From Bdellovibrio sp. ArHS (lineage in GTDB: Bacteria > Bdellovibrionota > Bdellovibrionia > Bdellovibrionales > Bdellovibrionaceae): DNA of 64,000 bases. Positions within the stretch are counted from its first letter, which is position 1; every line of letters begins with the position of its first letter. The position numbers were made by a program, and so were the translations under genes. The stretch lies in NCBI RefSeq assembly GCF_000786105.1, contig NZ_JTEV01000003.1, positions 186,001 through 250,000 of the forward strand, read 5' to 3'. The notes beneath the pieces were generated by a model. It did not search any database and was not told the origin of the DNA. It was given only the letters and a program-made list of their open reading frames with translations. Of the stretch, positions 1 to 64,000 are shown piece after piece.

Positions 1-824
1 GCGGCAGCGATATTTTCAGGTCGCGTTTTGCGCATTAAAAGGTAACTCATAGTGAGGGTGCGATTTTTCATTGGCAGCTGTTCTTCCATTTTCAGGAACC
101 ATTCAGGCGCTTGAAAATGCACGCGATCATGACACCAGTCATGCTTGGACTGGGTCAGAAGAGGGCAGGGACCTTCATGGGTGCAAGGGGCCCATACGTG
201 ATACCCGTTTTCCAAAAGTTTTTGACGAAGTTGTAAGAGCTTTCTGCCGTCCTGTTGGGTGGACGGTTCAACTAACATCAGAGCTTCGCACTGATAAGCC
301 CATTCTGGAATGTCGGCAAGCTCGGTCAAAGAATAAGAAAACACGGCCAAAGTTTTTCCGGGATCTTTCAGCCGAGAAGCACTAAAGGTGCGAAGCCATT
401 CTTCGGCCTTGAACTGAGGGAAATATGTTTCAATAAGTTTTTGCGGCTCGCTGGCGCGTTCGACAAGTTGAAATTGCCAAGAATGTTTTTGCGCCAGACT
501 CAAAGACGCCGTGGCTAGGCCCGCACCAAAATCAACGACTCTTTCCAGGCCGTGAAAAAAGCTTCTTTTGTCAGCCTCAGCAATAATTCCTGCCAGACGA
601 GTGGAATTGAGAGGCAGATAATAACAAAGATAAGCCACCTGCGCCCACGACTCGTGCCAAGGTGTCACGTCGTCGGGTTTTTGAATAAAATAGTCCGACA
701 AAGCCAGAACACATTTTGCCAGCGCTTTGGAGTCCTGCAAAGACAGCTTGTAGTTTGCAAGAGCCTGAGAAATAGAGTCTTCAAAAGATTCGGGGAAGGT
801 GAACTGTCTTTGCATAGCTGACAT
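1..824 (-). CDS. Rsm22-like small-ribosomal-subunit methyltransferase (3' end cut by window)
   Basis: This minus-strand reading frame is open to the window edge, so the C-terminus is missing. It starts with ATG at 824, one base after the stop of the upstream glycosyltransferase gene, which implies translational coupling. A class I methyltransferase SAM-binding segment reads VVDFGAGLATAS at about residue 95. Towards the end a Cys/His-rich segment contains WAPCTHEGPCPL followed by KHDWCH, the signature I associate with the Rsm22 family, linked to the small subunit of (mitochondrial) ribosomes. The family call comes from motif memory. Whether it methylates RNA or acts as an assembly factor cannot be told from sequence. 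Confidence 0.8.
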   Translation of the reverse strand, partial: MSAMQRQFTFPESFEDSISQALANYKLSLQDSKALAKCVLALSDYFIQKPDDVTPWHESWAQVAYLCYYLPLNSTRLAGIIAEADKRSFFHGLERVVDFGAGLATASLSLAQKHSWQFQLVERASEPQKLIETYFPQFKAEEWLRTFSASRLKDPGKTLAVFSYSLTELADIPEWAYQCEALMLVEPSTQQDGRKLLQLRQKLLENGYHVWAPCTHEGPCPLLTQSKHDWCHDRVHFQAPEWFLKMEEQLPMKNRTLTMSYLLMRKTRPENIAA

Positions 825-825
825 T

Positions 826-1812
826 TTAAAGCGAAGACAAAGCTTTTAGCAAATCTTCAACGGAAATCTCGTCCATACAGCGGGGATCGACATGATCCTG
901 ATCCTGACTATGAGGCATGAAGATGCGAACATGCGGACCTCGCGCAGCCCAACGGCGTGGATGTTGAACCCGGACTGGACTGTAAATACCTAAAACGTGA
1001 GCGCCCAATGAGGCCGCCATATGGGCGACTCCGGTACTGGGAACGACGACGGCTTTGGCGTTTTTTAGAACCGTGAAAAGCTCTGTTGCTTTCAGTTGGT
1101 TTTGCAGGGACAGAACACGCGCATCGCCGGCAAAGTGTTCTTTGATGTCCTTGAGCCAAGGCTCATCGGCCGGGGTGCCGGTCAGAACAACCAAAGAATC
1201 TTTTTTTGCGGCAGAGATAAATTCAATATATTTTGCGATCGGCCAGTTTAAAGCCGAACCGGCCATTCCGGGATGAACCACAACGTATTGTCCCGAAGTC
1301 AGATTGTGTTTTGCCAAAAGCGCAGGATTCAAAGGCGCGAGCAATTTCAACTCGGGAGTTTTTTCCTGAGTGATCTCTTCTTCCACACCAAAGGCATGAA
1401 GAAGCAGATCTAAGTTGTAATCAGATTCATGCTGTACCGCCTGGCTGCGACGCTGGCGTAAGCCCCTATTTAAAAACAAAAAGCTATGCCATTGCGATTG
1501 AACCCCGGCCCGCACGGGCACATTTTCCGCCCACAGAGCATAACTCACCCACCACGGAGCTTGAAAACTGACGGCGACGTCAGGTTTAAAATCTTTCAGG
1601 AACGAACGCAACGATTGAAGCGAGGTCCGCCAATCATCTTTGGCCAGCTCTAGGTATTTTCGGTGGGGATCGGCGTTGTCGGGAACGAAGCCCAAACCTT
1701 TGGAAATCACCCAGTGAACATCCCGGTCTTTTAAAAAAGAAACCTGATCGACACACATGGTGCAGATCAGGTCGCCAATTTTATCAAGTCGGATCAGAAG
1801 AACCTTTTTCAC
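826..1812 (-). CDS. Glycosyltransferase family 9 (LPS heptosyltransferase-like)
   Basis: 328 residues, the usual length for GT9 enzymes such as WaaC/WaaF that add ADP-heptose to the LPS inner core at the inner membrane. The N-terminus MKKVLLIRLDKIGD is the typical first strand and loop of the family. The C-terminal nucleotide-sugar domain shows HPGMAG near residue 180 and PSTGVAHMAASLG near residue 260. The gene begins three bases after the gcvP stop, so it is probably cotranscribed with it. A heptose-7-phosphate kinase gene lies about 22 kb away in this window, consistent with heptose-containing LPS. The exact acceptor sugar is unknown. Confidence 0.88.
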   Translation of the reverse strand: MKKVLLIRLDKIGDLICTMCVDQVSFLKDRDVHWVISKGLGFVPDNADPHRKYLELAKDDWRTSLQSLRSFLKDFKPDVAVSFQAPWWVSYALWAENVPVRAGVQSQWHSFLFLNRGLRQRRSQAVQHESDYNLDLLLHAFGVEEEITQEKTPELKLLAPLNPALLAKHNLTSGQYVVVHPGMAGSALNWPIAKYIEFISAAKKDSLVVLTGTPADEPWLKDIKEHFAGDARVLSLQNQLKATELFTVLKNAKAVVVPSTGVAHMAASLGAHVLGIYSPVRVQHPRRWAARGPHVRIFMPHSQDQDHVDPRCMDEISVEDLLKALSSL

Positions 1813-1815
1813 TTC

Positions 1816-4689
<2,874 letters not shown>

Positions 4690-4788
4690 GTGCACCTCTA
4701 TAACGCCGTCGAGACTAGCACACCCCCCTAGGGTAATGAAAGATTTGTAAGGAGAGCAGGGGCGCTAATGCGAGGCGAAATGGGACTA

Positions 4789-5973
4789 TTAAGCCAGTTC
4801 AAGCGAAGTCGCCCGTCTTTTTTGTCCTCTCTGAAAAAGCAGGGTCGCGCCTAGGCAAAATGCCAGTCCGCCCAAAGAAACAGCAGGCCAACGACCCAGG
4901 CTCCAAAGCCAAGAGCCGATGTAGGAACCTAAAGCGCCGCCGACAAAATAGCTGAAGATATAAATGGAGCTTAAGCGCGAACGCGCCTCGGAAGAGACCT
5001 CGAACATGCGGGTCTGATTGGATATATGTGCGACCTGGATACCCAAATCCAAAAGCAAGACTCCCAGGATCACACCGATCACAGCTGTGGACGATAGAGC
5101 TAAGAGGGCAAAGGCCGCCATTGCACAGTAAAGTCCCAGGCGGATGGTAGCTGCAGGGCCTTTTTTATCGGCATAGCGACCGGCCAGGGGTGCCGCCAAA
5201 GCTCCGATCATTCCTAAAGCCCCGAACAGGCCGATGGTTTGCGGTGTGTAGCGAAAAGGCTCGCCTTCAAGCAAAAAAGTCAGCGTCGTCCAGAAGGCTG
5301 AAAAAGAGCCGAAAAGAATAGCGCCCATCAACGCAGCTTCACGAACCGTCGCATGGTTTTTGACTAAATCCCATGTGGAAGAAAGAAGAGCTTTGTAGGT
5401 GCCGCGAAAATGTGATTCCGCAGAAGGTAAAGCCCACTGCGTGATGACGGCTAAAAGAAGATTCACCGACCCGGCAAAAACAAAGACCATCTTCCAGCCA
5501 AAATTTTCCGCGACGAAACCGGCCAGCGTGCGCGCCATCAACGAGCCGATTAAAATACCGGAAGTGACGATGCCAACAATACGTCCTCGTTCTTCGGGAC
5601 GAGCGAGATTCGCCGAAAAGGAGATCAGAATCGTCGCCGAGACATTGAAGAAACCCATGACAAAACTCAAAGCACACAGAGTCAGAATGTTAGGGCTGAA
5701 GGACAAGGACAAAGCCAACAGTCCTGCCACAGTCATACTGGCTTGCAAAAGACGACGGCGGTTGAGCATGTCTCCCAACGGAACCAAAAGCAGAATGCCA
5801 ATCGCATAACCAATCAGAGTGAAAGCGGGCACCAGCGCGACCGATTTTTCACTCACGGCAAATTCACGGGCCAGAATACCCAGCAGCGGCTGATTGTAAT
5901 ACAAATTGCTGACAACCAGCGCGCACGCCACGAACATGAAGGAAACTTGAAATCGAGAAAGACCCTGACCCAT
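4789..5973 (-). CDS. MFS transporter (drug/small-molecule efflux type)
   Basis: 394 residues with about twelve hydrophobic segments and the classic short loop between helices 2 and 3, LLVPLGDMLNRRRLL, resembling the MFS G-D-x(3)-R-R motif. A similar loop (GRYADKKGPAAT) follows helix 8. The N-terminus FMFVACALVVSNLYYNQPLL resembles the YtbD/AraJ-like group of bacterial efflux proteins. It is a proton-driven inner-membrane carrier whose substrate cannot be predicted. There is no clear ribosome binding site before the ATG at 5973. It runs in the same direction as gcvP but 100 bases upstream, so it may be a separate unit. Confidence 0.88.
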   Translation of the reverse strand: MGQGLSRFQVSFMFVACALVVSNLYYNQPLLGILAREFAVSEKSVALVPAFTLIGYAIGILLLVPLGDMLNRRRLLQASMTVAGLLALSLSFSPNILTLCALSFVMGFFNVSATILISFSANLARPEERGRIVGIVTSGILIGSLMARTLAGFVAENFGWKMVFVFAGSVNLLLAVITQWALPSAESHFRGTYKALLSSTWDLVKNHATVREAALMGAILFGSFSAFWTTLTFLLEGEPFRYTPQTIGLFGALGMIGALAAPLAGRYADKKGPAATIRLGLYCAMAAFALLALSSTAVIGVILGVLLLDLGIQVAHISNQTRMFEVSSEARSRLSSIYIFSYFVGGALGSYIGSWLWSLGRWPAVSLGGLAFCLGATLLFQRGQKRRATSLELA

Positions 5974-6011
5974 ATCAATGGTGTTAATCCATCTTCAGGC
6001 GAGGAGCAAGT

Positions 6012-6761
6012 TCAGTTTCCTAATTCAGAATGACATTCGGAAACCACTTGCTTACGAGATTTTAAACCTTTTTCGCAAGAGCGAGTGAGTTCCCGAAGGA
6101 TTTTAAGTCTTTCATTGCCCCGTTTGGCGTCGTCAATGCGATCATTCAAAGAAGAGATTTCGCGCACCACTGCAGTTTGTAGTTGCACGGCAAGTGCTAA
6201 CTTGTCCGTCGTTGATTCCGCCTTGGCCTCGTGAATTTGCACAAGGACCTTTCGGAATGAGACGGGAAAAAGCTCGGACAGTATGCCGATCTCTTCAAGC
6301 TTCATTCGGAAGACCGGGTCGGAATGCGCACGTGCTCCTTCTTGTTGGTAAAAGCGAACCAGGTAATTGGTGCGTTCGTTCGTTAATAATTCGCGGTCCA
6401 TGAAAGTGGGATTGCAAAGAACGGAGCAGATTTCGGGTAAATTCTTTTGGGCAAGGGTCGCCGCCAGTTCGTCAAAAAGATTGAGCTCATGCACATAGGT
6501 ATGCCCGATATGGGTGAGTTCGCGCAGATTTGGATTCACTTCTTGATCTGTCCCTTTTTCCCCGGGGGCTAAAGGAAGGTTTGGGAGCATGGTGGCTTTG
6601 GCGACGGGCATTTTTTTGACAGGTTTTGTTGCCGGGGCCGTGGCTTTGCTTAACTGATCAATGGCAAAATAAGAAAGAGCGGTGATGCTCATCAGGGCGC
6701 AAGTGATTGCACCCAGAACAAAGAAAAGAACGTATTTAAGAAGACGTTTTACAAAGCGCAT
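6012..6761 (-). CDS. Membrane-anchored protein of unknown function
   Basis: I place the start at the ATG at 6761 (249 residues). The frame extends further upstream, but that would overlap the preceding gene and put a basic non-membrane stretch before the membrane segment. The chain begins MRFVKRLLKYVLFFVLGA, a positively charged end followed by one transmembrane helix. After that come a Pro/Lys-rich linker and a mostly helical, charged domain of about 170 residues with three cysteines. The likely topology is a short cytoplasmic tail and a large periplasmic domain. I recognise no family. It lies 67 bases downstream of another exported protein and may share its transcript. Confidence 0.7.
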   Translation of the reverse strand: MRFVKRLLKYVLFFVLGAITCALMSITALSYFAIDQLSKATAPATKPVKKMPVAKATMLPNLPLAPGEKGTDQEVNPNLRELTHIGHTYVHELNLFDELAATLAQKNLPEICSVLCNPTFMDRELLTNERTNYLVRFYQQEGARAHSDPVFRMKLEEIGILSELFPVSFRKVLVQIHEAKAESTTDKLALAVQLQTAVVREISSLNDRIDDAKRGNERLKILRELTRSCEKGLKSRKQVVSECHSELGN

Positions 6762-6828
6762 GGAACTTCCCAACCTAACAGACGAAATGGGGGCTGTCAG
6801 CACAGACCACGACCTGCGTAGGGAACTT

Positions 6829-7608
6829 TTAAGTGGCAAAGACTTTAGAGCAGCTAGGGAAGAACTTTTCCTCGGGTCGAAGATGGTTCTTTTTGAAGTA
6901 TTCAAACATGTCTTTGAAATAGTTGTTGTAAAAAGGGTCCATCAAACCGCCCGGTTTGACATTGTACTCCCAAGCGCTGGGCCCAATTTTATTGGGCTCG
7001 GTGACGAATAAGCGCAGCTTTCCATCGGTGGAATATTTTTGAAAGTTTTTAAACCATTCTTCCAAGGGCACCGGTCTGCCGATAAAAGTATCGACCGCGT
7101 ACCAGCCGGAGTGATCGCTGGCCTTCACAATAGTCGTGACGTGAAATTGCCAATCAATCGAGCCCGTTCGCATCGGACCGACGACAAAGACTTTTTTAAT
7201 AGCATCTTTAGAAACACCATGACGAAGTAATTCTAAATGCGCATAAAGCGCACGACCGAAACAAAAGCCGACGATGCCTTTCGGATCATACTTCTGTCCA
7301 CCCCGATAACCAGTGACTTCATTTTGATTCGTCTTCTGAATGATGGCCTGGGCTTGCTGCGCACTGACCCCATCGATCCGATGCTGGCTGGAGGGTTTGA
7401 AGTTATTGATTTCTTCCATCAGGCGGCGGTTGTTTTCAGTGATATCCTGGCCGCTGTAAACTTCCTGGCCACGCATAAAATACAGATCCGCACGAATATC
7501 CATTTCGTTCCAACTGGCCGCATGCGACGTCGCCGCATAGGCCAGCGCGAACGCGATCGCGCAAAGAAAAACGCCTTGTTTTCTAAATCTAAAAGTGGAC
7601 TTTTTCAT
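6829..7608 (-). CDS. Exported protein with a possible Cys-His-Asp (transglutaminase/protein-glutaminase-like) triad
   Basis: 259 residues from the ATG at 7608. A signal peptide ends near SHA-ASW (about residue 30). The mature part contains GFCFGRALYAH (Cys about 116), DWQFHVTTIV (His about 156) and WYAVDTFIG (Asp about 173). The order and spacing C...H...D, with His on a strand followed by Asp on the next strand, is that of the papain/transglutaminase fold and of protein-glutaminase domains. I infer a periplasmic or secreted cysteine enzyme. The fold assignment is from motif spacing only and is tentative. Confidence 0.65.
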   Translation of the reverse strand: MKKSTFRFRKQGVFLCAIAFALAYAATSHAASWNEMDIRADLYFMRGQEVYSGQDITENNRRLMEEINNFKPSSQHRIDGVSAQQAQAIIQKTNQNEVTGYRGGQKYDPKGIVGFCFGRALYAHLELLRHGVSKDAIKKVFVVGPMRTGSIDWQFHVTTIVKASDHSGWYAVDTFIGRPVPLEEWFKNFQKYSTDGKLRLFVTEPNKIGPSAWEYNVKPGGLMDPFYNNYFKDMFEYFKKNHLRPEEKFFPSCSKVFAT

Positions 7609-7770
7609 AACCAATTCCTGATACGCCGATTAAAGCAAAAGCTTTGCCGTCCCAAGAAGGGGAGAACTGGAAAATAGAAGCTTTGGCCTGGCTAAGTTTT
7701 GGTCAGGTGGCTATCTTTGGCGGCCCTGCGGCCGTCCCCTGGTAATGTCGTTTTCCATGGGGCTCTTGGT

Positions 7771-7797
7771 AAAAAAAAGGAAGGCTTGCGGCCTTCC
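7771..7797 (-). terminator. Rho-independent terminator of the histone-like gene
   Basis: On the minus strand a 7-bp stem (GGAAGGC / GCCTTCC, with a 5-base loop) is followed by eight T residues. It lies 27 bases after the stop codon of the H1-like gene, the standard position for an intrinsic terminator. Confidence 0.9.
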
Positions 7798-7823
7798 TTT
7801 TCACTTTAAGCAGTCACTAAAAA

Positions 7824-8297
7824 TTACTTCGCTTTCTTAGTGGCTTTCTTCGTCGTCTTACGAGCAGCGGGTTTTGCCGCGGTTTTTTTGCTTGTCGCTT
7901 TTGCCGCTTTCTTCGTCGTCGCTTTTTTTGCGGAAGATTTTTTCATCGTTTTGTTGAAAAGAGATTTTTCCAATTTCGATTTTTGTGCCACGGCTTTCTT
8001 TTTGTAAGCGGCGATGTTTTTTTCCAAATCATCCGCAGACTTTTTCAATTTCGCGATGGTCGTGTTCACTTCTTTTTCGATTTTCGCTTCAGAAGTGCTC
8101 AATACTTTTACGATCTCTTGATATTTCTTCCAGGCAAGTTCGATTTGCTCTTCTTTTTTCTGATCGAAAGATTTTTTAAGCTCGGACTCTTTCTTTTTGA
8201 TTTCGTCGTTCAGCTTTTGGAAGTTTTCAAGAAGGTTTTGCACACCTTTGTTTGCAGAGATATTTTCCAAAATTTTTTGAAATGCTGCTGTAGCCAC
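7824..8297 (-). CDS. Histone H1-like Lys/Ala-rich DNA-binding protein
   Basis: 157 residues in two parts. Residues 1-110 are a highly charged helical region likely to form a coiled coil (many Lys/Glu heptads, KELKK-type runs). Residues 115-157 are almost only Lys, Ala and Thr in KKATTKKAAK-like repeats, resembling the C-terminal tail of eukaryotic H1 and of bacterial H1-like proteins. The likely role is nucleoid binding or compaction, with the coiled coil for self-association. A ribosome binding site (AGGAG, 9 bases upstream) and a strong terminator show that it is a compact monocistronic gene. The tail repeats are low-complexity, so homology searches will be unreliable. Confidence 0.78.
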   Translation of the reverse strand: MATAAFQKILENISANKGVQNLLENFQKLNDEIKKKESELKKSFDQKKEEQIELAWKKYQEIVKVLSTSEAKIEKEVNTTIAKLKKSADDLEKNIAAYKKKAVAQKSKLEKSLFNKTMKKSSAKKATTKKAAKATSKKTAAKPAARKTTKKATKKAK

Positions 8298-8360
8298 AAG
8301 AGTCTCCTTTGTTAAGACCTAACATACACTCACAAGGGGCGAATTAAAAGCCCCTCGGGA

Positions 8361-8684
8361 CTATTTTGACGTAAAATTAATTGTTTCCAACCAGACTTCG
8401 CGTTGCGCAGAAAACTGACCGGGGAATTTCTCAAGGCCCTTTTCGCGGGCTTTCATCGCGTGTTCGGTCATGTAAACCTTCATCGCATCTTCGTCCTTCA
8501 GCGTGTAGATGACTTTGACATCTTTGCTGGAGGCTTCAAGATTGCCGCCCTTACGCAGGCACAGTTCCGCTCCGACAAATCCCGGAAAGGCCAGCATTTC
8601 GGGAATGTGTTCGTTTTTAAGCCAGTCTACGTACTCAGAATAAACTTCATGACGAACCATCACATGGACAAGGTATTTAACCAT
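8361..8684 (-). CDS. DUF4286 family protein
   Basis: 107 residues matching the DUF4286 pattern: an N-terminal strand MVKYLVHVMV, then DWLKNEHIPEMLAFPGF, and the end AQREVWLET. Such proteins adopt a small ferredoxin-like alpha/beta fold; their function is not established. It lies ten bases downstream of the tldE-like gene in the same direction and is probably the last gene of the tldD-tldE operon. I see no signal peptide, so it is cytoplasmic. Confidence 0.82.
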   Translation of the reverse strand: MVKYLVHVMVRHEVYSEYVDWLKNEHIPEMLAFPGFVGAELCLRKGGNLEASSKDVKVIYTLKDEDAMKVYMTEHAMKAREKGLEKFPGQFSAQREVWLETINFTSK

Positions 8685-8694
8685 CGGATAACCC

Positions 8695-10032
8695 CTACAA
8701 GGTGAATTTGAAGTCTTTGATTAGCATACCGGGGATCTTTTTTCCACCGAAAGCACGGTTTTCATAAGTCAAAACCATGGGATCGATGGCTTGAAAGTCT
8801 GTGACGGCCATCAGGTTTTCGCCCAGGCAGTCATAAAGGCTTTCATCAAAGCGCATATCGGCGATGGGGGCGACAATTTCGCCGTTTTCCACCCAGAAGC
8901 AGGCATAACGAGTCATGCCCGTAATTCGAGCATTCATTCTATCTGACCAATTCAAGTAGTGAAGATTGGATAAATAAAGTCCTGTTCCCAATTCCTTTAG
9001 AACATCCTGTTCTTTTAACGAGCCGGGTAAAATCTCCATCGCCCGCGGATATTCACCAGCGTCGGCGCCATTGCCTTCCACCGAGTATTCTTTTGCCGAC
9101 CGGGTGCTGATCATAAAATTCTTAAGCTGCCCCGCTTGGATAAGATCCAGACTTTCAGGGGCCAGTTCACCCAAACTGTTGAAGCGATGAATAAGACCCA
9201 GGCTGTAGTTTTCACGAATCGACAGTAAAGAGGACAACGTCTTTTCTTGATCGGCCAACTTTTGCAGAGCAGAGCCACCTTGTTTGTAAGCCGTAAAGCT
9301 CAGGGCTCCCCAAGAAAACATCGTGGCCATTTCCGCCACCGCTCCCGGGGCCAGATAAGTGCGATACGCACCCGGCGCCAAAGTCTTTTTAGGTCGATCC
9401 ATCAGACGGAGCTGATTTTTACTTTGCGCCAGATTGCCTTCAAAATCTTTTTGCTCCCAGTGCGTGCCGGCATAAACAGACTTCACGGCCTTTTCGCCCA
9501 AATAAAGAGAGTAGTCCATGAAGAAGTTTTCTGTCGCAAACCAGTGACTTTGCCCTTGTGAATTTTTGTTGGCAGAAATCAACGGGCCGGCACAGTAAAG
9601 CCCCGCAAGGTCCACGCCCGCAGCGGGCTGGGTGATGGCGGCAATGACGGCCTCGCCCGGAAGCAGAGAGCCCTTAAAGGTGCTGTCGCTGACGCCGTTG
9701 TTTTTCAAAGGAACCTGATAGGGATCTTCGGGCAGCAACGCACATTCTTTGCGGGCTTCAGAAAGCCAGAAAGTCGCGCGGGACTTATCTTCCGCCTCAT
9801 CACCCGTGATGGAAAAACTGAAAGAGGCGGTTCTGCCGTCTTTTTGCAGAAGCAGGCTCAATGTCTTTTGTTCAACTGTGGTGTTTTGCCGAACTTTGCT
9901 GCCATTAAAGCGAATGAATAAAGATTCTTCCGCGTGCAGATTGACGTTGGCTTCTTCGCCCGGCTGTAAGTTCGCCAGAATAAAGTCCGCCACGGTGTTG
10001 AATGATTTTTTTGTATTTTCAGTAAAATTCAT
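8695..10032 (-). CDS. TldE/PmbA-like subunit of the TldD/TldE metalloprotease
   Basis: 445 residues from the ATG at 10032, which has AGGAAGG eight bases upstream; a longer frame would run back into tldD. The overall pattern is the TldD/PmbA fold, but there is no HExxxH motif, as expected for the non-catalytic partner TldE. In E. coli the heterodimer degrades or matures peptides (microcin B17, CcdA). The C-terminal part (GMTRYACFWVENGEIVAPI) matches the conserved family end. It starts 11 bases after tldD, so the two subunits are co-produced. Confidence 0.87.
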   Translation of the reverse strand: MNFTENTKKSFNTVADFILANLQPGEEANVNLHAEESLFIRFNGSKVRQNTTVEQKTLSLLLQKDGRTASFSFSITGDEAEDKSRATFWLSEARKECALLPEDPYQVPLKNNGVSDSTFKGSLLPGEAVIAAITQPAAGVDLAGLYCAGPLISANKNSQGQSHWFATENFFMDYSLYLGEKAVKSVYAGTHWEQKDFEGNLAQSKNQLRLMDRPKKTLAPGAYRTYLAPGAVAEMATMFSWGALSFTAYKQGGSALQKLADQEKTLSSLLSIRENYSLGLIHRFNSLGELAPESLDLIQAGQLKNFMISTRSAKEYSVEGNGADAGEYPRAMEILPGSLKEQDVLKELGTGLYLSNLHYLNWSDRMNARITGMTRYACFWVENGEIVAPIADMRFDESLYDCLGENLMAVTDFQAIDPMVLTYENRAFGGKKIPGMLIKDFKFTL

Positions 10033-10043
10033 GACCGACCTTC

Positions 10044-11468
10044 CTATGCACCAAACACTTCGACATTCGCAAACAGGCAATACGGAGTTGTGTGACCGAC
10101 ACGGATCACCTGATTAGGTTCCCCTTTGCCGCAGAAGGGAGAACCGTAGGTTTCGCGATTTTCGCTGACCGCTTTTAAACCATTCCAGAATTTCACAGTG
10201 GTGCCGCGATAGTTTGGATTCTTCAGTGTCTTCGTGATTTTTCCGTTTTCGATAAGCTTTGCATATTCGCAACCGAACTGGAATTTATTGCGGTAATCAT
10301 CGATCGACCAGGATTTATTGGCCATCATAAACACGCCGCGCTCGACGGAGGCAATCATGTCTTGGAATTTGGAGGTCCCGGGTTCCAAGTTGATGTTGGC
10401 CATGCGATCAATGGGCGCACGATTCCACGATGCCGAACGGAAGTTGGCAACGCCAGGAAGATTCAAGCGGGCTTGGGATTCAAGTCCTCCCAAACCTCGT
10501 ACCAGAACACCGTCTTGAATCAAAAATTCTTTAGTGGCTGGAAGACCTGAATCATCAAACGCGTAAGAAGCCATGGCATCAGCGACGGTCGGATCAAAAG
10601 TGACGTTCATCAGGGGCGAGCCGTACTGAAGTTTTCCGAAGTCCTCAGGCTTAACGAAGCTCCAACCGGCATAATTGCGTTCATCGCCCAGAATGCGGTC
10701 GTATTCCAGAGGGTGGCCGATGGATTCGTGCACTTGCAAGGTCATCTGATCCGGGGCTAACAACAGATCCAAAGTCTCATTCGGGCAGTTGTCAGCAAGA
10801 AGCAACTCTACGGATTCTTCAGCAATGCGTTTGCTGCGGTTCAAAATATCGGCACGATTGAAAACTTCCGCGCCAATTTGCAGACAACGAGCGAGGCCCC
10901 CACCATCGGAACGCGTCTGGGTTTCGCCGGCGCCTCCCGCTGTGGCCGAAAAGTCCGTACTGACGATGGAAAAGTTTTGTCTGACCTCAGCGCCAGAAGA
11001 AGTGACGGAATGAAAAGCTGTTTCGACAATCATCGCTCCGGCCGAGCGGCTCAAGATCTTATCAGACACCTTCATGGCGCAAGTGGCGTCGACCAGAACA
11101 TCAGAGATCTCTTTTGCAGAAATAGAATCCATCGGACGAAGAATTGGCGAGGAATAACTTCCTTGAGTCGCAGGACGTTGCGCGGTGGTGAAATTGTGGA
11201 CTTTTTGTGAGGCCCCAGATCGCGCCATCGCCACGGCTTTGCCTAGGGCTCTTTTGATCCCAGACTCGGTCAGATCACTCGTTCCGGAAAAGCCGAAGTG
11301 GCCATTGACTAAAACCTCGACCATCACACCTTGATCAAAGAAGACAGAATTGCCGTCGACTTTTTCATCGCGGACTCTGCGTTGTGTGGTTTTTTCAGTG
11401 ACGTGACGTAAACTGACCCAGTCTGCGGCCGTTTTCACTTGGTTGAGGGTTCGTTGTAAATCGAGCAT
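10044..11468 (-). CDS. tldD: Zinc metalloprotease TldD
   Basis: 474 residues. The zinc-binding motif HESIGH (HExxxH) is at about residue 245, and a late Cys (SPFCGKGEPN) fits the C-terminal conserved segment. TldD forms a heterodimer with TldE, in which unfolded peptides enter a central cavity. It is the first gene of a three-gene minus-strand unit (tldD, tldE-like, DUF4286). The ATG at 11468 is preceded by a purine-rich GGAAAGGGGCCCT segment. Confidence 0.93.
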   Translation of the reverse strand: MLDLQRTLNQVKTAADWVSLRHVTEKTTQRRVRDEKVDGNSVFFDQGVMVEVLVNGHFGFSGTSDLTESGIKRALGKAVAMARSGASQKVHNFTTAQRPATQGSYSSPILRPMDSISAKEISDVLVDATCAMKVSDKILSRSAGAMIVETAFHSVTSSGAEVRQNFSIVSTDFSATAGGAGETQTRSDGGGLARCLQIGAEVFNRADILNRSKRIAEESVELLLADNCPNETLDLLLAPDQMTLQVHESIGHPLEYDRILGDERNYAGWSFVKPEDFGKLQYGSPLMNVTFDPTVADAMASYAFDDSGLPATKEFLIQDGVLVRGLGGLESQARLNLPGVANFRSASWNRAPIDRMANINLEPGTSKFQDMIASVERGVFMMANKSWSIDDYRNKFQFGCEYAKLIENGKITKTLKNPNYRGTTVKFWNGLKAVSENRETYGSPFCGKGEPNQVIRVGHTTPYCLFANVEVFGA

Positions 11469-11680
11469 TTAGGGCCCCTTTCCTCAATGTAATTCAACAG
11501 TTCCAATAATGGATGCTATTAGAAAACTCAATCTCCAAAAGATCGATTGTTAAAAGTCGCACTGAGTAATACTTGGGGAGCTTCGACAAGACTCGGTGGC
11601 AAAAATACTTGGCAAGCCCTTTGCTTTATATCTTTGACAGGAGGAGCTGGTGTCATAAAGACCCAGCAGAAAATGAAGTT

Positions 11681-11920
11681 ATGAGAATCGTTCTGGCACT
11701 TCTATCAACACTGATGATCGCGATGTTCACATACTTGGTTCCGGCTCAAGCCGCGGGTTCCATGACCCCCTCTTGCCTGATGGCGAGTGAAGGAATTTAC
11801 CAGGGTCTTTGGGTGAAACACCGGATTTACGTCAATGAAGATGTGGTTTATGGTGCGAATGATATGAATTCAATCCTCACTCAACTGGAAAACTTGCGTA
11901 ACGAGGGCCTTTGCCGCTAA
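11681..11920 (+). CDS. Small exported protein of unknown function
   Basis: 79 residues from the ATG at 11681. That start gives a clean signal peptide (MRIVLALLSTLMIAMF, cleavage near AQA-AG); the longer upstream frame puts about 36 charged residues before it. The mature chain is about 54 residues, with two Cys (PSCLM and GLCR at the end) that could form one disulfide. No family is recognised. It ends 12 bases before the epmA-like gene and may be cotranscribed with it. Confidence 0.6.
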   Translation: MRIVLALLSTLMIAMFTYLVPAQAAGSMTPSCLMASEGIYQGLWVKHRIYVNEDVVYGANDMNSILTQLENLRNEGLCR

Positions 11921-11932
11921 AGTGGCAGGGCT

Positions 11933-13147
11933 TTGACACGAAAAGACTATCTCAACCTCATTTGGAATCCTTATCCCCCGATGCCTCCCGATGCGCAGGT
12001 CGCGGGCCGAATCTACAAGATCGAAAGGGATGGGGACCTTCTTAAGCTGACCCTGATTCGCGATAATAAAATTCACAAAATTGAATTTGCCTCGGCTCCT
12101 GCTTATTCCGAATTTTTAAGTGAAGGTGATGTTGTGGCGATTATTTCCGCAACGGAACTTGTGCTTTTGGCTCCGCAAAAAACGTCTTTGCCTTCGCGCT
12201 CTTACAACAAAAATCTTTTGCAGCAGTGGGCGTTGTATGTTCAGGGTTTGCGGGATTTTTTCACGCAGGAAGGATTTCTAGAGCTGAAAACGCCATCGTT
12301 GGTGCCCTGCCCAGGAACAGAACCCAGTCTGGATGTCTTTGCGACGTTGCTTCAGGTGGGCTCGCGCAAAGAAAAGCTTTATCTTCCGACAAGTCCCGAA
12401 CTGCACCTAAAAAAAGCTTTGGCCTTGGGGGCAGAAAAAATCTTTGAAATCGCGACCTGTTATCGCAATGGCGAAATCACTGAACGCCATCAGCCGGAAT
12501 TTCTGATGCTAGAGTGGTATCGCGCGTATGACACCTTGGCCGCGATAAAAAAAGACGTGGAAAACCTTGTGAGTTTTCTAGCGCAGCGAATGAATGTTCC
12601 CGGCCCGCGCAAGGTGCGCAGTTATAGTATTGCAGAGCTTTTCCAAACATACTGCGGATTCACTTTAAGGCCCGAGACGACCAAGGAAGAACTGCAAGCA
12701 CTTGCGGAAAAAATCGGTGTCGATGTCAGAAGTGCGGAAAGTATTGATGACTACTTTTTCCTGATTTTTATGGAAAAAATAGAGTCGGTATTGCCTTCGG
12801 ACGAGCTGATTTTTGTCGAAAAATATCCCCCTTATCAGGCGGCTCTGGCGCGTCTGACGGAAGACGGCTGGGGGGACCGCTTTGAGGTTTACTGGCAAGG
12901 GCTGGAATTGGCGAATGCGTTCCATGAACTGAACGATCCCGCGATTCAGCGTCTGCGTTCTGCAGAGGACCTGGAAAAGAAAAAGGATCTGCAGAAAGAA
13001 GTGATTTCTTTAGATGAGGAGTTCTTCCAGTGTCTAGAGGCGGGGATGCCTCCTTCCGGAGGAATTGCCTTAGGGGTGGAGCGCCTTTTCATGGCTTTAC
13101 TGGGAGTGGGGAGCATTTCCGAAGTGAAAGTCTTTCCGCAGGCCTAG
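11933..13147 (+). CDS. epmA: EF-P--lysine ligase EpmA-like (class II LysRS paralogue) with N-terminal extension
   Basis: 404 residues. From about residue 85 on it follows EpmA/GenX: motif 2 region FEIATCYRNGE then HQPEFLMLEWYRAY, FEVYWQGLELANAFHELND, and motif 3 GGIALGVERLFMALLG. EpmA attaches beta-lysine to elongation factor P. Unlike the roughly 325-residue E. coli enzyme, it has about 75 extra N-terminal residues rich in beta strands (AGRIYKIERDGDLLKLTLI), possibly an OB-like domain as in LysRS. The start is TTG at 11933 with GGCAGGG upstream; the next ATG, at 11981, lacks a binding site. epmB is not in the window. Confidence 0.85.
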   Translation: MTRKDYLNLIWNPYPPMPPDAQVAGRIYKIERDGDLLKLTLIRDNKIHKIEFASAPAYSEFLSEGDVVAIISATELVLLAPQKTSLPSRSYNKNLLQQWALYVQGLRDFFTQEGFLELKTPSLVPCPGTEPSLDVFATLLQVGSRKEKLYLPTSPELHLKKALALGAEKIFEIATCYRNGEITERHQPEFLMLEWYRAYDTLAAIKKDVENLVSFLAQRMNVPGPRKVRSYSIAELFQTYCGFTLRPETTKEELQALAEKIGVDVRSAESIDDYFFLIFMEKIESVLPSDELIFVEKYPPYQAALARLTEDGWGDRFEVYWQGLELANAFHELNDPAIQRLRSAEDLEKKKDLQKEVISLDEEFFQCLEAGMPPSGGIALGVERLFMALLGVGSISEVKVFPQA

Positions 13148-13310
13148 GGCCGTCCCGTTGCACCTTCCCAAAAGTGATGTTCTTTCGATGTTCTTGCGTT
13201 TTTCTGCTGCGGTCCCGGTAAAAATAACAGGGAATCAAAACCTGACTTTTCGTTTGGGATCTTATTCTATAAAACCTTGCCATCCGTAATACATACGCAA
13301 AGAGGTTTCG

Positions 13311-13616
13311 ATGAAAAAGCTGATCGTCGCTTTACTAGTTCTATCCGCAGTTCCTGCTTTCGCTGGTAAAATGAAAGCCATCTGGGAAATGACGAACGAA
13401 AGTGTTTTGGCAGAGTTGGGTTTTGATGAAGGTATTGTTGCTATTGAAGGACATAAGTTCTTACAGATTCCTAATGCAGACTTAGCTGTACAGACTCAGG
13501 TTCGTGGCTATTACCGCACTCGCGGCGAAGTGCCTCTTTTCACATGTGTGACTTACTTTGCGAAGTTCCAGGATTTCTTTGAAGTGACTCACACGGAGTG
13601 CGAGAAAGCGAACTAA
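13311..13616 (+). CDS. Small exported protein of unknown function
   Basis: 101 residues with a standard signal peptide (MKKLIVALLVLSAVPAFA, cleaved before GKM). The mature protein of about 83 residues has two Cys, one near FTCVTYF and one at HTECEKAN, which could pair. AGAGG lies upstream of the ATG, and a bidirectional terminator follows. No family is recognised; it is probably periplasmic. Confidence 0.72.
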   Translation: MKKLIVALLVLSAVPAFAGKMKAIWEMTNESVLAELGFDEGIVAIEGHKFLQIPNADLAVQTQVRGYYRTRGEVPLFTCVTYFAKFQDFFEVTHTECEKAN

Positions 13617-13624
13617 TAGAATGA

Positions 13625-13652
13625 AAAAGGGGGCTTTTAAGCCCCTTTTTTT
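13625..13652. terminator. Bidirectional terminator between convergent genes
   Basis: A GGGGGCTTTTAAGCCCC hairpin is flanked by A residues on the left and T residues on the right. It can stop transcription of the plus-strand exported-protein gene and of the minus-strand IHF/HU gene, which converge here. Confidence 0.88.
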
Positions 13653-13941
13653 ACGCCTTCTTTGGCCCGTTATTGATGTCTTCCTTCAGTTCTTTTCCGA
13701 CTTTAAAGAAGGGAAGCTTCTTTTCTTCTACGTTGATGATTTCGCCAGTGCGTGGATTGCGTCCTTTATAAGCACCATATTGGCGATTCACAAATGAGCC
13801 AAAGCCCCGGATTTCGATACGGTCATCACGCATGAGTGCCTCTACCATAGAGTCAAAAATGGTGTTTACAACCGTTTCAGCTTTAACACGGGTAATTCCC
13901 GCTTTTTCAGAAATCAAATTAATCAAATCCGCTTTTGTCAT
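13651..13941 (-). CDS. IHF/HU family nucleoid protein
   Basis: 96 residues, the usual length. The family signature is present: the N-terminal helices (MTKADLINLISEKAGITR), then RIEIRGFGSF and the DNA-clasping beta arm YKGRNPRTGE, ending FFKVGKELKE. It bends DNA as a dimer. The beta arm with RNPRTGE and the overall pattern lean towards IHF subunits rather than HU, but the alpha/beta assignment is not safe. Confidence 0.93.
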   Translation of the reverse strand: MTKADLINLISEKAGITRVKAETVVNTIFDSMVEALMRDDRIEIRGFGSFVNRQYGAYKGRNPRTGEIINVEEKKLPFFKVGKELKEDINNGPKKA

Positions 13942-14036
13942 CGTCGGCTTTCCTAAAGGGCTCAGCTTAAAGTATTGATAACACTCTCGATTATACAGAT
14001 ATGAAGTGGTCTGACATCAAAATTCAAGCATTTAAC

Positions 14037-15296
14037 TCAATGCTTCTTATACAGACCCGTGCTGATCAGGATTTTACGGTAGGCATCAAGCGTCGCCTGG
14101 ACCATTTTAGGCGTGTCAAAGAGGTCGACCACTTTTTGGCGGGCGCGGTCGCCGATCTCGTCAGCAGGCATGGTTCCCGAGAAAATTTCGACCAAAAGAT
14201 TGCTCATCGAGTCCACATCCGCTGGGCGCAGTAAAAATCCATCACGTCCATCCTCGATAATATTGGCAATTGGGGACACTTCCGAACCTAAAACCACCTT
14301 TTTTTGTGCCATGGCTTCCAAAGTTGTCGGTTCAAAGCCCGTAGTTCTAGACCCCAAGTTGACGAAAACATCACCCAAAACAATATAATCTTCGATCTCT
14401 GATGCGGGCACTGCTCCCGGCATGACCACACGATTACCCAAAGCGTGATTCAAAACCTGATATTCGATGTCTTTGAACTTCGGGCCGTTCCCGATGACGA
14501 TGAGATAGCTATTAGGTTTTTTAATCGCCACTTTTTCAAAGGCCTTTAAAAGCGGCGCTAATTCCTGCGTCTGAGTCATATCCGACAGGGTCACCGCCAC
14601 ATGAGCATTTTCGGGAATGCTCAGCTTCTTACGAAGTTCAAAAGACTTTTCTTTCGGAGTCAAATCACCCAGCTCAATCCCATAGGGGACTGTGTAGGTG
14701 TGATAATCCGGATAAAGATAATATCTTTCCAGAATAATTCTTTGCTCAGGATTTGTGACGAAGATGCCGTCCGCCGTGGAAAGCAATCGACGATCGCCGC
14801 CATAGTAGGTTGTCAAAAATTTGTAGGTGGTGGCAATGGCCGTTGAAAGCATGCTGCCTAACGTATCCTGTTTCATGGCGCGAATCGCGAAAAGCTGTGA
14901 CATTTGCGTCGCTTCCACATCATAAGCCATGGCGACTTTAAAATCATTTTTGCGACTGCCAATGCGATACCCTGACTTGTCGATACTGTGAACCAGATGG
15001 AAGGGGTCTTCTTTGTGAAGCTGGGCGAAGCGCTGACGAACCGCCATTTGAAAACTCATATGCGACAGATTTTTTGCGCCCTCGTGTAAGAAGAAAACAC
15101 GTACACCGTCGCGCACCACTTCTGGTTTTTTCAAAGGTGATGTCGCCGCCAAAACCGTGACTTTATGACCTTCTTTGGCCAGCCCCCGGGCTATGGGCCA
15201 CAGAAAACCATGATCGGTTGCGCGACTTAAAATCGGAAAACGATGCGAGGTCAGGCAAATGTTCAATGTCTCGGGAAGACGGGGTTTGTTGAGCAT
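14037..15296 (-). CDS. Glycosyltransferase family 4 (GT-B fold)
   Basis: 419 residues. The N-terminal acceptor domain starts ICLTSHRFPILSRATDHGFL, with the typical activity-cycle wording of GT4 enzymes (AKEGHKVTVLAATSP). The C-terminal donor domain has YLIVIGNGPKF and then FEPTTLEAMAQKKVVLGSEV, the E-x7-E region that binds the nucleotide sugar. It probably builds an envelope glycan or LPS. It begins four bases after the preceding glycosyltransferase-like gene and ends the gdhA-pyrD-nudix-GT-GT run. Confidence 0.9.
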   Translation of the reverse strand: MLNKPRLPETLNICLTSHRFPILSRATDHGFLWPIARGLAKEGHKVTVLAATSPLKKPEVVRDGVRVFFLHEGAKNLSHMSFQMAVRQRFAQLHKEDPFHLVHSIDKSGYRIGSRKNDFKVAMAYDVEATQMSQLFAIRAMKQDTLGSMLSTAIATTYKFLTTYYGGDRRLLSTADGIFVTNPEQRIILERYYLYPDYHTYTVPYGIELGDLTPKEKSFELRKKLSIPENAHVAVTLSDMTQTQELAPLLKAFEKVAIKKPNSYLIVIGNGPKFKDIEYQVLNHALGNRVVMPGAVPASEIEDYIVLGDVFVNLGSRTTGFEPTTLEAMAQKKVVLGSEVSPIANIIEDGRDGFLLRPADVDSMSNLLVEIFSGTMPADEIGDRARQKVVDLFDTPKMVQATLDAYRKILISTGLYKKH

Positions 15297-15300
15297 AAGC

Positions 15301-16416
15301 TCATCTTAAATGATTTAAAGCCCGATTGTACAGACGATTGAGTTCATTCAATGACGAATCAATCAGATGGCGATCCTCGGCCAGTTGTTCTGACAGATTT
15401 TCTGGGACTCGCAAGTGGGGCTTCGTCAGAAGCTTTACCAGGTCGGCATGAATATGATCGTTGTTTAAAATCCAGCAGTTGATGGTGTTCTTCCAAAGAT
15501 CCGCGTGTACACTGGACTGTTTGGAATCCAAGATCAGCACCGCATGGGAATGAATGGCCTTCATGTAAAAGTCGGTCATTTCGATGGGCGTAAAGCCTTG
15601 GCCGGCTAACATCAAAGCCATACTTTTTTCCAGGAGTTGTTTACCCGCTTGAGGACTCAAGTTTCCGGTCACTGTCCAGTTGTGCCCGCACTGAAACTCT
15701 TCCATCCAGGCGGCAAATTTTTTGCGCTCACGAAGGCTCCAGTGAGAATAAGACCCCCACAAGACCACCTTGTATTTTTGTGCGATCGTACGAATGCGCA
15801 CGAAGCTTTCTGATTCGGCGTCGAAATGAGTCTCGCGGAAAGGCACGACGACAAAAGGTCTGTGTTCCAGTGAATGAAAAAACTGCTCTTCGATATCTTC
15901 CTGAAAGGCCGTTGCCGTGAATTCGGCTTTCAAATCCAAAACCGGCGGCAAAATTCCGCGCCCTTGACGAGGCGAGCGGACATTCAGACCGCGAAGCTGT
16001 CCCAAGGCTTCCACCGTGGGGCAAGTGATGATGTCACTTTCCTCCACCAGATAACGAACCGGATTACGACGGTTTAAACCGCGGCGAATATTCAAAAGAG
16101 AGGTCGTCAAAACGCAGGAAGGATGAGACTTCGCAAAAGTCGAAAGAATCATCTGCGCTGGGTTCATTTGATCTTCGTCTAAAAGCACGTGCAGAATTTG
16201 TGGATGAAGACCGAATAGGCCGGGAATGATGCGGAAGCCTTCAAGGACGCTCCAGCTTTTGAAATAACCCATGAACTCAATGCCCGTCGTGTCTTCCGGG
16301 GGAACTTCACCATAACTCGTAAGCAGAACCACCTCATGTTGTTGGCTTTTCAAAGCCTGAGCCAACTGCCAAGAAGTCGCGTTCACATGTTTGCTTACAA
16401 GGATTATTTTCGCCAT
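15301..16416 (-). CDS. Glycosyltransferase-like protein (divergent GT-B)
   Basis: 371 residues. The N-terminus (KIILVSKHVNATSWQLAQAL then HEVVLLTSYG) is the first Rossmann half of a GT-B glycosyltransferase. The C-terminal half has VVLWGSYSHW and GFTPIEMTDFYMKAI where GT4 enzymes keep the donor-binding E-x7-E. The motifs are weaker than in the downstream GT4 gene, so the enzyme is divergent or acts on an unusual donor. It overlaps the Nudix gene by 13 bases and precedes the GT4 gene by four, so the two transferases are likely made together. Confidence 0.72.
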   Translation of the reverse strand: MAKIILVSKHVNATSWQLAQALKSQQHEVVLLTSYGEVPPEDTTGIEFMGYFKSWSVLEGFRIIPGLFGLHPQILHVLLDEDQMNPAQMILSTFAKSHPSCVLTTSLLNIRRGLNRRNPVRYLVEESDIITCPTVEALGQLRGLNVRSPRQGRGILPPVLDLKAEFTATAFQEDIEEQFFHSLEHRPFVVVPFRETHFDAESESFVRIRTIAQKYKVVLWGSYSHWSLRERKKFAAWMEEFQCGHNWTVTGNLSPQAGKQLLEKSMALMLAGQGFTPIEMTDFYMKAIHSHAVLILDSKQSSVHADLWKNTINCWILNNDHIHADLVKLLTKPHLRVPENLSEQLAEDRHLIDSSLNELNRLYNRALNHLR

Positions 16417-16865
16417 TCAATTCCTAAAGCTTTGTAGATCTTGTGCAGAATCTTGCGATTGGCCTCTGGAATATTGCGATGTTTGAGCTCTTCAGGATGA
16501 ATCCACTCTAACATCATGTGGTGCTTAGCCCGAGGCTCGCCCTTCCAATACAGGATTTCATAAAATAATATGAGAATCCCTACATCTCCATAAGAGTGTG
16601 TACACGCAAGTTTTAATTCGCCAACATCGGCTTCGATGCCCAACTCTTCATTGAGCTCGCGAGACAGAGCCTCTTCAGGTGTTTCCCCATTTTCAATTTT
16701 TCCGCCGGGGAATTCCCATTGACCTGCTAAAGAGTTGTTTTCGGGACGTTGACCGACCAATATTTTGCCATCTTTACGCAAAAAACCCGCGACGACAGGA
16801 ATCCAATGACCTTTTCGGATCTTGGATTTTTTGGGTTTTGTTTCGATAGCGCTATCGTCCGTCAT
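16404..16865 (-). CDS. Nudix hydrolase, MutT-like
   Basis: 153 residues with a complete Nudix box, starting GGKIENGETPEEALSREL and continuing NEELGI (consensus G-x5-E-x7-R-E-U-x-E-E-x-G-U), at about residues 53-76. WEFPGG before the box is typical of MutT-type (8-oxo-dGTP) sanitising enzymes and of CTP/NTP pyrophosphohydrolases. A Lys/Arg-rich N-terminus of about 20 residues precedes the domain. It overlaps pyrD by 14 bases at its start, pointing to coupled translation. The substrate is not determinable. Confidence 0.9.
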   Translation of the reverse strand: MTDDSAIETKPKKSKIRKGHWIPVVAGFLRKDGKILVGQRPENNSLAGQWEFPGGKIENGETPEEALSRELNEELGIEADVGELKLACTHSYGDVGILILFYEILYWKGEPRAKHHMMLEWIHPEELKHRNIPEANRKILHKIYKALGIEWRK

Positions 16866-17835
16866 TATACCTTCTAGCTACATCATGGAAGAAATTCGGT
16901 CCATGAAACACAAGTGCACTATAAATTTGAACAAGATCTGCGCCCATTTGCAATCTTTCAAAGACATCTTCGGGTGTTAAAATGCCCCCGACGCTGACCA
17001 GAAGAAGACCCTCACGTTTTTTGCCTAAACTTTCAACAGCCACTTTCAGAGCTCTTTGTGAAAGCTCCTTTAAAGGGGCGCCGGAAAGGCCTCCTTCTTC
17101 AGGAAAATGGCAGCCCGCAGGACGGGAAAGAGTGGTGTTTGTTAGCACAAAACCATCGACCCCTAATTCCTGACAGTTGACGACGGTTTCGGCCAAAGCC
17201 TCGTCGCCCATGTCAGGTGAAAGTTTAACCAAAACCGGTGTGGGTTCGAAATGGGAAACACGGTCCACGATGGGGCCGATTAAAGAGCGCAGATTTTCTT
17301 TCTTCTGCAGCTCTCGCAAGCCCTTCGTGTTCGGACTGGAAATATTCACGACGAAAGCATCTGCGAAAGGACGGAATTTATCGACAAGAAAAAGATAATC
17401 CAGAACGGCTTGATTGTTCGGCGTGTAGCGATTCTTTCCAATATTCACGAAGATCGGCGTGCGATAATTCGGAGCATAGTAAGTCAGATTATAGAAAGTC
17501 TCTTCCGCGCCATCGCTAGGAAAGCCCATCTTGTTCCACATCGCCCTGAGCTTGAGATCACGATCCAAAATTTTTCCGGGGTTGGGTGTCTGTGGCAAAG
17601 GTGTGACCGTGCCGACTTCGACGAAGCCACAGCCGAGTGACCACCATTCTTTCAAGTGTTCGGCGTTTTTATCAACACCGCCGGCAATGCCCAGTGGATT
17701 TTTGAAATGAAGATCGCGCCAAGTGAAGCTTTTCCACTCCGGCGTTTTTCTTCCGTGAATCAAAGAGTAGAGAGGTAAACCCCAAGAGCTCAGATCGTGA
17801 GCCCATTGAGGTGGTAAGAGCATCCAGGGTTTCAT
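16852..17835 (-). CDS. pyrD: Dihydroorotate dehydrogenase (quinone), class 2
   Basis: 327 residues from the ATG at 17835, which has GAGG seven bases upstream; a TTG further up gives an Arg/Cys-rich leader that I consider spurious. It oxidises dihydroorotate to orotate in pyrimidine synthesis, passing electrons to quinone at the inner membrane. Visible motifs are FKNPLGIAGGVDKN, VNISSPNTKGLREL (the class 2 catalytic Ser region) and the FMN phosphate-binding end LVSVGGILTPEDVFERL. The N-terminal helices that form the quinone tunnel are present but short. Confidence 0.94.
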   Translation of the reverse strand: MKPWMLLPPQWAHDLSSWGLPLYSLIHGRKTPEWKSFTWRDLHFKNPLGIAGGVDKNAEHLKEWWSLGCGFVEVGTVTPLPQTPNPGKILDRDLKLRAMWNKMGFPSDGAEETFYNLTYYAPNYRTPIFVNIGKNRYTPNNQAVLDYLFLVDKFRPFADAFVVNISSPNTKGLRELQKKENLRSLIGPIVDRVSHFEPTPVLVKLSPDMGDEALAETVVNCQELGVDGFVLTNTTLSRPAGCHFPEEGGLSGAPLKELSQRALKVAVESLGKKREGLLLVSVGGILTPEDVFERLQMGADLVQIYSALVFHGPNFFHDVARRYNDGR

Positions 17836-17887
17836 AGTGCGCCTCGCGCAGGAGGTGGAGCGGCCGAAGCCGCGCAACCGAACTTAA

Positions 17888-19162
17888 TCATCGAGGATAT
17901 AGGCCTCTTAGAAGCATCGCTTTTTCAAGACGTTGAACTGAAACCGCCATAGCTGCAGATCTCATGTCGACGTTTTTCTCTTTAGAAAGCGCGTAACCTT
18001 TATCGAAGGCTTTCGTGATGATACCTTTCAAACGACCGTTCACTTCTTCTTCGTCCCAGAAGAACGACATGATGTCTTGAACCCATTCGAAGTAAGAAAC
18101 GATCACACCGCCACCATTCGCAATAACGTCTGGAGCGATGAAGATACCACGTTTATGAAGGATTTTTGTCGCGGCATTTGTGACAGGACCGTTGGCACCT
18201 TCACAGATGATTTTCGCTTGAACCTTTTCAGCATTGTGAGTGTCGATTTGGTTTTCAAGAGCACAAGGGAATAAAGCATCACACTTTACTTCAAGCAATT
18301 CTTCATTGCTGATCGGTTGCGCTTTTGGATAGCCCTTCAAGAACTTGTGCGCTTTCACGTACTCTATTACTTCTGGAATATCCAGGCCATCGCCATTGTA
18401 AATACCGCCAGAAACGTCAGACACCGCAACGATGCGTGCGCCACGTTCGTGAGCAAATTTCGCCGCGAAAGAACCGACGTTACCGAAGCCTTGAATTGCG
18501 ATAGCGGAACCCGCCATTTTCATACCGCAGACTTCGAAAGCTTTTTCAGCCACGTAAACCACACCCAAGCCGGTTGCATGGTTACGACCTAAAGAACCAC
18601 CGATTTCAACCGGTTTCCCAGTGACGACACCAGGTTGCGCGAAGCCACCTTGCTCTTGGGAGTAAGTGTCCATGAACCAAGCCATCGTTTGTGGGTCCGT
18701 GCCCACGTCAGGCGCTGGAATATCTTTAGTGGGGCCTACGAAAGGGCCAATTTCAGAAGCGTAACGACGAGTCAGGTTTTGCTTTTCCGTGCGGGAAAGT
18801 TTTGTTGGATCAACAGTGATACCGCCTTTGGCTCCACCCAAAGGAAGACCAAGAACGGAGTTTTTGAAAGTCATCAAAGCGGCAAGACCGACAACTTCAG
18901 AAAGATCGACATTTTGGTGATAACGGATACCACCCTTGTAAGGGCCCAAGGTTGGTGAATATTGCACGCGGTACCCAGTGAAAACTTTGACGCTGTAGTC
19001 GTCCATGCGAACGGGAACTGAAACTGTGATGGTGCGACGAGGACGCTTCAAGCGCTCTAGGACGTTCGGGTCACAGTTAATAATTTTTGCCGCTTCTTCG
19101 AGAGTTTGAAGAGCGTTCCTGAAAAGAGGCCCGTCATAAACCGGCTCTATCTTGTGTTCCAT
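17888..19162 (-). CDS. gdhA: Glutamate dehydrogenase (Glu/Leu/Phe/Val dehydrogenase family)
   Basis: 424 residues, typical of hexameric NAD-type glutamate dehydrogenases. It interconverts glutamate and 2-oxoglutarate plus ammonia. The substrate-binding and catalytic lysines lie in GPYKGGIRYH and PLGGAKGGI, and the dinucleotide fold in AIQGFGNVGSFAAKF. For a predator living on prey amino acids, a catabolic role is plausible, but that is inference. GGAG sits upstream of the ATG at 19162. It heads the minus-strand run into pyrD, 52 bases away. Confidence 0.95.
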   Translation of the reverse strand: MEHKIEPVYDGPLFRNALQTLEEAAKIINCDPNVLERLKRPRRTITVSVPVRMDDYSVKVFTGYRVQYSPTLGPYKGGIRYHQNVDLSEVVGLAALMTFKNSVLGLPLGGAKGGITVDPTKLSRTEKQNLTRRYASEIGPFVGPTKDIPAPDVGTDPQTMAWFMDTYSQEQGGFAQPGVVTGKPVEIGGSLGRNHATGLGVVYVAEKAFEVCGMKMAGSAIAIQGFGNVGSFAAKFAHERGARIVAVSDVSGGIYNGDGLDIPEVIEYVKAHKFLKGYPKAQPISNEELLEVKCDALFPCALENQIDTHNAEKVQAKIICEGANGPVTNAATKILHKRGIFIAPDVIANGGGVIVSYFEWVQDIMSFFWDEEEVNGRLKGIITKAFDKGYALSKEKNVDMRSAAMAVSVQRLEKAMLLRGLYPR

Positions 19163-19274
19163 GATTTGTGTCTCCTTAAAAATACACTCGCCCGAGTCTA
19201 ATGAAGCAAATACTCAAAGTCACTCCGGAAAAAGGAGATGACTCAGTGGTTCTTATTGGCCACAATCAGGGCCT

Positions 19275-20981
19275 ATGCTTCGGTCTTGTTTTACCCTCTT
19301 AGGTCTTGTTGTTGTCTCTCTCCCGGTCTTTGCCAGTAGTCCGCAACGCGCCTTCATGGAACAGTTCAATAGTTCGCGCATTGAATTTCCGGCGGAATCG
19401 TCGCCAATCCTGACTGACGCGTCGGGGCAGTATCCAGAGCCCCTGAACTTTCTGTTTAACAACGTTATTAGCTGGATTCCTCGCGGTGAGCCGAAGCTTT
19501 TTAGTGTCGCTTGTGACCCCGATATCTGGGGACAGCGCTTAAAAGACCCGCGTCTTAAAAACTCATCGCAACTTCAAGGCGCTTTGCTTCAGAAGTACTT
19601 CCAAGAATGCCGCACAGAGCTTGAGACAGGTGACAACGGCTATTTCGCAAATATGAGTATGCTGACCATGAAATATGATCCTTTTGGTCATCCCTTTCTT
19701 CGTCGCGTTGTCATCAACCTGCCTGGGAATATCAAGCTGAAGGGGCTTTTAGGTTTAAAGGGAGATTTTAAACGCCGACCCATGGTGATTATCCGCCTGG
19801 GGATTTTCGCTAACAGCGAGGATTTCAAAGCCGAGCGCGCCTGGATGATGATGCTATTTGAGCAATCACCTTTCAATGTTCTGTTGTTGGAAAACATGTC
19901 CAGCGGTCAGTTCGTCACGAATAACAATCAGTTTTCTTTCGGCGGTTACGACGAGGGAATTCAAAATTTGCTGATCGCAAAGCTTCTCAATGACAACAAT
20001 GAACCGCTTTCTCAGTTGGTCGATTCGGTGCATTTTTTCGGGATCAGTTTAGGTGGGCACGGCATCTTGTTTGCCTCTTTGTTGAATAAGTACAACTCGT
20101 CGGCGGCACGGCCGCTGATGCAAAGTTTTACGGCGATGTGCCCGGTCGTTGACTTGAACGCGACAATGCTCAGCTTGACGAACAGTGGTGTGAAATCCGC
20201 GTTCGTGGATCTATGGGGGCGGCAACGGTTGAGTGCGCTTGAAGAAAAAATACCCGCACTGGTCAGTTATGACAGCTTTTCGTTTCTTTCGACGACAATC
20301 ACCGAGGTGGCGCGCACCTATAAGGGCGGATTGTCTTACATCTCCAGTATAAAGCTGCCGCCGGGGATGAAAGATGGTCCTGATTTTTGGGAGCTCAATA
20401 ACTTTTGGAAGTTTTATAAAAACATTGAACAACCGGTGCTGATTTTTGCGACCGAGCAAGATCCCGCCGTTCCATTCAATATCAATTCGCAACGACTGCA
20501 GAATAAAGATTTGAAAGTCGACAGCAAAAACATTCGCGTGGTGGATCTGCCGCAGGGAATTCATTGCTCCTTGCCGATCGCCTATGATTGGGGTGCGCTG
20601 ACAACCCTTTTGCAGGCACAAATTCTTTCTCATTCTCCCGGTTTTAAAATGACCGAAAGATCTTTGGCCATTGATCTGGCCGACGACGAGTGGAAGGGCT
20701 TTTTCGACAAAGGGTCATCAGTGAAATTCACGGTGAATGAGCCAGCAAAAAAATCCGGTTTTGCGACGGTGGAACTAGAACTGGAAAATGCCGCAGGCAA
20801 AGAAAAGACCATGAATTTAAGCCTGCCGCTTTCGCAGTTTGATTTTCGTTTTTTGAATAAAGAATTGAGTGAATCAGAGCAAGAGATGATTGTGCGTTGG
20901 CTCAATCAAAATCTGCATTTGTCCATCGAGACGACTCAAAAGACGCCTGTTTTAAAAGCCACCTGGCCGGTGGCCTTGTAA
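19275..20981 (+). CDS. Exported alpha/beta-hydrolase-like protein
   Basis: 568 residues with a signal peptide (cleavage near VFA-SSP). A nucleophile elbow FFGISLGGHG (G-x-S-x-G) lies at about residue 258, a candidate acid in ATEQDPAVPF at about 394, and a candidate His in PQGIHCSLP at about 426, in the canonical order. A C-terminal extension of about 130 residues looks beta-rich and is not part of a minimal hydrolase. I infer a periplasmic or secreted esterase/peptidase-type enzyme with no assignable substrate. It is divergent from gdhA and convergent with the DadA-like gene. Confidence 0.72.
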   Translation: MLRSCFTLLGLVVVSLPVFASSPQRAFMEQFNSSRIEFPAESSPILTDASGQYPEPLNFLFNNVISWIPRGEPKLFSVACDPDIWGQRLKDPRLKNSSQLQGALLQKYFQECRTELETGDNGYFANMSMLTMKYDPFGHPFLRRVVINLPGNIKLKGLLGLKGDFKRRPMVIIRLGIFANSEDFKAERAWMMMLFEQSPFNVLLLENMSSGQFVTNNNQFSFGGYDEGIQNLLIAKLLNDNNEPLSQLVDSVHFFGISLGGHGILFASLLNKYNSSAARPLMQSFTAMCPVVDLNATMLSLTNSGVKSAFVDLWGRQRLSALEEKIPALVSYDSFSFLSTTITEVARTYKGGLSYISSIKLPPGMKDGPDFWELNNFWKFYKNIEQPVLIFATEQDPAVPFNINSQRLQNKDLKVDSKNIRVVDLPQGIHCSLPIAYDWGALTTLLQAQILSHSPGFKMTERSLAIDLADDEWKGFFDKGSSVKFTVNEPAKKSGFATVELELENAAGKEKTMNLSLPLSQFDFRFLNKELSESEQEMIVRWLNQNLHLSIETTQKTPVLKATWPVAL

Positions 20982-20997
20982 AACAACGGCCCCGTTT

Positions 20998-22242
20998 TTA
21001 GAAGCGGTTGGCGTCCAGAACTTGCAGATCGACGAAAGGCTTTTTACCTTCGATCAAATCAGAAACCAACAGTCCCGTGCCCGTGCCACTTTGCAGCCCC
21101 AGCATCTGATGACCTAAAGCTAAGACCAAATTTGCAATCTTGTTGTGGTAGCCGATCAAAGGCACACCGTCCGGAGTGCAGGGGCGAAGACCTGCCCAAA
21201 GCTCTTGAACTTGCAGTTGTTCAGGTAAGTGCAAAAATTCGCGTGCGCCCTTTTTGATGTTATCCACCCGCTTGGGGGTGATTGAAAAATCTTGATCGAC
21301 CAGTTCTAAAGTTCCGGCAATTCTTAAAGAATTCTGACGGGGAGTGATGGCGATTTTCTTTTCTACCAACATCATCGGATATTGGGGTTGTTTTTCCAAA
21401 GGGGGGACGATCATGGCGTAGCCTTTGCCTCCCAAAACTGGCACTCGTAAGCGCATCATGCGCGCAAGATCCTTGGACCAGCTTCCCGTCGCCATGACGA
21501 CGTGTTGGGCTTTGATTTCACCTTGGGATGTCACCACTTTTTCGATTCTGTTGCCGGTAACGGGCAGATCCTGCAGTGTGCAGTTTTCAAGGATCTCACC
21601 ACCGTGAGTGCGAATTTCTTGCGCTAAGGCCTGCACCACTTGATAGGGTTCAGCCATGGCCTCTTTTTCGAAGTAAACTCCACCTAGAAGGGCGGGCTTT
21701 AATGCAGGCTCCATGCTGCAAATCTCGTCGGAATTCAGCACTCGTCCCGGGACACCTAAATCTTTCACATAGTTCAATTCCTCTATGGCAGCGGCAACAC
21801 CCGCCTGCGTTTTGGAAACCATCAACAGACCTTTTTGCTGAAAAAAGATTTCGGGATATTTCTGTCCCAGTTTTTCGTATTCGGTCAGACTTTTCTGCGA
21901 CAATACCACCAGGGCATCCACGGCACGGCGAGCCTGAGTTTCATTCATGGCTTTCATAAATTGGAAAAGCCACGAAGCTAAATCCAAGGACAAAGAAGGT
22001 TTGATGTACAGGGGGCTTGCGGGGTCCAACAACCACTTCATGGATTTCAAAAGCATGCCCGGCATCGGAAGTGGCATGGCAAAACACGGTGTCATCCACC
22101 CGGCGTTACCATAAGAACAGCCGCGACCCACGGTGCCCTTATCAATGACGGCGACTTTCGCTCCTCGACGAGCCAGCTCTGCGCCGATGGAAGTTCCTAT
22201 GATCCCTGCTCCGACTATCAAAACATCGTATTCTTTTTGCAT
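20998..22242 (-). CDS. DadA-like FAD-dependent D-amino-acid dehydrogenase
   Basis: 414 residues, the standard length of DadA. The FAD-binding N-terminus is DVLIVGAGIIGTSIGAELAR, and the family segment GRGCSYGNAGWMTPC follows. The C-terminal end has LWAGLRPCTPDGVPLIG, typical of the DAO family. It would deaminate D-amino acids at the membrane and feed electrons to quinone. D-amino acids from prey peptidoglycan are a plausible source (inference). It is a single gene, tail-to-tail with the exported hydrolase. Confidence 0.87.
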   Translation of the reverse strand: MQKEYDVLIVGAGIIGTSIGAELARRGAKVAVIDKGTVGRGCSYGNAGWMTPCFAMPLPMPGMLLKSMKWLLDPASPLYIKPSLSLDLASWLFQFMKAMNETQARRAVDALVVLSQKSLTEYEKLGQKYPEIFFQQKGLLMVSKTQAGVAAAIEELNYVKDLGVPGRVLNSDEICSMEPALKPALLGGVYFEKEAMAEPYQVVQALAQEIRTHGGEILENCTLQDLPVTGNRIEKVVTSQGEIKAQHVVMATGSWSKDLARMMRLRVPVLGGKGYAMIVPPLEKQPQYPMMLVEKKIAITPRQNSLRIAGTLELVDQDFSITPKRVDNIKKGAREFLHLPEQLQVQELWAGLRPCTPDGVPLIGYHNKIANLVLALGHQMLGLQSGTGTGLLVSDLIEGKKPFVDLQVLDANRF

Positions 22243-22323
22243 GGATCTTATTCAAAGAGTTTTCGGGGTTAAAAGCAAGACCGGCCTTTAAAAGTGAGGA
22301 CTGGGTCAGGACTGGCGCGCGGT

Positions 22324-23247
22324 CTAGGTCTGTGGTTTTGCGAGTTGCTCTTTAAAGAAATCAGAATGCTCAGACAGCTTTTGCATGTAGCCCTGAACAT
22401 CTTCCTTGGCTTCGTCCGGCAAACGATGAAAAGGCACGACGTGTTCGTCGGGAACGTAGCGGAAGGTGAAGTTGATCCGGCGGGTTTCAAAGTTGCTGAT
22501 CTCGTTTAACGGAAATAGGTGTCCCTCTTTTCGATCCACCCGCTGAACTCGATGAAAAAGATGTTTTTTGAATTTGTCGCCGCCGAAGATTTGCAGCGAG
22601 CGATCTTCCAGCCACTGTTGCACAATCACATTGGATTTTGCTTCGGTGCCTTTGCTCGAGACAAATTGAAACAGAGCTTTTTCTCCGAACGAGATGGACG
22701 CCACCGGGCCGGGTTCAAAGTCCTTATGCTCTCCGACGCGGGCACAGTCGACCCGTTTGCCGTCGTCGGTGATCTGATTTCCATAGTAATTAATGAGGCA
22801 GGTATTTAAGTGCCAACCACGCGGAATATCACGAGGCTCAAAACTTTCATGCACCAGTGCTTCGATTTTTTGCACCAGATATTCCAGAACAGGGGGATAA
22901 CCTTCGGCTTGCACGCAACGATTATAAATGCCTTTAGGCGGATGATAGTAGTTAAGGCAGGCGAACTGCCAGTTCCCCAACCAGTAGACGGGGCGTAAAA
23001 GAGGTCGCTGTTTCTGATTCTCTGGAGGCGGATTGTTTTTCGAGTAGCGCATCTCCCAAATTGGATACAGCGTCGCTAAATACTTCAGGATCTCTTCTTT
23101 TTCCCGAGGACTGATATAGCCGCTTTTGTAGACCAAACCACGGGCTGGACCCTTTTTTTCAGAGGAAGGTCGCGTTGCAGAAAAGCCGCCTCTTTGTGGA
23201 GGTCGCGAAGGTCCCTTGCCGAAAAATTTTCCTTTGGATTTTGTCAT
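22324..23247 (-). CDS. AlkB-like 2-oxoglutarate/Fe(II) dioxygenase
   Basis: 307 residues. The first ~50 residues are a basic, Gly/Lys/Pro-rich disordered tail. The catalytic core shows LINYYGNQI, the iron ligands in VGEHKDFEPG (HxD) and the distal His in HLFHRVQRV, and ends RRINFTFRYV, where the Arg pair binds 2-oxoglutarate. This is the AlkB pattern, so oxidative demethylation of nucleic acid or protein is likely. The basic tail could bind nucleic acid. No ada or other alkylation gene is next to it. Confidence 0.85.
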   Translation of the reverse strand: MTKSKGKFFGKGPSRPPQRGGFSATRPSSEKKGPARGLVYKSGYISPREKEEILKYLATLYPIWEMRYSKNNPPPENQKQRPLLRPVYWLGNWQFACLNYYHPPKGIYNRCVQAEGYPPVLEYLVQKIEALVHESFEPRDIPRGWHLNTCLINYYGNQITDDGKRVDCARVGEHKDFEPGPVASISFGEKALFQFVSSKGTEAKSNVIVQQWLEDRSLQIFGGDKFKKHLFHRVQRVDRKEGHLFPLNEISNFETRRINFTFRYVPDEHVVPFHRLPDEAKEDVQGYMQKLSEHSDFFKEQLAKPQT

Positions 23248-23351
23248 GGGAAGTCCATACCATAGCTACAGGGCTCTGGCCAACGGGCGAGTGATAAGAA
23301 GGTGACAGGGGGCCCGTCATCCGCTAAAACCATGGCCTGAAGGATGAAAAA

Positions 23352-24380
23352 ATGACAACACCTGTAAAGGCGGCCGTAGGCCCTCAAGAGAAAGAACTTC
23401 TGATCAATCAATTGCCTCGTTTAAAGGGTAAAAAAATCCTCATTATCGGCGATGTCTGTGTTGATGAGTACGTCATGGGGGAAGTTCGTCGGATCAGTCC
23501 CGAGGCTCCGGTTCCGGTTTTGGAAGTGGAACAAGAGGACGTTCGCTTGGGCATGGCGGCCAACGTTGCGCAAAACGTCTGCAGCCTGGGTGGTACCGCG
23601 ATGCTGGTTTCTGTTGTTGGCAACGACACCGGAGCCAACCTTCTGCGCGAGCTTTGCGCCAAGAGCGGTGTCAGTTCCGAGTTTTTAGTGACAGACACTT
23701 CTCGTCCGACCACGCGTAAAACCCGCGTGATGGCTAAACATCATCATCTGGTTCGCGTTGACTACGAAGTTCGTTCCAGCCTTTCTGCTGAAGTTGAAGC
23801 ACAAATGGTGCACATGGTGGAAAAAAATGTTGAAGACGCTGATTGTGTTGTCATTGAAGATTATAAAAAAGGCGTGATCTCGAGAAATGTCATCGAAAAG
23901 GTCGTCGCGATTTGCAAACAAAAGGGCAAACGCGTTCTAGTCGATCCACATAAAACCTCTTCAGGGCCGTTCTATCAGGGTGTCGATCTGATCAAGCCAA
24001 ACTTTGACGAAGCGGTGACTTTGGCGGGAATGGATTTCGATGACCTTCGTAACAACCCGAATAAAGTCGTTGATGTTGGTCAGGCATTGCAAAAAATCAC
24101 AGGAGCGAAAGAAGTGGTTTTGACTCGTGGTAAAGATGGTATGACGATCTTTTCCGGAGATCACATCACGGAAGTTCCGACTTATGCCCGCAAGGTGTTT
24201 GATGTGACGGGCGCGGGTGATACCGTGATTGCCGCTCTTTCTTTGGGGCTGGTTTCGGGTCTTTCTTTGGTTCATTCCTGCATGTTGGCTAACTTTGCTG
24301 CCGGTGTGGTTGTCGGAAAAGTTGGATGTGTACCTTGTGAAATTCCCGAGCTTAAAGAATACATCCAGGCGGCGCACTAG
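23352..24380 (+). CDS. rfaE1: D-glycero-beta-D-manno-heptose-7-phosphate kinase
   Basis: 342 residues, PfkB family. IIGDVCVDEYVMGEVRRISP and APVPVLEVE match the first domain of HldE/RfaE1, and the ATP/anion-hole motif DVTGAGDTVIAAL carries the catalytic Asp. It phosphorylates heptose-7-phosphate at C1 for ADP-heptose synthesis. The nucleotidyltransferase half of HldE is absent, so it must be encoded elsewhere. AAGGA sits seven bases before the ATG. It fits the GT9 gene near the window start. Confidence 0.9.
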   Translation: MTTPVKAAVGPQEKELLINQLPRLKGKKILIIGDVCVDEYVMGEVRRISPEAPVPVLEVEQEDVRLGMAANVAQNVCSLGGTAMLVSVVGNDTGANLLRELCAKSGVSSEFLVTDTSRPTTRKTRVMAKHHHLVRVDYEVRSSLSAEVEAQMVHMVEKNVEDADCVVIEDYKKGVISRNVIEKVVAICKQKGKRVLVDPHKTSSGPFYQGVDLIKPNFDEAVTLAGMDFDDLRNNPNKVVDVGQALQKITGAKEVVLTRGKDGMTIFSGDHITEVPTYARKVFDVTGAGDTVIAALSLGLVSGLSLVHSCMLANFAAGVVVGKVGCVPCEIPELKEYIQAAH

Positions 24381-24389
24381 GTTGCCGTT

Positions 24390-24767
24390 ATGGAAAGATC
24401 ATACAAGGTCAATTCTCAGCTTTTGCCACAGGGATTTCCGCGCGAATTCGATGCCCATATTTATTTTTCCGAGGCTTCTTTAACAGCGGCCGCGGAATTA
24501 AGACTGAAGGCGATGCAGGAATTTGCGGGACGTCAGGTCTTTGTTGGGCAACTGATTCCCGAACCTATTGGTCCGCACCCCTTACCCATGTTTGAAATCA
24601 ATTTTCCTTTGGCGTTATTTTCTGAAGTCGTCTTGTGGTTGATGAAGGCGCGCGGTGATCTGTCTGTCTTGGTGCATGAACTGACCGGCGATGATCTTTA
24701 TGATCATACTCAAGCGGCGTTATGGCTGGGTAAAGAAGTGCCGCTTTTATACGAACGTTTTAAATAA
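24390..24767 (+). CDS. DOPA 4,5-dioxygenase family protein
   Basis: 125 residues covering the whole small domain. Conserved elements are FDAHIYF at the start, PIGPHPLPMFEINF in the middle and VLVHELTGDDLYDHTQAALWLG near the end; the three His in these elements are the likely metal ligands. Family members open catechol rings, but many bacterial members have no known substrate. It starts nine bases after rfaE1 and overlaps the convergent GIY-YIG gene by eight bases. Confidence 0.85.
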   Translation: MERSYKVNSQLLPQGFPREFDAHIYFSEASLTAAAELRLKAMQEFAGRQVFVGQLIPEPIGPHPLPMFEINFPLALFSEVVLWLMKARGDLSVLVHELTGDDLYDHTQAALWLGKEVPLLYERFK

Positions 24768-26319
24768 AGTCTATTTTCTGATTTTGATCTTTCAGCTTAT
24801 TCAATTCGGTAAATAGCACTGTCATTCGGTCATAGGTATCAATCGAAAGATCTTTCCAGGACCCTTTCTGCTTTTGCAGTGAAGCTTCGGGTTGCAGCAC
24901 TTTTCCGTTTTGGATTTTTAATGTCATCTTATCATCAATCTGTATATGAACATTCAAAAGCCGTGTCAGACGTTTCGTACGGAGATAGGTCGCAGCCGAG
25001 CGAATGAAGTGCCGCTCATACTTGTCGGCCAGATCTTCGGGCGTCAGCTCGATCTCCAGAAGCTCTTCGGTATCATTATCTTCTTCCGCTTCTTCTGTTG
25101 TGTCTGTTGCTTCTGAGTCTGCGATTTCTTCCTCTTCCTGAAGCTGACGATACCAATTCAATCCCACGGCCAGAATGGATCGCACCGAACAGAAAGTCTG
25201 AGGCGTAAATCCGTGGCGTTGGCAGAAAACCTGGAAGCCTTCTGCCAAAAGGGCGGCATCCATCGGCTCGTAGAATATGTTTTCGTCGAAAGACTTGTCC
25301 TGCAAGGACGCACTTAGTTTTAAAATGGAATCCAAAGCCAAGGCGTTAGCAAAAGGTCCCAGAAAGTGTTCTTCGTCGGCTTCATTACGAAATGACGTAA
25401 AAGCTTTGTTGAAGAAACAAAGCTCTCGTCGTCCGGTTTTTAAACTGATGTTGTAAGGCGGGTCCAAACGCTTGATTTCGTCGGTCTCAAGCAATGCGGC
25501 CTCTAAAGGACTGCCTACGGGTGTGACTTGTAAATCCCACACTTGCGTGAGCATTTCCAATTTTCGAGTGTCGCGATTTTTCTGTCCCCGGAAGTAGCTG
25601 TTAACACGGTCGTGCAGGGAGGTTGCTTTACCGACGTACAGGACTTCCCCCCAGCGGCTTATCATACGATAGACGCCGGGCTGTTTGGGCAGACTCAGGC
25701 GCTTTTCTTTCGGCAGCGGGTATTCGTACTTCACTCGCGCGGTTTTGGGGGTGTCTTGAAGCCATTGTTCAAGGTCGGCCAAGGAGAGTATGCCTTTTTC
25801 AGCTAAAGCCGTCGTCAATCCTTGCCAAATGACCTGCGTGGCTTGCACATGATTGGCAGCGCGCTTTAGTTCACCCGAGGGGCAGCCAAAATATCCCGCA
25901 AGTCCTTTGATTCCTCTTGTCGGAAGATTGGGAAGCAGGCGCTTGGCAATTTCGTGTGTGCACAGAATAGAAAAAGGCATTTCTTCCTGTAGCTTTTCAT
26001 AGGCATCCACCAGGAAGGGACGTTCAAATTGCGCAAAATGAATGACCGCCACCGCTTCAGAGCCCAAGTGCTTCTGAACAAAACTTCTGAGATCGGCAAA
26101 TACCTGCGGTAAAGGGCGGGCTGCCTCTAGATCTTTTTGATAAATCCCCGTGATAAACTGAATGCGGCGGGGGACATCTTCAACTTGTTCAATCAATGCA
26201 CTTTCAATATGTTCACTGGCGAGCGAGGCCCAGGCGATTTCCAAAATATGCGCAGTGTCTGGTTTGGCACCTGTGGTTTGCAAATCCAAAAAAAGAACTG
26301 GCGTTTTGAGCAAACTCAT
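24760..26319 (-). CDS. Degenerate DnaQ-type exonuclease domain fused to a GIY-YIG (UvrC/Cho-like) nuclease
   Basis: 519 residues from the ATG at 26319, which overlaps the helicase stop (ATGA). Residues 5-175 have the DnaQ fold, but the catalytic carboxylates are altered: LDLQTTG has Gln14 where Glu is expected, HFAQFERPFL has Glu99 for Asp, and RAANHVQAT has His157 at the last Asp. Residues 212-300 are a GIY-YIG domain with PGVY, VLYVGKA, Arg238, the EAALLE Glu and Asn290 all kept. The last ~200 residues include an acidic stretch and match nothing I know. It probably nicks DNA, with the DnaQ domain as a binding module. Confidence 0.85.
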   Translation of the reverse strand: MSLLKTPVLFLDLQTTGAKPDTAHILEIAWASLASEHIESALIEQVEDVPRRIQFITGIYQKDLEAARPLPQVFADLRSFVQKHLGSEAVAVIHFAQFERPFLVDAYEKLQEEMPFSILCTHEIAKRLLPNLPTRGIKGLAGYFGCPSGELKRAANHVQATQVIWQGLTTALAEKGILSLADLEQWLQDTPKTARVKYEYPLPKEKRLSLPKQPGVYRMISRWGEVLYVGKATSLHDRVNSYFRGQKNRDTRKLEMLTQVWDLQVTPVGSPLEAALLETDEIKRLDPPYNISLKTGRRELCFFNKAFTSFRNEADEEHFLGPFANALALDSILKLSASLQDKSFDENIFYEPMDAALLAEGFQVFCQRHGFTPQTFCSVRSILAVGLNWYRQLQEEEEIADSEATDTTEEAEEDNDTEELLEIELTPEDLADKYERHFIRSAATYLRTKRLTRLLNVHIQIDDKMTLKIQNGKVLQPEASLQKQKGSWKDLSIDTYDRMTVLFTELNKLKDQNQKIDFI

Positions 26320-28682
26320 ACAGAGGTCCCCCAAAACTCTTTGATGTCGCTTAGAATCTGACGCGAAACGAGCTCTTGCGGAGATTCATTGAACCAGCCG
26401 TCAGGCATAGTCTCAGCATAGCTGGCCTGCAGGAAGCGGGAATCCAGCATGACAATAACACCACGATCTGTTTCCGAACGAATCACCCGTCCCGCTGACT
26501 GAATGGCTTTGGCCATGGCCGGATAGACGTAGGCGTAGTTGAACGCGTTTTCCTTGCCATAGCGAAGCTCATAGTAGGCGCGTATTTGCTCGCGCTCAAA
26601 ATCAAAGTTGGGAAGAGCCGGGCCGATCACAAAAGCCCCGATCAGCATATCTCCGGGAAAGTCCACGCCTTCGGAAAAGACACCACCTTGCACGCCCATA
26701 AGAAGTGTTGGTTTGTTCCCGGCTTTCAGCTCCTCAAGATACTCTTGAGTTTGCTTTTGTTTCATTTCGCGTTCCTGCACCAAAATCTGAAATTCCGGCA
26801 AAGAAAGTTTGGCTTCCACCATGCGCAGAAATTCGAAACTGGGGAAAAGAGCGATATAGTTGCCTTTTCGCAGTGCCGTGATCCTTTGAATGGTTTCGAC
26901 AATTTTTCCGGCACTGACATGACGATCAGAAAACTTCGTGGAGATCTGTGGGATAATCAGAAGTTTGCGATTATCTTTTTCAAATGGCGAAGAAAACTCA
27001 ACCTGTTTGGTGGTTTCTTCGGGGAACCCCATCAGCTCTTGATAGTAGGTGAAGGGTTTCAACGTCGCGGAAAAAGCCACGACGTTTTTAAATTCTTTGT
27101 ATGCGGAAGCCAAATGTTCCGAGGCATCACAACAGGTGATCTTAAGCATTTCGCTGAAAGTGCTTTTTTGATAGGTCTGAAAAAATTCATCCCCGCTTAA
27201 AGTCAAAGAGGCCACGAATTCGGACCACATATTCATCATGCGCAAAATCGGGTCCTGCGGCAGTATTTCAGTTTCTGATTCCAGATAAGACGTGGTCATT
27301 TCCCGAACATCCTGTTCAATTTCCAGGAAGGGATCTAAGTCGATAGTGACTTTTTTGGAAATGCCATCTTTGCCATAGGAAGAAATCAGCCGGCGCGCGC
27401 GCTGACACAAGGCCTGAGCCTGCATGTAAAAAGTGGGCGGCAGACGGGAAAAATCTTTTTCCAGCAAAGCCAGTTGTTGAGTTGAAATGCTCGGCGAAAA
27501 ATAGTCCTGGGCGCGCGAAGGAAGATTGTGAGCCTCGTCAATCACCAGATTCGCTTTTTCATTTTCTTCTAAAAGAGGCGCCGCCAGGCGTCCGATCAGG
27601 CTGCGGGGAGCAAAGACATAGTTGTAATCTCCGATGACCACGTCGGCGCGTTCAATGGCTTCCACCGACAACTCAAAAGGGCAAACTTGAAACTCTTCGC
27701 CCATGGTCTTTAATTTTTCACTGTCTAGACTGCGCAGTCGTGAAAGCTTATTGATCAGATCGTGTTCGGCCACCTTTTGATAGTAGTCTTTCGCGAATTC
27801 GCAGTACTGCGGATTGCACAAAGGCTCGGCTTTCAGGCACATCTTACTTTTGGCAGTGATAGTCAACGAGCGTATTTTGCATCCTTGCTCTTGCAGGCGT
27901 TCCACCGCTTCTTCAGCCACCTGGTGTTGCGAGTTCTTTGGCGTAACATAGACGACTCGCTGCCCGCGCGGTAAAGCTTCTTTCAGCGATGGATAAAGCA
28001 CACCGATAGTTTTACCTAGTCCGGTAGGGGCTTGCACTAAAAGTGGATTTTCATTTTTCAGATTTTCAGAAATTGTTTCGACAAGCTCTTTTTGCCCCTT
28101 GCGAGGCGAAGCAAATGGGAAGTTCATGTCTTCGCCAGCTTTTTGCCGTTTTTTAAAAAGTTTTTCTTTTTCTTTGGTTTCTTCCACCAGTTCAGCCAGA
28201 CGGATCTTTAACCAGGCTTCATAGCCGTCCAAATCCAATTCCACATTCAGGTCATAAGATTTGAAATTTCGTAGTGACACCAAATGCAACTTCAAGGTGG
28301 GGAATTGCCCGGTCTGTTGAAAGTGGAAATAGCCATAGGTTCTTAATTGCCAGACGTAGGGATGATTGGGCTCGCGTTCCAGCTTTGCCCGCAAATCATC
28401 AATATCAAAAGAGGACTTGATTTCTTCAATCAAACCTGTGGCTTCGACACAGCCATCGGCTCTTCCTGAAATAACAAATTCATAGGGATCTGCCGTAAAT
28501 GAATGGACGTATTTCTTTTCCGGCGTGTAGCCAGAGTTTTCGCGCACGCGTTGGCGCTGGATCATCACATGCACTTCCTGACCACTGGTGGGGATCGGTC
28601 CATAGCCTGAATGCGACTCGATGCTACCAACACGAGGCGCAGGCACGGCAAATTGTTTTAGGTCCAACGCTATTTTTCTCAT
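26316..28682 (-). CDS. PD-(D/E)XK nuclease fused to an XPD/DinG-family iron-sulfur helicase
   Basis: 788 residues. Residues 60-150 look like a RecB/Cas4-type nuclease: GRADG (Asp76), EEIK (Glu87, Lys89) and WQLRTYGY (Gln112, Tyr116). The superfamily 2 helicase follows: Walker A QAPTGLGKT at 218-225, DEAH at 382-385, and four cysteines (282, 289, 294, 334) placed as in the XPD 4Fe-4S domain. Late motifs include QSAGRVIRSETDRG. It should unwind 5'-3' and cut DNA ends. It starts one base after the radical SAM stop and overlaps the next gene by four bases, so the three proteins are made together. Confidence 0.9.
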   Translation of the reverse strand: MRKIALDLKQFAVPAPRVGSIESHSGYGPIPTSGQEVHVMIQRQRVRENSGYTPEKKYVHSFTADPYEFVISGRADGCVEATGLIEEIKSSFDIDDLRAKLEREPNHPYVWQLRTYGYFHFQQTGQFPTLKLHLVSLRNFKSYDLNVELDLDGYEAWLKIRLAELVEETKEKEKLFKKRQKAGEDMNFPFASPRKGQKELVETISENLKNENPLLVQAPTGLGKTIGVLYPSLKEALPRGQRVVYVTPKNSQHQVAEEAVERLQEQGCKIRSLTITAKSKMCLKAEPLCNPQYCEFAKDYYQKVAEHDLINKLSRLRSLDSEKLKTMGEEFQVCPFELSVEAIERADVVIGDYNYVFAPRSLIGRLAAPLLEENEKANLVIDEAHNLPSRAQDYFSPSISTQQLALLEKDFSRLPPTFYMQAQALCQRARRLISSYGKDGISKKVTIDLDPFLEIEQDVREMTTSYLESETEILPQDPILRMMNMWSEFVASLTLSGDEFFQTYQKSTFSEMLKITCCDASEHLASAYKEFKNVVAFSATLKPFTYYQELMGFPEETTKQVEFSSPFEKDNRKLLIIPQISTKFSDRHVSAGKIVETIQRITALRKGNYIALFPSFEFLRMVEAKLSLPEFQILVQEREMKQKQTQEYLEELKAGNKPTLLMGVQGGVFSEGVDFPGDMLIGAFVIGPALPNFDFEREQIRAYYELRYGKENAFNYAYVYPAMAKAIQSAGRVIRSETDRGVIVMLDSRFLQASYAETMPDGWFNESPQELVSRQILSDIKEFWGTSV

Positions 28683-28683
28683 C

Positions 28684-29760
28684 TTAATCTATATCAAATT
28701 TTAGTTGATCCCCGCGGCGCTGAAAGTGCTCAGTCGAGAGCTCAAACTTTTTCACATTTAAGTCATATTTGCGAGTATAAAGCTTGAACATTTGCGCCAT
28801 TTGTTCGGCGCGAGCTCCCTGTCCGCGCATACGCGAGCCAAAGTTAGGATCATTGAGTTTGCCGCCACGTATATCACGCACCGAGTTCAAGATTTTTTCC
28901 TTTTTCAAGGGGCGATGGACGTCCAGCCATTCTTCAAAAAGAGGACTGACGGACGACGGCAAACGCAAAGGTGTGTAGCCGGCATACTGGGCTCCCGCGT
29001 CCCGGGCTGCTTTTAAAATGGCCGGCATTTCGTGGTCATTCAATCCCGGAATGCAAGGAGCGACATTCACGCCCACAGGCACACCCGCGTGAGCCAGAGT
29101 TTCAAGAGCTTTCAGGCGGGCAGCGGGACGGGAGGTGCGCGGCTCCAAAACCTGCACAAGTTCATCATCTAAAGAAGTGATGGAAATAAAAACTAAAACT
29201 CCATTATAAGCCGCCATTGGCGCCAGAAGGTCTACGTCGCGAGTGACTAAAGCATTTTTGGTGATCAAGGAAACAGGATTTTTAAACTCTAATAGAACTT
29301 CCAGGCATCCACGCGTTAGTTGCATCTTTCTTTCTAAGGGCTGGTAGCAATCGGTGATGCCACTCATAGCAATCACTGCGGGTTGCCACGAGGGCTTCAG
29401 TAAAGCGGTTCGCAAAAGTTGCGGGGCTTCTTCTTTCACAAAAATTTTAGATTCAAAATCCAATCCCGGCGATAAACCTAAGTACTCGTGAGTGGGGCGC
29501 GCGTAGCAATACGCGCAGCCGTGTTCACAGCCGCGATAAGGATTGATTGAAAAAGTAAAGCCGATGTCTGGGCTTTTATTTTCCGTGATAATCGTGCGCG
29601 AAGAATCTTTCAGAACTTCCGTTTTAAGAAGAGCTTTTTCGTCCTCAAGATAATTGTCGAAATCTTCTGTAGTAGCTTCATATTTCAAAGAGTCGTAACG
29701 ATTGGTGACATTGCTACTGGCGCCGCGACCACGGATGTTTTTGCGAAATTCCCGGGTCAT
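28684..29760 (-). CDS. Radical SAM protein, PA0069/Rv2578c family (SplB-related)
   Basis: 358 residues. The radical SAM cluster motif is CEHGCAYCYARP (C-x3-C-x2-C) at about residue 80, within FSINPYRGCEHGCAYCYARP. The C-terminal part is the SplB-related TIM barrel. The best-known relative, spore photoproduct lyase, repairs DNA, but the function of this family is not established. Being first in a coupled unit with a nuclease-helicase and a GIY-YIG protein favours a role in nucleic acid processing (inference). Confidence 0.88.
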   Translation of the reverse strand: MTREFRKNIRGRGASSNVTNRYDSLKYEATTEDFDNYLEDEKALLKTEVLKDSSRTIITENKSPDIGFTFSINPYRGCEHGCAYCYARPTHEYLGLSPGLDFESKIFVKEEAPQLLRTALLKPSWQPAVIAMSGITDCYQPLERKMQLTRGCLEVLLEFKNPVSLITKNALVTRDVDLLAPMAAYNGVLVFISITSLDDELVQVLEPRTSRPAARLKALETLAHAGVPVGVNVAPCIPGLNDHEMPAILKAARDAGAQYAGYTPLRLPSSVSPLFEEWLDVHRPLKKEKILNSVRDIRGGKLNDPNFGSRMRGQGARAEQMAQMFKLYTRKYDLNVKKFELSTEHFQRRGDQLKFDID

Positions 29761-29832
29761 AGAGCGCTAGTATCGCATGGTTTCCGCGCTCTTCCTAGAT
29801 CGCAAACTTGTTTAGTGAATATGAATGAATTT

Positions 29833-31029
29833 TTATTTCGCCGGGGCCTGCCTATCGTGCGGATGATAGGACGGTTTGTTTTCTTCTTTAGGGCGTTTAA
29901 AAAAGAACTGATAGCTGTTCACCAAAACTAAGGACACCACGACAAAGACCAGGCCGCAAAGAACGGCTTCACGAATGCCAAACAGGTCCGTCAGTTTGCC
30001 GATTGTTAAATGCATAATGATCAACATGATAGAATCTGTCGCCATCATATAGGAAACGGCGGTGTCCAAGTCCTCTGGAAACTCTGTCGAGATCCAGGAA
30101 ATCGCCAAGGGATAAAAGGGGGCAATCATGAAACCTGTGCCGGTAAGAAACAGCGGATGAATAAAGACACCGCCTAAAATACAGATACCTGTTAACAGCA
30201 AAGAGGCCGAAAGCAGAAATTGAGGAGAGCGTTTAAAATGCACTACCGCAAAAAGCAAACGTCCCAGCATCATCGCAATAAAGAAATAGGTCACATAGAT
30301 GCTGGCCGCTTCCATGTCATAGTTCCAGGTTCTTTGCATGTACAACGCCAGACGGGAAGAAACCATGATTTCGGCGGCCACAGCCAAACTTAACATGATC
30401 GCCAAAAAAATCTGTGGCTTGAAGTTTTTCTTTTTATTCGCCTTGTGAGTCTCGGGTGAAAAAGAGGCTTTTGTGTGCAAAGACTTGTGACTGGAGTGAA
30501 AGGTGTAACCGACAAAGATCAAGGGCGCCAGCGAGGCCGCTGCAAAAGTCCACCGCCAACTGCCGGTTAGGTACTCCATGCCCGCCGCTAAAAGGGGAGC
30601 CATCAGACTGGCCAGTCCATACATGGTATGCAGGCCCGACAACATTTGTTGTTTTTTTTGAGGAGTCGAACCCATGGGCACAAGAATATTTGGCACGAGC
30701 CCCAGAATACCCAGGCACAAGCCATAGATAAAACTGAAAACCAAGAAGAGAGGGAAGATCGGAGAGGCGGCCAGTCCCCACATCGCCAGCATCAACCCGA
30801 TGGCGCCCCCCTGGAGGACGCTGAGACGATCATAACGTCGCAAAAGATAACGAGATCCATAGCTGGCGATGAAACCCGAAATATTACTGAGCGCGAACAT
30901 CATGGAGCCCAACGAATCGCTGACTCCAAATTGCTTCAGAATTTCTGGAAAAAGAGGGCCCCTGATATTGTCAGTCAGACCAAATACAAACAAGCTCGCA
31001 TAAGAAAGAAAAATAAAGGGCCAAATCAT
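29833..31029 (-). CDS. MFS transporter, sugar/fucose-permease-like group
   Basis: 398 residues with about twelve hydrophobic helices. The start FIFLSYASLFVFGLTDNIRGPLFP resembles the FGP-type sugar MFS branch, and RYLLRRYDRLSVLQGG is the loop between helices 2 and 3. The central cytoplasmic loop is Lys-rich, and the C-terminus is a short hydrophilic tail. Substrate unknown. It is a single gene on the minus strand, divergent from rlmN. Confidence 0.83.
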   Translation of the reverse strand: MIWPFIFLSYASLFVFGLTDNIRGPLFPEILKQFGVSDSLGSMMFALSNISGFIASYGSRYLLRRYDRLSVLQGGAIGLMLAMWGLAASPIFPLFLVFSFIYGLCLGILGLVPNILVPMGSTPQKKQQMLSGLHTMYGLASLMAPLLAAGMEYLTGSWRWTFAAASLAPLIFVGYTFHSSHKSLHTKASFSPETHKANKKKNFKPQIFLAIMLSLAVAAEIMVSSRLALYMQRTWNYDMEAASIYVTYFFIAMMLGRLLFAVVHFKRSPQFLLSASLLLTGICILGGVFIHPLFLTGTGFMIAPFYPLAISWISTEFPEDLDTAVSYMMATDSIMLIIMHLTIGKLTDLFGIREAVLCGLVFVVVSLVLVNSYQFFFKRPKEENKPSYHPHDRQAPAK

Positions 31030-31286
31030 GCGGTCAATATAAAGAGCCCCTTTCAGGAAGACAAGGGCAACTAAATATGCGGCTTTCGAATAGGTCGGGC
31101 AAGACGTGGCCAGGGGACCGGCAAAATGTGTAGAAAATGCTTGGGAGAAACCCTCAATTTGCTGAAATCCCTAGGAAATGATCGGGTGCTATGCTACAAA
31201 CGAGCCCACATAAATCCTTAACCAAAGGGACTGACAAGGTCCCAGCTGTAATAAGCATGGCTGTAACAAGCCAAGGAGCCCCGAAG

Positions 31287-32498
31287 ATGGAATTGAATGA
31301 TGGTGTTGACACCACTCAAACTAGCGCGCCTGTAAACTACTCTGACGATAACGTCGCCAAACCCCTCGAAAACAAACCGGTGAATTTCTACTCCCTGACT
31401 TTGGAAGGCCTTAAAGCCTATTTGAAAGGCAAAGGAAAAGAACAGTTCCGCGCACAGCAGATCTTTAAATGGGTCTACGAACAGCGTGTAACAGATCCCG
31501 AGCTGATGACCAATCTTTCGAAAGAGTTCCGCGCTTCATTGCCACAGATTCTGTCTTTCGATCTTCCGCCAGTATTGACTCATTTAAAGTCGGTCGATGG
31601 GACGCAAAAACTGCTCTTTGATATGGGTAGCGGTAACAGCGTTGAGGCCGTCGTTATTCCATCTGAAGACCGTCTGACTTTGTGTATTTCTTCAGAAGTG
31701 GGCTGCAACATTGGATGTAAGTTCTGCTTTACGGGCAAACAAAAATTGAAACGACGTCTGCGCACGGAAGAAATTGTCGGACAATTCATGCAAGTGCACG
31801 ATCGTTTGGGTGAAGGCCAACGTATCACGAATATCGTTTTCATGGGCATGGGCGAGCCGTTGGATAATCCGGAAGCAGTTTTCCAGACGATCGATGTTCT
31901 TCATTCTCCTTGGGGAATCAATTTGTCGCGCAAGAAGATCACCGTTTCGACATCGGGGATTGTGCCGGAAATGTGGCGAGTCTCTGAAGCCAAAGTGCGT
32001 TTGGCGGTGAGCCTAAATGGTCCGACGGATGAAATCCGCACCCAAGTTATGCCGATCAATAAAAAGTGGAATACGACGGAATTGTTAAATGCCTGCAAAG
32101 AGCACTATCGTATCACCAAGGATAAAATCACCTTTGAATACGTTTTGCTTAAAGGTGTAACAGATCAAATTGAACATGCGCGCCAGTTGGTGAAACTGGT
32201 GAAGGATGTGCCTTGTAAAATCAATATCATTCCTTTTAACGAGCACCCGGGCTCGGGTTACGAACGTCCTTCCGATGCCGCCGTCGAGGCGTTTCATTCA
32301 GAGTTGATGCGTTTGGGCGCACACGTGCTTTTGCGTCGTTCGATGGGTCGCGATATCTTCGCGGCTTGCGGACAATTGACAAGCCAGGTTCCCAACAAAC
32401 CGGTGTCCATGGATATTTCAAATTCAAAACTAGCAGGTCTGCCGAAGTATAAACGCGAGATGCTTGAAAACGCGGCGACCTCTCAACAGGAGCAATAA
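31287..32498 (+). CDS. rlmN: 23S rRNA (adenine2503-C2)-methyltransferase RlmN
   Basis: 403 residues from the ATG at 31287, chosen because AAGGAG lies eight bases upstream; earlier in-frame ATGs at 31191 and 31257 lack a clear site. Even so, about 35 residues precede the usual start (NFYSLTLEGLKAYLKGKG). The radical SAM motif is CNIGCKFCF, and the catalytic Cys is in DIFAACGQL near the end. It methylates A2503 of 23S rRNA and A37 of some tRNAs. A sugar kinase gene follows after three bases. Confidence 0.95.
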   Translation: MELNDGVDTTQTSAPVNYSDDNVAKPLENKPVNFYSLTLEGLKAYLKGKGKEQFRAQQIFKWVYEQRVTDPELMTNLSKEFRASLPQILSFDLPPVLTHLKSVDGTQKLLFDMGSGNSVEAVVIPSEDRLTLCISSEVGCNIGCKFCFTGKQKLKRRLRTEEIVGQFMQVHDRLGEGQRITNIVFMGMGEPLDNPEAVFQTIDVLHSPWGINLSRKKITVSTSGIVPEMWRVSEAKVRLAVSLNGPTDEIRTQVMPINKKWNTTELLNACKEHYRITKDKITFEYVLLKGVTDQIEHARQLVKLVKDVPCKINIIPFNEHPGSGYERPSDAAVEAFHSELMRLGAHVLLRRSMGRDIFAACGQLTSQVPNKPVSMDISNSKLAGLPKYKREMLENAATSQQEQ

Positions 32499-32501
32499 GT
32501 T

Positions 32502-33410
32502 ATGTCAGAGATTTTAGTTGTCGGAAGTTTGGCTTACGATTCCATTCAAACTCCTTCAGGAAAAGTGGATCGTGCTTTGGGCGGTTCCGCGAATTATTTT
32601 TCTTTGGCGGCGTCTTTGTTTTCGAAGGTGCGCGTCGTGGGTGTCGTTGGTGAAGACTATGAGCAAGGCGATTATGAGCTTTTGAATTCCCGCGGTGTGG
32701 ATCTTAGCGGCCTTTCTAAAGTGGCCGGAAAGACTTTCCATTGGGCAGGTTCTTACGAAGGCGATATGAACGAAGCCAAAACTTTGCAAACAGATTTGAA
32801 TGTTTTCGAACATTTCAATCCACAATTGCCAGAGCACTTTAAAGATTCTTCTTTCGTATTCTTGGCGAATATTGCTCCGGAATTGCAGTTGCAGGTTTTG
32901 GAACAGGTGAAAGCGCCTAAGTTCGTGGGCATGGATACAATGAATTTCTGGATCTCGATAAAAAAAGAAAAGTTGATCGAGGTTTTGAAAAAAGTAGACT
33001 TGGTGTTGATCAACGAAGGTGAAGCGAAAATGTTGACGGGCGCTGCCAATGCGATTTCAGCAGCCCCGTTGATCACGGCCTTGGGACCCCAAGCTGTGGT
33101 TATTAAACGTGGCGAATACGGTTTTGCGATGTACACAAAAGAAGAAGGCTACTTCATTCTTCCTGCGATGCCGATCCCAACAGTGGTTGATCCGACAGGC
33201 GCGGGGGATACTTTTGCCGGTGGCTTTTTTGGCTACTTGGCTGCGCAAAAAGACAAGCCAACCTTGGGTCATTTGAAACAAGCTTGTATCATGGGTTCTA
33301 TGATGGCGAGCCACACGATTCAGGATTTTTCGGTGCGTGCTCTTTCAAAAGTCACTTTGGGCGATGTTGAAAAACGCCTGGCTGACTACAAAAAAGTCAT
33401 CACGCTTTAA
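32502..33410 (+). CDS. PfkB-family carbohydrate kinase
   Basis: 302 residues, ribokinase fold. N-terminal GGSANYFSLAASLF is the substrate-binding di-Gly segment, and DPTGAGDTFAGGFFGYLA carries the anion hole and catalytic Asp. The family covers sugar, nucleoside and vitamin kinases; the substrate cannot be told. It is coupled to rlmN with a three-base gap. Confidence 0.9.
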   Translation: MSEILVVGSLAYDSIQTPSGKVDRALGGSANYFSLAASLFSKVRVVGVVGEDYEQGDYELLNSRGVDLSGLSKVAGKTFHWAGSYEGDMNEAKTLQTDLNVFEHFNPQLPEHFKDSSFVFLANIAPELQLQVLEQVKAPKFVGMDTMNFWISIKKEKLIEVLKKVDLVLINEGEAKMLTGAANAISAAPLITALGPQAVVIKRGEYGFAMYTKEEGYFILPAMPIPTVVDPTGAGDTFAGGFFGYLAAQKDKPTLGHLKQACIMGSMMASHTIQDFSVRALSKVTLGDVEKRLADYKKVITL

Positions 33411-33429
33411 TTCTTCTATTCAGAAGGTT

Positions 33430-33462
33430 CAATTCAAGGCGCCTTTGGGGCGCCTTGAATTG
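33430..33462. repeat. 14-bp perfect inverted repeat between convergent genes
   Basis: CAATTCAAGGCGCC is followed by a five-base loop and its exact complement. It lies between the sugar kinase stop and the convergent regulator stop. It has no T-run on either side, so it is not a classical intrinsic terminator, though its position favours transcript ending or 3'-end protection. Its AAGGCGCC/GGCGCCTT core recurs in the terminator at 36185. Confidence 0.75.
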
Positions 33463-33479
33463 GGACCTCTTCGAGCCCC

Positions 33480-34289
33480 CTACACCGGGAAAATGTCGCA
33501 CAGAAAACAAATAATCTCTTCTTCCTTTGAGTCGACGATCTTCTTTCGTGAATACTCAATCAGCTCTAACATCTTTTCTTTAAGATGCTGGTAATCATTT
33601 CGGCTCAATGAATAAACGGATGTATAATGAACACCGTCCGAACCCAATGGTGACGTCGAGTCGGCGACAGCCCGTTGTCGCCAATTGTTGTGATGAACAC
33701 CGACAAGAAGCGAGTCTTTGGGGATATGCACGTCCGCAGTTCCGTAGGTCCACCCCTGACCTTTGCGCGTGACGATACCGTGAGTGGCCAGGCGCTGAAG
33801 GGCCTGTTCAATAAACTCAACGGGTAAAGACAGGCGTGCGGCGATTTTCTTGGGCGACTGATATTCAGGGATCGAGACCATCACATGAAGGGCAGACCAG
33901 AACCAGGAAGAGTAATAGAGTGTTTCCTTTTCTCCGGTTTCAAATTTAGGCTTTTTAAGTCGTGTCGCAATGTCTTCTCGCTCTTTACGAATGCGCTTTA
34001 TTTTTGAAAATAAATAATCCCTAAGCTCTTGCGTGCCGGCTCGGGCATACTCCAATAAAAGTAGAAGAAAATCGGTTTCGGCATCGGAAAGGTCCCAATA
34101 GCGAGCGATGCCGAGCATGTGCTCAGAGGTTAGATGACATTTTTCTCGCATCGCCTGTGACAGATAAGTCGGCTTGCACGAAGCCGCCTGCGCTAGCTTT
34201 GCCCAGATCCCCCAACGGTTTTGATCTTGATCGACTTGGGCTTTAATGAAGGCTCGATAATCAGTGAATTGAAAAACGTCTTTAGTCAT
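33480..34289 (-). CDS. TIGR02147-family regulator
   Basis: 269 residues. The start FTDYRAFIKAQVD and the segment KLAQAASCKPTYLSQAMR (a helix-turn-helix of the XRE kind at about residues 30-60) are typical of the TIGR02147 family, expanded in Fibrobacter and Bdellovibrio. The C-terminal half ends with a conserved YSLSRNDYQHLKEKMLELIE segment. It is divergent from a gene for an exported protein 117 bases away, an arrangement common for this family, so it may control that gene (inference). Confidence 0.88.
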   Translation of the reverse strand: MTKDVFQFTDYRAFIKAQVDQDQNRWGIWAKLAQAASCKPTYLSQAMREKCHLTSEHMLGIARYWDLSDAETDFLLLLLEYARAGTQELRDYLFSKIKRIRKEREDIATRLKKPKFETGEKETLYYSSWFWSALHVMVSIPEYQSPKKIAARLSLPVEFIEQALQRLATHGIVTRKGQGWTYGTADVHIPKDSLLVGVHHNNWRQRAVADSTSPLGSDGVHYTSVYSLSRNDYQHLKEKMLELIEYSRKKIVDSKEEEIICFLCDIFPV

Positions 34290-34310
34290 ATGTGTATGAA
34301 TTATACATAC
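34290..34310 (-). promoter_or_regulatory. Predicted promoter -10 and palindrome at the regulator start
   Basis: Minus strand: a perfect TATAAT (34305-34300) lies only 10 bases before the ATG of the TIGR02147 gene, and no ribosome binding site intervenes. The -10 box sits inside TGTATGAATTATACA, a 5-bp inverted repeat with 5-base centre. This predicts a very short or absent leader and possible autoregulation. The -35 element is weak. Confidence 0.5.
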
Positions 34311-34405
34311 TTTCTGAAGTTTTTAATAACGTATATATTTACGCAAATAATGCTTAGCGTTACATTGGGCGCACGAAATGAACTTCAACCTATAAGGAGA
34401 AATAT

Positions 34406-34804
34406 ATGTTCAACAAATCAACTTCACTTCGTTTCATGAGTCTTATGATGTTAACTTCTTTGATGGCGCCAATGTTGGTGTCGTCAAAGGCTGCTGCCAC
34501 TCCGGTGCGTGATGCTGGAAAGGTAGAGTCGCGATTTTTGACGGCAGCAAAGGGAGCCTGCGCGGCCCTTTACAGTTCTTCCCAGAAGAACATCCCGGGT
34601 CTAGAACAAGCCTTGGCGCCGATTCATCAAAAGATGGATGCGTTCTGTGAGAACCCGCAAGCCGATCAGGTTGTCATCAGAGACTTGATGGATGTAGCAC
34701 GTGAAACCCTGGCTTCTTCAGAAGACAGTGTCGTTGTCAGATCTCATGTCTTGCAAGTCTATAACCACCTTAACTACACCCTGCAAACGACATTTATTTG
34801 GTAA
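34406..34804 (+). CDS. Short exported protein, internally deleted paralogue of the next gene
   Basis: 132 residues. The signal peptide (MFNKSTSLRFMSLMMLTSLM) and the TAAKGACAALY to LNYTLQ region match the N-terminus and the C-terminal domain of the 386-residue protein at 34953. The central ~165 residues and the C-terminal ~65 are missing. A short out-of-frame tail (TFIW) ends the chain. The strong AAGGAG leader is kept, so it may still be expressed. Beyond the deletion there are no frameshifts in the shared region. Confidence 0.7.
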   Translation: MFNKSTSLRFMSLMMLTSLMAPMLVSSKAAATPVRDAGKVESRFLTAAKGACAALYSSSQKNIPGLEQALAPIHQKMDAFCENPQADQVVIRDLMDVARETLASSEDSVVVRSHVLQVYNHLNYTLQTTFIW

Positions 34805-34828
34805 GCAAAACGAACTTCAGTCAGCTTG

Positions 34829-34870
34829 AGCCCTCTGGTTCCTCCCCCCCCAAAAAAAATCCAGAGGGCT
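34829..34870 (+). terminator. Hairpin terminator after the short paralogue
   Basis: AGCCCTCTGG and CCAGAGGGCT form a 10-bp stem around a C/A-rich 22-base loop, followed by TTGTTCTT. The larger paralogue has the matching element at 36119. Confidence 0.7.
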
Positions 34871-34952
34871 TGTTCTTCAACCAGAATGTCCCCTCCAAAA
34901 GCGCCCCTCTATTGGGCACGCTAATTGAACTTTAAATTTAAAGGAGAATTAT

Positions 34953-36113
34953 ATGCTCATCAAATCAACCGCACTTCGTTTCCTGAGTCTTATGATGTTT
35001 ACGTCTTTGACAGTGGCGCCCTTATTGGCGTCAGCCAGAGGCATTGGCTCAAGTGGTGGCGGCACATTTTGCATAAAGCCCGAGTTAAATGGCGGTCAGC
35101 CCGTACTCCTTGACCTGGCGCTGGCTAAACCAAATTTTCAGGATCGTCGTGGCGAGCAAGTCCACGTAACATCGGTGGCGAACCTTATCGGTTTTGACAG
35201 CTTTAAGCATACTGAAACTCAAGCCTATCAGTTCGCTGTCAGCCGAGTTAAAGCCTGGACCCAAGTGATGCCAGAACTTGCTACACTGGAAGCAACTCTG
35301 CAGAGCCTCCAGATGGTTGTCACACCATTTAGTCTAACCCAAGTAAATCGTGCCGTGGTCGATGGCCAATCAGCGTGCCAGGCTAAGGATCTTGCACCGG
35401 TGATCTTCTATGTTGATGGCCGTGCTCATGTTTCGATCCCTTCCTGGAATAAGCTTGGCTTCTATTCGCAGGCGGCCGCTTTTGTTCATGAGTCGCTTCG
35501 TCAAAGACAGATTTTACATAAGCAGCCGGTTGATGATGCCACTCTTCAAAATCTTACAGGGCGTATCATGCTCGACACTCCCGTGCGTGATGAAGCTATC
35601 ACACACAGTGGTCTTTTTGTCGGCAATGCGAAGGCAGAAGCAAGAGTTTTAACGGCTGCAAAGAAGGCCTGTGCCACTCTTTACAAAGCTGCTAATAAGG
35701 ATCTCCCAGGTCTAAAACAAGCCTTGGCGCCAGTTCATCAAAAAATGGATGCTTTCTGTGAAGCTCCGCAAGCCGATCAGGTTGTCATCAGAGACTTGAT
35801 GGATGTGACAAGCGAAACTCTCGCTTCTTCAAAAGAGGGTGTCGTTGTTAGACAAGCGATCTTACAAATCTACAACGATCTTAACCACACCCTGCAATTG
35901 ACAGTTGCTGGCGGCATTGAAGCTCTCAATCCTGTGGCTGCGGATAGCATCAACGCTCTCGCTCTTGGAACGGATGATATGGCTGCGGTGCAAATTGCAC
36001 AAGCGTACCTAGATAACGGTATTAAGCCCGAGAAAATGGCGGAAGCTGAAAGCTATATCAGAAGCACTCGAGCCCAATACAAAACCCTTTTAGAGCAAAA
36101 CGAACTTAAGTAA
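34953..36113 (+). CDS. Exported protein of a Bdellovibrio-type family
   Basis: 386 residues with a signal peptide (about 30 residues) followed by GIGSSGGGTFCIK and LLDLALAK, an opening I associate with a family of secreted Bdellovibrio proteins of unknown function. A central segment FVHESLRQRQ is followed by LQNLTGRIM. The C-terminal domain (LTAAKKACATLY...LNHTLQ) is shared with the preceding short gene. No catalytic motif is secure; the HE in FVHESL is not a full HExxH. A strong AAAGGAG site precedes the ATG. Confidence 0.75.
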   Translation: MLIKSTALRFLSLMMFTSLTVAPLLASARGIGSSGGGTFCIKPELNGGQPVLLDLALAKPNFQDRRGEQVHVTSVANLIGFDSFKHTETQAYQFAVSRVKAWTQVMPELATLEATLQSLQMVVTPFSLTQVNRAVVDGQSACQAKDLAPVIFYVDGRAHVSIPSWNKLGFYSQAAAFVHESLRQRQILHKQPVDDATLQNLTGRIMLDTPVRDEAITHSGLFVGNAKAEARVLTAAKKACATLYKAANKDLPGLKQALAPVHQKMDAFCEAPQADQVVIRDLMDVTSETLASSKEGVVVRQAILQIYNDLNHTLQLTVAGGIEALNPVAADSINALALGTDDMAAVQIAQAYLDNGIKPEKMAEAESYIRSTRAQYKTLLEQNELK

Positions 36114-36118
36114 GCTTG

Positions 36119-36157
36119 AGCCCTCTGGCCTTCTCCTTCCCCCGAAAAAAGAGGGCT
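36119..36157 (+). terminator. Hairpin after the large paralogue
   Basis: AGCCCTCT and AGAGGGCT form an 8-bp stem with a 23-base pyrimidine-rich loop. It is homologous to the element at 34829. The T-run is weak (ACATTTTA), and a stronger terminator follows at 36185. Confidence 0.55.
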
Positions 36158-36184
36158 TACATTTTACTTAGAATACCCCCCACG

Positions 36185-36218
36185 AAGGCGCCTTTCCCTA
36201 GGGCGCCTTTGTTTTTTT
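36185..36218 (+). terminator. Rho-independent terminator
   Basis: AAGGCGCC / GGCGCCTT stem with a 9-base loop, then TGTTTTTTT. It stops plus-strand transcription before the convergent GMC oxidoreductase gene. Confidence 0.85.
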
Positions 36219-37950
36219 AAAGGCTTTCAATTTTAATTCTTTCTTCCATCAAGAGTGTCTGTTTTAAGGGAATTTGATCGGCGATGTATTCGGCCATAGC
36301 GGCGATCGTTAAGGAAGGATTGCTACCGGTGGAAGTTGGTAAAATGCTGCCATCGACGACATACAATCCGGGATAGCCAAAGACTTCCCCCTTGGTGCTG
36401 ACGAAACCGGTGTGTTCCGAGTCGCCCATAGGACAGCCGCCTAAAGGGTGCACGGAGATGACTTTCTTCAGGTGTGTGAGCGGATTTTCGACATAGACAC
36501 CATCGACCATTTCCGCCAATTTTTTCATTTCTGTGCGGATGCGTGTGAAGTGCGGCTGACTTTCATCAATTTTCCAGCGAATCAGGGCTTGATCGTCATT
36601 GCGCAACTGAATTTCTCCGTCAGGTTTGTCCCGGCCCATACCTAAAAGAACCAAACAGCGTTTGGTGAACTCTGCGCGGTCGATACTATGGGCCATCTCG
36701 TCGCCAATGTTGATCTGATCTTGGCTGCTGATCTTCAGAACTTTGAACACGTATTTCTTTAAGTGATGTGCCGCCATCGAAGCCAGTCCCCACAAGCCAC
36801 TGAACTGCGGTACTTTGCCCGAAAGAAACCAGGCGAAGCCGACCGGGAAACCCGCTTCTTGAATAAACATTCCATGTGGATAGCCATCCTCGTAGTCTTT
36901 GTACCTGTATTCAATCGAGCTGGTGATCACCGGGCCATTGGTGCCATCGACGTTGTGTTTTGATTTAAAAATCAAAGAAATGAAGTCGCCATTTCCGCTC
37001 CACTTTTTTCCTAACCATTTGTTCAACAAAGGCAAGTGTCCATGACGTCGCATTTTTAAAAGCAACGATGTTGAACCTAAAGAGCCCGCCGACAAGACGA
37101 CATTTTTCGCGGTGAAAGAATTTTCCTGCAAAGGAAATTCAGGAATCACATAGGTGACGACATAAAAATTCTGTTTTTTCTCTATCCGCACGACTTCAGC
37201 GTGAGTGCGTACCTCGGCTTTATGATCTGCGCCGTCCCAGTTCCGGGCGCGGAATAAATAATTTAAATCCAACGTGTTTTTCGCGTGAATGTTGCACCCG
37301 ATATCGCAGTCGCCGCATTTGTTGCAGCGAGATTGTAAAGCGCCGTGAATATTTCTTGTCTGATGTCCGGGGAATTTCCCTTCGAAGCGCACGGCTAATG
37401 GCGGATGAACGACTTTGGGTTTTTCTGTCGATTCGGGTGCGGTCGTCATTTCTTCGGTGAGCTTTTTTAGAAGGGTGGTCTTCGGGGTGTTGCGATAATA
37501 AGGATGTGAATCATAAGGATAGGGCTTGGCCTCCATCGTGCGCAAGACACGTTCATAGTAAGGTTCCAGTTTTTGCCGAGTGATTCCGCCCGGCCATCCC
37601 CGAAAAAAATCTTCGGGCATTTTGTAAAGTACATTGGCATAAATAAGACTGCCGCCACCCAAACCACTGGGGGTGATCGTCATGACGTCACTTTCAGGCG
37701 TGTCGCGAACTTCCATCAGTCCATATTTATTATCAGCCGGGTCCCAAAACATGTTCTTGCGGACTTCGTGGGGGCGACGCGGGAATTCGTGCATTTTCCA
37801 CTCGCGTCCGCGCTCTAAAAGACACACTTTATAACCTTTTTCAACGAGTCGACAGGTCATCACCGAGCCGCCAAAGCCGGACCCGATCACAATATAGTCA
37901 TAGTCTAATTTCACTTTAACCTCAGGCAATTCGCAGTTTGCGATTTTCAA
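36217..37950 (-). CDS. GMC oxidoreductase, cholesterol-oxidase-like
   Basis: 577 residues. The FAD fold is IVIGSGFGGSVMTCRLVEKG, the active-site His lies in HPLGGCPMG, and the FAD-binding end is VVDGSILPTSTGSNPSLT. A Cys cluster CNKCGDCDIGCN at about residue 205 is typical of the cholesterol-oxidase-like branch and resembles an iron-sulfur binding site. The substrate is probably a sterol-like or lipid alcohol. The start overlaps the end of the upstream hydrolase gene by 29 bases, so the two are made together. Confidence 0.88.
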   Translation of the reverse strand: MKIANCELPEVKVKLDYDYIVIGSGFGGSVMTCRLVEKGYKVCLLERGREWKMHEFPRRPHEVRKNMFWDPADNKYGLMEVRDTPESDVMTITPSGLGGGSLIYANVLYKMPEDFFRGWPGGITRQKLEPYYERVLRTMEAKPYPYDSHPYYRNTPKTTLLKKLTEEMTTAPESTEKPKVVHPPLAVRFEGKFPGHQTRNIHGALQSRCNKCGDCDIGCNIHAKNTLDLNYLFRARNWDGADHKAEVRTHAEVVRIEKKQNFYVVTYVIPEFPLQENSFTAKNVVLSAGSLGSTSLLLKMRRHGHLPLLNKWLGKKWSGNGDFISLIFKSKHNVDGTNGPVITSSIEYRYKDYEDGYPHGMFIQEAGFPVGFAWFLSGKVPQFSGLWGLASMAAHHLKKYVFKVLKISSQDQINIGDEMAHSIDRAEFTKRCLVLLGMGRDKPDGEIQLRNDDQALIRWKIDESQPHFTRIRTEMKKLAEMVDGVYVENPLTHLKKVISVHPLGGCPMGDSEHTGFVSTKGEVFGYPGLYVVDGSILPTSTGSNPSLTIAAMAEYIADQIPLKQTLLMEERIKIESL

Positions 37951-39712
37951 TTCCAGATGTCCCAGAGTGTTGTTTTATAAAAGCAATCAGTTCTGGAAAA
38001 ACTTCGGCATGACAGAACTGCCCCATAAAGACATCCTGGTGGCCGTAGTTGGTGAATTCTTTGTACGTCACCTTTGCGGCATTTTTCGTCTGACTTAAAA
38101 TTTCGTAGGTGGCCTTGTTGGCACCTGGAAAAATCTGATTGTCGGTTCCCGAAATCAGAAGAATGGGGGGCAGATCCTTTTTCATGGATTCTTCCAAATA
38201 GTTCACTTTGCCATCAAACGAAACGGAGGCCTTGGTCAGCAACATTTTTCGGATGTGCTTGTGATAGTGAAAGCTTGTTCCGCCAAACAGATCTTTAAGA
38301 CGACGATGTGTGACAGGATGAATGTTGCGATGATTGAAAGCGGCCGGGAAGCCCCATCCCCACATGAAACTCACCATATGACACGCGGGTTCTTTGCATT
38401 CGCTGCGCAGGCCTCTTTCCATCCAGTAAATCCAGCGTCCAAACGCACGGGCCGGAAAATAAGGAATGGCAGGTGAAACATAGGGATAACCCAAGAGCTG
38501 TTCAAAAATTTCTGGTCCCACCCTCATTTTAGCCAGGGCTTGCCAGGGGACTTTAGGAGTTAACGATACACTGTTGGCGATAACGCTGGCGATATTGCGA
38601 ACCTGTCCCGTCGCTAAAGAAGCCATGAATGAAAGTGCGCCAACACAGTGAGCGACCACGTGAATGCGAACATCGGCCCCGCAGCTTTCCCGAATGAATT
38701 CGACCGCGCGGGGAATGTCAAATTTGGCAACATCGTCGATGGTGTAGCGATGGGGGGACATGTTGTAGGTGAAACGTCCGCTGCCGCGCCAGTCTAATGA
38801 CCATACATCCGGGTATCCCGAGGTGTGCAAATGGTTCACCAGATTTTGGTGCTCGGGCATAATAAACATATCGGTCGATGTCGTCAGGCCATGCAAAAGA
38901 AGGACGACATCTTTGCTGTCCTGATGCCGAAATCTTTGCAATGAAATTGTCAGTCCATCGCGCGTGTCTAGTGGATGAAGCGAGTTTTCACCTAAGGCCA
39001 CTCCTTGCGTGGTGTGTACAGGGTAGGGGTGTTCATTCCAGCGCGCCGATGTCGTGGTGAAGATGTAGGGCGCATAGCTTTCCCACAGCGTGTCCGTGAA
39101 CGCTTTAAAATACTTTAGCAAAGCTTCTTTTTCTTCACGAAAGGTCGCCGCGTTGGTTTTAAAGCTTTTCATCTGAGTTAAAAAATCGCTCGGTGAAATG
39201 CGCAGACTGCCGATGGCGTGCACCTCTTTGTCGCCATAATTATTCAGTAAGGAATGTCCTTCCCAAAGATAGTAGTACAAGGTCGTCGTCTGCTTCCACA
39301 CTTGGGAAAGCTCTTCTTTCAGAAGTTCCTTAAAGCCGAAGAAGGTCCATTTTTTTCCTTCACGATCCGTCAGGAACAGGGTGTAGTGCATTTCTTTTAC
39401 CGTGGCGAAGTCGGGACTGATGGAAGGCGAAGTGAACAGTTGAAAATAGCCGTTTTCAACGCGCAGTTCTTCGCGAAAGCGGAAGTCAGTGATCTTGCCA
39501 AAAACTTGCGATGGAGTTCCATGGTCCTTAAGAAAGTTTTCCAGGTTGGGGACTTTGATGGTCACGGTAAATTCAAAAGGCTGTTTGTCGAAACGGTCGT
39601 TTTCTGCCTGGAAGTCAGAATGAGAAAGGCCTTTCCCTGCAGAAAGAGTCAGCTTTTTTGGAACAACGAATCCCGACATTCTTTCGGTAAATTCGATGGC
39701 AATTGAGTTCAT
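37922..39712 (-). CDS. Alpha/beta hydrolase with Cys nucleophile, partner of the GMC oxidoreductase
   Basis: 596 residues from the ATG at 39712 (AAAGGA upstream); the longer frame would run into the divergent gene. Residues 1-215 are a beta-rich domain ending with TTTLYYYLWEG. The hydrolase domain follows: LLLHGLTTSTDMF, SLDWRGSGRF, and the nucleophile elbow VVAHCVGALS with Cys instead of Ser. A late ISGTDNQIFPG (acid) and YGHQDVFMG (His) complete a triad. From memory, in actinobacteria the two activities occur fused in one long chain. The role is probably lipid or sterol processing. Confidence 0.82.
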   Translation of the reverse strand: MNSIAIEFTERMSGFVVPKKLTLSAGKGLSHSDFQAENDRFDKQPFEFTVTIKVPNLENFLKDHGTPSQVFGKITDFRFREELRVENGYFQLFTSPSISPDFATVKEMHYTLFLTDREGKKWTFFGFKELLKEELSQVWKQTTTLYYYLWEGHSLLNNYGDKEVHAIGSLRISPSDFLTQMKSFKTNAATFREEKEALLKYFKAFTDTLWESYAPYIFTTTSARWNEHPYPVHTTQGVALGENSLHPLDTRDGLTISLQRFRHQDSKDVVLLLHGLTTSTDMFIMPEHQNLVNHLHTSGYPDVWSLDWRGSGRFTYNMSPHRYTIDDVAKFDIPRAVEFIRESCGADVRIHVVAHCVGALSFMASLATGQVRNIASVIANSVSLTPKVPWQALAKMRVGPEIFEQLLGYPYVSPAIPYFPARAFGRWIYWMERGLRSECKEPACHMVSFMWGWGFPAAFNHRNIHPVTHRRLKDLFGGTSFHYHKHIRKMLLTKASVSFDGKVNYLEESMKKDLPPILLISGTDNQIFPGANKATYEILSQTKNAAKVTYKEFTNYGHQDVFMGQFCHAEVFPELIAFIKQHSGTSGIENRKLRIA

Positions 39713-39928
39713 AAATATCCTTTGTTTATATAAACAATAAAATGTTTCAGTGACGCTGTAAACGCGACTGGGACCTAGGATCGGTGGCCAACTTCCCGCG
39801 TTTTCGACCGCAGAAGGTGCGATAAGATGTTTCATTTTGAGAAACTCCGGACCTTCATCCTGATATCTGTCGTCGGCTTTATTATTCTTAAAGGGGACCA
39901 GGAAAAATTCCGATATTTCCCTATAGAT

Positions 39929-41227
39929 ATGAGCAAAAAGAAAAAGAAATCTTCAGCTGCGGAAAACCTTATTGAGTCCTTGATGGACGACCTTAAGGAT
40001 ATTCAGTCCGATTCTTCGTATCATTCGGAGTCTTCGGATGGCGAATTTTCTGGCCTGCCGACGCTGGATGATGAAGCTCATCGGGTAGAAAAAACCAATG
40101 CGGGAAATAATCTTTGGGACAATCTGGAAAAAGGCTTAGAGCAAGACCTTGATGCCTCAGAGTTTACCGGTGGTGCCGAAGCGTCTGAAGAAGATGTTCC
40201 GGTCGAGGACTTTGATATGCCTGAGGGATTTGGCGATTTGCCTCCGTCAGAACGTTTCATGGTCAACTCGGCACCGATAGCAGAAGAAGAGCGTTATCAA
40301 GGTCCTTCCTCTGATGGCGGCTATCAGTCTTCCGATGACTTGTTTTCTCCGCCAACGCCTGATTTTTCCTCGCAGGACTCTGTGGATGAATCCACGCGCC
40401 CTGTTTTCAGTGGCCAACCTGGCGGTGGTGAAGACAAAACTGTATCGATTCAACAAGATTTCAACGCCACCTCGTCAGTCGCCTCCAGTAACTCGGATGC
40501 AGACAAAACTGTTGCGGTGGATGGTTTCGCGAACGCTCGTTTAGGGGCGCGCAAATCCGCTGATGTGGATGTCAAAGTCAGTGTGGGGAATTTTCGGGGA
40601 AGTCGTGGTTCCGCGAATGTCATGACCTCGGTGGACGCCAGTTTGGCCCAGGCCGAAAATCTTAAACTCGCTCAGCAGCGCATTCTGGAACTGGAAAGAG
40701 AAGTTGAGCATCTTCGCGCAGACAATGAAGAGCTGGCTTCGGCCGGTGAAATCATTCGTACACGCACGGATGAACTGACAGTTCGCATTACTTCTTTAGA
40801 AAAAGAAAAAACCGAAATTCAGGAATCCGCACAAAGCGAAATTCTTATTTTAAAAGGCAATCTTCAGTTCAAAGAAAATGAAGTTGCTAAAGCGCGTATT
40901 AAAGTTGAAGAACTGGAAACTAGACTTAAATCGGACTTTAAGAAGATCCGTGTTCGCGAAAGAGAACTCGAGAACCGTCTGGAACTGCTGCGTGCAGAAA
41001 AGTCGGCTCTTGTTCGGTCCAAAGATGAGTATATTTTAGAACAGAAAAGAAAGATTGATCAGCTCTCTCAGGAACTCGATAATTATCGTAAGAAATGTCT
41101 TGAGCTTAACAAGACGATCGAGGCCAACCAAGATCAGGTCAAACGGACTGAGCGCGCTCTGCGTTTAGCCTTGACGAACTTGGAAGCTAAAGAGGAAAGT
41201 GCCGTTCCACTGAAGAAAGCTGAGTAG
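39929..41227 (+). CDS. Acidic/coiled-coil protein with repeated Asp/Glu-Lys-Thr motifs
   Basis: 432 residues from MSKKKKK; an ATG at 39827 has a better binding site (AAGGTG) and would add a hydrophobic 34-residue N-terminus, so the start is uncertain. Residues 1-240 are acidic, Ser-rich and disordered, with EKTNAG (Thr56), DKTVSI (Thr171) and DKTVAV (Thr194). Residues 241-416 form a long coiled coil. The DKT motifs resemble the phospho-Thr site in the DgcB N-terminus downstream. It overlaps nothing and leads an operon with a metallophosphatase one base further on. Confidence 0.75.
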   Translation: MSKKKKKSSAAENLIESLMDDLKDIQSDSSYHSESSDGEFSGLPTLDDEAHRVEKTNAGNNLWDNLEKGLEQDLDASEFTGGAEASEEDVPVEDFDMPEGFGDLPPSERFMVNSAPIAEEERYQGPSSDGGYQSSDDLFSPPTPDFSSQDSVDESTRPVFSGQPGGGEDKTVSIQQDFNATSSVASSNSDADKTVAVDGFANARLGARKSADVDVKVSVGNFRGSRGSANVMTSVDASLAQAENLKLAQQRILELEREVEHLRADNEELASAGEIIRTRTDELTVRITSLEKEKTEIQESAQSEILILKGNLQFKENEVAKARIKVEELETRLKSDFKKIRVRERELENRLELLRAEKSALVRSKDEYILEQKRKIDQLSQELDNYRKKCLELNKTIEANQDQVKRTERALRLALTNLEAKEESAVPLKKAE

Positions 41228-41228
41228 T

Positions 41229-42368
41229 ATGGAATCTGCTTCCCCAGAAGAGAGCAACGAGATCGCCGTCACGGTGAAGCCCGCTCCTGTTAAAAAGATC
41301 AAAGTTGTTGTCAGCGACCTCCATCTGGGGAAAGGTCGCCTTTTGGATCAAGGCGGAATCAATTCTTTAGAAGAATTTTATTATGGGGAAAAGTTGGTGG
41401 AGTTCATTCACTACTATTCATCCGGTGTCTATCGCGATTATGAAGTTGAACTGATCATCAATGGTGATTTTCTTAATTTTCTGCAGTGTGATTACAAAGG
41501 TCATTTTCTGTCGGTCATCACCGAATCAGTAACTTTAGAAATTTTGAAAGACATTGTGAAGGGCCATGCCAATGTTTTCCATGCTTTGGCAGAGTTCGCC
41601 TCCAAACCCAATAACACCATTACTTACATCGTCGGAAATCATGATCAAGGAATGTTGTGGCCCGCATGCCGCGCCTATCTTAATCAGGTGATCGGCACGC
41701 CAATCCGTTTTAAGAATATTGTCTATTTCTTTGATGGTGTGCATATCGAACATGGTCATATGCATGAAGCGGCCAATCGCATGGACCCCAAAAAGTTCTT
41801 CCTAAAGAAGGACCTGGTGGAACCCATTCTGAATCTGCCCTTCGGATCGCATTTCTTTTTGGAAGTCGTGTTGAAGATCAAGCAGCACTATCCCCATGTG
41901 GACAAGATCCGTCCTTTTGGAAAAATGGTGCGTTGGTCTTTAGTAAATGAAACCAAAACGATGATTCGCGCTTTTTTCATGGCGCTGTTTTATTTTGCAC
42001 GCAGCGCCTTCATTAAAGACCCTCGACGGCATTATCCCTTGAAGCGCATCATCAAAGTGATCGCTGAAAGTGCTATTTTTCCTGATCTCAGTGAGTCGGC
42101 GCGTAAAATCCTTCATGATGATCGCGTGCATACGGTTGTTTTTGGACACACCCACGTTTATCAGTATCGTCAGTGGTCCGAGAACAAAGAATATTTTAAC
42201 TCAGGGACATGGACGGAGATCACATCTTTGGATATTGTGTCCCTAGGCAAAATCACAAAACTCACTTATGTACTGATTGAGTATCCTGAAGACGGCGGGC
42301 GTCCGCGCGGTCGCTTAAAAGAGTGGAAAGGATACCACCGTATCGAAGAAGACGTTGCGATTTCTTAG
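41229..42368 (+). CDS. Calcineurin-like metallophosphoesterase
   Basis: 379 residues with the five metallophosphatase blocks: SDLHLG, NGDFLNF, VGNHDQG, EHGHMH and VFGHTHVY. This places a two-metal centre in a cytoplasmic hydrolase resembling UDP-2,3-diacylglucosamine pyrophosphatase (LpxH) in block order, but about 130 residues longer. A helical insertion (about 200-270) lies between blocks 4 and 5 and is partly hydrophobic, suggesting membrane contact. A lipid-A precursor or other phosphodiester is a guess. It begins one base after the preceding stop. Confidence 0.88.
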   Translation: MESASPEESNEIAVTVKPAPVKKIKVVVSDLHLGKGRLLDQGGINSLEEFYYGEKLVEFIHYYSSGVYRDYEVELIINGDFLNFLQCDYKGHFLSVITESVTLEILKDIVKGHANVFHALAEFASKPNNTITYIVGNHDQGMLWPACRAYLNQVIGTPIRFKNIVYFFDGVHIEHGHMHEAANRMDPKKFFLKKDLVEPILNLPFGSHFFLEVVLKIKQHYPHVDKIRPFGKMVRWSLVNETKTMIRAFFMALFYFARSAFIKDPRRHYPLKRIIKVIAESAIFPDLSESARKILHDDRVHTVVFGHTHVYQYRQWSENKEYFNSGTWTEITSLDIVSLGKITKLTYVLIEYPEDGGRPRGRLKEWKGYHRIEEDVAIS

Positions 42369-42408
42369 AGGCCCACTATACTGGCCTCTCTTACAATGAG
42401 GCAGATGT

Positions 42409-43626
42409 ATGTTGGAAATAGTTCAAGCTGGTCACAAACTCGACGATTCAATCCTACAAAAATGTCAGGAGTCTTTAAAAATCTTCCTGCACCGTAAAGA
42501 TATTGGCTTTCCGCAATTGGTGGAACGTATTCCATTGTGGCAGCAGTCGCATAAAGTCGGCCAGGATTTCAGTCGTCGTTTCACCCAACTTGTCATCGTC
42601 GGTTTGGGCGGAAGCTCTTTAGGGAATCGCGTTTTGGCGGAAGTCTTCCGCGCCAAACATATGTTTTTTGTCGACAACGTAGATGCTCTGGAATTTGAAA
42701 CTTTGCTTGAAGAGCTGGGTGACCTTAAGGAAGTCGGCTGGATCTTCATTTCCAAAAGTGGCACAACGATTGAGTCTTTATGCTCACTCGAATTTATCGA
42801 TCAGATCTATAAACAGGAAAACCTGAAACTAGCTGCGCAAAGTGCAGTCATCTCTGAGACCAAAGAAAATACTCTTGTTCAGTGGGCAAAAAGAAATGAC
42901 GTGCCCATGTGTGAAATCCCCGTGGATGTCGGTGGGCGTTTTTCGGTGTTGTCTCCGGTGGGGATGATGCCAGCGGCTTATCTTGGATTAGATCTGGAAA
43001 AATTTCGCGTCGGTGCGATGCGAGCTCTGAATGACACGGCTCTGGTGACACAAACTATGGCCCAAGTGGCGCAAAGCTATCAGCGCGAAGAGTGGATCAC
43101 TCTATTGTGGTTTTACGGATCGCGACTTAAAAATTTCGGAGCTTGGTTCCAGCAACTGTGGGCCGAATCATTGGGTAAAGCGCACGGTCGGGATGGCGGG
43201 CCGGCGCGAAGAGCCAGCACACCGATGTCGGCGGTGGGTGCTTCGGATCAACATTCGATTTTGCAACAAGTGATGGAAGGACATCGCGATAAATTCGTGA
43301 TTTTCATGCGCATTGATGAAGCTGAAGGTGGATCGCAACGTCTGAAAAAGTCCCAGTTTATGGAGACGGTGGATCTTGAAGGTCGCACCATGGGGGAACT
43401 TTTGAGGGCAGAAGCTTTGGCCACACAGGAAGCTCTGACCCAAAACGGTGTTTCTACCATGACTCTTAAGACAAAGGTCCTAGACGAGCACACCTTGGGA
43501 TACATGTTTATGTTCTGGGAGTTGGTTGTTGCGGGCATGGGTGAGTACCTGCAAATCGACGCTTTCAATCAGCCAGGCGTAGAGCTAGGCAAGAGACTAG
43601 CGAAAGAAAAATTGAAGAAAGCGTGA
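42409..43626 (+). CDS. pgi: Glucose-6-phosphate isomerase
   Basis: 405 residues, shorter than the ~550 of E. coli Pgi, as in many bacterial short forms. The first SIS half has VGLGGSSLGNRV and IFISKSGTTIESL. The second has the catalytic region SVGASDQHSILQ and GRDGGPARRAS, and a C-terminal Lys-rich end. It interconverts glucose-6-phosphate and fructose-6-phosphate. The dgcB promoter overlaps the end of this gene. Confidence 0.92.
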   Translation: MLEIVQAGHKLDDSILQKCQESLKIFLHRKDIGFPQLVERIPLWQQSHKVGQDFSRRFTQLVIVGLGGSSLGNRVLAEVFRAKHMFFVDNVDALEFETLLEELGDLKEVGWIFISKSGTTIESLCSLEFIDQIYKQENLKLAAQSAVISETKENTLVQWAKRNDVPMCEIPVDVGGRFSVLSPVGMMPAAYLGLDLEKFRVGAMRALNDTALVTQTMAQVAQSYQREEWITLLWFYGSRLKNFGAWFQQLWAESLGKAHGRDGGPARRASTPMSAVGASDQHSILQQVMEGHRDKFVIFMRIDEAEGGSQRLKKSQFMETVDLEGRTMGELLRAEALATQEALTQNGVSTMTLKTKVLDEHTLGYMFMFWELVVAGMGEYLQIDAFNQPGVELGKRLAKEKLKKA

Positions 43627-43656
43627 TTGTCATAAGTCGTCGAGAAGTCTTATACT
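43627..43656 (+). promoter_or_regulatory. Near-consensus promoter of dgcB, predicting a leaderless mRNA
   Basis: TTGTCA (43627-43632), an 18-base spacer, and TATACT (43651-43656). The ATG of dgcB is eight bases after the -10 box, so the expected transcription start lies at or next to the ATG. No Shine-Dalgarno sequence is present. Confidence 0.6.
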
Positions 43657-43663
43657 TTTCTCT

Positions 43664-44599
43664 ATGGCTCACAACGATGATTCTTCCAATGACAACTTAG
43701 AAAAAACCAGTATTGTCGCCAGTGACACTTTTCGTGGCCGCCTGAAAGAGGCAGACGAAGTTCCACCGGCGATTGTTGTTTTGATTGGTCCTCCGGGATA
43801 CGTGGGAAAACAGTATCCCATCACTGCGAATGACATCGTGATCGGTCGATCCGTGGAAAGCCAAGTTTATATTGATGATAAAAGTTTAAGTCGTTCACAT
43901 GCGAAGTTTGCTGTCAATGGCAGTGAAGTTTCAGTTATCGATCTGGGTTCCACGAACAAAACAATCGTGAACGGTCAGGTGATTCCGCCGTTGGCATCCT
44001 GCCTTCTTAAAAACAATGATCAAATTAAAACGGGCAATGTGATTTTCAAGTTCCTGGAAAAAGGAAGTATTGAAGCGATGACGAACGCGGCCATGTATGA
44101 GCGGGCTCAGAAGGATGCATTGACAGGGGCTCACTCCAAAGGCGCCTTGCTTGAAAAAGGCCCCGAAGCCATGAAGCGGTCCGAAGTTTTGAATGAACCT
44201 CTCAGTCTTGTGACCTTCGATATTGATCACTTCAAGAAAATTAACGACAGTTATGGCCATCCTGGCGGCGACTATGTTCTTAAAGAGCTTTGTCGGATCG
44301 TCATTACCAAGTTGATTCGTTCAAATGACTTTTTTGCACGTTATGGTGGCGAAGAGTTCGTTCTTCTTTTGTCAGGCTCTCCGGCAAAAACGGCGGGGGA
44401 AGTCGGCGAGCGCATTCGTCAGACGATTGAAACGCATGAGTTCGTTTTTGAAAATAAAAAAATCCCCGTAACGATTTCCGTAGGCGTGGCCACTAAACTT
44501 CCGCAAGAGACAGAGTGGACGCAAATCTACGACCGTGCGGATAAAGCCCTGTATCAGTCCAAACAGGGCGGTCGCAATAAAGTGACCATTGCTCCATAG
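43664..44599 (+). CDS. dgcB: Diguanylate cyclase with FHA domain (DgcB-like)
   Basis: 311 residues. N-terminus: a short tail with LEKTSIVASDTF (Thr15), the place where DgcB of B. bacteriovorus is known to be phosphorylated and bound by its own FHA domain. FHA: about 55-115 (IGRSVESQVY, SLSRSHAKF, STNKTIVNG). GGDEF: DIDHFKKINDSYGHPGGD and RYGGEEF, with RSND five residues before GGEEF as a product-inhibition I-site. It makes cyclic-di-GMP and in Bdellovibrio is required for predation (established for DgcB). Its identity as the orthologue is by domain order and motif. Confidence 0.88.
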   Translation: MAHNDDSSNDNLEKTSIVASDTFRGRLKEADEVPPAIVVLIGPPGYVGKQYPITANDIVIGRSVESQVYIDDKSLSRSHAKFAVNGSEVSVIDLGSTNKTIVNGQVIPPLASCLLKNNDQIKTGNVIFKFLEKGSIEAMTNAAMYERAQKDALTGAHSKGALLEKGPEAMKRSEVLNEPLSLVTFDIDHFKKINDSYGHPGGDYVLKELCRIVITKLIRSNDFFARYGGEEFVLLLSGSPAKTAGEVGERIRQTIETHEFVFENKKIPVTISVGVATKLPQETEWTQIYDRADKALYQSKQGGRNKVTIAP

Positions 44600-44612
44600 G
44601 TTTCCGTGAGAA

Positions 44613-44640
44613 AGCCTCCTTTTTGGAGGTTTTTTTTATT
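44613..44640 (+). terminator. Terminator after dgcB
   Basis: GCCTCC, a short T-rich loop and GGAGGT followed by a run of T residues. It ends the pgi-dgcB transcription unit. Confidence 0.85.
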
Positions 44641-44754
44641 TCTTAGGTCCAAAAATTGTCCGTTCTTTTGAAAGAAGCACCCGCGCTTTAAAAACCCTTA
44701 CTGCTATCGCCAAAGTCTGTTAGAACCGCCTCGAAACCTGGGAGGAGGACTTTC

Positions 44755-45138
44755 ATGAAAATTAGCGCCGCACTTATATGTTTTTTTGCTGCGTTGTCGG
44801 TACAGGCCCAAACGCCGGTCACTCACGCAGTTTGCACGGGAAAGATAGACGAGACTCACGTACTCTTCGAAATTCGTGACACCTATCTGGTAACTTTAAA
44901 ACAAGGTCTTCTTACTGTAGGTGAAGACACCATCAGTCTTTACTGTTTGGACAGTCGGAAGTCGAAACTGGCAGATAAAGAGTCCCTATATTCTTGCACG
45001 GAAGCCCGCAAAGGCGACGGAAGACTTCTAATTGAGGTCGAGCGTGGCGTGACGGGACATCTGACCGCCCAGGTGCAACGAGAACAAATTTTCCCAATGC
45101 CACCGGCATCTTTGGGTTCTTTGCTTTGTCTTGAATAA
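44755..45138 (+). CDS. Exported protein of unknown function
   Basis: 127 residues. The signal peptide (MKISAALICFFAALSVQA) is cleaved before QTP. The mature part is beta-rich with four Cys (VCTGK, LYCLD, SCTEA, LLCLE), enough for two disulfides. GGGAGGAGG before the ATG is a strong ribosome binding site, implying good expression. No family is recognised. A terminator follows at 45180. Confidence 0.7.
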   Translation: MKISAALICFFAALSVQAQTPVTHAVCTGKIDETHVLFEIRDTYLVTLKQGLLTVGEDTISLYCLDSRKSKLADKESLYSCTEARKGDGRLLIEVERGVTGHLTAQVQREQIFPMPPASLGSLLCLE

Positions 45139-45463
45139 CTATTTTTACTCATAATGAGTTTGGTTCCCTCTGTGTGTGAGGGCCTCTACAAAGAGGCCCT
45201 TTTTTATTTTCTGCGCCTGGACGAACGACCAGAGCCATAAGTTTTGCTAATACATGGCATAACGGAATGCGTAATTCATAAATTATTTCATATATTTAGA
45301 GCCATTTTGGCCTTCTTTCTTCGGCATCAACGTTGCATTAAAGAAACACTGTAGGCAGCGCGGGTTTGGGGGAGAATTTACCGCGAGCTGAGGGGGGCCA
45401 GACGGCTTCACTGGGAAAAAAATTCAGAACGTTAACCGAATTTAGACAGAAGCGAGTCAAAGT
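45139..45463. other. Intergenic region of 325 bases upstream of the ECF sigma gene
   Basis: It holds the terminator at 45180-45208 and then about 250 AT-rich bases. A GAAC at about 45427 could be part of an ECF-type -35 element, but I see no matching -10. The last 20 bases before the ATG have only a weak binding site (AGAAGCGAG). I recognise no RNA gene here. Confidence 0.5.
45180..45208 (+). terminator. Rho-independent terminator
   Basis: GGGCCTCT and AGAGGCCC close a hairpin with a short ACAA loop, followed by TTTTTT. It ends the preceding exported-protein gene. Confidence 0.9.
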
Positions 45464-46084
45464 ATGGAGAGAGATCTTTTAGTATCGGATCTTGAACTGG
45501 TTGAAAAAGTAAAGTTTGGCGACAGACGTTCTTTTTCCGAACTCGTGAAACGACATCAAAGAAGTGTGCTGCGGCTGAGTTTGAGGTTTGTGAAGGACAT
45601 GGACACGGCGGAGGATGTGACGCAAGAAGCGTTCATCAAAGCTTACGAGAAGTTGAACTCCTTTGAGGGCAGGGCTTCTTTTAAGAGCTGGTTGTTTCAG
45701 ATTGCTGTGAATACGGCGCGAAACAAAATCCGCGAGTGGAAAAGAGAAACCGTCGATATAGATGATGTGCAGCTTGCTGTTGAGGCAGAAGCTGAAACAA
45801 CTCTGGTGCACACGGCGGTGGCTGACATCCTTCAGCAAGAGGTGGAGAAGTTACCCTTCAAACAAAAAACAGCTTTGGTTCTTCGGGTTTACGAAGATCT
45901 TAGCTTTAACGAGATTGCCGATATTATGGAGTGTCCTTATGACACTGCGAAGGCGAATTACCGCCACGCTCTCCTTAAACTTCGTCAAACTTTTGAGCAA
46001 AAAGAAGAACTCAAAAATTGGACGGAAGAAGTAGGCGGTTTCTTTATGGAAGTGAATCAACGTTTTGCGGAAGCAGAAGGATAG
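45464..46084 (+). CDS. ECF (RpoE-like) RNA polymerase sigma factor
   Basis: 206 residues with sigma-2 (DRRSFSELVKRHQ, then DTAEDVTQEAFIKAYEKL) and sigma-4 (LPFKQKTALVLRVYEDLSFNEIADIM then a helix-turn-helix). Region 3 is missing, as in ECF sigmas. From memory, an RpoE-like sigma with adjacent locus number to dgcB exists in B. bacteriovorus HD100, which supports this neighbourhood. Three bases downstream begins a single-TM protein likely to be its anti-sigma partner. Confidence 0.93.
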   Translation: MERDLLVSDLELVEKVKFGDRRSFSELVKRHQRSVLRLSLRFVKDMDTAEDVTQEAFIKAYEKLNSFEGRASFKSWLFQIAVNTARNKIREWKRETVDIDDVQLAVEAEAETTLVHTAVADILQQEVEKLPFKQKTALVLRVYEDLSFNEIADIMECPYDTAKANYRHALLKLRQTFEQKEELKNWTEEVGGFFMEVNQRFAEAEG

Positions 46085-46087
46085 TCA

Positions 46088-46558
46088 ATGGATCGCATGG
46101 ATCGTTTAGATAAAGTCCGAAAGGGATTGAAAAAGGCTGATGATCTTGAACTCCCGATGAACGAAGATTTTTTCGAACGTCTGCATGACAAGATCATGGC
46201 TGAAGTCGAGGAGAAAGCCATCGCACCTGCGCCGGTGCTAATGACGCCGCGTAATCTGTTGCGTTCTCACTGGAGAGGATGGCTTTATCCGGCAGGCGGT
46301 GTAACATCCCTTTTCATTTTTGCGTCTCTCTTGCTCACTCAGGTGTCAAAAGTAAACCAATCCATGCAACGCGTGGGTCTTTTGAGCGATGGACATGAAC
46401 GAATTGTGGCAGAAGCGCTGTTGTCCCCAGAGGACCTGTCCCAGACTTTAATCAGCTCTCAGAGCGAATCTGATTTTTATATGGACGTAGCTCGCGAATC
46501 ATTCGAAAATTTATCAGTATCTAAATTCAATAAAATTATGGGTGAAAGCGGACGCTAG
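46088..46558 (+). CDS. Single-TM protein, candidate anti-sigma factor
   Basis: 156 residues. A cytoplasmic N-terminal part (about 1-70) is charged and helical, a transmembrane helix follows (YPAGGVTSLFIFASLLL), and a C-terminal domain of about 60 residues lies outside. This is the topology of an anti-sigma factor, and the gene sits three bases after the ECF sigma gene with AAGGA upstream. There is no zinc-binding HxxxCxxC motif, so it would not be a ZAS-type anti-sigma. The assignment rests on position and topology. Confidence 0.7.
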   Translation: MDRMDRLDKVRKGLKKADDLELPMNEDFFERLHDKIMAEVEEKAIAPAPVLMTPRNLLRSHWRGWLYPAGGVTSLFIFASLLLTQVSKVNQSMQRVGLLSDGHERIVAEALLSPEDLSQTLISSQSESDFYMDVARESFENLSVSKFNKIMGESGR

Positions 46559-46570
46559 TCACCCATTCGG

Positions 46571-47059
46571 GTGATAAGCGTGCGTTTGATTTTTCTTTTT
46601 GCTATTTCAGTTCTATTTGTGCATTCATTTTCTTTTGCCGTGCAGGCTGCGGAAAAACGCAATCAATTGGAAGAGCTATTGATTTGGAAAATGAGTGACG
46701 AGTTAAAGCTGACGCCGGTTGAAGAAAAAAAATTCACGGACCTCGTGAAAGAGCTGAACAGAAAAAAATCAGATCTGAATCATGAAATGCAGCTTTCTAT
46801 CGAAAAGATGCAGAAGGCGACAACCACCAAAGTCAAAGAAGATGAACTTTCCAAGTACCGAAAGAATTTGCAAAGCTATGGTCGCATCGGTGAAGAAGAA
46901 TTTGATAAATTAAAGCCGCTGCTGGGTGCAGAACGCTTAGTTCAATATCTGGTCATTAAGCTGGATTTAACCAACCGGATTAAATCCATGCTGACCAATC
47001 CTGAGGCGGGCAAGGGGGGAAAGCCTTTGCCATCGCCGAAACTCATCGAAGAAAAATAA
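46571..47059 (+). CDS. Periplasmic Spy/CpxP-like helical protein
   Basis: 162 residues starting at GTG 46571. The signal peptide is cleaved near VQA-AEK. The mature protein is all-helical and charged (KLTPVEEKKFTDLVKELNRK), resembling periplasmic LTxxQ/CpxP/ZraP-like chaperone-sensors. A stress-sensing role with the sigma factor and membrane protein before it is reasonable, but inferred. The family match is by composition and pattern, not by a firm motif. Confidence 0.65.
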   Translation: MISVRLIFLFAISVLFVHSFSFAVQAAEKRNQLEELLIWKMSDELKLTPVEEKKFTDLVKELNRKKSDLNHEMQLSIEKMQKATTTKVKEDELSKYRKNLQSYGRIGEEEFDKLKPLLGAERLVQYLVIKLDLTNRIKSMLTNPEAGKGGKPLPSPKLIEEK

Positions 47060-47078
47060 CGAGATTCTTTTATCTAGG

Positions 47079-47126
47079 CTTGGGAAATGTCTCGTCTTGA
47101 CGGCGAAACATTTCCCAAGATTTTTA
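47079..47126 (+). terminator. Terminator of the ECF operon
   Basis: A 12-bp perfect stem, CTTGGGAAATGT and ACATTTCCCAAG, with a 17-base loop, then ATTTTTATCC. It lies 20 bases after the last gene of the sigma operon. Confidence 0.85.
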
Positions 47127-47156
47127 TCCTAGAAAACCAAGTGACAAGGTTTGTAG

Positions 47157-47342
47157 TTAAGGAGCTTGCTCTTCAGAGTCGTCCTCGACACTTCCTTGGG
47201 AAGTACGTTGGAATTGTTCGTCTTGCTTGCTACCAGGTTGCTGTTGTTGCTGATTGCGTGACTCTTTTTCCAAGTTTTGTTCTTTAGAAGGGATTTTTGA
47301 GGACTGCTGCTGGTTTTGTTGGTTCATGTTTTGATTAGCCAT
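47157..47342 (-). CDS. Small Gln-rich hydrophilic protein
   Basis: 61 residues, 17 of them Gln, with Asn, Ser, Lys and Glu and no hydrophobic core. It has no signal peptide and should be intrinsically disordered. The binding site TAGGAGGTGAT before the ATG is nearly fully complementary to the 16S rRNA end, stronger than any other in this window. The same site can pair with a matching TCACCTCCT upstream. No family is recognised; the very strong start site argues that it is a real gene. Confidence 0.65.
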   Translation of the reverse strand: MANQNMNQQNQQQSSKIPSKEQNLEKESRNQQQQQPGSKQDEQFQRTSQGSVEDDSEEQAP

Positions 47343-47405
47343 ATATCACCTCCTACGGTTGATGTGTCTTTATTGTACCCAATACAGATACGAGGAGGTG
47401 ACAGT
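47343..47405 (-). promoter_or_regulatory. Leader able to mask the ribosome binding site
   Basis: Minus strand: TCACCTCCT (47402-47394) is the exact complement of AGGAGGTGA (47354-47346) in the ribosome binding site, with 39 bases between; one wobble and one more pair extend the stem to 11. TACAAT in the loop could be a -10 box, in which case the transcript would start after the upstream arm and the pairing would not form. Confidence 0.5.
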
Positions 47406-47421
47406 CTGTGAATAAGCACTA

Positions 47422-48144
47422 TTAATTCTGCAATCCTGTGCGAATTAAAACTAGATCGGCCGACTTTTTAGCCAGTTCCATCATTTGTTCCTTGTATAAG
47501 GTCGCGACCTTGTCTGGACTTAATTTCAGGGCCTCGGCACAAGTCTTACCCGTTTTAAATGTTAGATCCTCGGGAGTAATGTTCACAGTGGCTTCCATCT
47601 CTTTGGTCGTCACATTCCACAGCTGAGCCCGTAAAAGCGTGTAGCCTTGCAAGTCTCCGGAATTGGTGGCGTTGGTTTGGCAATAGAAGCCAAAGCCGGC
47701 GCGATAGTCGGCGAAACCTTCATGGGTGGTTGGGTGCAGGACAAACAAATACTTGGCATTCTGTCGTACGGCTTCTTTACCCAGATAGTCTTGTAAAAGC
47801 TGGTAGCGGTTGCCCAGATAGATATCTTTAAGTTGTGCACCAGTTTGTTTGCCGACTTTGATAACTTCCGGATCGACGTTCAGCAGGAAAACATTTTTAT
47901 TTTTACTTTTTAGATTGTTTTGAATCTCTGCAGAGACGCTCTGATTTAAAGACCAACCGGTGATGTTAGCAGACACTTCCCGGCTGCCTTTTTTTCCGGT
48001 GCCGACATATTTCACGGGTAGAGTGTCGTCGAAAAGAGCCACGACCCCGACATCGTTCAACTTTTGCAGTCGCGTTTCCGTGGGGGACTTGGTGGCGCAG
48101 GCGCCAAGAATGAGCACTAAAGAAAAAGCGGCAATCAACTTCAT
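47422..48144 (-). CDS. Lipoprotein of unknown function
   Basis: 240 residues with a lipobox (LILGACATKS, Cys at 16). The mature domain is alpha/beta with GVVALFDDTLPVKYVGTG and a late AQLWNVTTKEMEATVNI strand pair, a pattern seen in other small bacterial lipoproteins that I cannot name. It probably sits in the outer membrane facing the periplasm. No operon partner within 70 bases. Confidence 0.75.
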   Translation of the reverse strand: MKLIAAFSLVLILGACATKSPTETRLQKLNDVGVVALFDDTLPVKYVGTGKKGSREVSANITGWSLNQSVSAEIQNNLKSKNKNVFLLNVDPEVIKVGKQTGAQLKDIYLGNRYQLLQDYLGKEAVRQNAKYLFVLHPTTHEGFADYRAGFGFYCQTNATNSGDLQGYTLLRAQLWNVTTKEMEATVNITPEDLTFKTGKTCAEALKLSPDKVATLYKEQMMELAKKSADLVLIRTGLQN

Positions 48145-48223
48145 TATTGAATCCTCCGAAAACTATGAAAGAGGATACGAAGTTTTTCGAAAGAAGTCAT
48201 CGCCGTGATTTACACAACTGGGC

Positions 48224-49285
48224 CTAGGGGTGTTTACTCAAAGAGCCAATCAGGTCTTTCAATCCTTGGTTGGGATCCTTTGATTTTTCCAGGGATTTGC
48301 AGGTTTCGATGAAACGCGCGTAATTCGAGTCGAGAAGCTCGTATAATGTTTCAAAGTCACTGAGATCCTGCATATAGGTTTTATAAACTAGCAGGCGAGC
48401 ATTGTTTAACTTCAGTTCCGGAAACTTGGCATAATGATCAGTCAATAACTGTGGCTGAATATTTTTAGCAAACTTGTCCTGGATTTCGTGAATGCGTTTT
48501 TGGCGTCGCGCCTCGTCTCTTTGCGATGCCGGAAGATTTTTATACCAGAGTTCAAGCTCTTTCAGCTCTGCAGTGATGAATTTTGAGAAGGTTTTGCTGT
48601 CGGCATTTTCCTTTTGAATCTCTTTTAAAGTCGGAGATTCGGGACCCTCACGCTTAAGATAAAACTGCTCCGCACCTTTGTTTCCTAAAAAAGTGGCAAG
48701 ACGCTCATTGAAGTCTGCCGAGTTTTTAATATACAAAGTGGCATGAACCGTTTCATGAATAATCGTATTCACTAGGGTGTAGTCGTCATAACGAAGCATT
48801 GAGCTTAAAATGGGATCGTTGAACCACCCCAAAGTGCTGTAGGCTGAAACACCGCGAAGGTAGGTGTCTAGGTCCTCTTCCTGAAGCTCAGATTCAAGTT
48901 CTTGCGCATCACTTTCGTTGAAAAATCCTTTGTACGGCATTTTTCCCATAAAAGGGTAAGACCACTGATAGTGTTTAAGTTCCCAGCGTGGCGCTGCGCT
49001 GACGACATACGTGACATAGGGGCGGCCCAGCTCCACATAGGATGTATAGTTTTTTGTCGCGGTCAGATGCAAACTTTGCTCGGCAAATAAACGGGCTTCC
49101 TGTGCTAGACGCAGCTTATTCTTTTTAAGCTCATCCAACTGCGGGTCTTTCAGCGCTTCGTCCAAGGGGACGCGACTGCCAAGAAGCTTCATCTGTCCCA
49201 CTCCGGACTTCATAAGATAACCCATTTGGCATCCACAAAGACCCAGCACGAAGAACGACACCGTTAGAAATTTTAAAGCACCCAA
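48224..49285 (-). CDS. Lipoprotein aminopeptidase-like metalloprotease (PF10023 type)
   Basis: 353 residues from a proposed TTG at 49285, which puts the lipobox (VLGLCGCQMG) near residue 18; the longer frame would overlap the upstream gene by 76 bases and add Arg-rich residues before the signal peptide. The zinc motif IIHETVHATLY (HExxH) and the later NERLATFLGNKG match the predicted-aminopeptidase family. The start is uncertain (a GTG at LTVSF is the alternative). It should be anchored in a membrane facing the periplasm. Confidence 0.78.
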   Translation of the reverse strand: MGALKFLTVSFFVLGLCGCQMGYLMKSGVGQMKLLGSRVPLDEALKDPQLDELKKNKLRLAQEARLFAEQSLHLTATKNYTSYVELGRPYVTYVVSAAPRWELKHYQWSYPFMGKMPYKGFFNESDAQELESELQEEDLDTYLRGVSAYSTLGWFNDPILSSMLRYDDYTLVNTIIHETVHATLYIKNSADFNERLATFLGNKGAEQFYLKREGPESPTLKEIQKENADSKTFSKFITAELKELELWYKNLPASQRDEARRQKRIHEIQDKFAKNIQPQLLTDHYAKFPELKLNNARLLVYKTYMQDLSDFETLYELLDSNYARFIETCKSLEKSKDPNQGLKDLIGSLSKHP

Positions 49286-49851
49286 GTGACGCCTGCACGA
49301 ACAGAAGAGTCGTCGGTTTGGAGACCCCCACCTATCGGTGTTTTCCACACGTCATAGCTAAGCTTGATGCCGAAGGTTTCAGTCATTTGGATTTTTAAAC
49401 CTGCGCCATAGCTGGGCACCGTCGCTTTTTCCGGCTCGATAGTGTAAGAATCTTGGCCTTCAATTTTGACTTCCTGATAGCGGCTGATTTGGGCGCCGCC
49501 GCCTTTGATATAAGGCTGGAACAAAGATTTTTTATCTGCAAAAACCAGAATCAGATCGGCACCCATAATTTGCGATTTCTGGGTGGTGGTTCTTTGGGGA
49601 TCTGCCGAGTTGGCCTTTTCTTCGCGCAGGCCTCGGGCATCGGTATAGCTCAACTCCAACGCCAGTCTTTCCAGAAAATAAATGGAAACAGAGCCGGTGA
49701 TGGATTCCGAATCGAAAGAATTGTTTTCATCAAATGTGGTGGTTTTTCTGCCATAAGAAAGGCCCAATTCCGTGTAAAGAGCGTGAGCGGGAACGGACGA
49801 TAAAAAAACGGCCAAAGCGAAAACTGAAAATATTTTTTTCATGTCTTTCAT
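49273..49851 (-). CDS. Outer-membrane beta-barrel protein
   Basis: 192 residues. The signal peptide ends AHA, and the mature chain starts LYTELGLSYG. Alternating polar/apolar strands and an end in aromatic-hydrophobic GVTWVL fit an eight-stranded barrel of OmpX/OmpW size. Charged loops (EKANSADPQRTTTQ) point outside. The start could be the ATG at 49851 or 49842. It overlaps the downstream lipoprotein start, suggesting coupling. Confidence 0.8.
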   Translation of the reverse strand: MKDMKKIFSVFALAVFLSSVPAHALYTELGLSYGRKTTTFDENNSFDSESITGSVSIYFLERLALELSYTDARGLREEKANSADPQRTTTQKSQIMGADLILVFADKKSLFQPYIKGGGAQISRYQEVKIEGQDSYTIEPEKATVPSYGAGLKIQMTETFGIKLSYDVWKTPIGGGLQTDDSSVRAGVTWVL

Positions 49852-49933
49852 TCTAGCAAGGACTGTGGCGAGTGACAGGGTTTTAAGAGATAAGCTGGAC
49901 CAAAGATGCCTAGACCAGACGCTAAAAAAGGTC

Positions 49934-50818
49934 TTAATTTCGATTTACTAAAACTGGTGGTGCATAGTTCACCGTGAAGGAAAATTTGACGTGAATAAAG
50001 CCATCTTCTTGCACCATCTCGGGCGGTGGATTGGGGAAGACCTTAGCGTCACGAAAGGCATTGACGGCCGCCGCATCAAAAGCAGGAATTCCCGAACTTT
50101 TCATGATCAAGGACTGACGCAGAAAACCGTTTTTATCCAGAATGAATTCAATATGAGTCACCCAATTACGATTGCCGGCGTTGACCAGCGTTAAGCGGTC
50201 AAAACGATCGATCGCCTGCTGCACGCGACTTTCCCAGCGATAGCGAATCAACTCCTCCATGCGCGCATAAAAGGTATAGAAAAGATAGCGATCAGTATTC
50301 AGGGCAGTGAAGGACCCCACTTTTACATCATTCGGCATGGATTCACCGATGGTCGACATGCCTTCGTTGAAGCGATTCATCTCTTGCAGATCTTTGCTGA
50401 TGTCGACTTCTTTAAAGCCCTCTTTATCCATACTCGGGCGGGCCGGTGAAGAATGGTTGGGGGTCGATGCCGACGAAGTCGTTTTTTTCGGTTCAGGCAC
50501 TGTGGTTTGATTGCTGCGATTGGCAGTCATACCTGATTGCGCCGCGCGAGTTTGTTCGCGAACACGTTGTTTTTGTTCCGACAGGAATTTCGCCAAGGTG
50601 TCGTCGTCAGGAACTTTCATTTTTTCGGGGACCAGGGCCTGGCGAACGATCTGTTGTTCCTTCGGCTTTAAAGCCTGAAAAATCTGAGCCTCGGGGGTTA
50701 GCTCCACTTCAATGGTTTGCGGTTCAGGGGTCTGAAAGTGGGGAGCAATCCACATCACCGTCCCCATCAAGAGGCAGTGAACTAAGATACTGATAAAGAC
50801 AGCGCGGATCACAGGCAT
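49934..50818 (-). CDS. TonB-like energy transducer / AgmX-type protein
   Basis: 294 residues. An N-terminal membrane anchor (RAVFISILVHCLLMGTVMWIAP) is followed by a Glu/Gln/Pro-rich linker with EPQTIEVEL and, from about residue 175, a C-terminal domain with NRNWVTHIEFILDKNGFLRQSLI, SSGIPAFDAAAVNAFRDA and a PNPPPEM tail, typical of TonB C-terminal domains. It would couple the inner-membrane proton gradient to outer-membrane receptors or motility. No exbB/exbD gene is adjacent. Confidence 0.83.
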   Translation of the reverse strand: MPVIRAVFISILVHCLLMGTVMWIAPHFQTPEPQTIEVELTPEAQIFQALKPKEQQIVRQALVPEKMKVPDDDTLAKFLSEQKQRVREQTRAAQSGMTANRSNQTTVPEPKKTTSSASTPNHSSPARPSMDKEGFKEVDISKDLQEMNRFNEGMSTIGESMPNDVKVGSFTALNTDRYLFYTFYARMEELIRYRWESRVQQAIDRFDRLTLVNAGNRNWVTHIEFILDKNGFLRQSLIMKSSGIPAFDAAAVNAFRDAKVFPNPPPEMVQEDGFIHVKFSFTVNYAPPVLVNRN

Positions 50819-50909
50819 GTCTCAATATAAGACGAAACTGGACCTTGGTGCAAGACGGCTAAAGTTGAAACATATTTTGCCGATAAGAAATGAGTCACAG
50901 GGGGAAATA

Positions 50910-51419
50910 ATGGGTAAGGTTCTCGATATTACGCCGCGCCTAAGAGTTCAAAATTCTTTAGAAAATACAAAATTAGAAGCGCGCGCGGAGGTCCTTGATA
51001 TTACTGAGGCTCGTCAAGAAATTTTGAGCCGTGATCGTCGTGATGTGAAGCGTACGATTCTGACTGAGTTCGTGGGGGCTTTTGTTGTCCTTCCTGAAAA
51101 AGGTCTTTTAAAAGCAGCTTTGTACGATATCTCTGAAAACGGGATGGCGTTTGATTTGGAACTGACCGAGGGCGGCTTCTCTCAAGGTGAGGAAGTGGCT
51201 ATGCGTGTGTACTTGAATCATTCGACATATTTCCCATTCACGATTCGTGTAACAAACAGTCGCGCCATCGAAGATGAAGGTGTGGTTCGTCACGGTGCTA
51301 ACTTTGTGAAGGGCACAATGAATGATGTCGCACTTCATCATTTTGTGAAGTTCATCGAAAACGTCAGTGCCAGTCTGAAAACTGACTCCGGGGATGTTCT
51401 CGTTTCCCACATTTCTTAA
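50910..51419 (+). CDS. PilZ-domain protein (cyclic-di-GMP binding)
   Basis: 169 residues from the ATG at 50910, with AGGGGGAAATA upstream; the frame extends upstream to 50817, but that start overlaps the divergent gene. PilZ motifs: SRDRRDVKRT (RxxxR type) at about residue 42 and DISENGMAF (DxSxxG) at about residue 77. It should bind cyclic-di-GMP and regulate a partner. It lies 7 kb from dgcB. The N-terminal 40 residues are not part of the domain. Confidence 0.85.
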   Translation: MGKVLDITPRLRVQNSLENTKLEARAEVLDITEARQEILSRDRRDVKRTILTEFVGAFVVLPEKGLLKAALYDISENGMAFDLELTEGGFSQGEEVAMRVYLNHSTYFPFTIRVTNSRAIEDEGVVRHGANFVKGTMNDVALHHFVKFIENVSASLKTDSGDVLVSHIS

Positions 51420-51450
51420 TTTTATCTCGCGGCCCTTTTCCGTAGACTTT

Positions 51451-51519
51451 AGTCCTGCAATTTGTTGCAATTTAGACAGTAGAAGTTCTGCTGTCTGAAT
51501 TGCAGAATTTCTCAGGACT
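51451..51519 (+). promoter_or_regulatory. Large imperfect hairpin in the phoH leader
   Basis: The outer arms are AGTCCTG and CAGGACT, and the inner arms are CAATTTAGACAG and CTGTCTGAATTG (one mismatch). Together they form an imperfect 29-bp stem (about 22 of 29 pairs) closed by an 11-base loop. There is no T-run, so it is not an intrinsic terminator. It lies just before the phoH ribosome binding site. Confidence 0.65.
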
Positions 51520-51539
51520 ATAACTACGGAGGGATGTCC

Positions 51540-52856
51540 TTGAGTAAAGCTAAACGCAGAAAAATTGTTGTCGACACGAATGTCATTCTTTTCGATGCTC
51601 AGGCTATCCTGCGATTCGGCGAGGCCGATGTTCACATTCCCATCTCTGTCATCGAAGAGGTGGATAAGTTCAAAAGAGACCAAGGCGAAAACGGGCGCAA
51701 TGCGCGTCAGTTCAGCCGTTTCATCGACGTGCTTCGGGCAAAAGGTTCTTTGGCCAGCGGCGTACAAATCGATAACTCTGAAACCATGGTCTACATCAAT
51801 ACGGATTTGATGTTGGCGGGGATGCCTTCTGAACTCGATCATCAAAAGGCAGACAATCGTATTTTGAATACGGCGTTGGCTTTGCAAAAACAGCATCCGC
51901 GCTACAAAGTGGAGCTGATCTCCAAAGACATCAACTTGCGTATCAAGGCTGACGTTTACGGCGTGGTCGCCAAGGACTATGAAACAAATGATATCAATCG
52001 CGATGATCTTTACGAAGGTTATCAGGAAATCATGGTTTCGCCGGAGCAGATCGACGCCTTCTATAAAGAAAAACGTTTTATCACGGATGTGAAGCTTTAT
52101 GCGAATCAGTACGTGATCATGAAGGATTCCGCGAATCCGAATCATTCTGCGATCGGGCGTTTTAGCGCGAGTGAAAAAGCCATTGTGCCCCTGATGCAGG
52201 CGGCAGATTCTATCTGGGGAATCCATGCCCGCAACGTCGAGCAGGCCTTTGCTTTGGACTGTTTGTTGAATGATGAAATTATGTTCATTTCATTGGTGGG
52301 AAAAGCAGGGACCGGGAAAACTTTGATGGCGATCGCCGCAGGTCTTCACAAGACTTTGGATCAAGGTCAATTCCAGCGTCTGTTGGTGTCTCGTCCGATC
52401 TTCCCGATGGGGCGTGACATTGGTTATTTGCCAGGTGACATTGAGCAAAAATTAAATCCCTGGATGCAGCCCATCTTTGATAACGTTGAATTCTTGATGG
52501 GTGCGGACAAAAAAGCGGCAGGCCGAGCGCAAGAGCTCATTAATCAGGGTATGCTGAATATTGAGCCTTTAACTTACATTCGCGGTCGCAGCATTCCGAA
52601 GCAATACCTTATTGTTGACGAAGCACAAAACTTGACTCCGCATGAAATCAAGACGATCGTTACGCGTGCTGGTCGTGGGACGAAAGTGGTTCTCACGGGC
52701 GACGTTTATCAGATCGACAATCCTTACGTGGATTCTGCGAACAGCGGTTTGACGTATGCGGTTGAGAGATTCAAGGGCCAACCCATTGCCGCTCATGTCA
52801 CTTTGACCAAGGGTGAAAGATCTGAGCTGGCTGAGCTGGCAGCGAATATTTTGTAG
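51540..52856 (+). CDS. PhoH family ATPase with N-terminal PIN domain (PhoH2)
   Basis: 438 residues from the TTG at 51540. An in-frame ATG at 51534 has GGAGGG directly touching it, which leaves no spacer, while the TTG has a six-base spacer, so I prefer the TTG. PIN domain (about 5-130): KIVVDTNVILFDAQ and RNARQFSRF. PhoH ATPase: VGKAGTGKTLMAIAAG (Walker A), LIVDEAQNLTPHE (Walker B) and VVLTGDVYQIDNP. PIN-PhoH proteins are RNA helicase-nucleases. It leads the phoH-maoC-BLUF-doxX run. Confidence 0.93.
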   Translation: MSKAKRRKIVVDTNVILFDAQAILRFGEADVHIPISVIEEVDKFKRDQGENGRNARQFSRFIDVLRAKGSLASGVQIDNSETMVYINTDLMLAGMPSELDHQKADNRILNTALALQKQHPRYKVELISKDINLRIKADVYGVVAKDYETNDINRDDLYEGYQEIMVSPEQIDAFYKEKRFITDVKLYANQYVIMKDSANPNHSAIGRFSASEKAIVPLMQAADSIWGIHARNVEQAFALDCLLNDEIMFISLVGKAGTGKTLMAIAAGLHKTLDQGQFQRLLVSRPIFPMGRDIGYLPGDIEQKLNPWMQPIFDNVEFLMGADKKAAGRAQELINQGMLNIEPLTYIRGRSIPKQYLIVDEAQNLTPHEIKTIVTRAGRGTKVVLTGDVYQIDNPYVDSANSGLTYAVERFKGQPIAAHVTLTKGERSELAELAANIL

Positions 52857-52868
52857 GAGTTTTTTGAA

Positions 52869-53285
52869 ATGACAGATACGGCAGCATCAGTGGATGTAGG
52901 ATATACGGCTTCTTTCACCGTTCAGGTGACAGACAAAATGGTTCACCAATTTGCGGATCTTTCCGGAGACCGCAATCCTATTCATTTGGATGATGAGTAC
53001 GCATCGAAAACAAGATTCGGGCGCCGTATTGCGCATGGAATGATCGTAGGGGCTTTGATTTCCAGAGCCCTTGTTGATGGTATCGGTGGCGGCGGTATTT
53101 ACTTGGGTCAATCTTTGAAATTTGTGAATCCAGTGTTCATTGATGACACGGTTGTGATCACCATTAAGATCACCGGTATTCGCAAAGAAAAAGGAATTGC
53201 CACGGTTGAAACCAATGCCACCAAATTGAATGGCGACGTCGTGGTGAAGGGTGAAGCCGTCATCATGATGAGCCGACCTGCTTAA
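52869..53285 (+). CDS. MaoC-like (R)-specific enoyl-CoA hydratase
   Basis: 138 residues, one hot-dog fold. The hydratase-2 motif is NPIHLDDEYASKTRFGRRIAHGM, kept in parts: Asp and His of the active site and RIAHGM. It hydrates trans-2-enoyl-CoA to (R)-3-hydroxyacyl-CoA. It begins 12 bases after phoH and ends 17 before the BLUF gene. Confidence 0.87.
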   Translation: MTDTAASVDVGYTASFTVQVTDKMVHQFADLSGDRNPIHLDDEYASKTRFGRRIAHGMIVGALISRALVDGIGGGGIYLGQSLKFVNPVFIDDTVVITIKITGIRKEKGIATVETNATKLNGDVVVKGEAVIMMSRPA

Positions 53286-53302
53286 CTTTAAAAAAGGAAC
53301 TA

Positions 53303-53725
53303 ATGGGACCCGTATTCCAACTGGTTTATTTAAGTCAGGCTGCCGAGGATATCAGCTATTCTGATATTCAGGATATCCTCGAAGTCTCACGCAATAATAA
53401 CAAGATGGATGAAGTCACAGGTGTTCTGATTTTTCGCGACGGCCATTTCTTGCAGCTCCTGGAAGGACGCGAACAAGACGTCAAAAAAGTTCTTAGTAAA
53501 ATTTTGATGGATGATCGAAACCACTCCATTCGTGTGCTTATTGAAACAACGACGGAAGCGCGGTTGTTTTCCAATTGGACCATGGCCTTTTACGATGGTG
53601 ACATCTCATCAAATGAAACAGAAGACTTGATCGAGCTTTTTGATACATGTCTGAAGGGAAATCGTCGCACAATGATTATCCCCATGCTAAAAAAGTTCCA
53701 GGCTTCCGCCCCCGCCCCTCAATAA
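53303..53725 (+). CDS. BLUF-domain blue-light sensor
   Basis: 140 residues: the BLUF domain plus a short C-terminal tail. Key residues are kept: Tyr9 (LVYLSQA), Asn33 (NNNKMDEVTG), Gln51 (FLQLLEG), and Trp92/Met94 (NWTMAF), so the FAD photocycle should work. No effector domain is fused, so it must act on a partner protein. It sits in a run with phoH, maoC and doxX, within 2.5 kb of the PilZ gene. Confidence 0.9.
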   Translation: MGPVFQLVYLSQAAEDISYSDIQDILEVSRNNNKMDEVTGVLIFRDGHFLQLLEGREQDVKKVLSKILMDDRNHSIRVLIETTTEARLFSNWTMAFYDGDISSNETEDLIELFDTCLKGNRRTMIIPMLKKFQASAPAPQ

Positions 53726-53743
53726 ATTAAAAGGACGACAGCG

Positions 53744-54175
53744 ATGAAAAACTTTATGATGCGACTTCTTGCCGCAAAGAACTACAATACGAACCTGGAT
53801 GACGTGGCATTGGCTATCTTGCGCGTGTTTATCGGTTTCACGATGGCGTTTGCGCACGGTTTGGCAAAACTTCCGCCCAACGAAATGTTGATCGGTGGTG
53901 TTTCTAGCATGGGCTTTCCTGCACCAGAACTTTTTGCCTGGTTGGCTGCTTTGGCCGAATTTGCCGGCGGTATTTTCTTGGCGATTGGACTTCTGACTCG
54001 CCCGGCAGCATTGATGGTCATCATCACGATGCTTGTCGCTGTCTTCGGTGCACATGGAGCGGATCCTTTTCAGAAAAAAGAGATGGCTTTGTTATATCTT
54101 TTCACGGCTTTTTTCTTCATGCTTCACGGCGCAGGACGCTGGTCTGTGGATCACTTTATCACTAAAAGAAAATAG
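53744..54175 (+). CDS. DoxX family membrane protein
   Basis: 143 residues with four hydrophobic helices. RVFIGFTMAFAHGLAKL and FAGGIFLAIGLLTRPAALMVI are the family signatures. DoxX proteins are small inner-membrane proteins linked to oxidative stress or quinone metabolism. It is the last gene of the phoH run, 18 bases after the BLUF gene. Confidence 0.88.
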   Translation: MKNFMMRLLAAKNYNTNLDDVALAILRVFIGFTMAFAHGLAKLPPNEMLIGGVSSMGFPAPELFAWLAALAEFAGGIFLAIGLLTRPAALMVIITMLVAVFGAHGADPFQKKEMALLYLFTAFFFMLHGAGRWSVDHFITKRK

Positions 54176-54247
54176 AAATTGATCCAGAAGCCTGGTTGAG
54201 CGCGGGGATTCGTCATGTTCCGTGCTATCCAGGCGCCGATGCAGTTA

Positions 54248-54880
54248 TTACAAAATATCCAGAAGCTTCAATTTCAGTTTTTCTTTAAAATCTTCCAGAT
54301 TCACAGGGCGCTTTAGTACTTCTTCCAGACTGATCATTGTTTCCGGAGGAAAGCCACAAGGGTTTAATCCCTGGAAGGCCTGTGCATCGTGGGTCATGTT
54401 GATGGCGGCCCCATGAAAGCTCACCCATTGGCGAATGCCGACGCCCACGGAAGCCACCTTTCTGGAGCCAATCCATACGCCGGTGTCGTCTGTGAGAGAA
54501 CGTCCTTCGACGTTTTCAAGGCCATAGGATTTTAAAACATCGACCAGGCCTTCCTCGAAAACACGAAGAAAAGGGACAATGTCACGCTCTTTGCGGCCTT
54601 TGCGCATTTGATTCAGATTTACTATCGGGTAAATAACGAGCTGGCTTGGACCATGATAAGTCGCGCGTCCGCCCCGAGTCACTTCGACTTGCTGTCCTTT
54701 CCAGGCAAACACGTCACCAGGCTTTGTCGAGCGGCCCAATGTTACAACAGGGGGATGAGTGCAAAATATAAGATAGCCAGGAAGATTGTCTTTCGAAACC
54801 TTCTCGACCAAGCTTAACTGCTTTTTTAAAGCCTCTTCATAACTGATCAGGCCCCAATCCTGGAACTGCAACACCGACAT
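54248..54880 (-). CDS. lipB: Octanoyl-[acyl-carrier]-protein:protein octanoyltransferase
   Basis: About 210 residues. LipB motifs: TRGGRATYHGPSQLVIYP, WIGSRKVASVGVGIRQWV (catalytic Lys) and GLNPCGFPPETM (catalytic Cys). It transfers octanoate to lipoyl domains before LipA adds sulfur. I place the start at the ATG at 54880; GTG at 54895 and GTG at 54874 are alternatives, the latter with AAAAGG at good spacing. The E2 gene in this window carries two lipoyl domains that would be its substrates. lipA is not in the window. Confidence 0.93.
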   Translation of the reverse strand: MSVLQFQDWGLISYEEALKKQLSLVEKVSKDNLPGYLIFCTHPPVVTLGRSTKPGDVFAWKGQQVEVTRGGRATYHGPSQLVIYPIVNLNQMRKGRKERDIVPFLRVFEEGLVDVLKSYGLENVEGRSLTDDTGVWIGSRKVASVGVGIRQWVSFHGAAINMTHDAQAFQGLNPCGFPPETMISLEEVLKRPVNLEDFKEKLKLKLLDIL

Positions 54881-55002
54881 ACCTTTTTGTGCCACTGAAC
54901 GGAAACATTGTCATGCACTTCGGTAAAAAAGGCCGGTTTCTTTGAAGTGAAAAGAAATTGGACAGCAATGTTTTTGAGTGTGTAAACGCTTTAGTCACAA
55001 AA

Positions 55003-55028
55003 ATTTCAAAATGAGATTCGTTTGAAAT
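55003..55028. promoter_or_regulatory. Inverted repeat upstream of the VWA lipoprotein gene
   Basis: ATTTCAAA and TTTGAAAT form an 8-bp inverted repeat with a 10-base centre, about 47 bases before the start codon. It may be an operator or chance; no protein is assignable. Confidence 0.35.
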
Positions 55029-55074
55029 GTCCCTGTCTTTGCTTTCAAAATGAAAACAGGAGAGGGAGTATCTC

Positions 55075-56688
55075 ATGAAGAATCTAGGATTGATCGTCGT
55101 TTTGCTTGGAGCTATCGCACTGACAGGATGTCTAGAAAACGGCGGAGGCACGGAAGCTCCCTCTAATAACAACAATGGTGACTTTTCGGTGATCACAGAG
55201 CCGCCACCTGAAGATACCGGAAATAGCGGGGGCAGCACTGGGGGAGGCGACAATGGTGGCACAGTCCCCCAACCAAGTCTTCCCAATGGTTTTGATATCA
55301 ATAAGGGTGATGTGTTGACGGCATCAACGAATCTTTTGCTGGACTTCTATCCCCCTTTCACAAGTGCCTATACAAAAATTTCGGAAGACGAAACGTGTGC
55401 CTCAGGCAGTTTCAGCAGCTTTGTCGGTAGCCGTTACTTCTTAAGTACCAAGACAAATCAGAATGTTCCGCTCAGTGTTCAGTTCCGTGACCACGACGGC
55501 AGAACCAGTATCTGCTATGTTCGCCGCATCTATATTGATCAAGCGGGACCTGATATCGTTTTTGCGAAGTATCCATCCGCCCCTGTGGAAGAAGGCACGG
55601 ACGTCGAGTTGATTTTTTCGGTCACCGATCCCGGCGCGGGAGTTAAGAATGTAACGTGCATGGTCGGCTCAGTCGCAAAATCTTGTGCGGCAGGAACGAA
55701 TAAAATCTTATTTCCTAAACTTGCAGGCGGCGAATACACCTTGAAGGTGTCTGCAACAGACAAGTTGAATCAGTCTTCCGAAAAGTCGGTGACCTTTACG
55801 GTGACGTCTTTATACAAGCAGATGGTGCAAAACGTGAAAGTGAACGAGTATCAAAAAGTGGACATCTTGTTCGTAGTTGATAACTCGGGTTCGATGGAAT
55901 ACGAGCAAAAAAGCATGGCTTCACGTGTGCGCAACTTCCTGGATGTGGTGAAAGGGTTGGATTGGCAAATTGCCGTGACGACAACAGATCCCTCAAGTTC
56001 AACTTTGGGTGATGGACGCTTGGTGCCGATCTATGGCCAGACAAATAATTATATTTTAAATTCTTCGATGAGCGATACGGTGGCAAGAAACGCCTTGGGT
56101 ATGACTTTACAAAGACCGGAAACGGGCAGTGGTGACGAGCAAGGAATCTATGCCGCTTACCGCGCCATCGAAAGATCCTTGGCCGCGACTGCGACGAATA
56201 AGAACTTCATTCGCTCTGATTCGCAGTTGGCGGTGGTTTTGATCTCTGATGAAGACGAATCTGCTAACGGCGCTAAGAATGACCCGGCAAACTTCGTCAA
56301 GTATGTGCAGACGGCCTTTAACGGTCAAAAAAGCGTCAGCTTTCATTCAATTATCGCTCGCCCAGGGGATAAGGCCTGCTTAAGTGGTGAAGGTTATTCT
56401 GCCGGATACCGCTACGAACAGATTTCTAAACTGACTGGCGGGGTGATCGGTGACGTGTGTGCGACGGACTATGCAGCGCAAGTTCAAGGAATCGCTGAAG
56501 GGGTCCGTCAGACACTGAAATCCATCACTCTGGCCTGTGCGCCCGTGATTGATAGCATGCGATCGCTTCTAGTTCTGAAAGACGGGCAAGTTTATAACGG
56601 AGCTCGCACGGTCAACGGCGTCAACGTCGTCTTTACAGATATGCTGCCGAAAGGTGATTACGAAGTTTATTATTCGTGTCTGAAGTAG
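55075..56688 (+). CDS. Lipoprotein with VWA domain
   Basis: 537 residues. Lipobox LTGC (Cys20), a Gly/Asn/Pro-rich linker, then about 120 residues of Ig-like beta structure (APVEEGTDVELIFSV) and, from about 260, a von Willebrand A domain with the metal site VVDNSGSM (DxSxS) and the Asp-rich ISDEDES. It ends with a domain containing CACPV-like Cys. It should be anchored in the outer membrane and could bind a partner by its metal site. A strong ribosome binding site precedes the ATG. Confidence 0.85.
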   Translation: MKNLGLIVVLLGAIALTGCLENGGGTEAPSNNNNGDFSVITEPPPEDTGNSGGSTGGGDNGGTVPQPSLPNGFDINKGDVLTASTNLLLDFYPPFTSAYTKISEDETCASGSFSSFVGSRYFLSTKTNQNVPLSVQFRDHDGRTSICYVRRIYIDQAGPDIVFAKYPSAPVEEGTDVELIFSVTDPGAGVKNVTCMVGSVAKSCAAGTNKILFPKLAGGEYTLKVSATDKLNQSSEKSVTFTVTSLYKQMVQNVKVNEYQKVDILFVVDNSGSMEYEQKSMASRVRNFLDVVKGLDWQIAVTTTDPSSSTLGDGRLVPIYGQTNNYILNSSMSDTVARNALGMTLQRPETGSGDEQGIYAAYRAIERSLAATATNKNFIRSDSQLAVVLISDEDESANGAKNDPANFVKYVQTAFNGQKSVSFHSIIARPGDKACLSGEGYSAGYRYEQISKLTGGVIGDVCATDYAAQVQGIAEGVRQTLKSITLACAPVIDSMRSLLVLKDGQVYNGARTVNGVNVVFTDMLPKGDYEVYYSCLK

Positions 56689-56734
56689 GTATCAGGACTT
56701 CCGCACGCGCGGAAAAGGGCCTGGCGCGGCCCTT

Positions 56735-58153
56735 TTAGTTTTTGCTGACGGCGGAGGTCGATTCGAAATCATCATTTTGAGTGATTTTAGTATCTTTAAC
56801 AGCCCGGGTATCCTTCGTAAGAAGGCTTTTTAAAACGAGGCGGGCTGGTGTGTCCACCATCAAGCTGAAGCCGGAAGGGATGGCGACATTTCTTTCCAGG
56901 GCTTTCTTCAAATCTGGATTGTACATAACAAAATCTTCTTTAGCCAAGCCGCTGCGACGAAGAAGTTCTTTCGCAGAGATCGCCCGCGCCAGCTTTACTG
57001 TGTGCAGATCCAAAGTCTTTTCATACTGAAGATCCTTGTAGATTTGTTCATGATACTTTTCGGCATAAAGGGCTGCTAAGAATTCGCAGTAGAAATTAGA
57101 AGAAGCGAAGTCGAAAGTTTTAGATTGGTAGTTAGCGACAATCACACCAAGATCTTCGCTATTGGCCGCTTTCGCTGCACGGCGAATTCCTGACGGTCCA
57201 TGATTCCAGGCCGTGACGGCCATCGGCCAAGAGCGTTTTAAAATCATATGATTTTCTTTAAGCAAACGAGCTGCAGCTTCGGTGGCTTTAAACGGAGAAT
57301 TTCTTTCGTCGATATGATCATTCACGGTCATAAAACTTTTGCCAGTATAGTCCATGAACTGCCAGATGCCGGAAGCGCCGACTTTGCTGACCGCATGGCG
57401 GTTGAAGCTGCTTTCCACGAACGGAATGCGTGTCAATTCCACGGGAAGATTGTGATTGCGGAAGATTTCTTCCATTCCACTTAAATACAGCGGACTGACT
57501 TCAATGCCTTCCGCAAAGAAGTTCTTTTGGCCTGTTTGTGAACGAATGTTTCTTAAGGCTTCTTGCGCATTTTCCTGCAAAGGGCCATCAACCTTTGCAA
57601 AGGCCTTGGCAATCGCGACTTGATATGAATTTTCCTGGTCGACGTTTTGACCGTCCGCCAAGGCTTTCATGGCTTGTTTGATTTTCTTAATTTCTTCGTC
57701 GACGAAGTCATCGGCCTTCAGATTGCGCATCCAACGGGCCTTGGGGGTCTCTGCATTGATGATATGGGAAATATCAATCACCTTAAAAACAATCCAGGGA
57801 TACAGAGCGTGATGCACCACTTTTTTATTCGAGTCGTAGCGGGTGTAAATATCAAACCAGAAGCCCACGCGATCACGCAGATTGCCCGGAATTGAGAACT
57901 CATCGCTGATACGGTTTTGATAGTCGTTCAAAATTTCTTCACGGTTATAGACGATATCTGGATCATGTGAAAATACGACGCCATCCAAAATCATTTTTTG
58001 GATCTTTTTCATCTGTTCGACCACTTCAGGAAAGCTGGCCGAGTTAAATAGTCCGATCACCAAAGTCATCGTCAACAGGGACCCCACGACATGACGGGTG
58101 CTTCTTTTTGAGACGGCTTTGATAATTTTTTTCATATTCTCGTGCATCTTCAT
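56735..58153 (-). CDS. MltD-like membrane-bound lytic transglycosylase
   Basis: 472 residues. An N-terminal hydrophobic signal/anchor (HVVGSLLTMTLVIGLF) is followed by about 180 helical residues and an SLT domain: RIPFVESSFNRHAVS (catalytic Glu), GIWQFMDYTG and AWNHGPSGIRRA. A C-terminal region (RSGLAKEDFVMYNPDLKKAL) resembles a LysM-like peptidoglycan-binding motif. It would cleave glycan strands of the cell wall, of self or prey. Start may be M1 at 58153 or M7 at 58135. An unusually long linker separates the anchor from the SLT domain. Confidence 0.85.
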   Translation of the reverse strand: MKMHENMKKIIKAVSKRSTRHVVGSLLTMTLVIGLFNSASFPEVVEQMKKIQKMILDGVVFSHDPDIVYNREEILNDYQNRISDEFSIPGNLRDRVGFWFDIYTRYDSNKKVVHHALYPWIVFKVIDISHIINAETPKARWMRNLKADDFVDEEIKKIKQAMKALADGQNVDQENSYQVAIAKAFAKVDGPLQENAQEALRNIRSQTGQKNFFAEGIEVSPLYLSGMEEIFRNHNLPVELTRIPFVESSFNRHAVSKVGASGIWQFMDYTGKSFMTVNDHIDERNSPFKATEAAARLLKENHMILKRSWPMAVTAWNHGPSGIRRAAKAANSEDLGVIVANYQSKTFDFASSNFYCEFLAALYAEKYHEQIYKDLQYEKTLDLHTVKLARAISAKELLRRSGLAKEDFVMYNPDLKKALERNVAIPSGFSLMVDTPARLVLKSLLTKDTRAVKDTKITQNDDFESTSAVSKN

Positions 58154-58305
58154 ACCCAGCTAGAGAGCAAGAGTGATGCTAGAGAGACAGGCTCTATAAG
58201 CCCGTTAATTACAGCTCAGGCAGGTTCAGTGTCTAAAAGTACGTCACTGACAACAATTTCGGCGCAACTCATAGAGGAGTTCATCTTTTATTGAAACTTT
58301 AGGGC

Positions 58306-59238
58306 TTAAAGGGGACGGTCACTATCGCTATTCCAGAGAGGCTGTGGCGATTCTACGGAAGTTTTCTGAGAGACCTTTTTTCCTAAAAACTTCATCAACC
58401 TTTGTGCATCAAACGGTGCGCGTACTTTGATGTCGTTGTCGAAATAAACGAAAGCATCGCGTTCTCTTTTTGTTGCCGCTTTATCGCTGATCGTACGTGC
58501 ATTCTTGGGCTCTTTGCCCGCAGTCCAGAGTTTAATTCGATCCGCCCACCAGCGAAGTGTGGCATCGTCATAACCACTGGCGTAAAGCTCTTCGGGGCCA
58601 TGTAAGCGCAAATAAATAAAATCACTGGTCAGATCTTCCATGTAGGGCCAGGTTCCGGCGGTGTCGGCAAAGACCAAAGCGATATTGTATTTTCTAAGCA
58701 ACTCGATAAAAGCGGGGTTTTCGAAAGAGTGGTGGCGGACTTCGATCGCATGATGAAGTTTCTTGCGGAACTTTTTAAACGACGAGGGGTAAGGATTCCC
58801 GTAACGTGGAGAGGCTTCTGACAGGGCGACAGCTTCGGCAAATGTCGTGGGTAAAAGCCTGAAAAAGTTTTCCAGACGTTCTTCATCAAACAGAAAGTTG
58901 GGCGGGAATTGCCACAACAAGGCTCCGAGTTTTTCTTGAAGGTATAAAACCCCTGTAGCGAAGAAATTCGCCAAAGGTTCGTCGATATCTTTTAAACGAC
59001 GAATATGCGTGATGTAACGAGGTCCTTTGACGGAAAAGACGAAATCCTGAGGCGTTGAGGAAAACCACTTTTGATAGGATGCAGGCGTCTGAGAAGAATA
59101 AAAAGAACCATTGATTTCAATAGACGAAACCTGCCGACTTGCATAGTGCAGTTCTTGCTTCTGGGGAAGGTCTTCAGGGTAAAATATTTTTCGCCAAGGT
59201 GGATAAAGCCAGCCTGAAATGCCGATGCGTATTTCCAT
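58306..59238 (-). CDS. DUF72 family protein
   Basis: 310 residues of the TIM-barrel-like DUF72 family: IRIGISGWLYPPWRKIFYPE at the start, SIEINGSFYS, VFSVKGPRYITHIRRL and YLRLHGPEELY. The function of the family is unknown; the barrel keeps the position of an active site. Alone on the minus strand, preceded by its own start near a bidirectional terminator. Confidence 0.9.
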   Translation of the reverse strand: MEIRIGISGWLYPPWRKIFYPEDLPQKQELHYASRQVSSIEINGSFYSSQTPASYQKWFSSTPQDFVFSVKGPRYITHIRRLKDIDEPLANFFATGVLYLQEKLGALLWQFPPNFLFDEERLENFFRLLPTTFAEAVALSEASPRYGNPYPSSFKKFRKKLHHAIEVRHHSFENPAFIELLRKYNIALVFADTAGTWPYMEDLTSDFIYLRLHGPEELYASGYDDATLRWWADRIKLWTAGKEPKNARTISDKAATKRERDAFVYFDNDIKVRAPFDAQRLMKFLGKKVSQKTSVESPQPLWNSDSDRPL

Positions 59239-59307
59239 CTAAGAATGTTAGCAAGACAGGCGCAGGATTGTCGTTGTGGCCCGACAGAAACGATAAAATA
59301 CAGAAAG

Positions 59308-59336
59308 AAAAAAGCCCGCAGGAAGCGGGCTTTTTT
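59308..59336. terminator. Bidirectional terminator
   Basis: GCCCGC / GCGGGC stem with a five-base loop, A-run before and T-run after. It is positioned to end the DUF3011 gene on the minus strand. Confidence 0.88.
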
Positions 59337-59359
59337 GCGATCAAAGTTTCAATTACTAA

Positions 59360-59776
59360 TTAGTAGTAACGAATGATTTCAAACGTAGCATTGCAACCAC
59401 GGTCCACCCATACGCGGTCCCCATAAGCGCCGGCTGTGCGACCCCAGATGCAGGCATCATAAGAGTGCTGAGTGTACAAACGGACTTGAGAAACGCCATA
59501 AGAGTTGAAATAGCACTCTTGATAGCGATAACCATAAGAAGAACAAGTCACGTACTCATAGCGGTACGCAGGAGGAGGAGGCGGTGGATATCCCGGATTG
59601 TGTGGAGGACGCGGGCCTGGGCGTACAGGGTCTGGATAAGGAGCAGGGCGGCCTGGAGGGCGAGGACCTGGTCGGATGTAAGAAGTTTCTGCCTGGTATT
59701 CAGAATCCATAACATCAGCGTGAGCCGCTGGTGCCAAAGAGCACATCAAAAGAAGCGCTGCAAAAAGGTGTTTCAT
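59360..59776 (-). CDS. Exported Pro-rich DUF3011-like protein
   Basis: 138 residues from the ATG at 59776 (GGGGGA upstream). Signal peptide cut near AHA-DVM. Residues 30-75 are Pro/Gly/Arg repeats (RPGPRPPGRP-like). The C-terminal domain has CSSYGYRYQEC and GDRVWVDRGCNATFEI, the Cys and Trp/Gly pattern of DUF3011. Probably a secreted or surface protein with a flexible linker. Confidence 0.82.
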   Translation of the reverse strand: MKHLFAALLLMCSLAPAAHADVMDSEYQAETSYIRPGPRPPGRPAPYPDPVRPGPRPPHNPGYPPPPPPAYRYEYVTCSSYGYRYQECYFNSYGVSQVRLYTQHSYDACIWGRTAGAYGDRVWVDRGCNATFEIIRYY

Positions 59777-59927
59777 GTATTCCCCCAATGGAAAGGTGTC
59801 ATAGTGACGCCGAAAAATATTTTTTTACTATAAATATGCACAATCAGTGCCGTTGAAATCGGTGTCAAAAAGTTCCGATTTCCTCGAGAGATTTACTTCA
59901 ACACGAAGCCCTTCTCTGGTTTTAAGC

Positions 59928-59959
59928 AAAAAAAAAGCCCCGTTCTTTACAACGGGGCT
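59928..59959 (-). terminator. Terminator of the E2-E3 operon
   Basis: Minus strand: AGCCCCGTT / AACGGGGCT stem with a 6-base loop, followed by eight or nine T. It lies five bases after the lpd stop. Confidence 0.9.
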
Positions 59960-59964
59960 TTGGT

Positions 59965-61389
59965 TTATTTCGGAAGAGGTTTCTGAATGATGTGAATCGC
60001 GTGGCCTAACGTCGCCTCAGCCGTTTCCATCATCGCCTCACCGAGCGTTGGATGTGGATGGATAGACAGGGCGATGTCTTCCATACGTGCGCCCATCTCG
60101 ATCGCGAGCACAGCTTCCGAGATCAAATTGGAAGCTTCAGGTCCCACGATGTGAACACCCAACAAAACATGTGTTTTCTTGTCAGCGATCATTTTGATGA
60201 AGCCATCAGTTTCCATCATGCTCACGGCGCGACCGTTTGCTCCGAATGGAACTTTGCCGATCAGAAGATCAGTAAAGCCCTTGGCTTTTGCTTCCGCTTC
60301 GGTCATGCCCGCAGAAGCAATTTCTGGGTCAGTAAAGACCACGGCGGGGACTGTTTTGGCGTCATAAACGCGGTTTTGGCCCGAGATCACTTCCGCGACC
60401 AACACACCTTCATGAGAAGCTTTGTGTGCTAACATCGGCTGTCCTGCCACGTCTCCGATAGCAAAAATGTTTTGAACATTGGTTCGGCGTTGCGCATCCA
60501 CTTTGATGAAGCCGCGTTCGTCAACCGCAATGCCCGCCGCTTTCAGGTTCGCTTGATCACCGTTAGGACGACGACCGACAGTCACTAGAATCTTATCGCA
60601 TTTCACGACTTCTTCTTTGCCGTTGATTTCAACCGTGACTTCGTAACCGTCTTTGGCTTTTTTCTGACCTTTAGCTTTAGCGCCGTACATGATGTTCACG
60701 CCGGCCTTTTTAAGTTTACGCTCCACAATTTGCGCACAATCGGGATCTACAACACCTGCAAGTAATGCAGACTGAGCTTCAATCACAGTCACTTCCGTGC
60801 CCAATTTGCGCAGGTAAGACGAGATTTCCAGACCGATGTAACCGCCACCGATCACGGCCACGCGTTTAGGAATCGTATCGAAAGCCAAAGCGCCTGTCGA
60901 AGAACAGATGTCTTTTTCGTCAAATTTGAAACCGGGGATTTCAATCGGGCGAGACCCCGTTGCCACGATGAAGTATTTCGCCTGAATCGTGTCTTCGCCG
61001 GCAGACGACTTCACCGTGATCTCTTTGGAGTTCTTGAAGTTCGCTTCGCCAGGAATGTGGGTAACGCCGTAACCCTTAAGAAGTTGTTTCACGCCCCCTG
61101 ACATTTTATCGCAAACAGATTGTTTCCAAGTCACAAGCTGTTTCATATCAACGGTGATATCACCCTTGATCATCAAACCCATGTCTTTGAAGTTGTGTTG
61201 CGCTTTATGCAAAAGGTGAGTGGCGGTGATCATGGCTTTTGATGGGATGCAACCCACGTTCAAGCACACGCCGCCCAGAAATTCTCTTTCGATAACAGCA
61301 GTTTTAAATCCAAGTTGTGCCGCACGAATCGCAGCGACATAACCGCCAGGACCCGCACCAATTACTACGACGTCAAAAGTTTGTGCCAT
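59965..61389 (-). CDS. lpdA: Dihydrolipoyl dehydrogenase (E3)
   Basis: 474 residues from the ATG at 61389 (GGAG six bases upstream); a TTG four codons earlier is weaker. FAD fold DVVVIGAGPGGYVAAIRA, redox disulfide GGVCLNVGCIPSKAM, second dinucleotide fold RVAVIGGGYIGLEISSYLRK and the catalytic HPHPTLGEAMME. It reoxidises the lipoyl groups of E2 with NAD. It follows the E2 gene by 24 bases. Confidence 0.96.
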   Translation of the reverse strand: MAQTFDVVVIGAGPGGYVAAIRAAQLGFKTAVIEREFLGGVCLNVGCIPSKAMITATHLLHKAQHNFKDMGLMIKGDITVDMKQLVTWKQSVCDKMSGGVKQLLKGYGVTHIPGEANFKNSKEITVKSSAGEDTIQAKYFIVATGSRPIEIPGFKFDEKDICSSTGALAFDTIPKRVAVIGGGYIGLEISSYLRKLGTEVTVIEAQSALLAGVVDPDCAQIVERKLKKAGVNIMYGAKAKGQKKAKDGYEVTVEINGKEEVVKCDKILVTVGRRPNGDQANLKAAGIAVDERGFIKVDAQRRTNVQNIFAIGDVAGQPMLAHKASHEGVLVAEVISGQNRVYDAKTVPAVVFTDPEIASAGMTEAEAKAKGFTDLLIGKVPFGANGRAVSMMETDGFIKMIADKKTHVLLGVHIVGPEASNLISEAVLAIEMGARMEDIALSIHPHPTLGEAMMETAEATLGHAIHIIQKPLPK

Positions 61390-61413
61390 TTCTATCTCCA
61401 AGCTAGCCAGGGG

Positions 61414-63060
61414 CTAGACAAGCTCCACCAAAAGTTTAGCAGGGTTTTCGATACGTGCGATGAAGGCCGCCAAGAAGCGAGCTGCGATAGCGCCGTCGAT
61501 CAAGCGATGATCTGCAGTCATGGTGTAGTTCATCACTTTGATCGCTTTCAACTGACCATCTTTGATCACAGGCTTTTCATCGATTTTGTACATGCCTAAG
61601 ATCGCCACTTCAGGGTGGTTGATCACAGGAGTCGCGTAGGTACCACCGATGGAACCAATGTTCGTCACGGTGATAGTGGCGCCTTTCATTTCATCTGGTT
61701 TCAATTTGCCGTCACGCGCACGTTTAGAAAGATCCAGGATCTCTTTCGAGATTTCCAAGATCGTTTTTTGATCGGCATTTTTGATCACGGGAACAACAAG
61801 TCCATTCGGAGTGTCGGCCGCGAAACCAAGGTTGAAGTATTTTTTGTAAACGATTTCACCCGCTGCATCGTCGATGGACGCATTGAACATTGGGAATTCG
61901 CGGATGGTCGCGATCAAAGCTTTCATCACGATCGGCAGATAAGTGATTTTTGTGCCGTTCTTTTCGGCATGCTCTTTCAAGGATTCACGCATTGCCACCA
62001 TCGCATCCACTTTCGCTTCATCCATGATGGTGAAGTGTGGAATCACGTGCTTAGAGCGCTGCATGTTTTCGGCAATTTTCTTACGGATACCGATCAATGG
62101 AACACGCTCTTCCGCCGCACCCGCAGGGCCTTGGTAAGCAGGTTTCGGGATCGACAAGCCAGGAGTCGCTGCTGGCGCTTTCGCCGCCATGGGTGCGCCA
62201 CCTTTTGCTGACAAAACATCTTCACGAGTCACACGACCCGCAAGACCTGAACCATTCAAAGAGTTGATATCCACACCCATTTCGCGAGCAAGACGACGAG
62301 TCGCAGGAGTTGCTAGAACTTTAGAATCCGCGACGGGCGGGAAGATTGCGCCAGATGCTGAGTGGGTAGAAACCGCGGCAGAATGAGACGGTGAGTGCGC
62401 CGCTGCAAAATTTGCGTGAGCTGAAGCCGGGACTTCGCGCTGTGCGCCTGCTGGAGGTTGCGCCGTCGGAGCGGAAGGTGCCGCACCTGCGCCGCCTTCC
62501 AAAGTGATCATGGTCGAACCGACTTTAACAACTTCGCCAGTTTTGAATTTCAAATCTTTAACGATACCCGCTACCGGAGTTGGGACTTCCACCGTGGCTT
62601 TGTCCGTCAATACTTCAGCAATCGCCTGATCGGCTTTTACAGAGTCGCCTGGTTTGACCAACCATTTGACCAGTTCGCCTTCAGTAACACCTTCTCCCAA
62701 CTCTGGAAGTTTAATGTCTTGAACTTTGCCACCACCCGCAGCCGGCTTTGCGGCTTGAGGAGCTGGAGTCGAAGCTGTGGGAGCAGCCGGTTTCGCTGCT
62801 GGAGCTGAAGCGGCAGCACTCGCTCCGCCTTCAAGCGTGATCATAGTCGATCCCACTTTCACAACATCACCCGCTTTGAATTTCAAGTCCTTAACGACGC
62901 CAGCTACTGGAGATGGAACCTCAACAGTTGCTTTGTCCGTCAATACTTCAGCGATAGGTTGATCTGCTTTTACAGAATCACCTGGTTTTACCAACCATTT
63001 TACCAATTCACCTTCTGTAACACCTTCGCCAAGTTCAGGCAGTTTTACTTCAGTAGCCAT
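61414..63060 (-). CDS. 2-oxoacid dehydrogenase E2 (dihydrolipoamide acyltransferase) with two lipoyl domains
   Basis: 548 residues. Two N-terminal lipoyl domains (about 1-78 and 112-190) each have LTDKATVEVP with the lipoylated Lys. A Pro/Ala linker leads to a peripheral-subunit-binding domain (ATPATRRLAREMGVDINSL, GRVTREDVL) and the acyltransferase core ending TADHRLIDGA. The two lipoyl domains and Pro/Ala linkers are typical of pyruvate dehydrogenase E2, but branched-chain E2 cannot be excluded. No E1 gene is adjacent, so E1 must be elsewhere. Confidence 0.93.
   Translation of the reverse strand: MATEVKLPELGEGVTEGELVKWLVKPGDSVKADQPIAEVLTDKATVEVPSPVAGVVKDLKFKAGDVVKVGSTMITLEGGASAAASAPAAKPAAPTASTPAPQAAKPAAGGGKVQDIKLPELGEGVTEGELVKWLVKPGDSVKADQAIAEVLTDKATVEVPTPVAGIVKDLKFKTGEVVKVGSTMITLEGGAGAAPSAPTAQPPAGAQREVPASAHANFAAAHSPSHSAAVSTHSASGAIFPPVADSKVLATPATRRLAREMGVDINSLNGSGLAGRVTREDVLSAKGGAPMAAKAPAATPGLSIPKPAYQGPAGAAEERVPLIGIRKKIAENMQRSKHVIPHFTIMDEAKVDAMVAMRESLKEHAEKNGTKITYLPIVMKALIATIREFPMFNASIDDAAGEIVYKKYFNLGFAADTPNGLVVPVIKNADQKTILEISKEILDLSKRARDGKLKPDEMKGATITVTNIGSIGGTYATPVINHPEVAILGMYKIDEKPVIKDGQLKAIKVMNYTMTADHRLIDGAIAARFLAAFIARIENPAKLLVELV
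62506..62713 (-). repeat. Second lipoyl-domain repeat unit
   Basis: About 208 bases, roughly 85 percent identical by eye to 62839-63046 and in the same frame. It encodes the second lipoyl domain of E2 and is a gene-internal duplication, not a mobile element. Confidence 0.85.
62839..63046 (-). repeat. First lipoyl-domain repeat unit
   Basis: Direct-repeat partner of 62506-62713; both encode the lipoyl domain with the Lys in DKATVEVP. Most differences are at synonymous positions. Confidence 0.85.
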
Positions 63061-63269
63061 GTTGAGAAAGTCCTTTCCAAAGTTCTTCTAAAGTCGTCGA
63101 ATTTAACAAACACTCCCTTCTAGTCTTCCCCTAGAGTAATTGCACCGAATTACACATTGCGGCATTGATGATAAAGATCCGCCTTTTCCGATAATTCACA
63201 GCTTCATGAAAAGATATCGACAAAAGCTCCTGGAACTGAATAATTTGGCGCCCGGATAAGGGGCATTCC

Positions 63270-63998
63270 ATGAAGTTTTCTCAGAGGTTACACGAAGGCG
63301 TTTTTCTTAAGCGCTACAAAAGATTTTTCGCCGATGTTCAATTTCAGGGACAGGAAGTGGTTGCTCACGTCCCTAATACTGGCAGCCTGAAAAGTGTGAA
63401 CAACCCGGGACAGCTGTGTTTGATTTCCGAGACCGACAATCCCGAGAGAAAGCTCAAATTCACATTGCAGGCGATTCAGTCTCCGCAAGGTTCTTGGGTG
63501 GGGGTGAATACCGCGACTCCGAACACTGTGATGAAAGAAACTTTGTTAGAGGTTGTTGGCAAACCGGGAGTCCTCGGCACCTTCGCGCATTGGTCTGTTT
63601 TTGACGAGGTCAAACCCGAGTATAAAATCAGCGCGGAAACGCGTTTGGACTTTGTTCTGAAAAAAAAGAACAGTGAAAAAATGCATTTTATCGAAGTGAA
63701 AAATGTGACCTTGGCGGAAGCAACCACCGCCAAATTTCCTGATGCGGTTTCTGAGCGTGCGCAAAAACATTTGCGTGAACTGATGCAGTTGATAGAGCAG
63801 GGGCATAGCGCGGAAATCGTTTTCACAGTGCAACGCCCTGACTGCGACGTGTTTGCGCCGGCAGATGATATTGATCCCGCTTATGGTCAGCTTTTACGTG
63901 AAGCCCATGGGAAAGGCGTGAAGGTCACACCTTTGGTGGTCAAACTCAGCCCCGAAGCTGTTGAACTTTCCGAGCAGGAATTGCCGTGCCGGTTCTAA
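63270..63998 (+). CDS. sfsA: DNA/RNA nuclease SfsA
   Basis: 242 residues. FLKRYKRFFADVQFQGQEVVAHVPNTGSL, LDFVLKKKN followed by EVKNVTLAEATTAKFPDAV, and RAQKHLRELMQLIEQG are the SfsA signature; the E-x-K in FIEVKNV is the PD-(D/E)XK-type nuclease core. Earlier work linked the family to sugar fermentation, later to nuclease activity. AAGGGG lies six bases before the ATG. Divergent from the E2 gene. Confidence 0.93.
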   Translation: MKFSQRLHEGVFLKRYKRFFADVQFQGQEVVAHVPNTGSLKSVNNPGQLCLISETDNPERKLKFTLQAIQSPQGSWVGVNTATPNTVMKETLLEVVGKPGVLGTFAHWSVFDEVKPEYKISAETRLDFVLKKKNSEKMHFIEVKNVTLAEATTAKFPDAVSERAQKHLRELMQLIEQGHSAEIVFTVQRPDCDVFAPADDIDPAYGQLLREAHGKGVKVTPLVVKLSPEAVELSEQELPCRF

Positions 63999-64000
63999 AA

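Follow-up and report, generated by a model that had tools for sequence, protein, structure and literature searches.

Pairing of an EndoDinG-type helicase with a DnaQ-fold/GIY-YIG protein in Bdellovibrio sp. ArHS and its relatives: a candidate DNA-repair module

The locus and its three proteins

Within a stretch of 64,000 nucleotides from Bdellovibrio sp. ArHS (hereafter the window, whose numbering is used throughout), three genes follow each other head to tail on the minus strand, coding in this order for a radical SAM protein, a helicase and a protein that joins a DnaQ fold to a GIY-YIG domain (Table 1). An earlier note on this DNA had described the three open reading frames, their tight spacing and both junctions, and all of these were found in the sequence as described. 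The radical SAM gene stops one base ahead of the helicase start (TAA G ATG), and the helicase stop codon overlaps the next start codon as ATGA, an overlap that makes translational coupling between the helicase and its downstream partner likely. A DOPA 4,5-dioxygenase family gene (24390-24767), retained in this place in several Bdellovibrio genomes, converges on the DnaQ/GIY-YIG gene with an 8-base overlap of the ends. Farther along the window, the neighbours at 34406-34804 and 34953-36113 have a similar signal-peptide start and share a similar segment (AAKGACAALY and ALAPIHQKMDAFCE), apparently the product of a partial tandem duplication.

Table 1. Coordinates of the genes, domains and junctions at the locus (positions in the window)
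Feature	Position	Strand	Detail
PA0069-family radical SAM protein, 358 aa	28684..29760	-	CxxxCxxC motif in RGCEHGCAYC
Radical SAM stop and one-base gap ahead of helicase ATG	28683..28686	-	sequence
EndoDinG-type helicase, 788 aa	26316..28682	-	PD-(D/E)XK and DinG/XPD with four-Cys Fe-S domain
Helicase, N-terminal PD-(D/E)XK nuclease	about 28143-28682	-	H38, E55, D76, E87, K89, Q112
Helicase, Fe-S domain cysteines			C282, C289, C294, C334
ATGA, shared by helicase stop codon and partner start codon	26316..26319	-	sequence
DnaQ-fold pseudo-exonuclease, GIY-YIG and C-terminal region, 519 aa	24760..26319	-	
Partner, DnaQ-fold part	about 25750-26319	-	
Partner, GIY-YIG part	about 25417-25695	-	

The first protein is indeed a radical SAM protein and matches the PA0069 family model (NF033668) over its full length, scoring 479.6 bits where the cut-off is 360. 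Its earlier description as SplB-related did not hold up well. No spore photoproduct lyase chain was retrieved up to an E value of 1, none of the models in the NCBIfam table for this protein belongs to that family, and the identity as a spore photoproduct lyase was rejected; with no such structure matched, the resemblance of the window protein to SplB is unconfirmed.

The helicase has DEAD_2 and Helicase_C_2 domains in addition to an N-terminal PD-(D/E)XK domain of ~180 residues, and Finegoldia magna DinG (9kqh) matches it over the full length, the nuclease included. Since its AlphaFold2 model was poor (pLDDT 68.5), the overall fold match alone was used. Residues H38, E55, D76, E87 and K89 are conserved throughout 107 homologues (one gap at H38), as are the four cysteines (one X), and the same set is invariant at the PD-(D/E)XK (Q112 too), Walker, Fe-S and arginine positions save for single gaps or ambiguities. 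The nuclease site is intact, and the PD-(D/E)XK residues, the four-cysteine Fe-S domain and the XPD/DinG motors together place the protein, as judged from its sequence, in EndoDinG; the earlier reading, a PD-(D/E)XK nuclease on an XPD-like iron-sulfur helicase, agrees with this. EndoDinG is a subgroup of DinG-like helicases named in 2025 with Bdellovibrio bacteriovorus HD100 as the type; for the latter, the naming paper refers to an endonuclease activity as unpublished (Cheng 2025, PMC11981726). Our protein shares with the described one, and with 9kqh, the nuclease domain with its H, E, D, E and K, the Fe-S domain and the XPD-type motors, but the EndoDinG section of that paper deals with the helicase alone and gives no genomic partner. 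The possibility of a type IV-A CRISPR DinG (Csf4) was rejected, with 36.8 bits to the equivalog TIGR03117 against a cut-off of 400, and no csf gene was found among the flanking genes scanned around the locus.

The partner has an RNase_T/DnaQ domain followed by a UvrC/Cho-type GIY-YIG domain, the architecture that had been proposed for it. Its model (mean pLDDT 86.2) finds its best fold match in Staphylococcus aureus DinG (8zef); it also matches other DnaQ domains, as well as the GIY-YIG domain of UvrC. The match between UvrC 1yd6 and the GIY-YIG part is of 98 bits. The GIY-YIG residues Y217, Y228, R238, E278 and N290 are conserved in 50/50 copies, and this nuclease site is intact too. The situation of the DnaQ domain is different. 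With the motif columns set by alignment with three intact relatives (Tsukamurella, Acidithiobacillus and Cupriavidus), motif I reads DxQ instead of DxE (E14 = Q) and the motif II Asp is replaced by Glu (position 99), both in 50/50 copies, while in motif III the catalytic His has become Lys in 45 of 53 copies and the catalytic Asp either His (41/53) or Gln (9/53). The intact control members retain DxE and D. As a two-metal DEDDh exonuclease the domain is very probably dead, and since the altered residues are under constraint, the conservation pattern suggests that a binding role was retained. The term pseudo-exonuclease used in the earlier note was therefore borne out, more strongly than claimed, as the substitutions are invariant across phyla. 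Incidentally, in two genomes (G081 and G082, loci L143 and L144) a very divergent helicase (~30% identity) is still followed by a divergent DnaQ/GIY-YIG gene, and this gene shows the Q and E substitutions as well.

The nearest NCBIfam group of the partner is PRK07883, although the score to NF005906 (153 bits) is far under the cut-off of 495. PRK07883 and NF005903-NF005907 correspond to the Cho-like + Exo GIY-YIG proteins of Actinobacteria (Dunin-Horkawicz 2006, PMC1564403), in which a DnaQ fold is likewise followed by a UvrC-type GIY-YIG domain. The order of the domains is the same, but the intact DEDD site that characterizes the group is altered in every partner copy, whereas the control members keep theirs, and the passages of that paper devoted to these proteins describe no pairing with a helicase. 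A DnaQ-fold domain is also teamed with a DinG helicase in ExoDinG (S. aureus DinG); there, however, it is fused to the helicase, and here it is a separate protein with an altered site.

Conservation of the pair and the place of the radical SAM gene

Helicase and partner genes are both present in 22 of the 24 genomes of the genus Bdellovibrio, adjacent in 22/22, and both are missing in the other 2. Across the class (144 genomes), the helicase was found in 33 of the 34 genomes with the partner, the sole exception being a genome that is 64% complete. The two genes are adjacent in 29 of those 33; the others are the fragmented G084 and three genomes (G059, G062 and G093) in which a TIGR04122 gene is coupled to the helicase. 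In the Obscuribacterales, which belong to another phylum, the pair is adjacent in 22/22 genomes with both genes, on one strand and with the partner downstream, and overlapping pairs occur on three Legionella plasmids (L. lytica, L. longbeachae and L. sainthelensi). The neighbourhood comparison beyond close relatives proposed in the earlier note thus upholds only part of the three-gene coupled unit that it had described: the pair is kept across phyla, and the radical SAM gene adjoins it within Bdellovibrio only. From these gene orders, the true unit is the helicase and the DnaQ/GIY-YIG protein, with the radical SAM protein outside it.

All three genes might also make up a single system, with a radical SAM protein that reverses a lesion directly or modifies something that the helicase-nucleases need. 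Of the 24 Bdellovibrio genomes, 14 have the radical SAM gene, and in 12 of these 14 the helicase gene comes immediately after it. These cases are spread over two chromosomal neighbourhoods that are unrelated to each other (one with MFS/rlmN, the other after the atp operon), so that the link within the genus is not trivial. Moreover, radical SAM and helicase co-occur in the class (2 × 2 counts 29, 19; 6, 90, kinship ignored). However, 8 of the 22 pair-bearing Bdellovibrio genomes lack the radical SAM gene, as in G003 and G013, where the MFS gene is immediately ahead of the helicase. No case of adjacency to the helicase was found in the class outside Bdellovibrio, nor was the gene seen near the pair in the Obscuribacterales or Legionella loci; in L038 it is two genes away from the helicase and on the opposite strand. 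It also tracks a separate cluster, that of TIGR04122, equally well: every genome of the genus that has TIGR04122 (10/10) belongs to the 14 in which the radical SAM gene is present (Fisher p 0.0006, kinship ignored), and the counts for the class are 24, 6; 11, 103 (kinship ignored). The TIGR04122 copy of the genus that was checked (L157) belongs to a four-gene cluster of the classic kind, TIGR04122-TIGR04120-TIGR04121-TIGR04123. A group of genes that resembles a TIGR04120-04123 cluster by size and order ends with the radical SAM gene in G046, TIGR04122 alone having been scored there. The co-occurrence of PA0069 radical SAM genes with this cluster was noted for L164:13148-14239 and for the genus. 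A constant radical SAM member of the unit was rejected on its lack of adjacency outside the genus, and a single system of three genes is, in our view, unlikely. By its distribution, the radical SAM gene would rather be a Bdellovibrio-specific upstream companion of the pair, with a presence that follows the TIGR04122 cluster.

An alternative partner and the history of the linkage

TIGR04122 is defined as a “ligase-associated DNA damage response exonuclease” and is SNM1-like (cut-off 325 bits). In 27 loci from other Bdellovibrionota, Elusimicrobia and unclassified Proteobacteria (L029:7064-10491 is an example), a relative of it lies directly upstream of the helicase gene in the same orientation, in many cases with an overlap, and is translationally coupled to it; in the three loci scored, values were 344.6-392.2 bits, all above the cut-off. 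Never, among the helicase genes examined, were both partners adjacent to a single one, and the genome of the window (95.9% complete) gave no match to TIGR04122. These operons resemble the ligase-associated or cisplatin damage response cluster (TIGR04120-TIGR04123) in having a helicase operon-coupled with a nuclease, TIGR04122 being common to both, but EndoDinG occupies the place of the Lhr-type helicase TIGR04121, and neither ligase nor phosphoesterase is seen. In fact, TIGR04121 had no match at E 1e-60 in 15 of the 16 TIGR04122-EndoDinG genomes searched. The best reading of these loci is that the partner nuclease of EndoDinG is interchangeable, either DnaQ/GIY-YIG or TIGR04122.

Adjacency might also reflect mere vertical inheritance, or hitch-hiking within an operon, of proteins that act separately. 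Much of the linkage in Bdellovibrio is by descent, and the partner is unlinked in G092 as well as in the three genomes with a TIGR04122-coupled helicase mentioned above. The comparison of gene phylogenies, another check suggested beforehand, gave congruent helicase and partner trees (Mantel r 0.90 for 46 pairs, 0/1000 permutations). Still, the paired helicases do not form a single clade: their monophyly was rejected (AU p 0.0003, or 0.005 without L054), and those of Legionella are placed among helicases of the TIGR04122 type. The gene order also differs, with the partner upstream instead of downstream of the helicase in L103 and L054. Because of these two features, the linkage was made or preserved more than once. 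Pairs found in two phyla and, on plasmids, in a third group, with a differing order, and a helicase that can be coupled to another nuclease instead, make hitch-hiking quite improbable.

Genomic context and a possible role in DNA repair

The neighbourhood of the pair points towards DNA repair, one of the two roles that the earlier note had considered possible, and the use of TIGR04122 as alternative partner supports it too. The three Legionella plasmid loci (L162, L163 and L171) all have a UmuC-type polymerase and UmuD nearby, and on some of the plasmids there are also DinB (Pol IV), SRAP (SOS response-associated peptidase), Ku, LigD and UdgX. The other role, defence, would have phage or plasmid DNA destroyed by the GIY-YIG protein and a helicase-nuclease of the DinG type, a type found in type IV-A CRISPR. 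DinG helicases do act in type IV CRISPR, the PADLOC typeIV_DinG profile matches the helicase with 388 bits, the distribution is patchy and the module is found on conjugative plasmids; but the profiles that the partner matches in PADLOC are all generic (DEDDh/PDC-S48), no defence genes were seen around the pair, no relatives of the module were matched in viral contigs, the Bdellovibrio locus lies at core chromosomal sites beside housekeeping genes (rlmN or the atp operon), and the plasmid and TIGR04122 contexts are made of repair genes, so that defence is poorly supported and very unlikely. A phage origin was likewise rejected, as viral contigs held no relatives. Some unannotated “phage” records of Listeria and Enterococcus do give hits at ~30% identity, but these may be host DNA. 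Full-length EndoDinG-like genes stand in “Listeria phage” records (e.g., OR848115.1 and OR846734.1), a label that may be wrong for what could be DNA of the host or of a plasmid.

Taken as a whole, we consider it probable that the helicase and the DnaQ/GIY-YIG protein form a two-protein DNA-repair module in which the partner is replaceable by TIGR04122, and a repair role as such seems highly probable. Some observations do not sit easily with such a module. The SOS box is TTACN3GTAA, and none was found upstream of the operon, either in the window or in the loci of the genus; SOS control through this motif was rejected. The helicases of Geobacter and Nitrospirae have neither partner adjacent, and G059, G062 and G093 keep a DnaQ/GIY-YIG gene away from their TIGR04122-coupled helicase. 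In the module as we picture it, the helicase would load on single-stranded DNA next to a lesion that blocks replication (crosslink, bulky adduct, abasic or protein adduct) and unwind 5'-3', as expected of the DinG/XPD type, while its PD-(D/E)XK domain would cut the 5' strand that is displaced. A second incision, of the 3' type, could come from the GIY-YIG domain, and the DnaQ domain, instead of digesting DNA, may grip the 3' end or dock on the helicase. In the TIGR04122 lineages, exonuclease trimming would take the place of the second cut, and in Bdellovibrio the PA0069 radical SAM protein would be co-expressed as an accessory factor. The substrates named here (crosslinks, bulky or abasic/protein adducts) were guessed from the context, and we propose crosslinks or bulky adducts as the main one only tentatively.

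Each of these families was already known, and EndoDinG already had a name. The pair, the exchange of partners and the DnaQ alteration appear to be new, since a search of the literature, mostly outside subscription journals, retrieved no description of any of the three. There is a somewhat better than even chance of an undescribed bacterial repair system with EndoDinG as its constant core and with exchangeable nucleases, either a GIY-YIG protein whose DnaQ site is invariant and reworked rather than simply decayed, or TIGR04122, and with the PA0069 protein as a further component. For the PA0069 family, co-occurrence with these genes is a contextual hint. The invariant, non-canonical DnaQ site would represent an exonuclease fold retained for something besides ordinary exonuclease activity. 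Finally, a conserved partner, together with an exchangeable one that comes from a named DNA-damage cluster, would offer a direct test of the role of EndoDinG.
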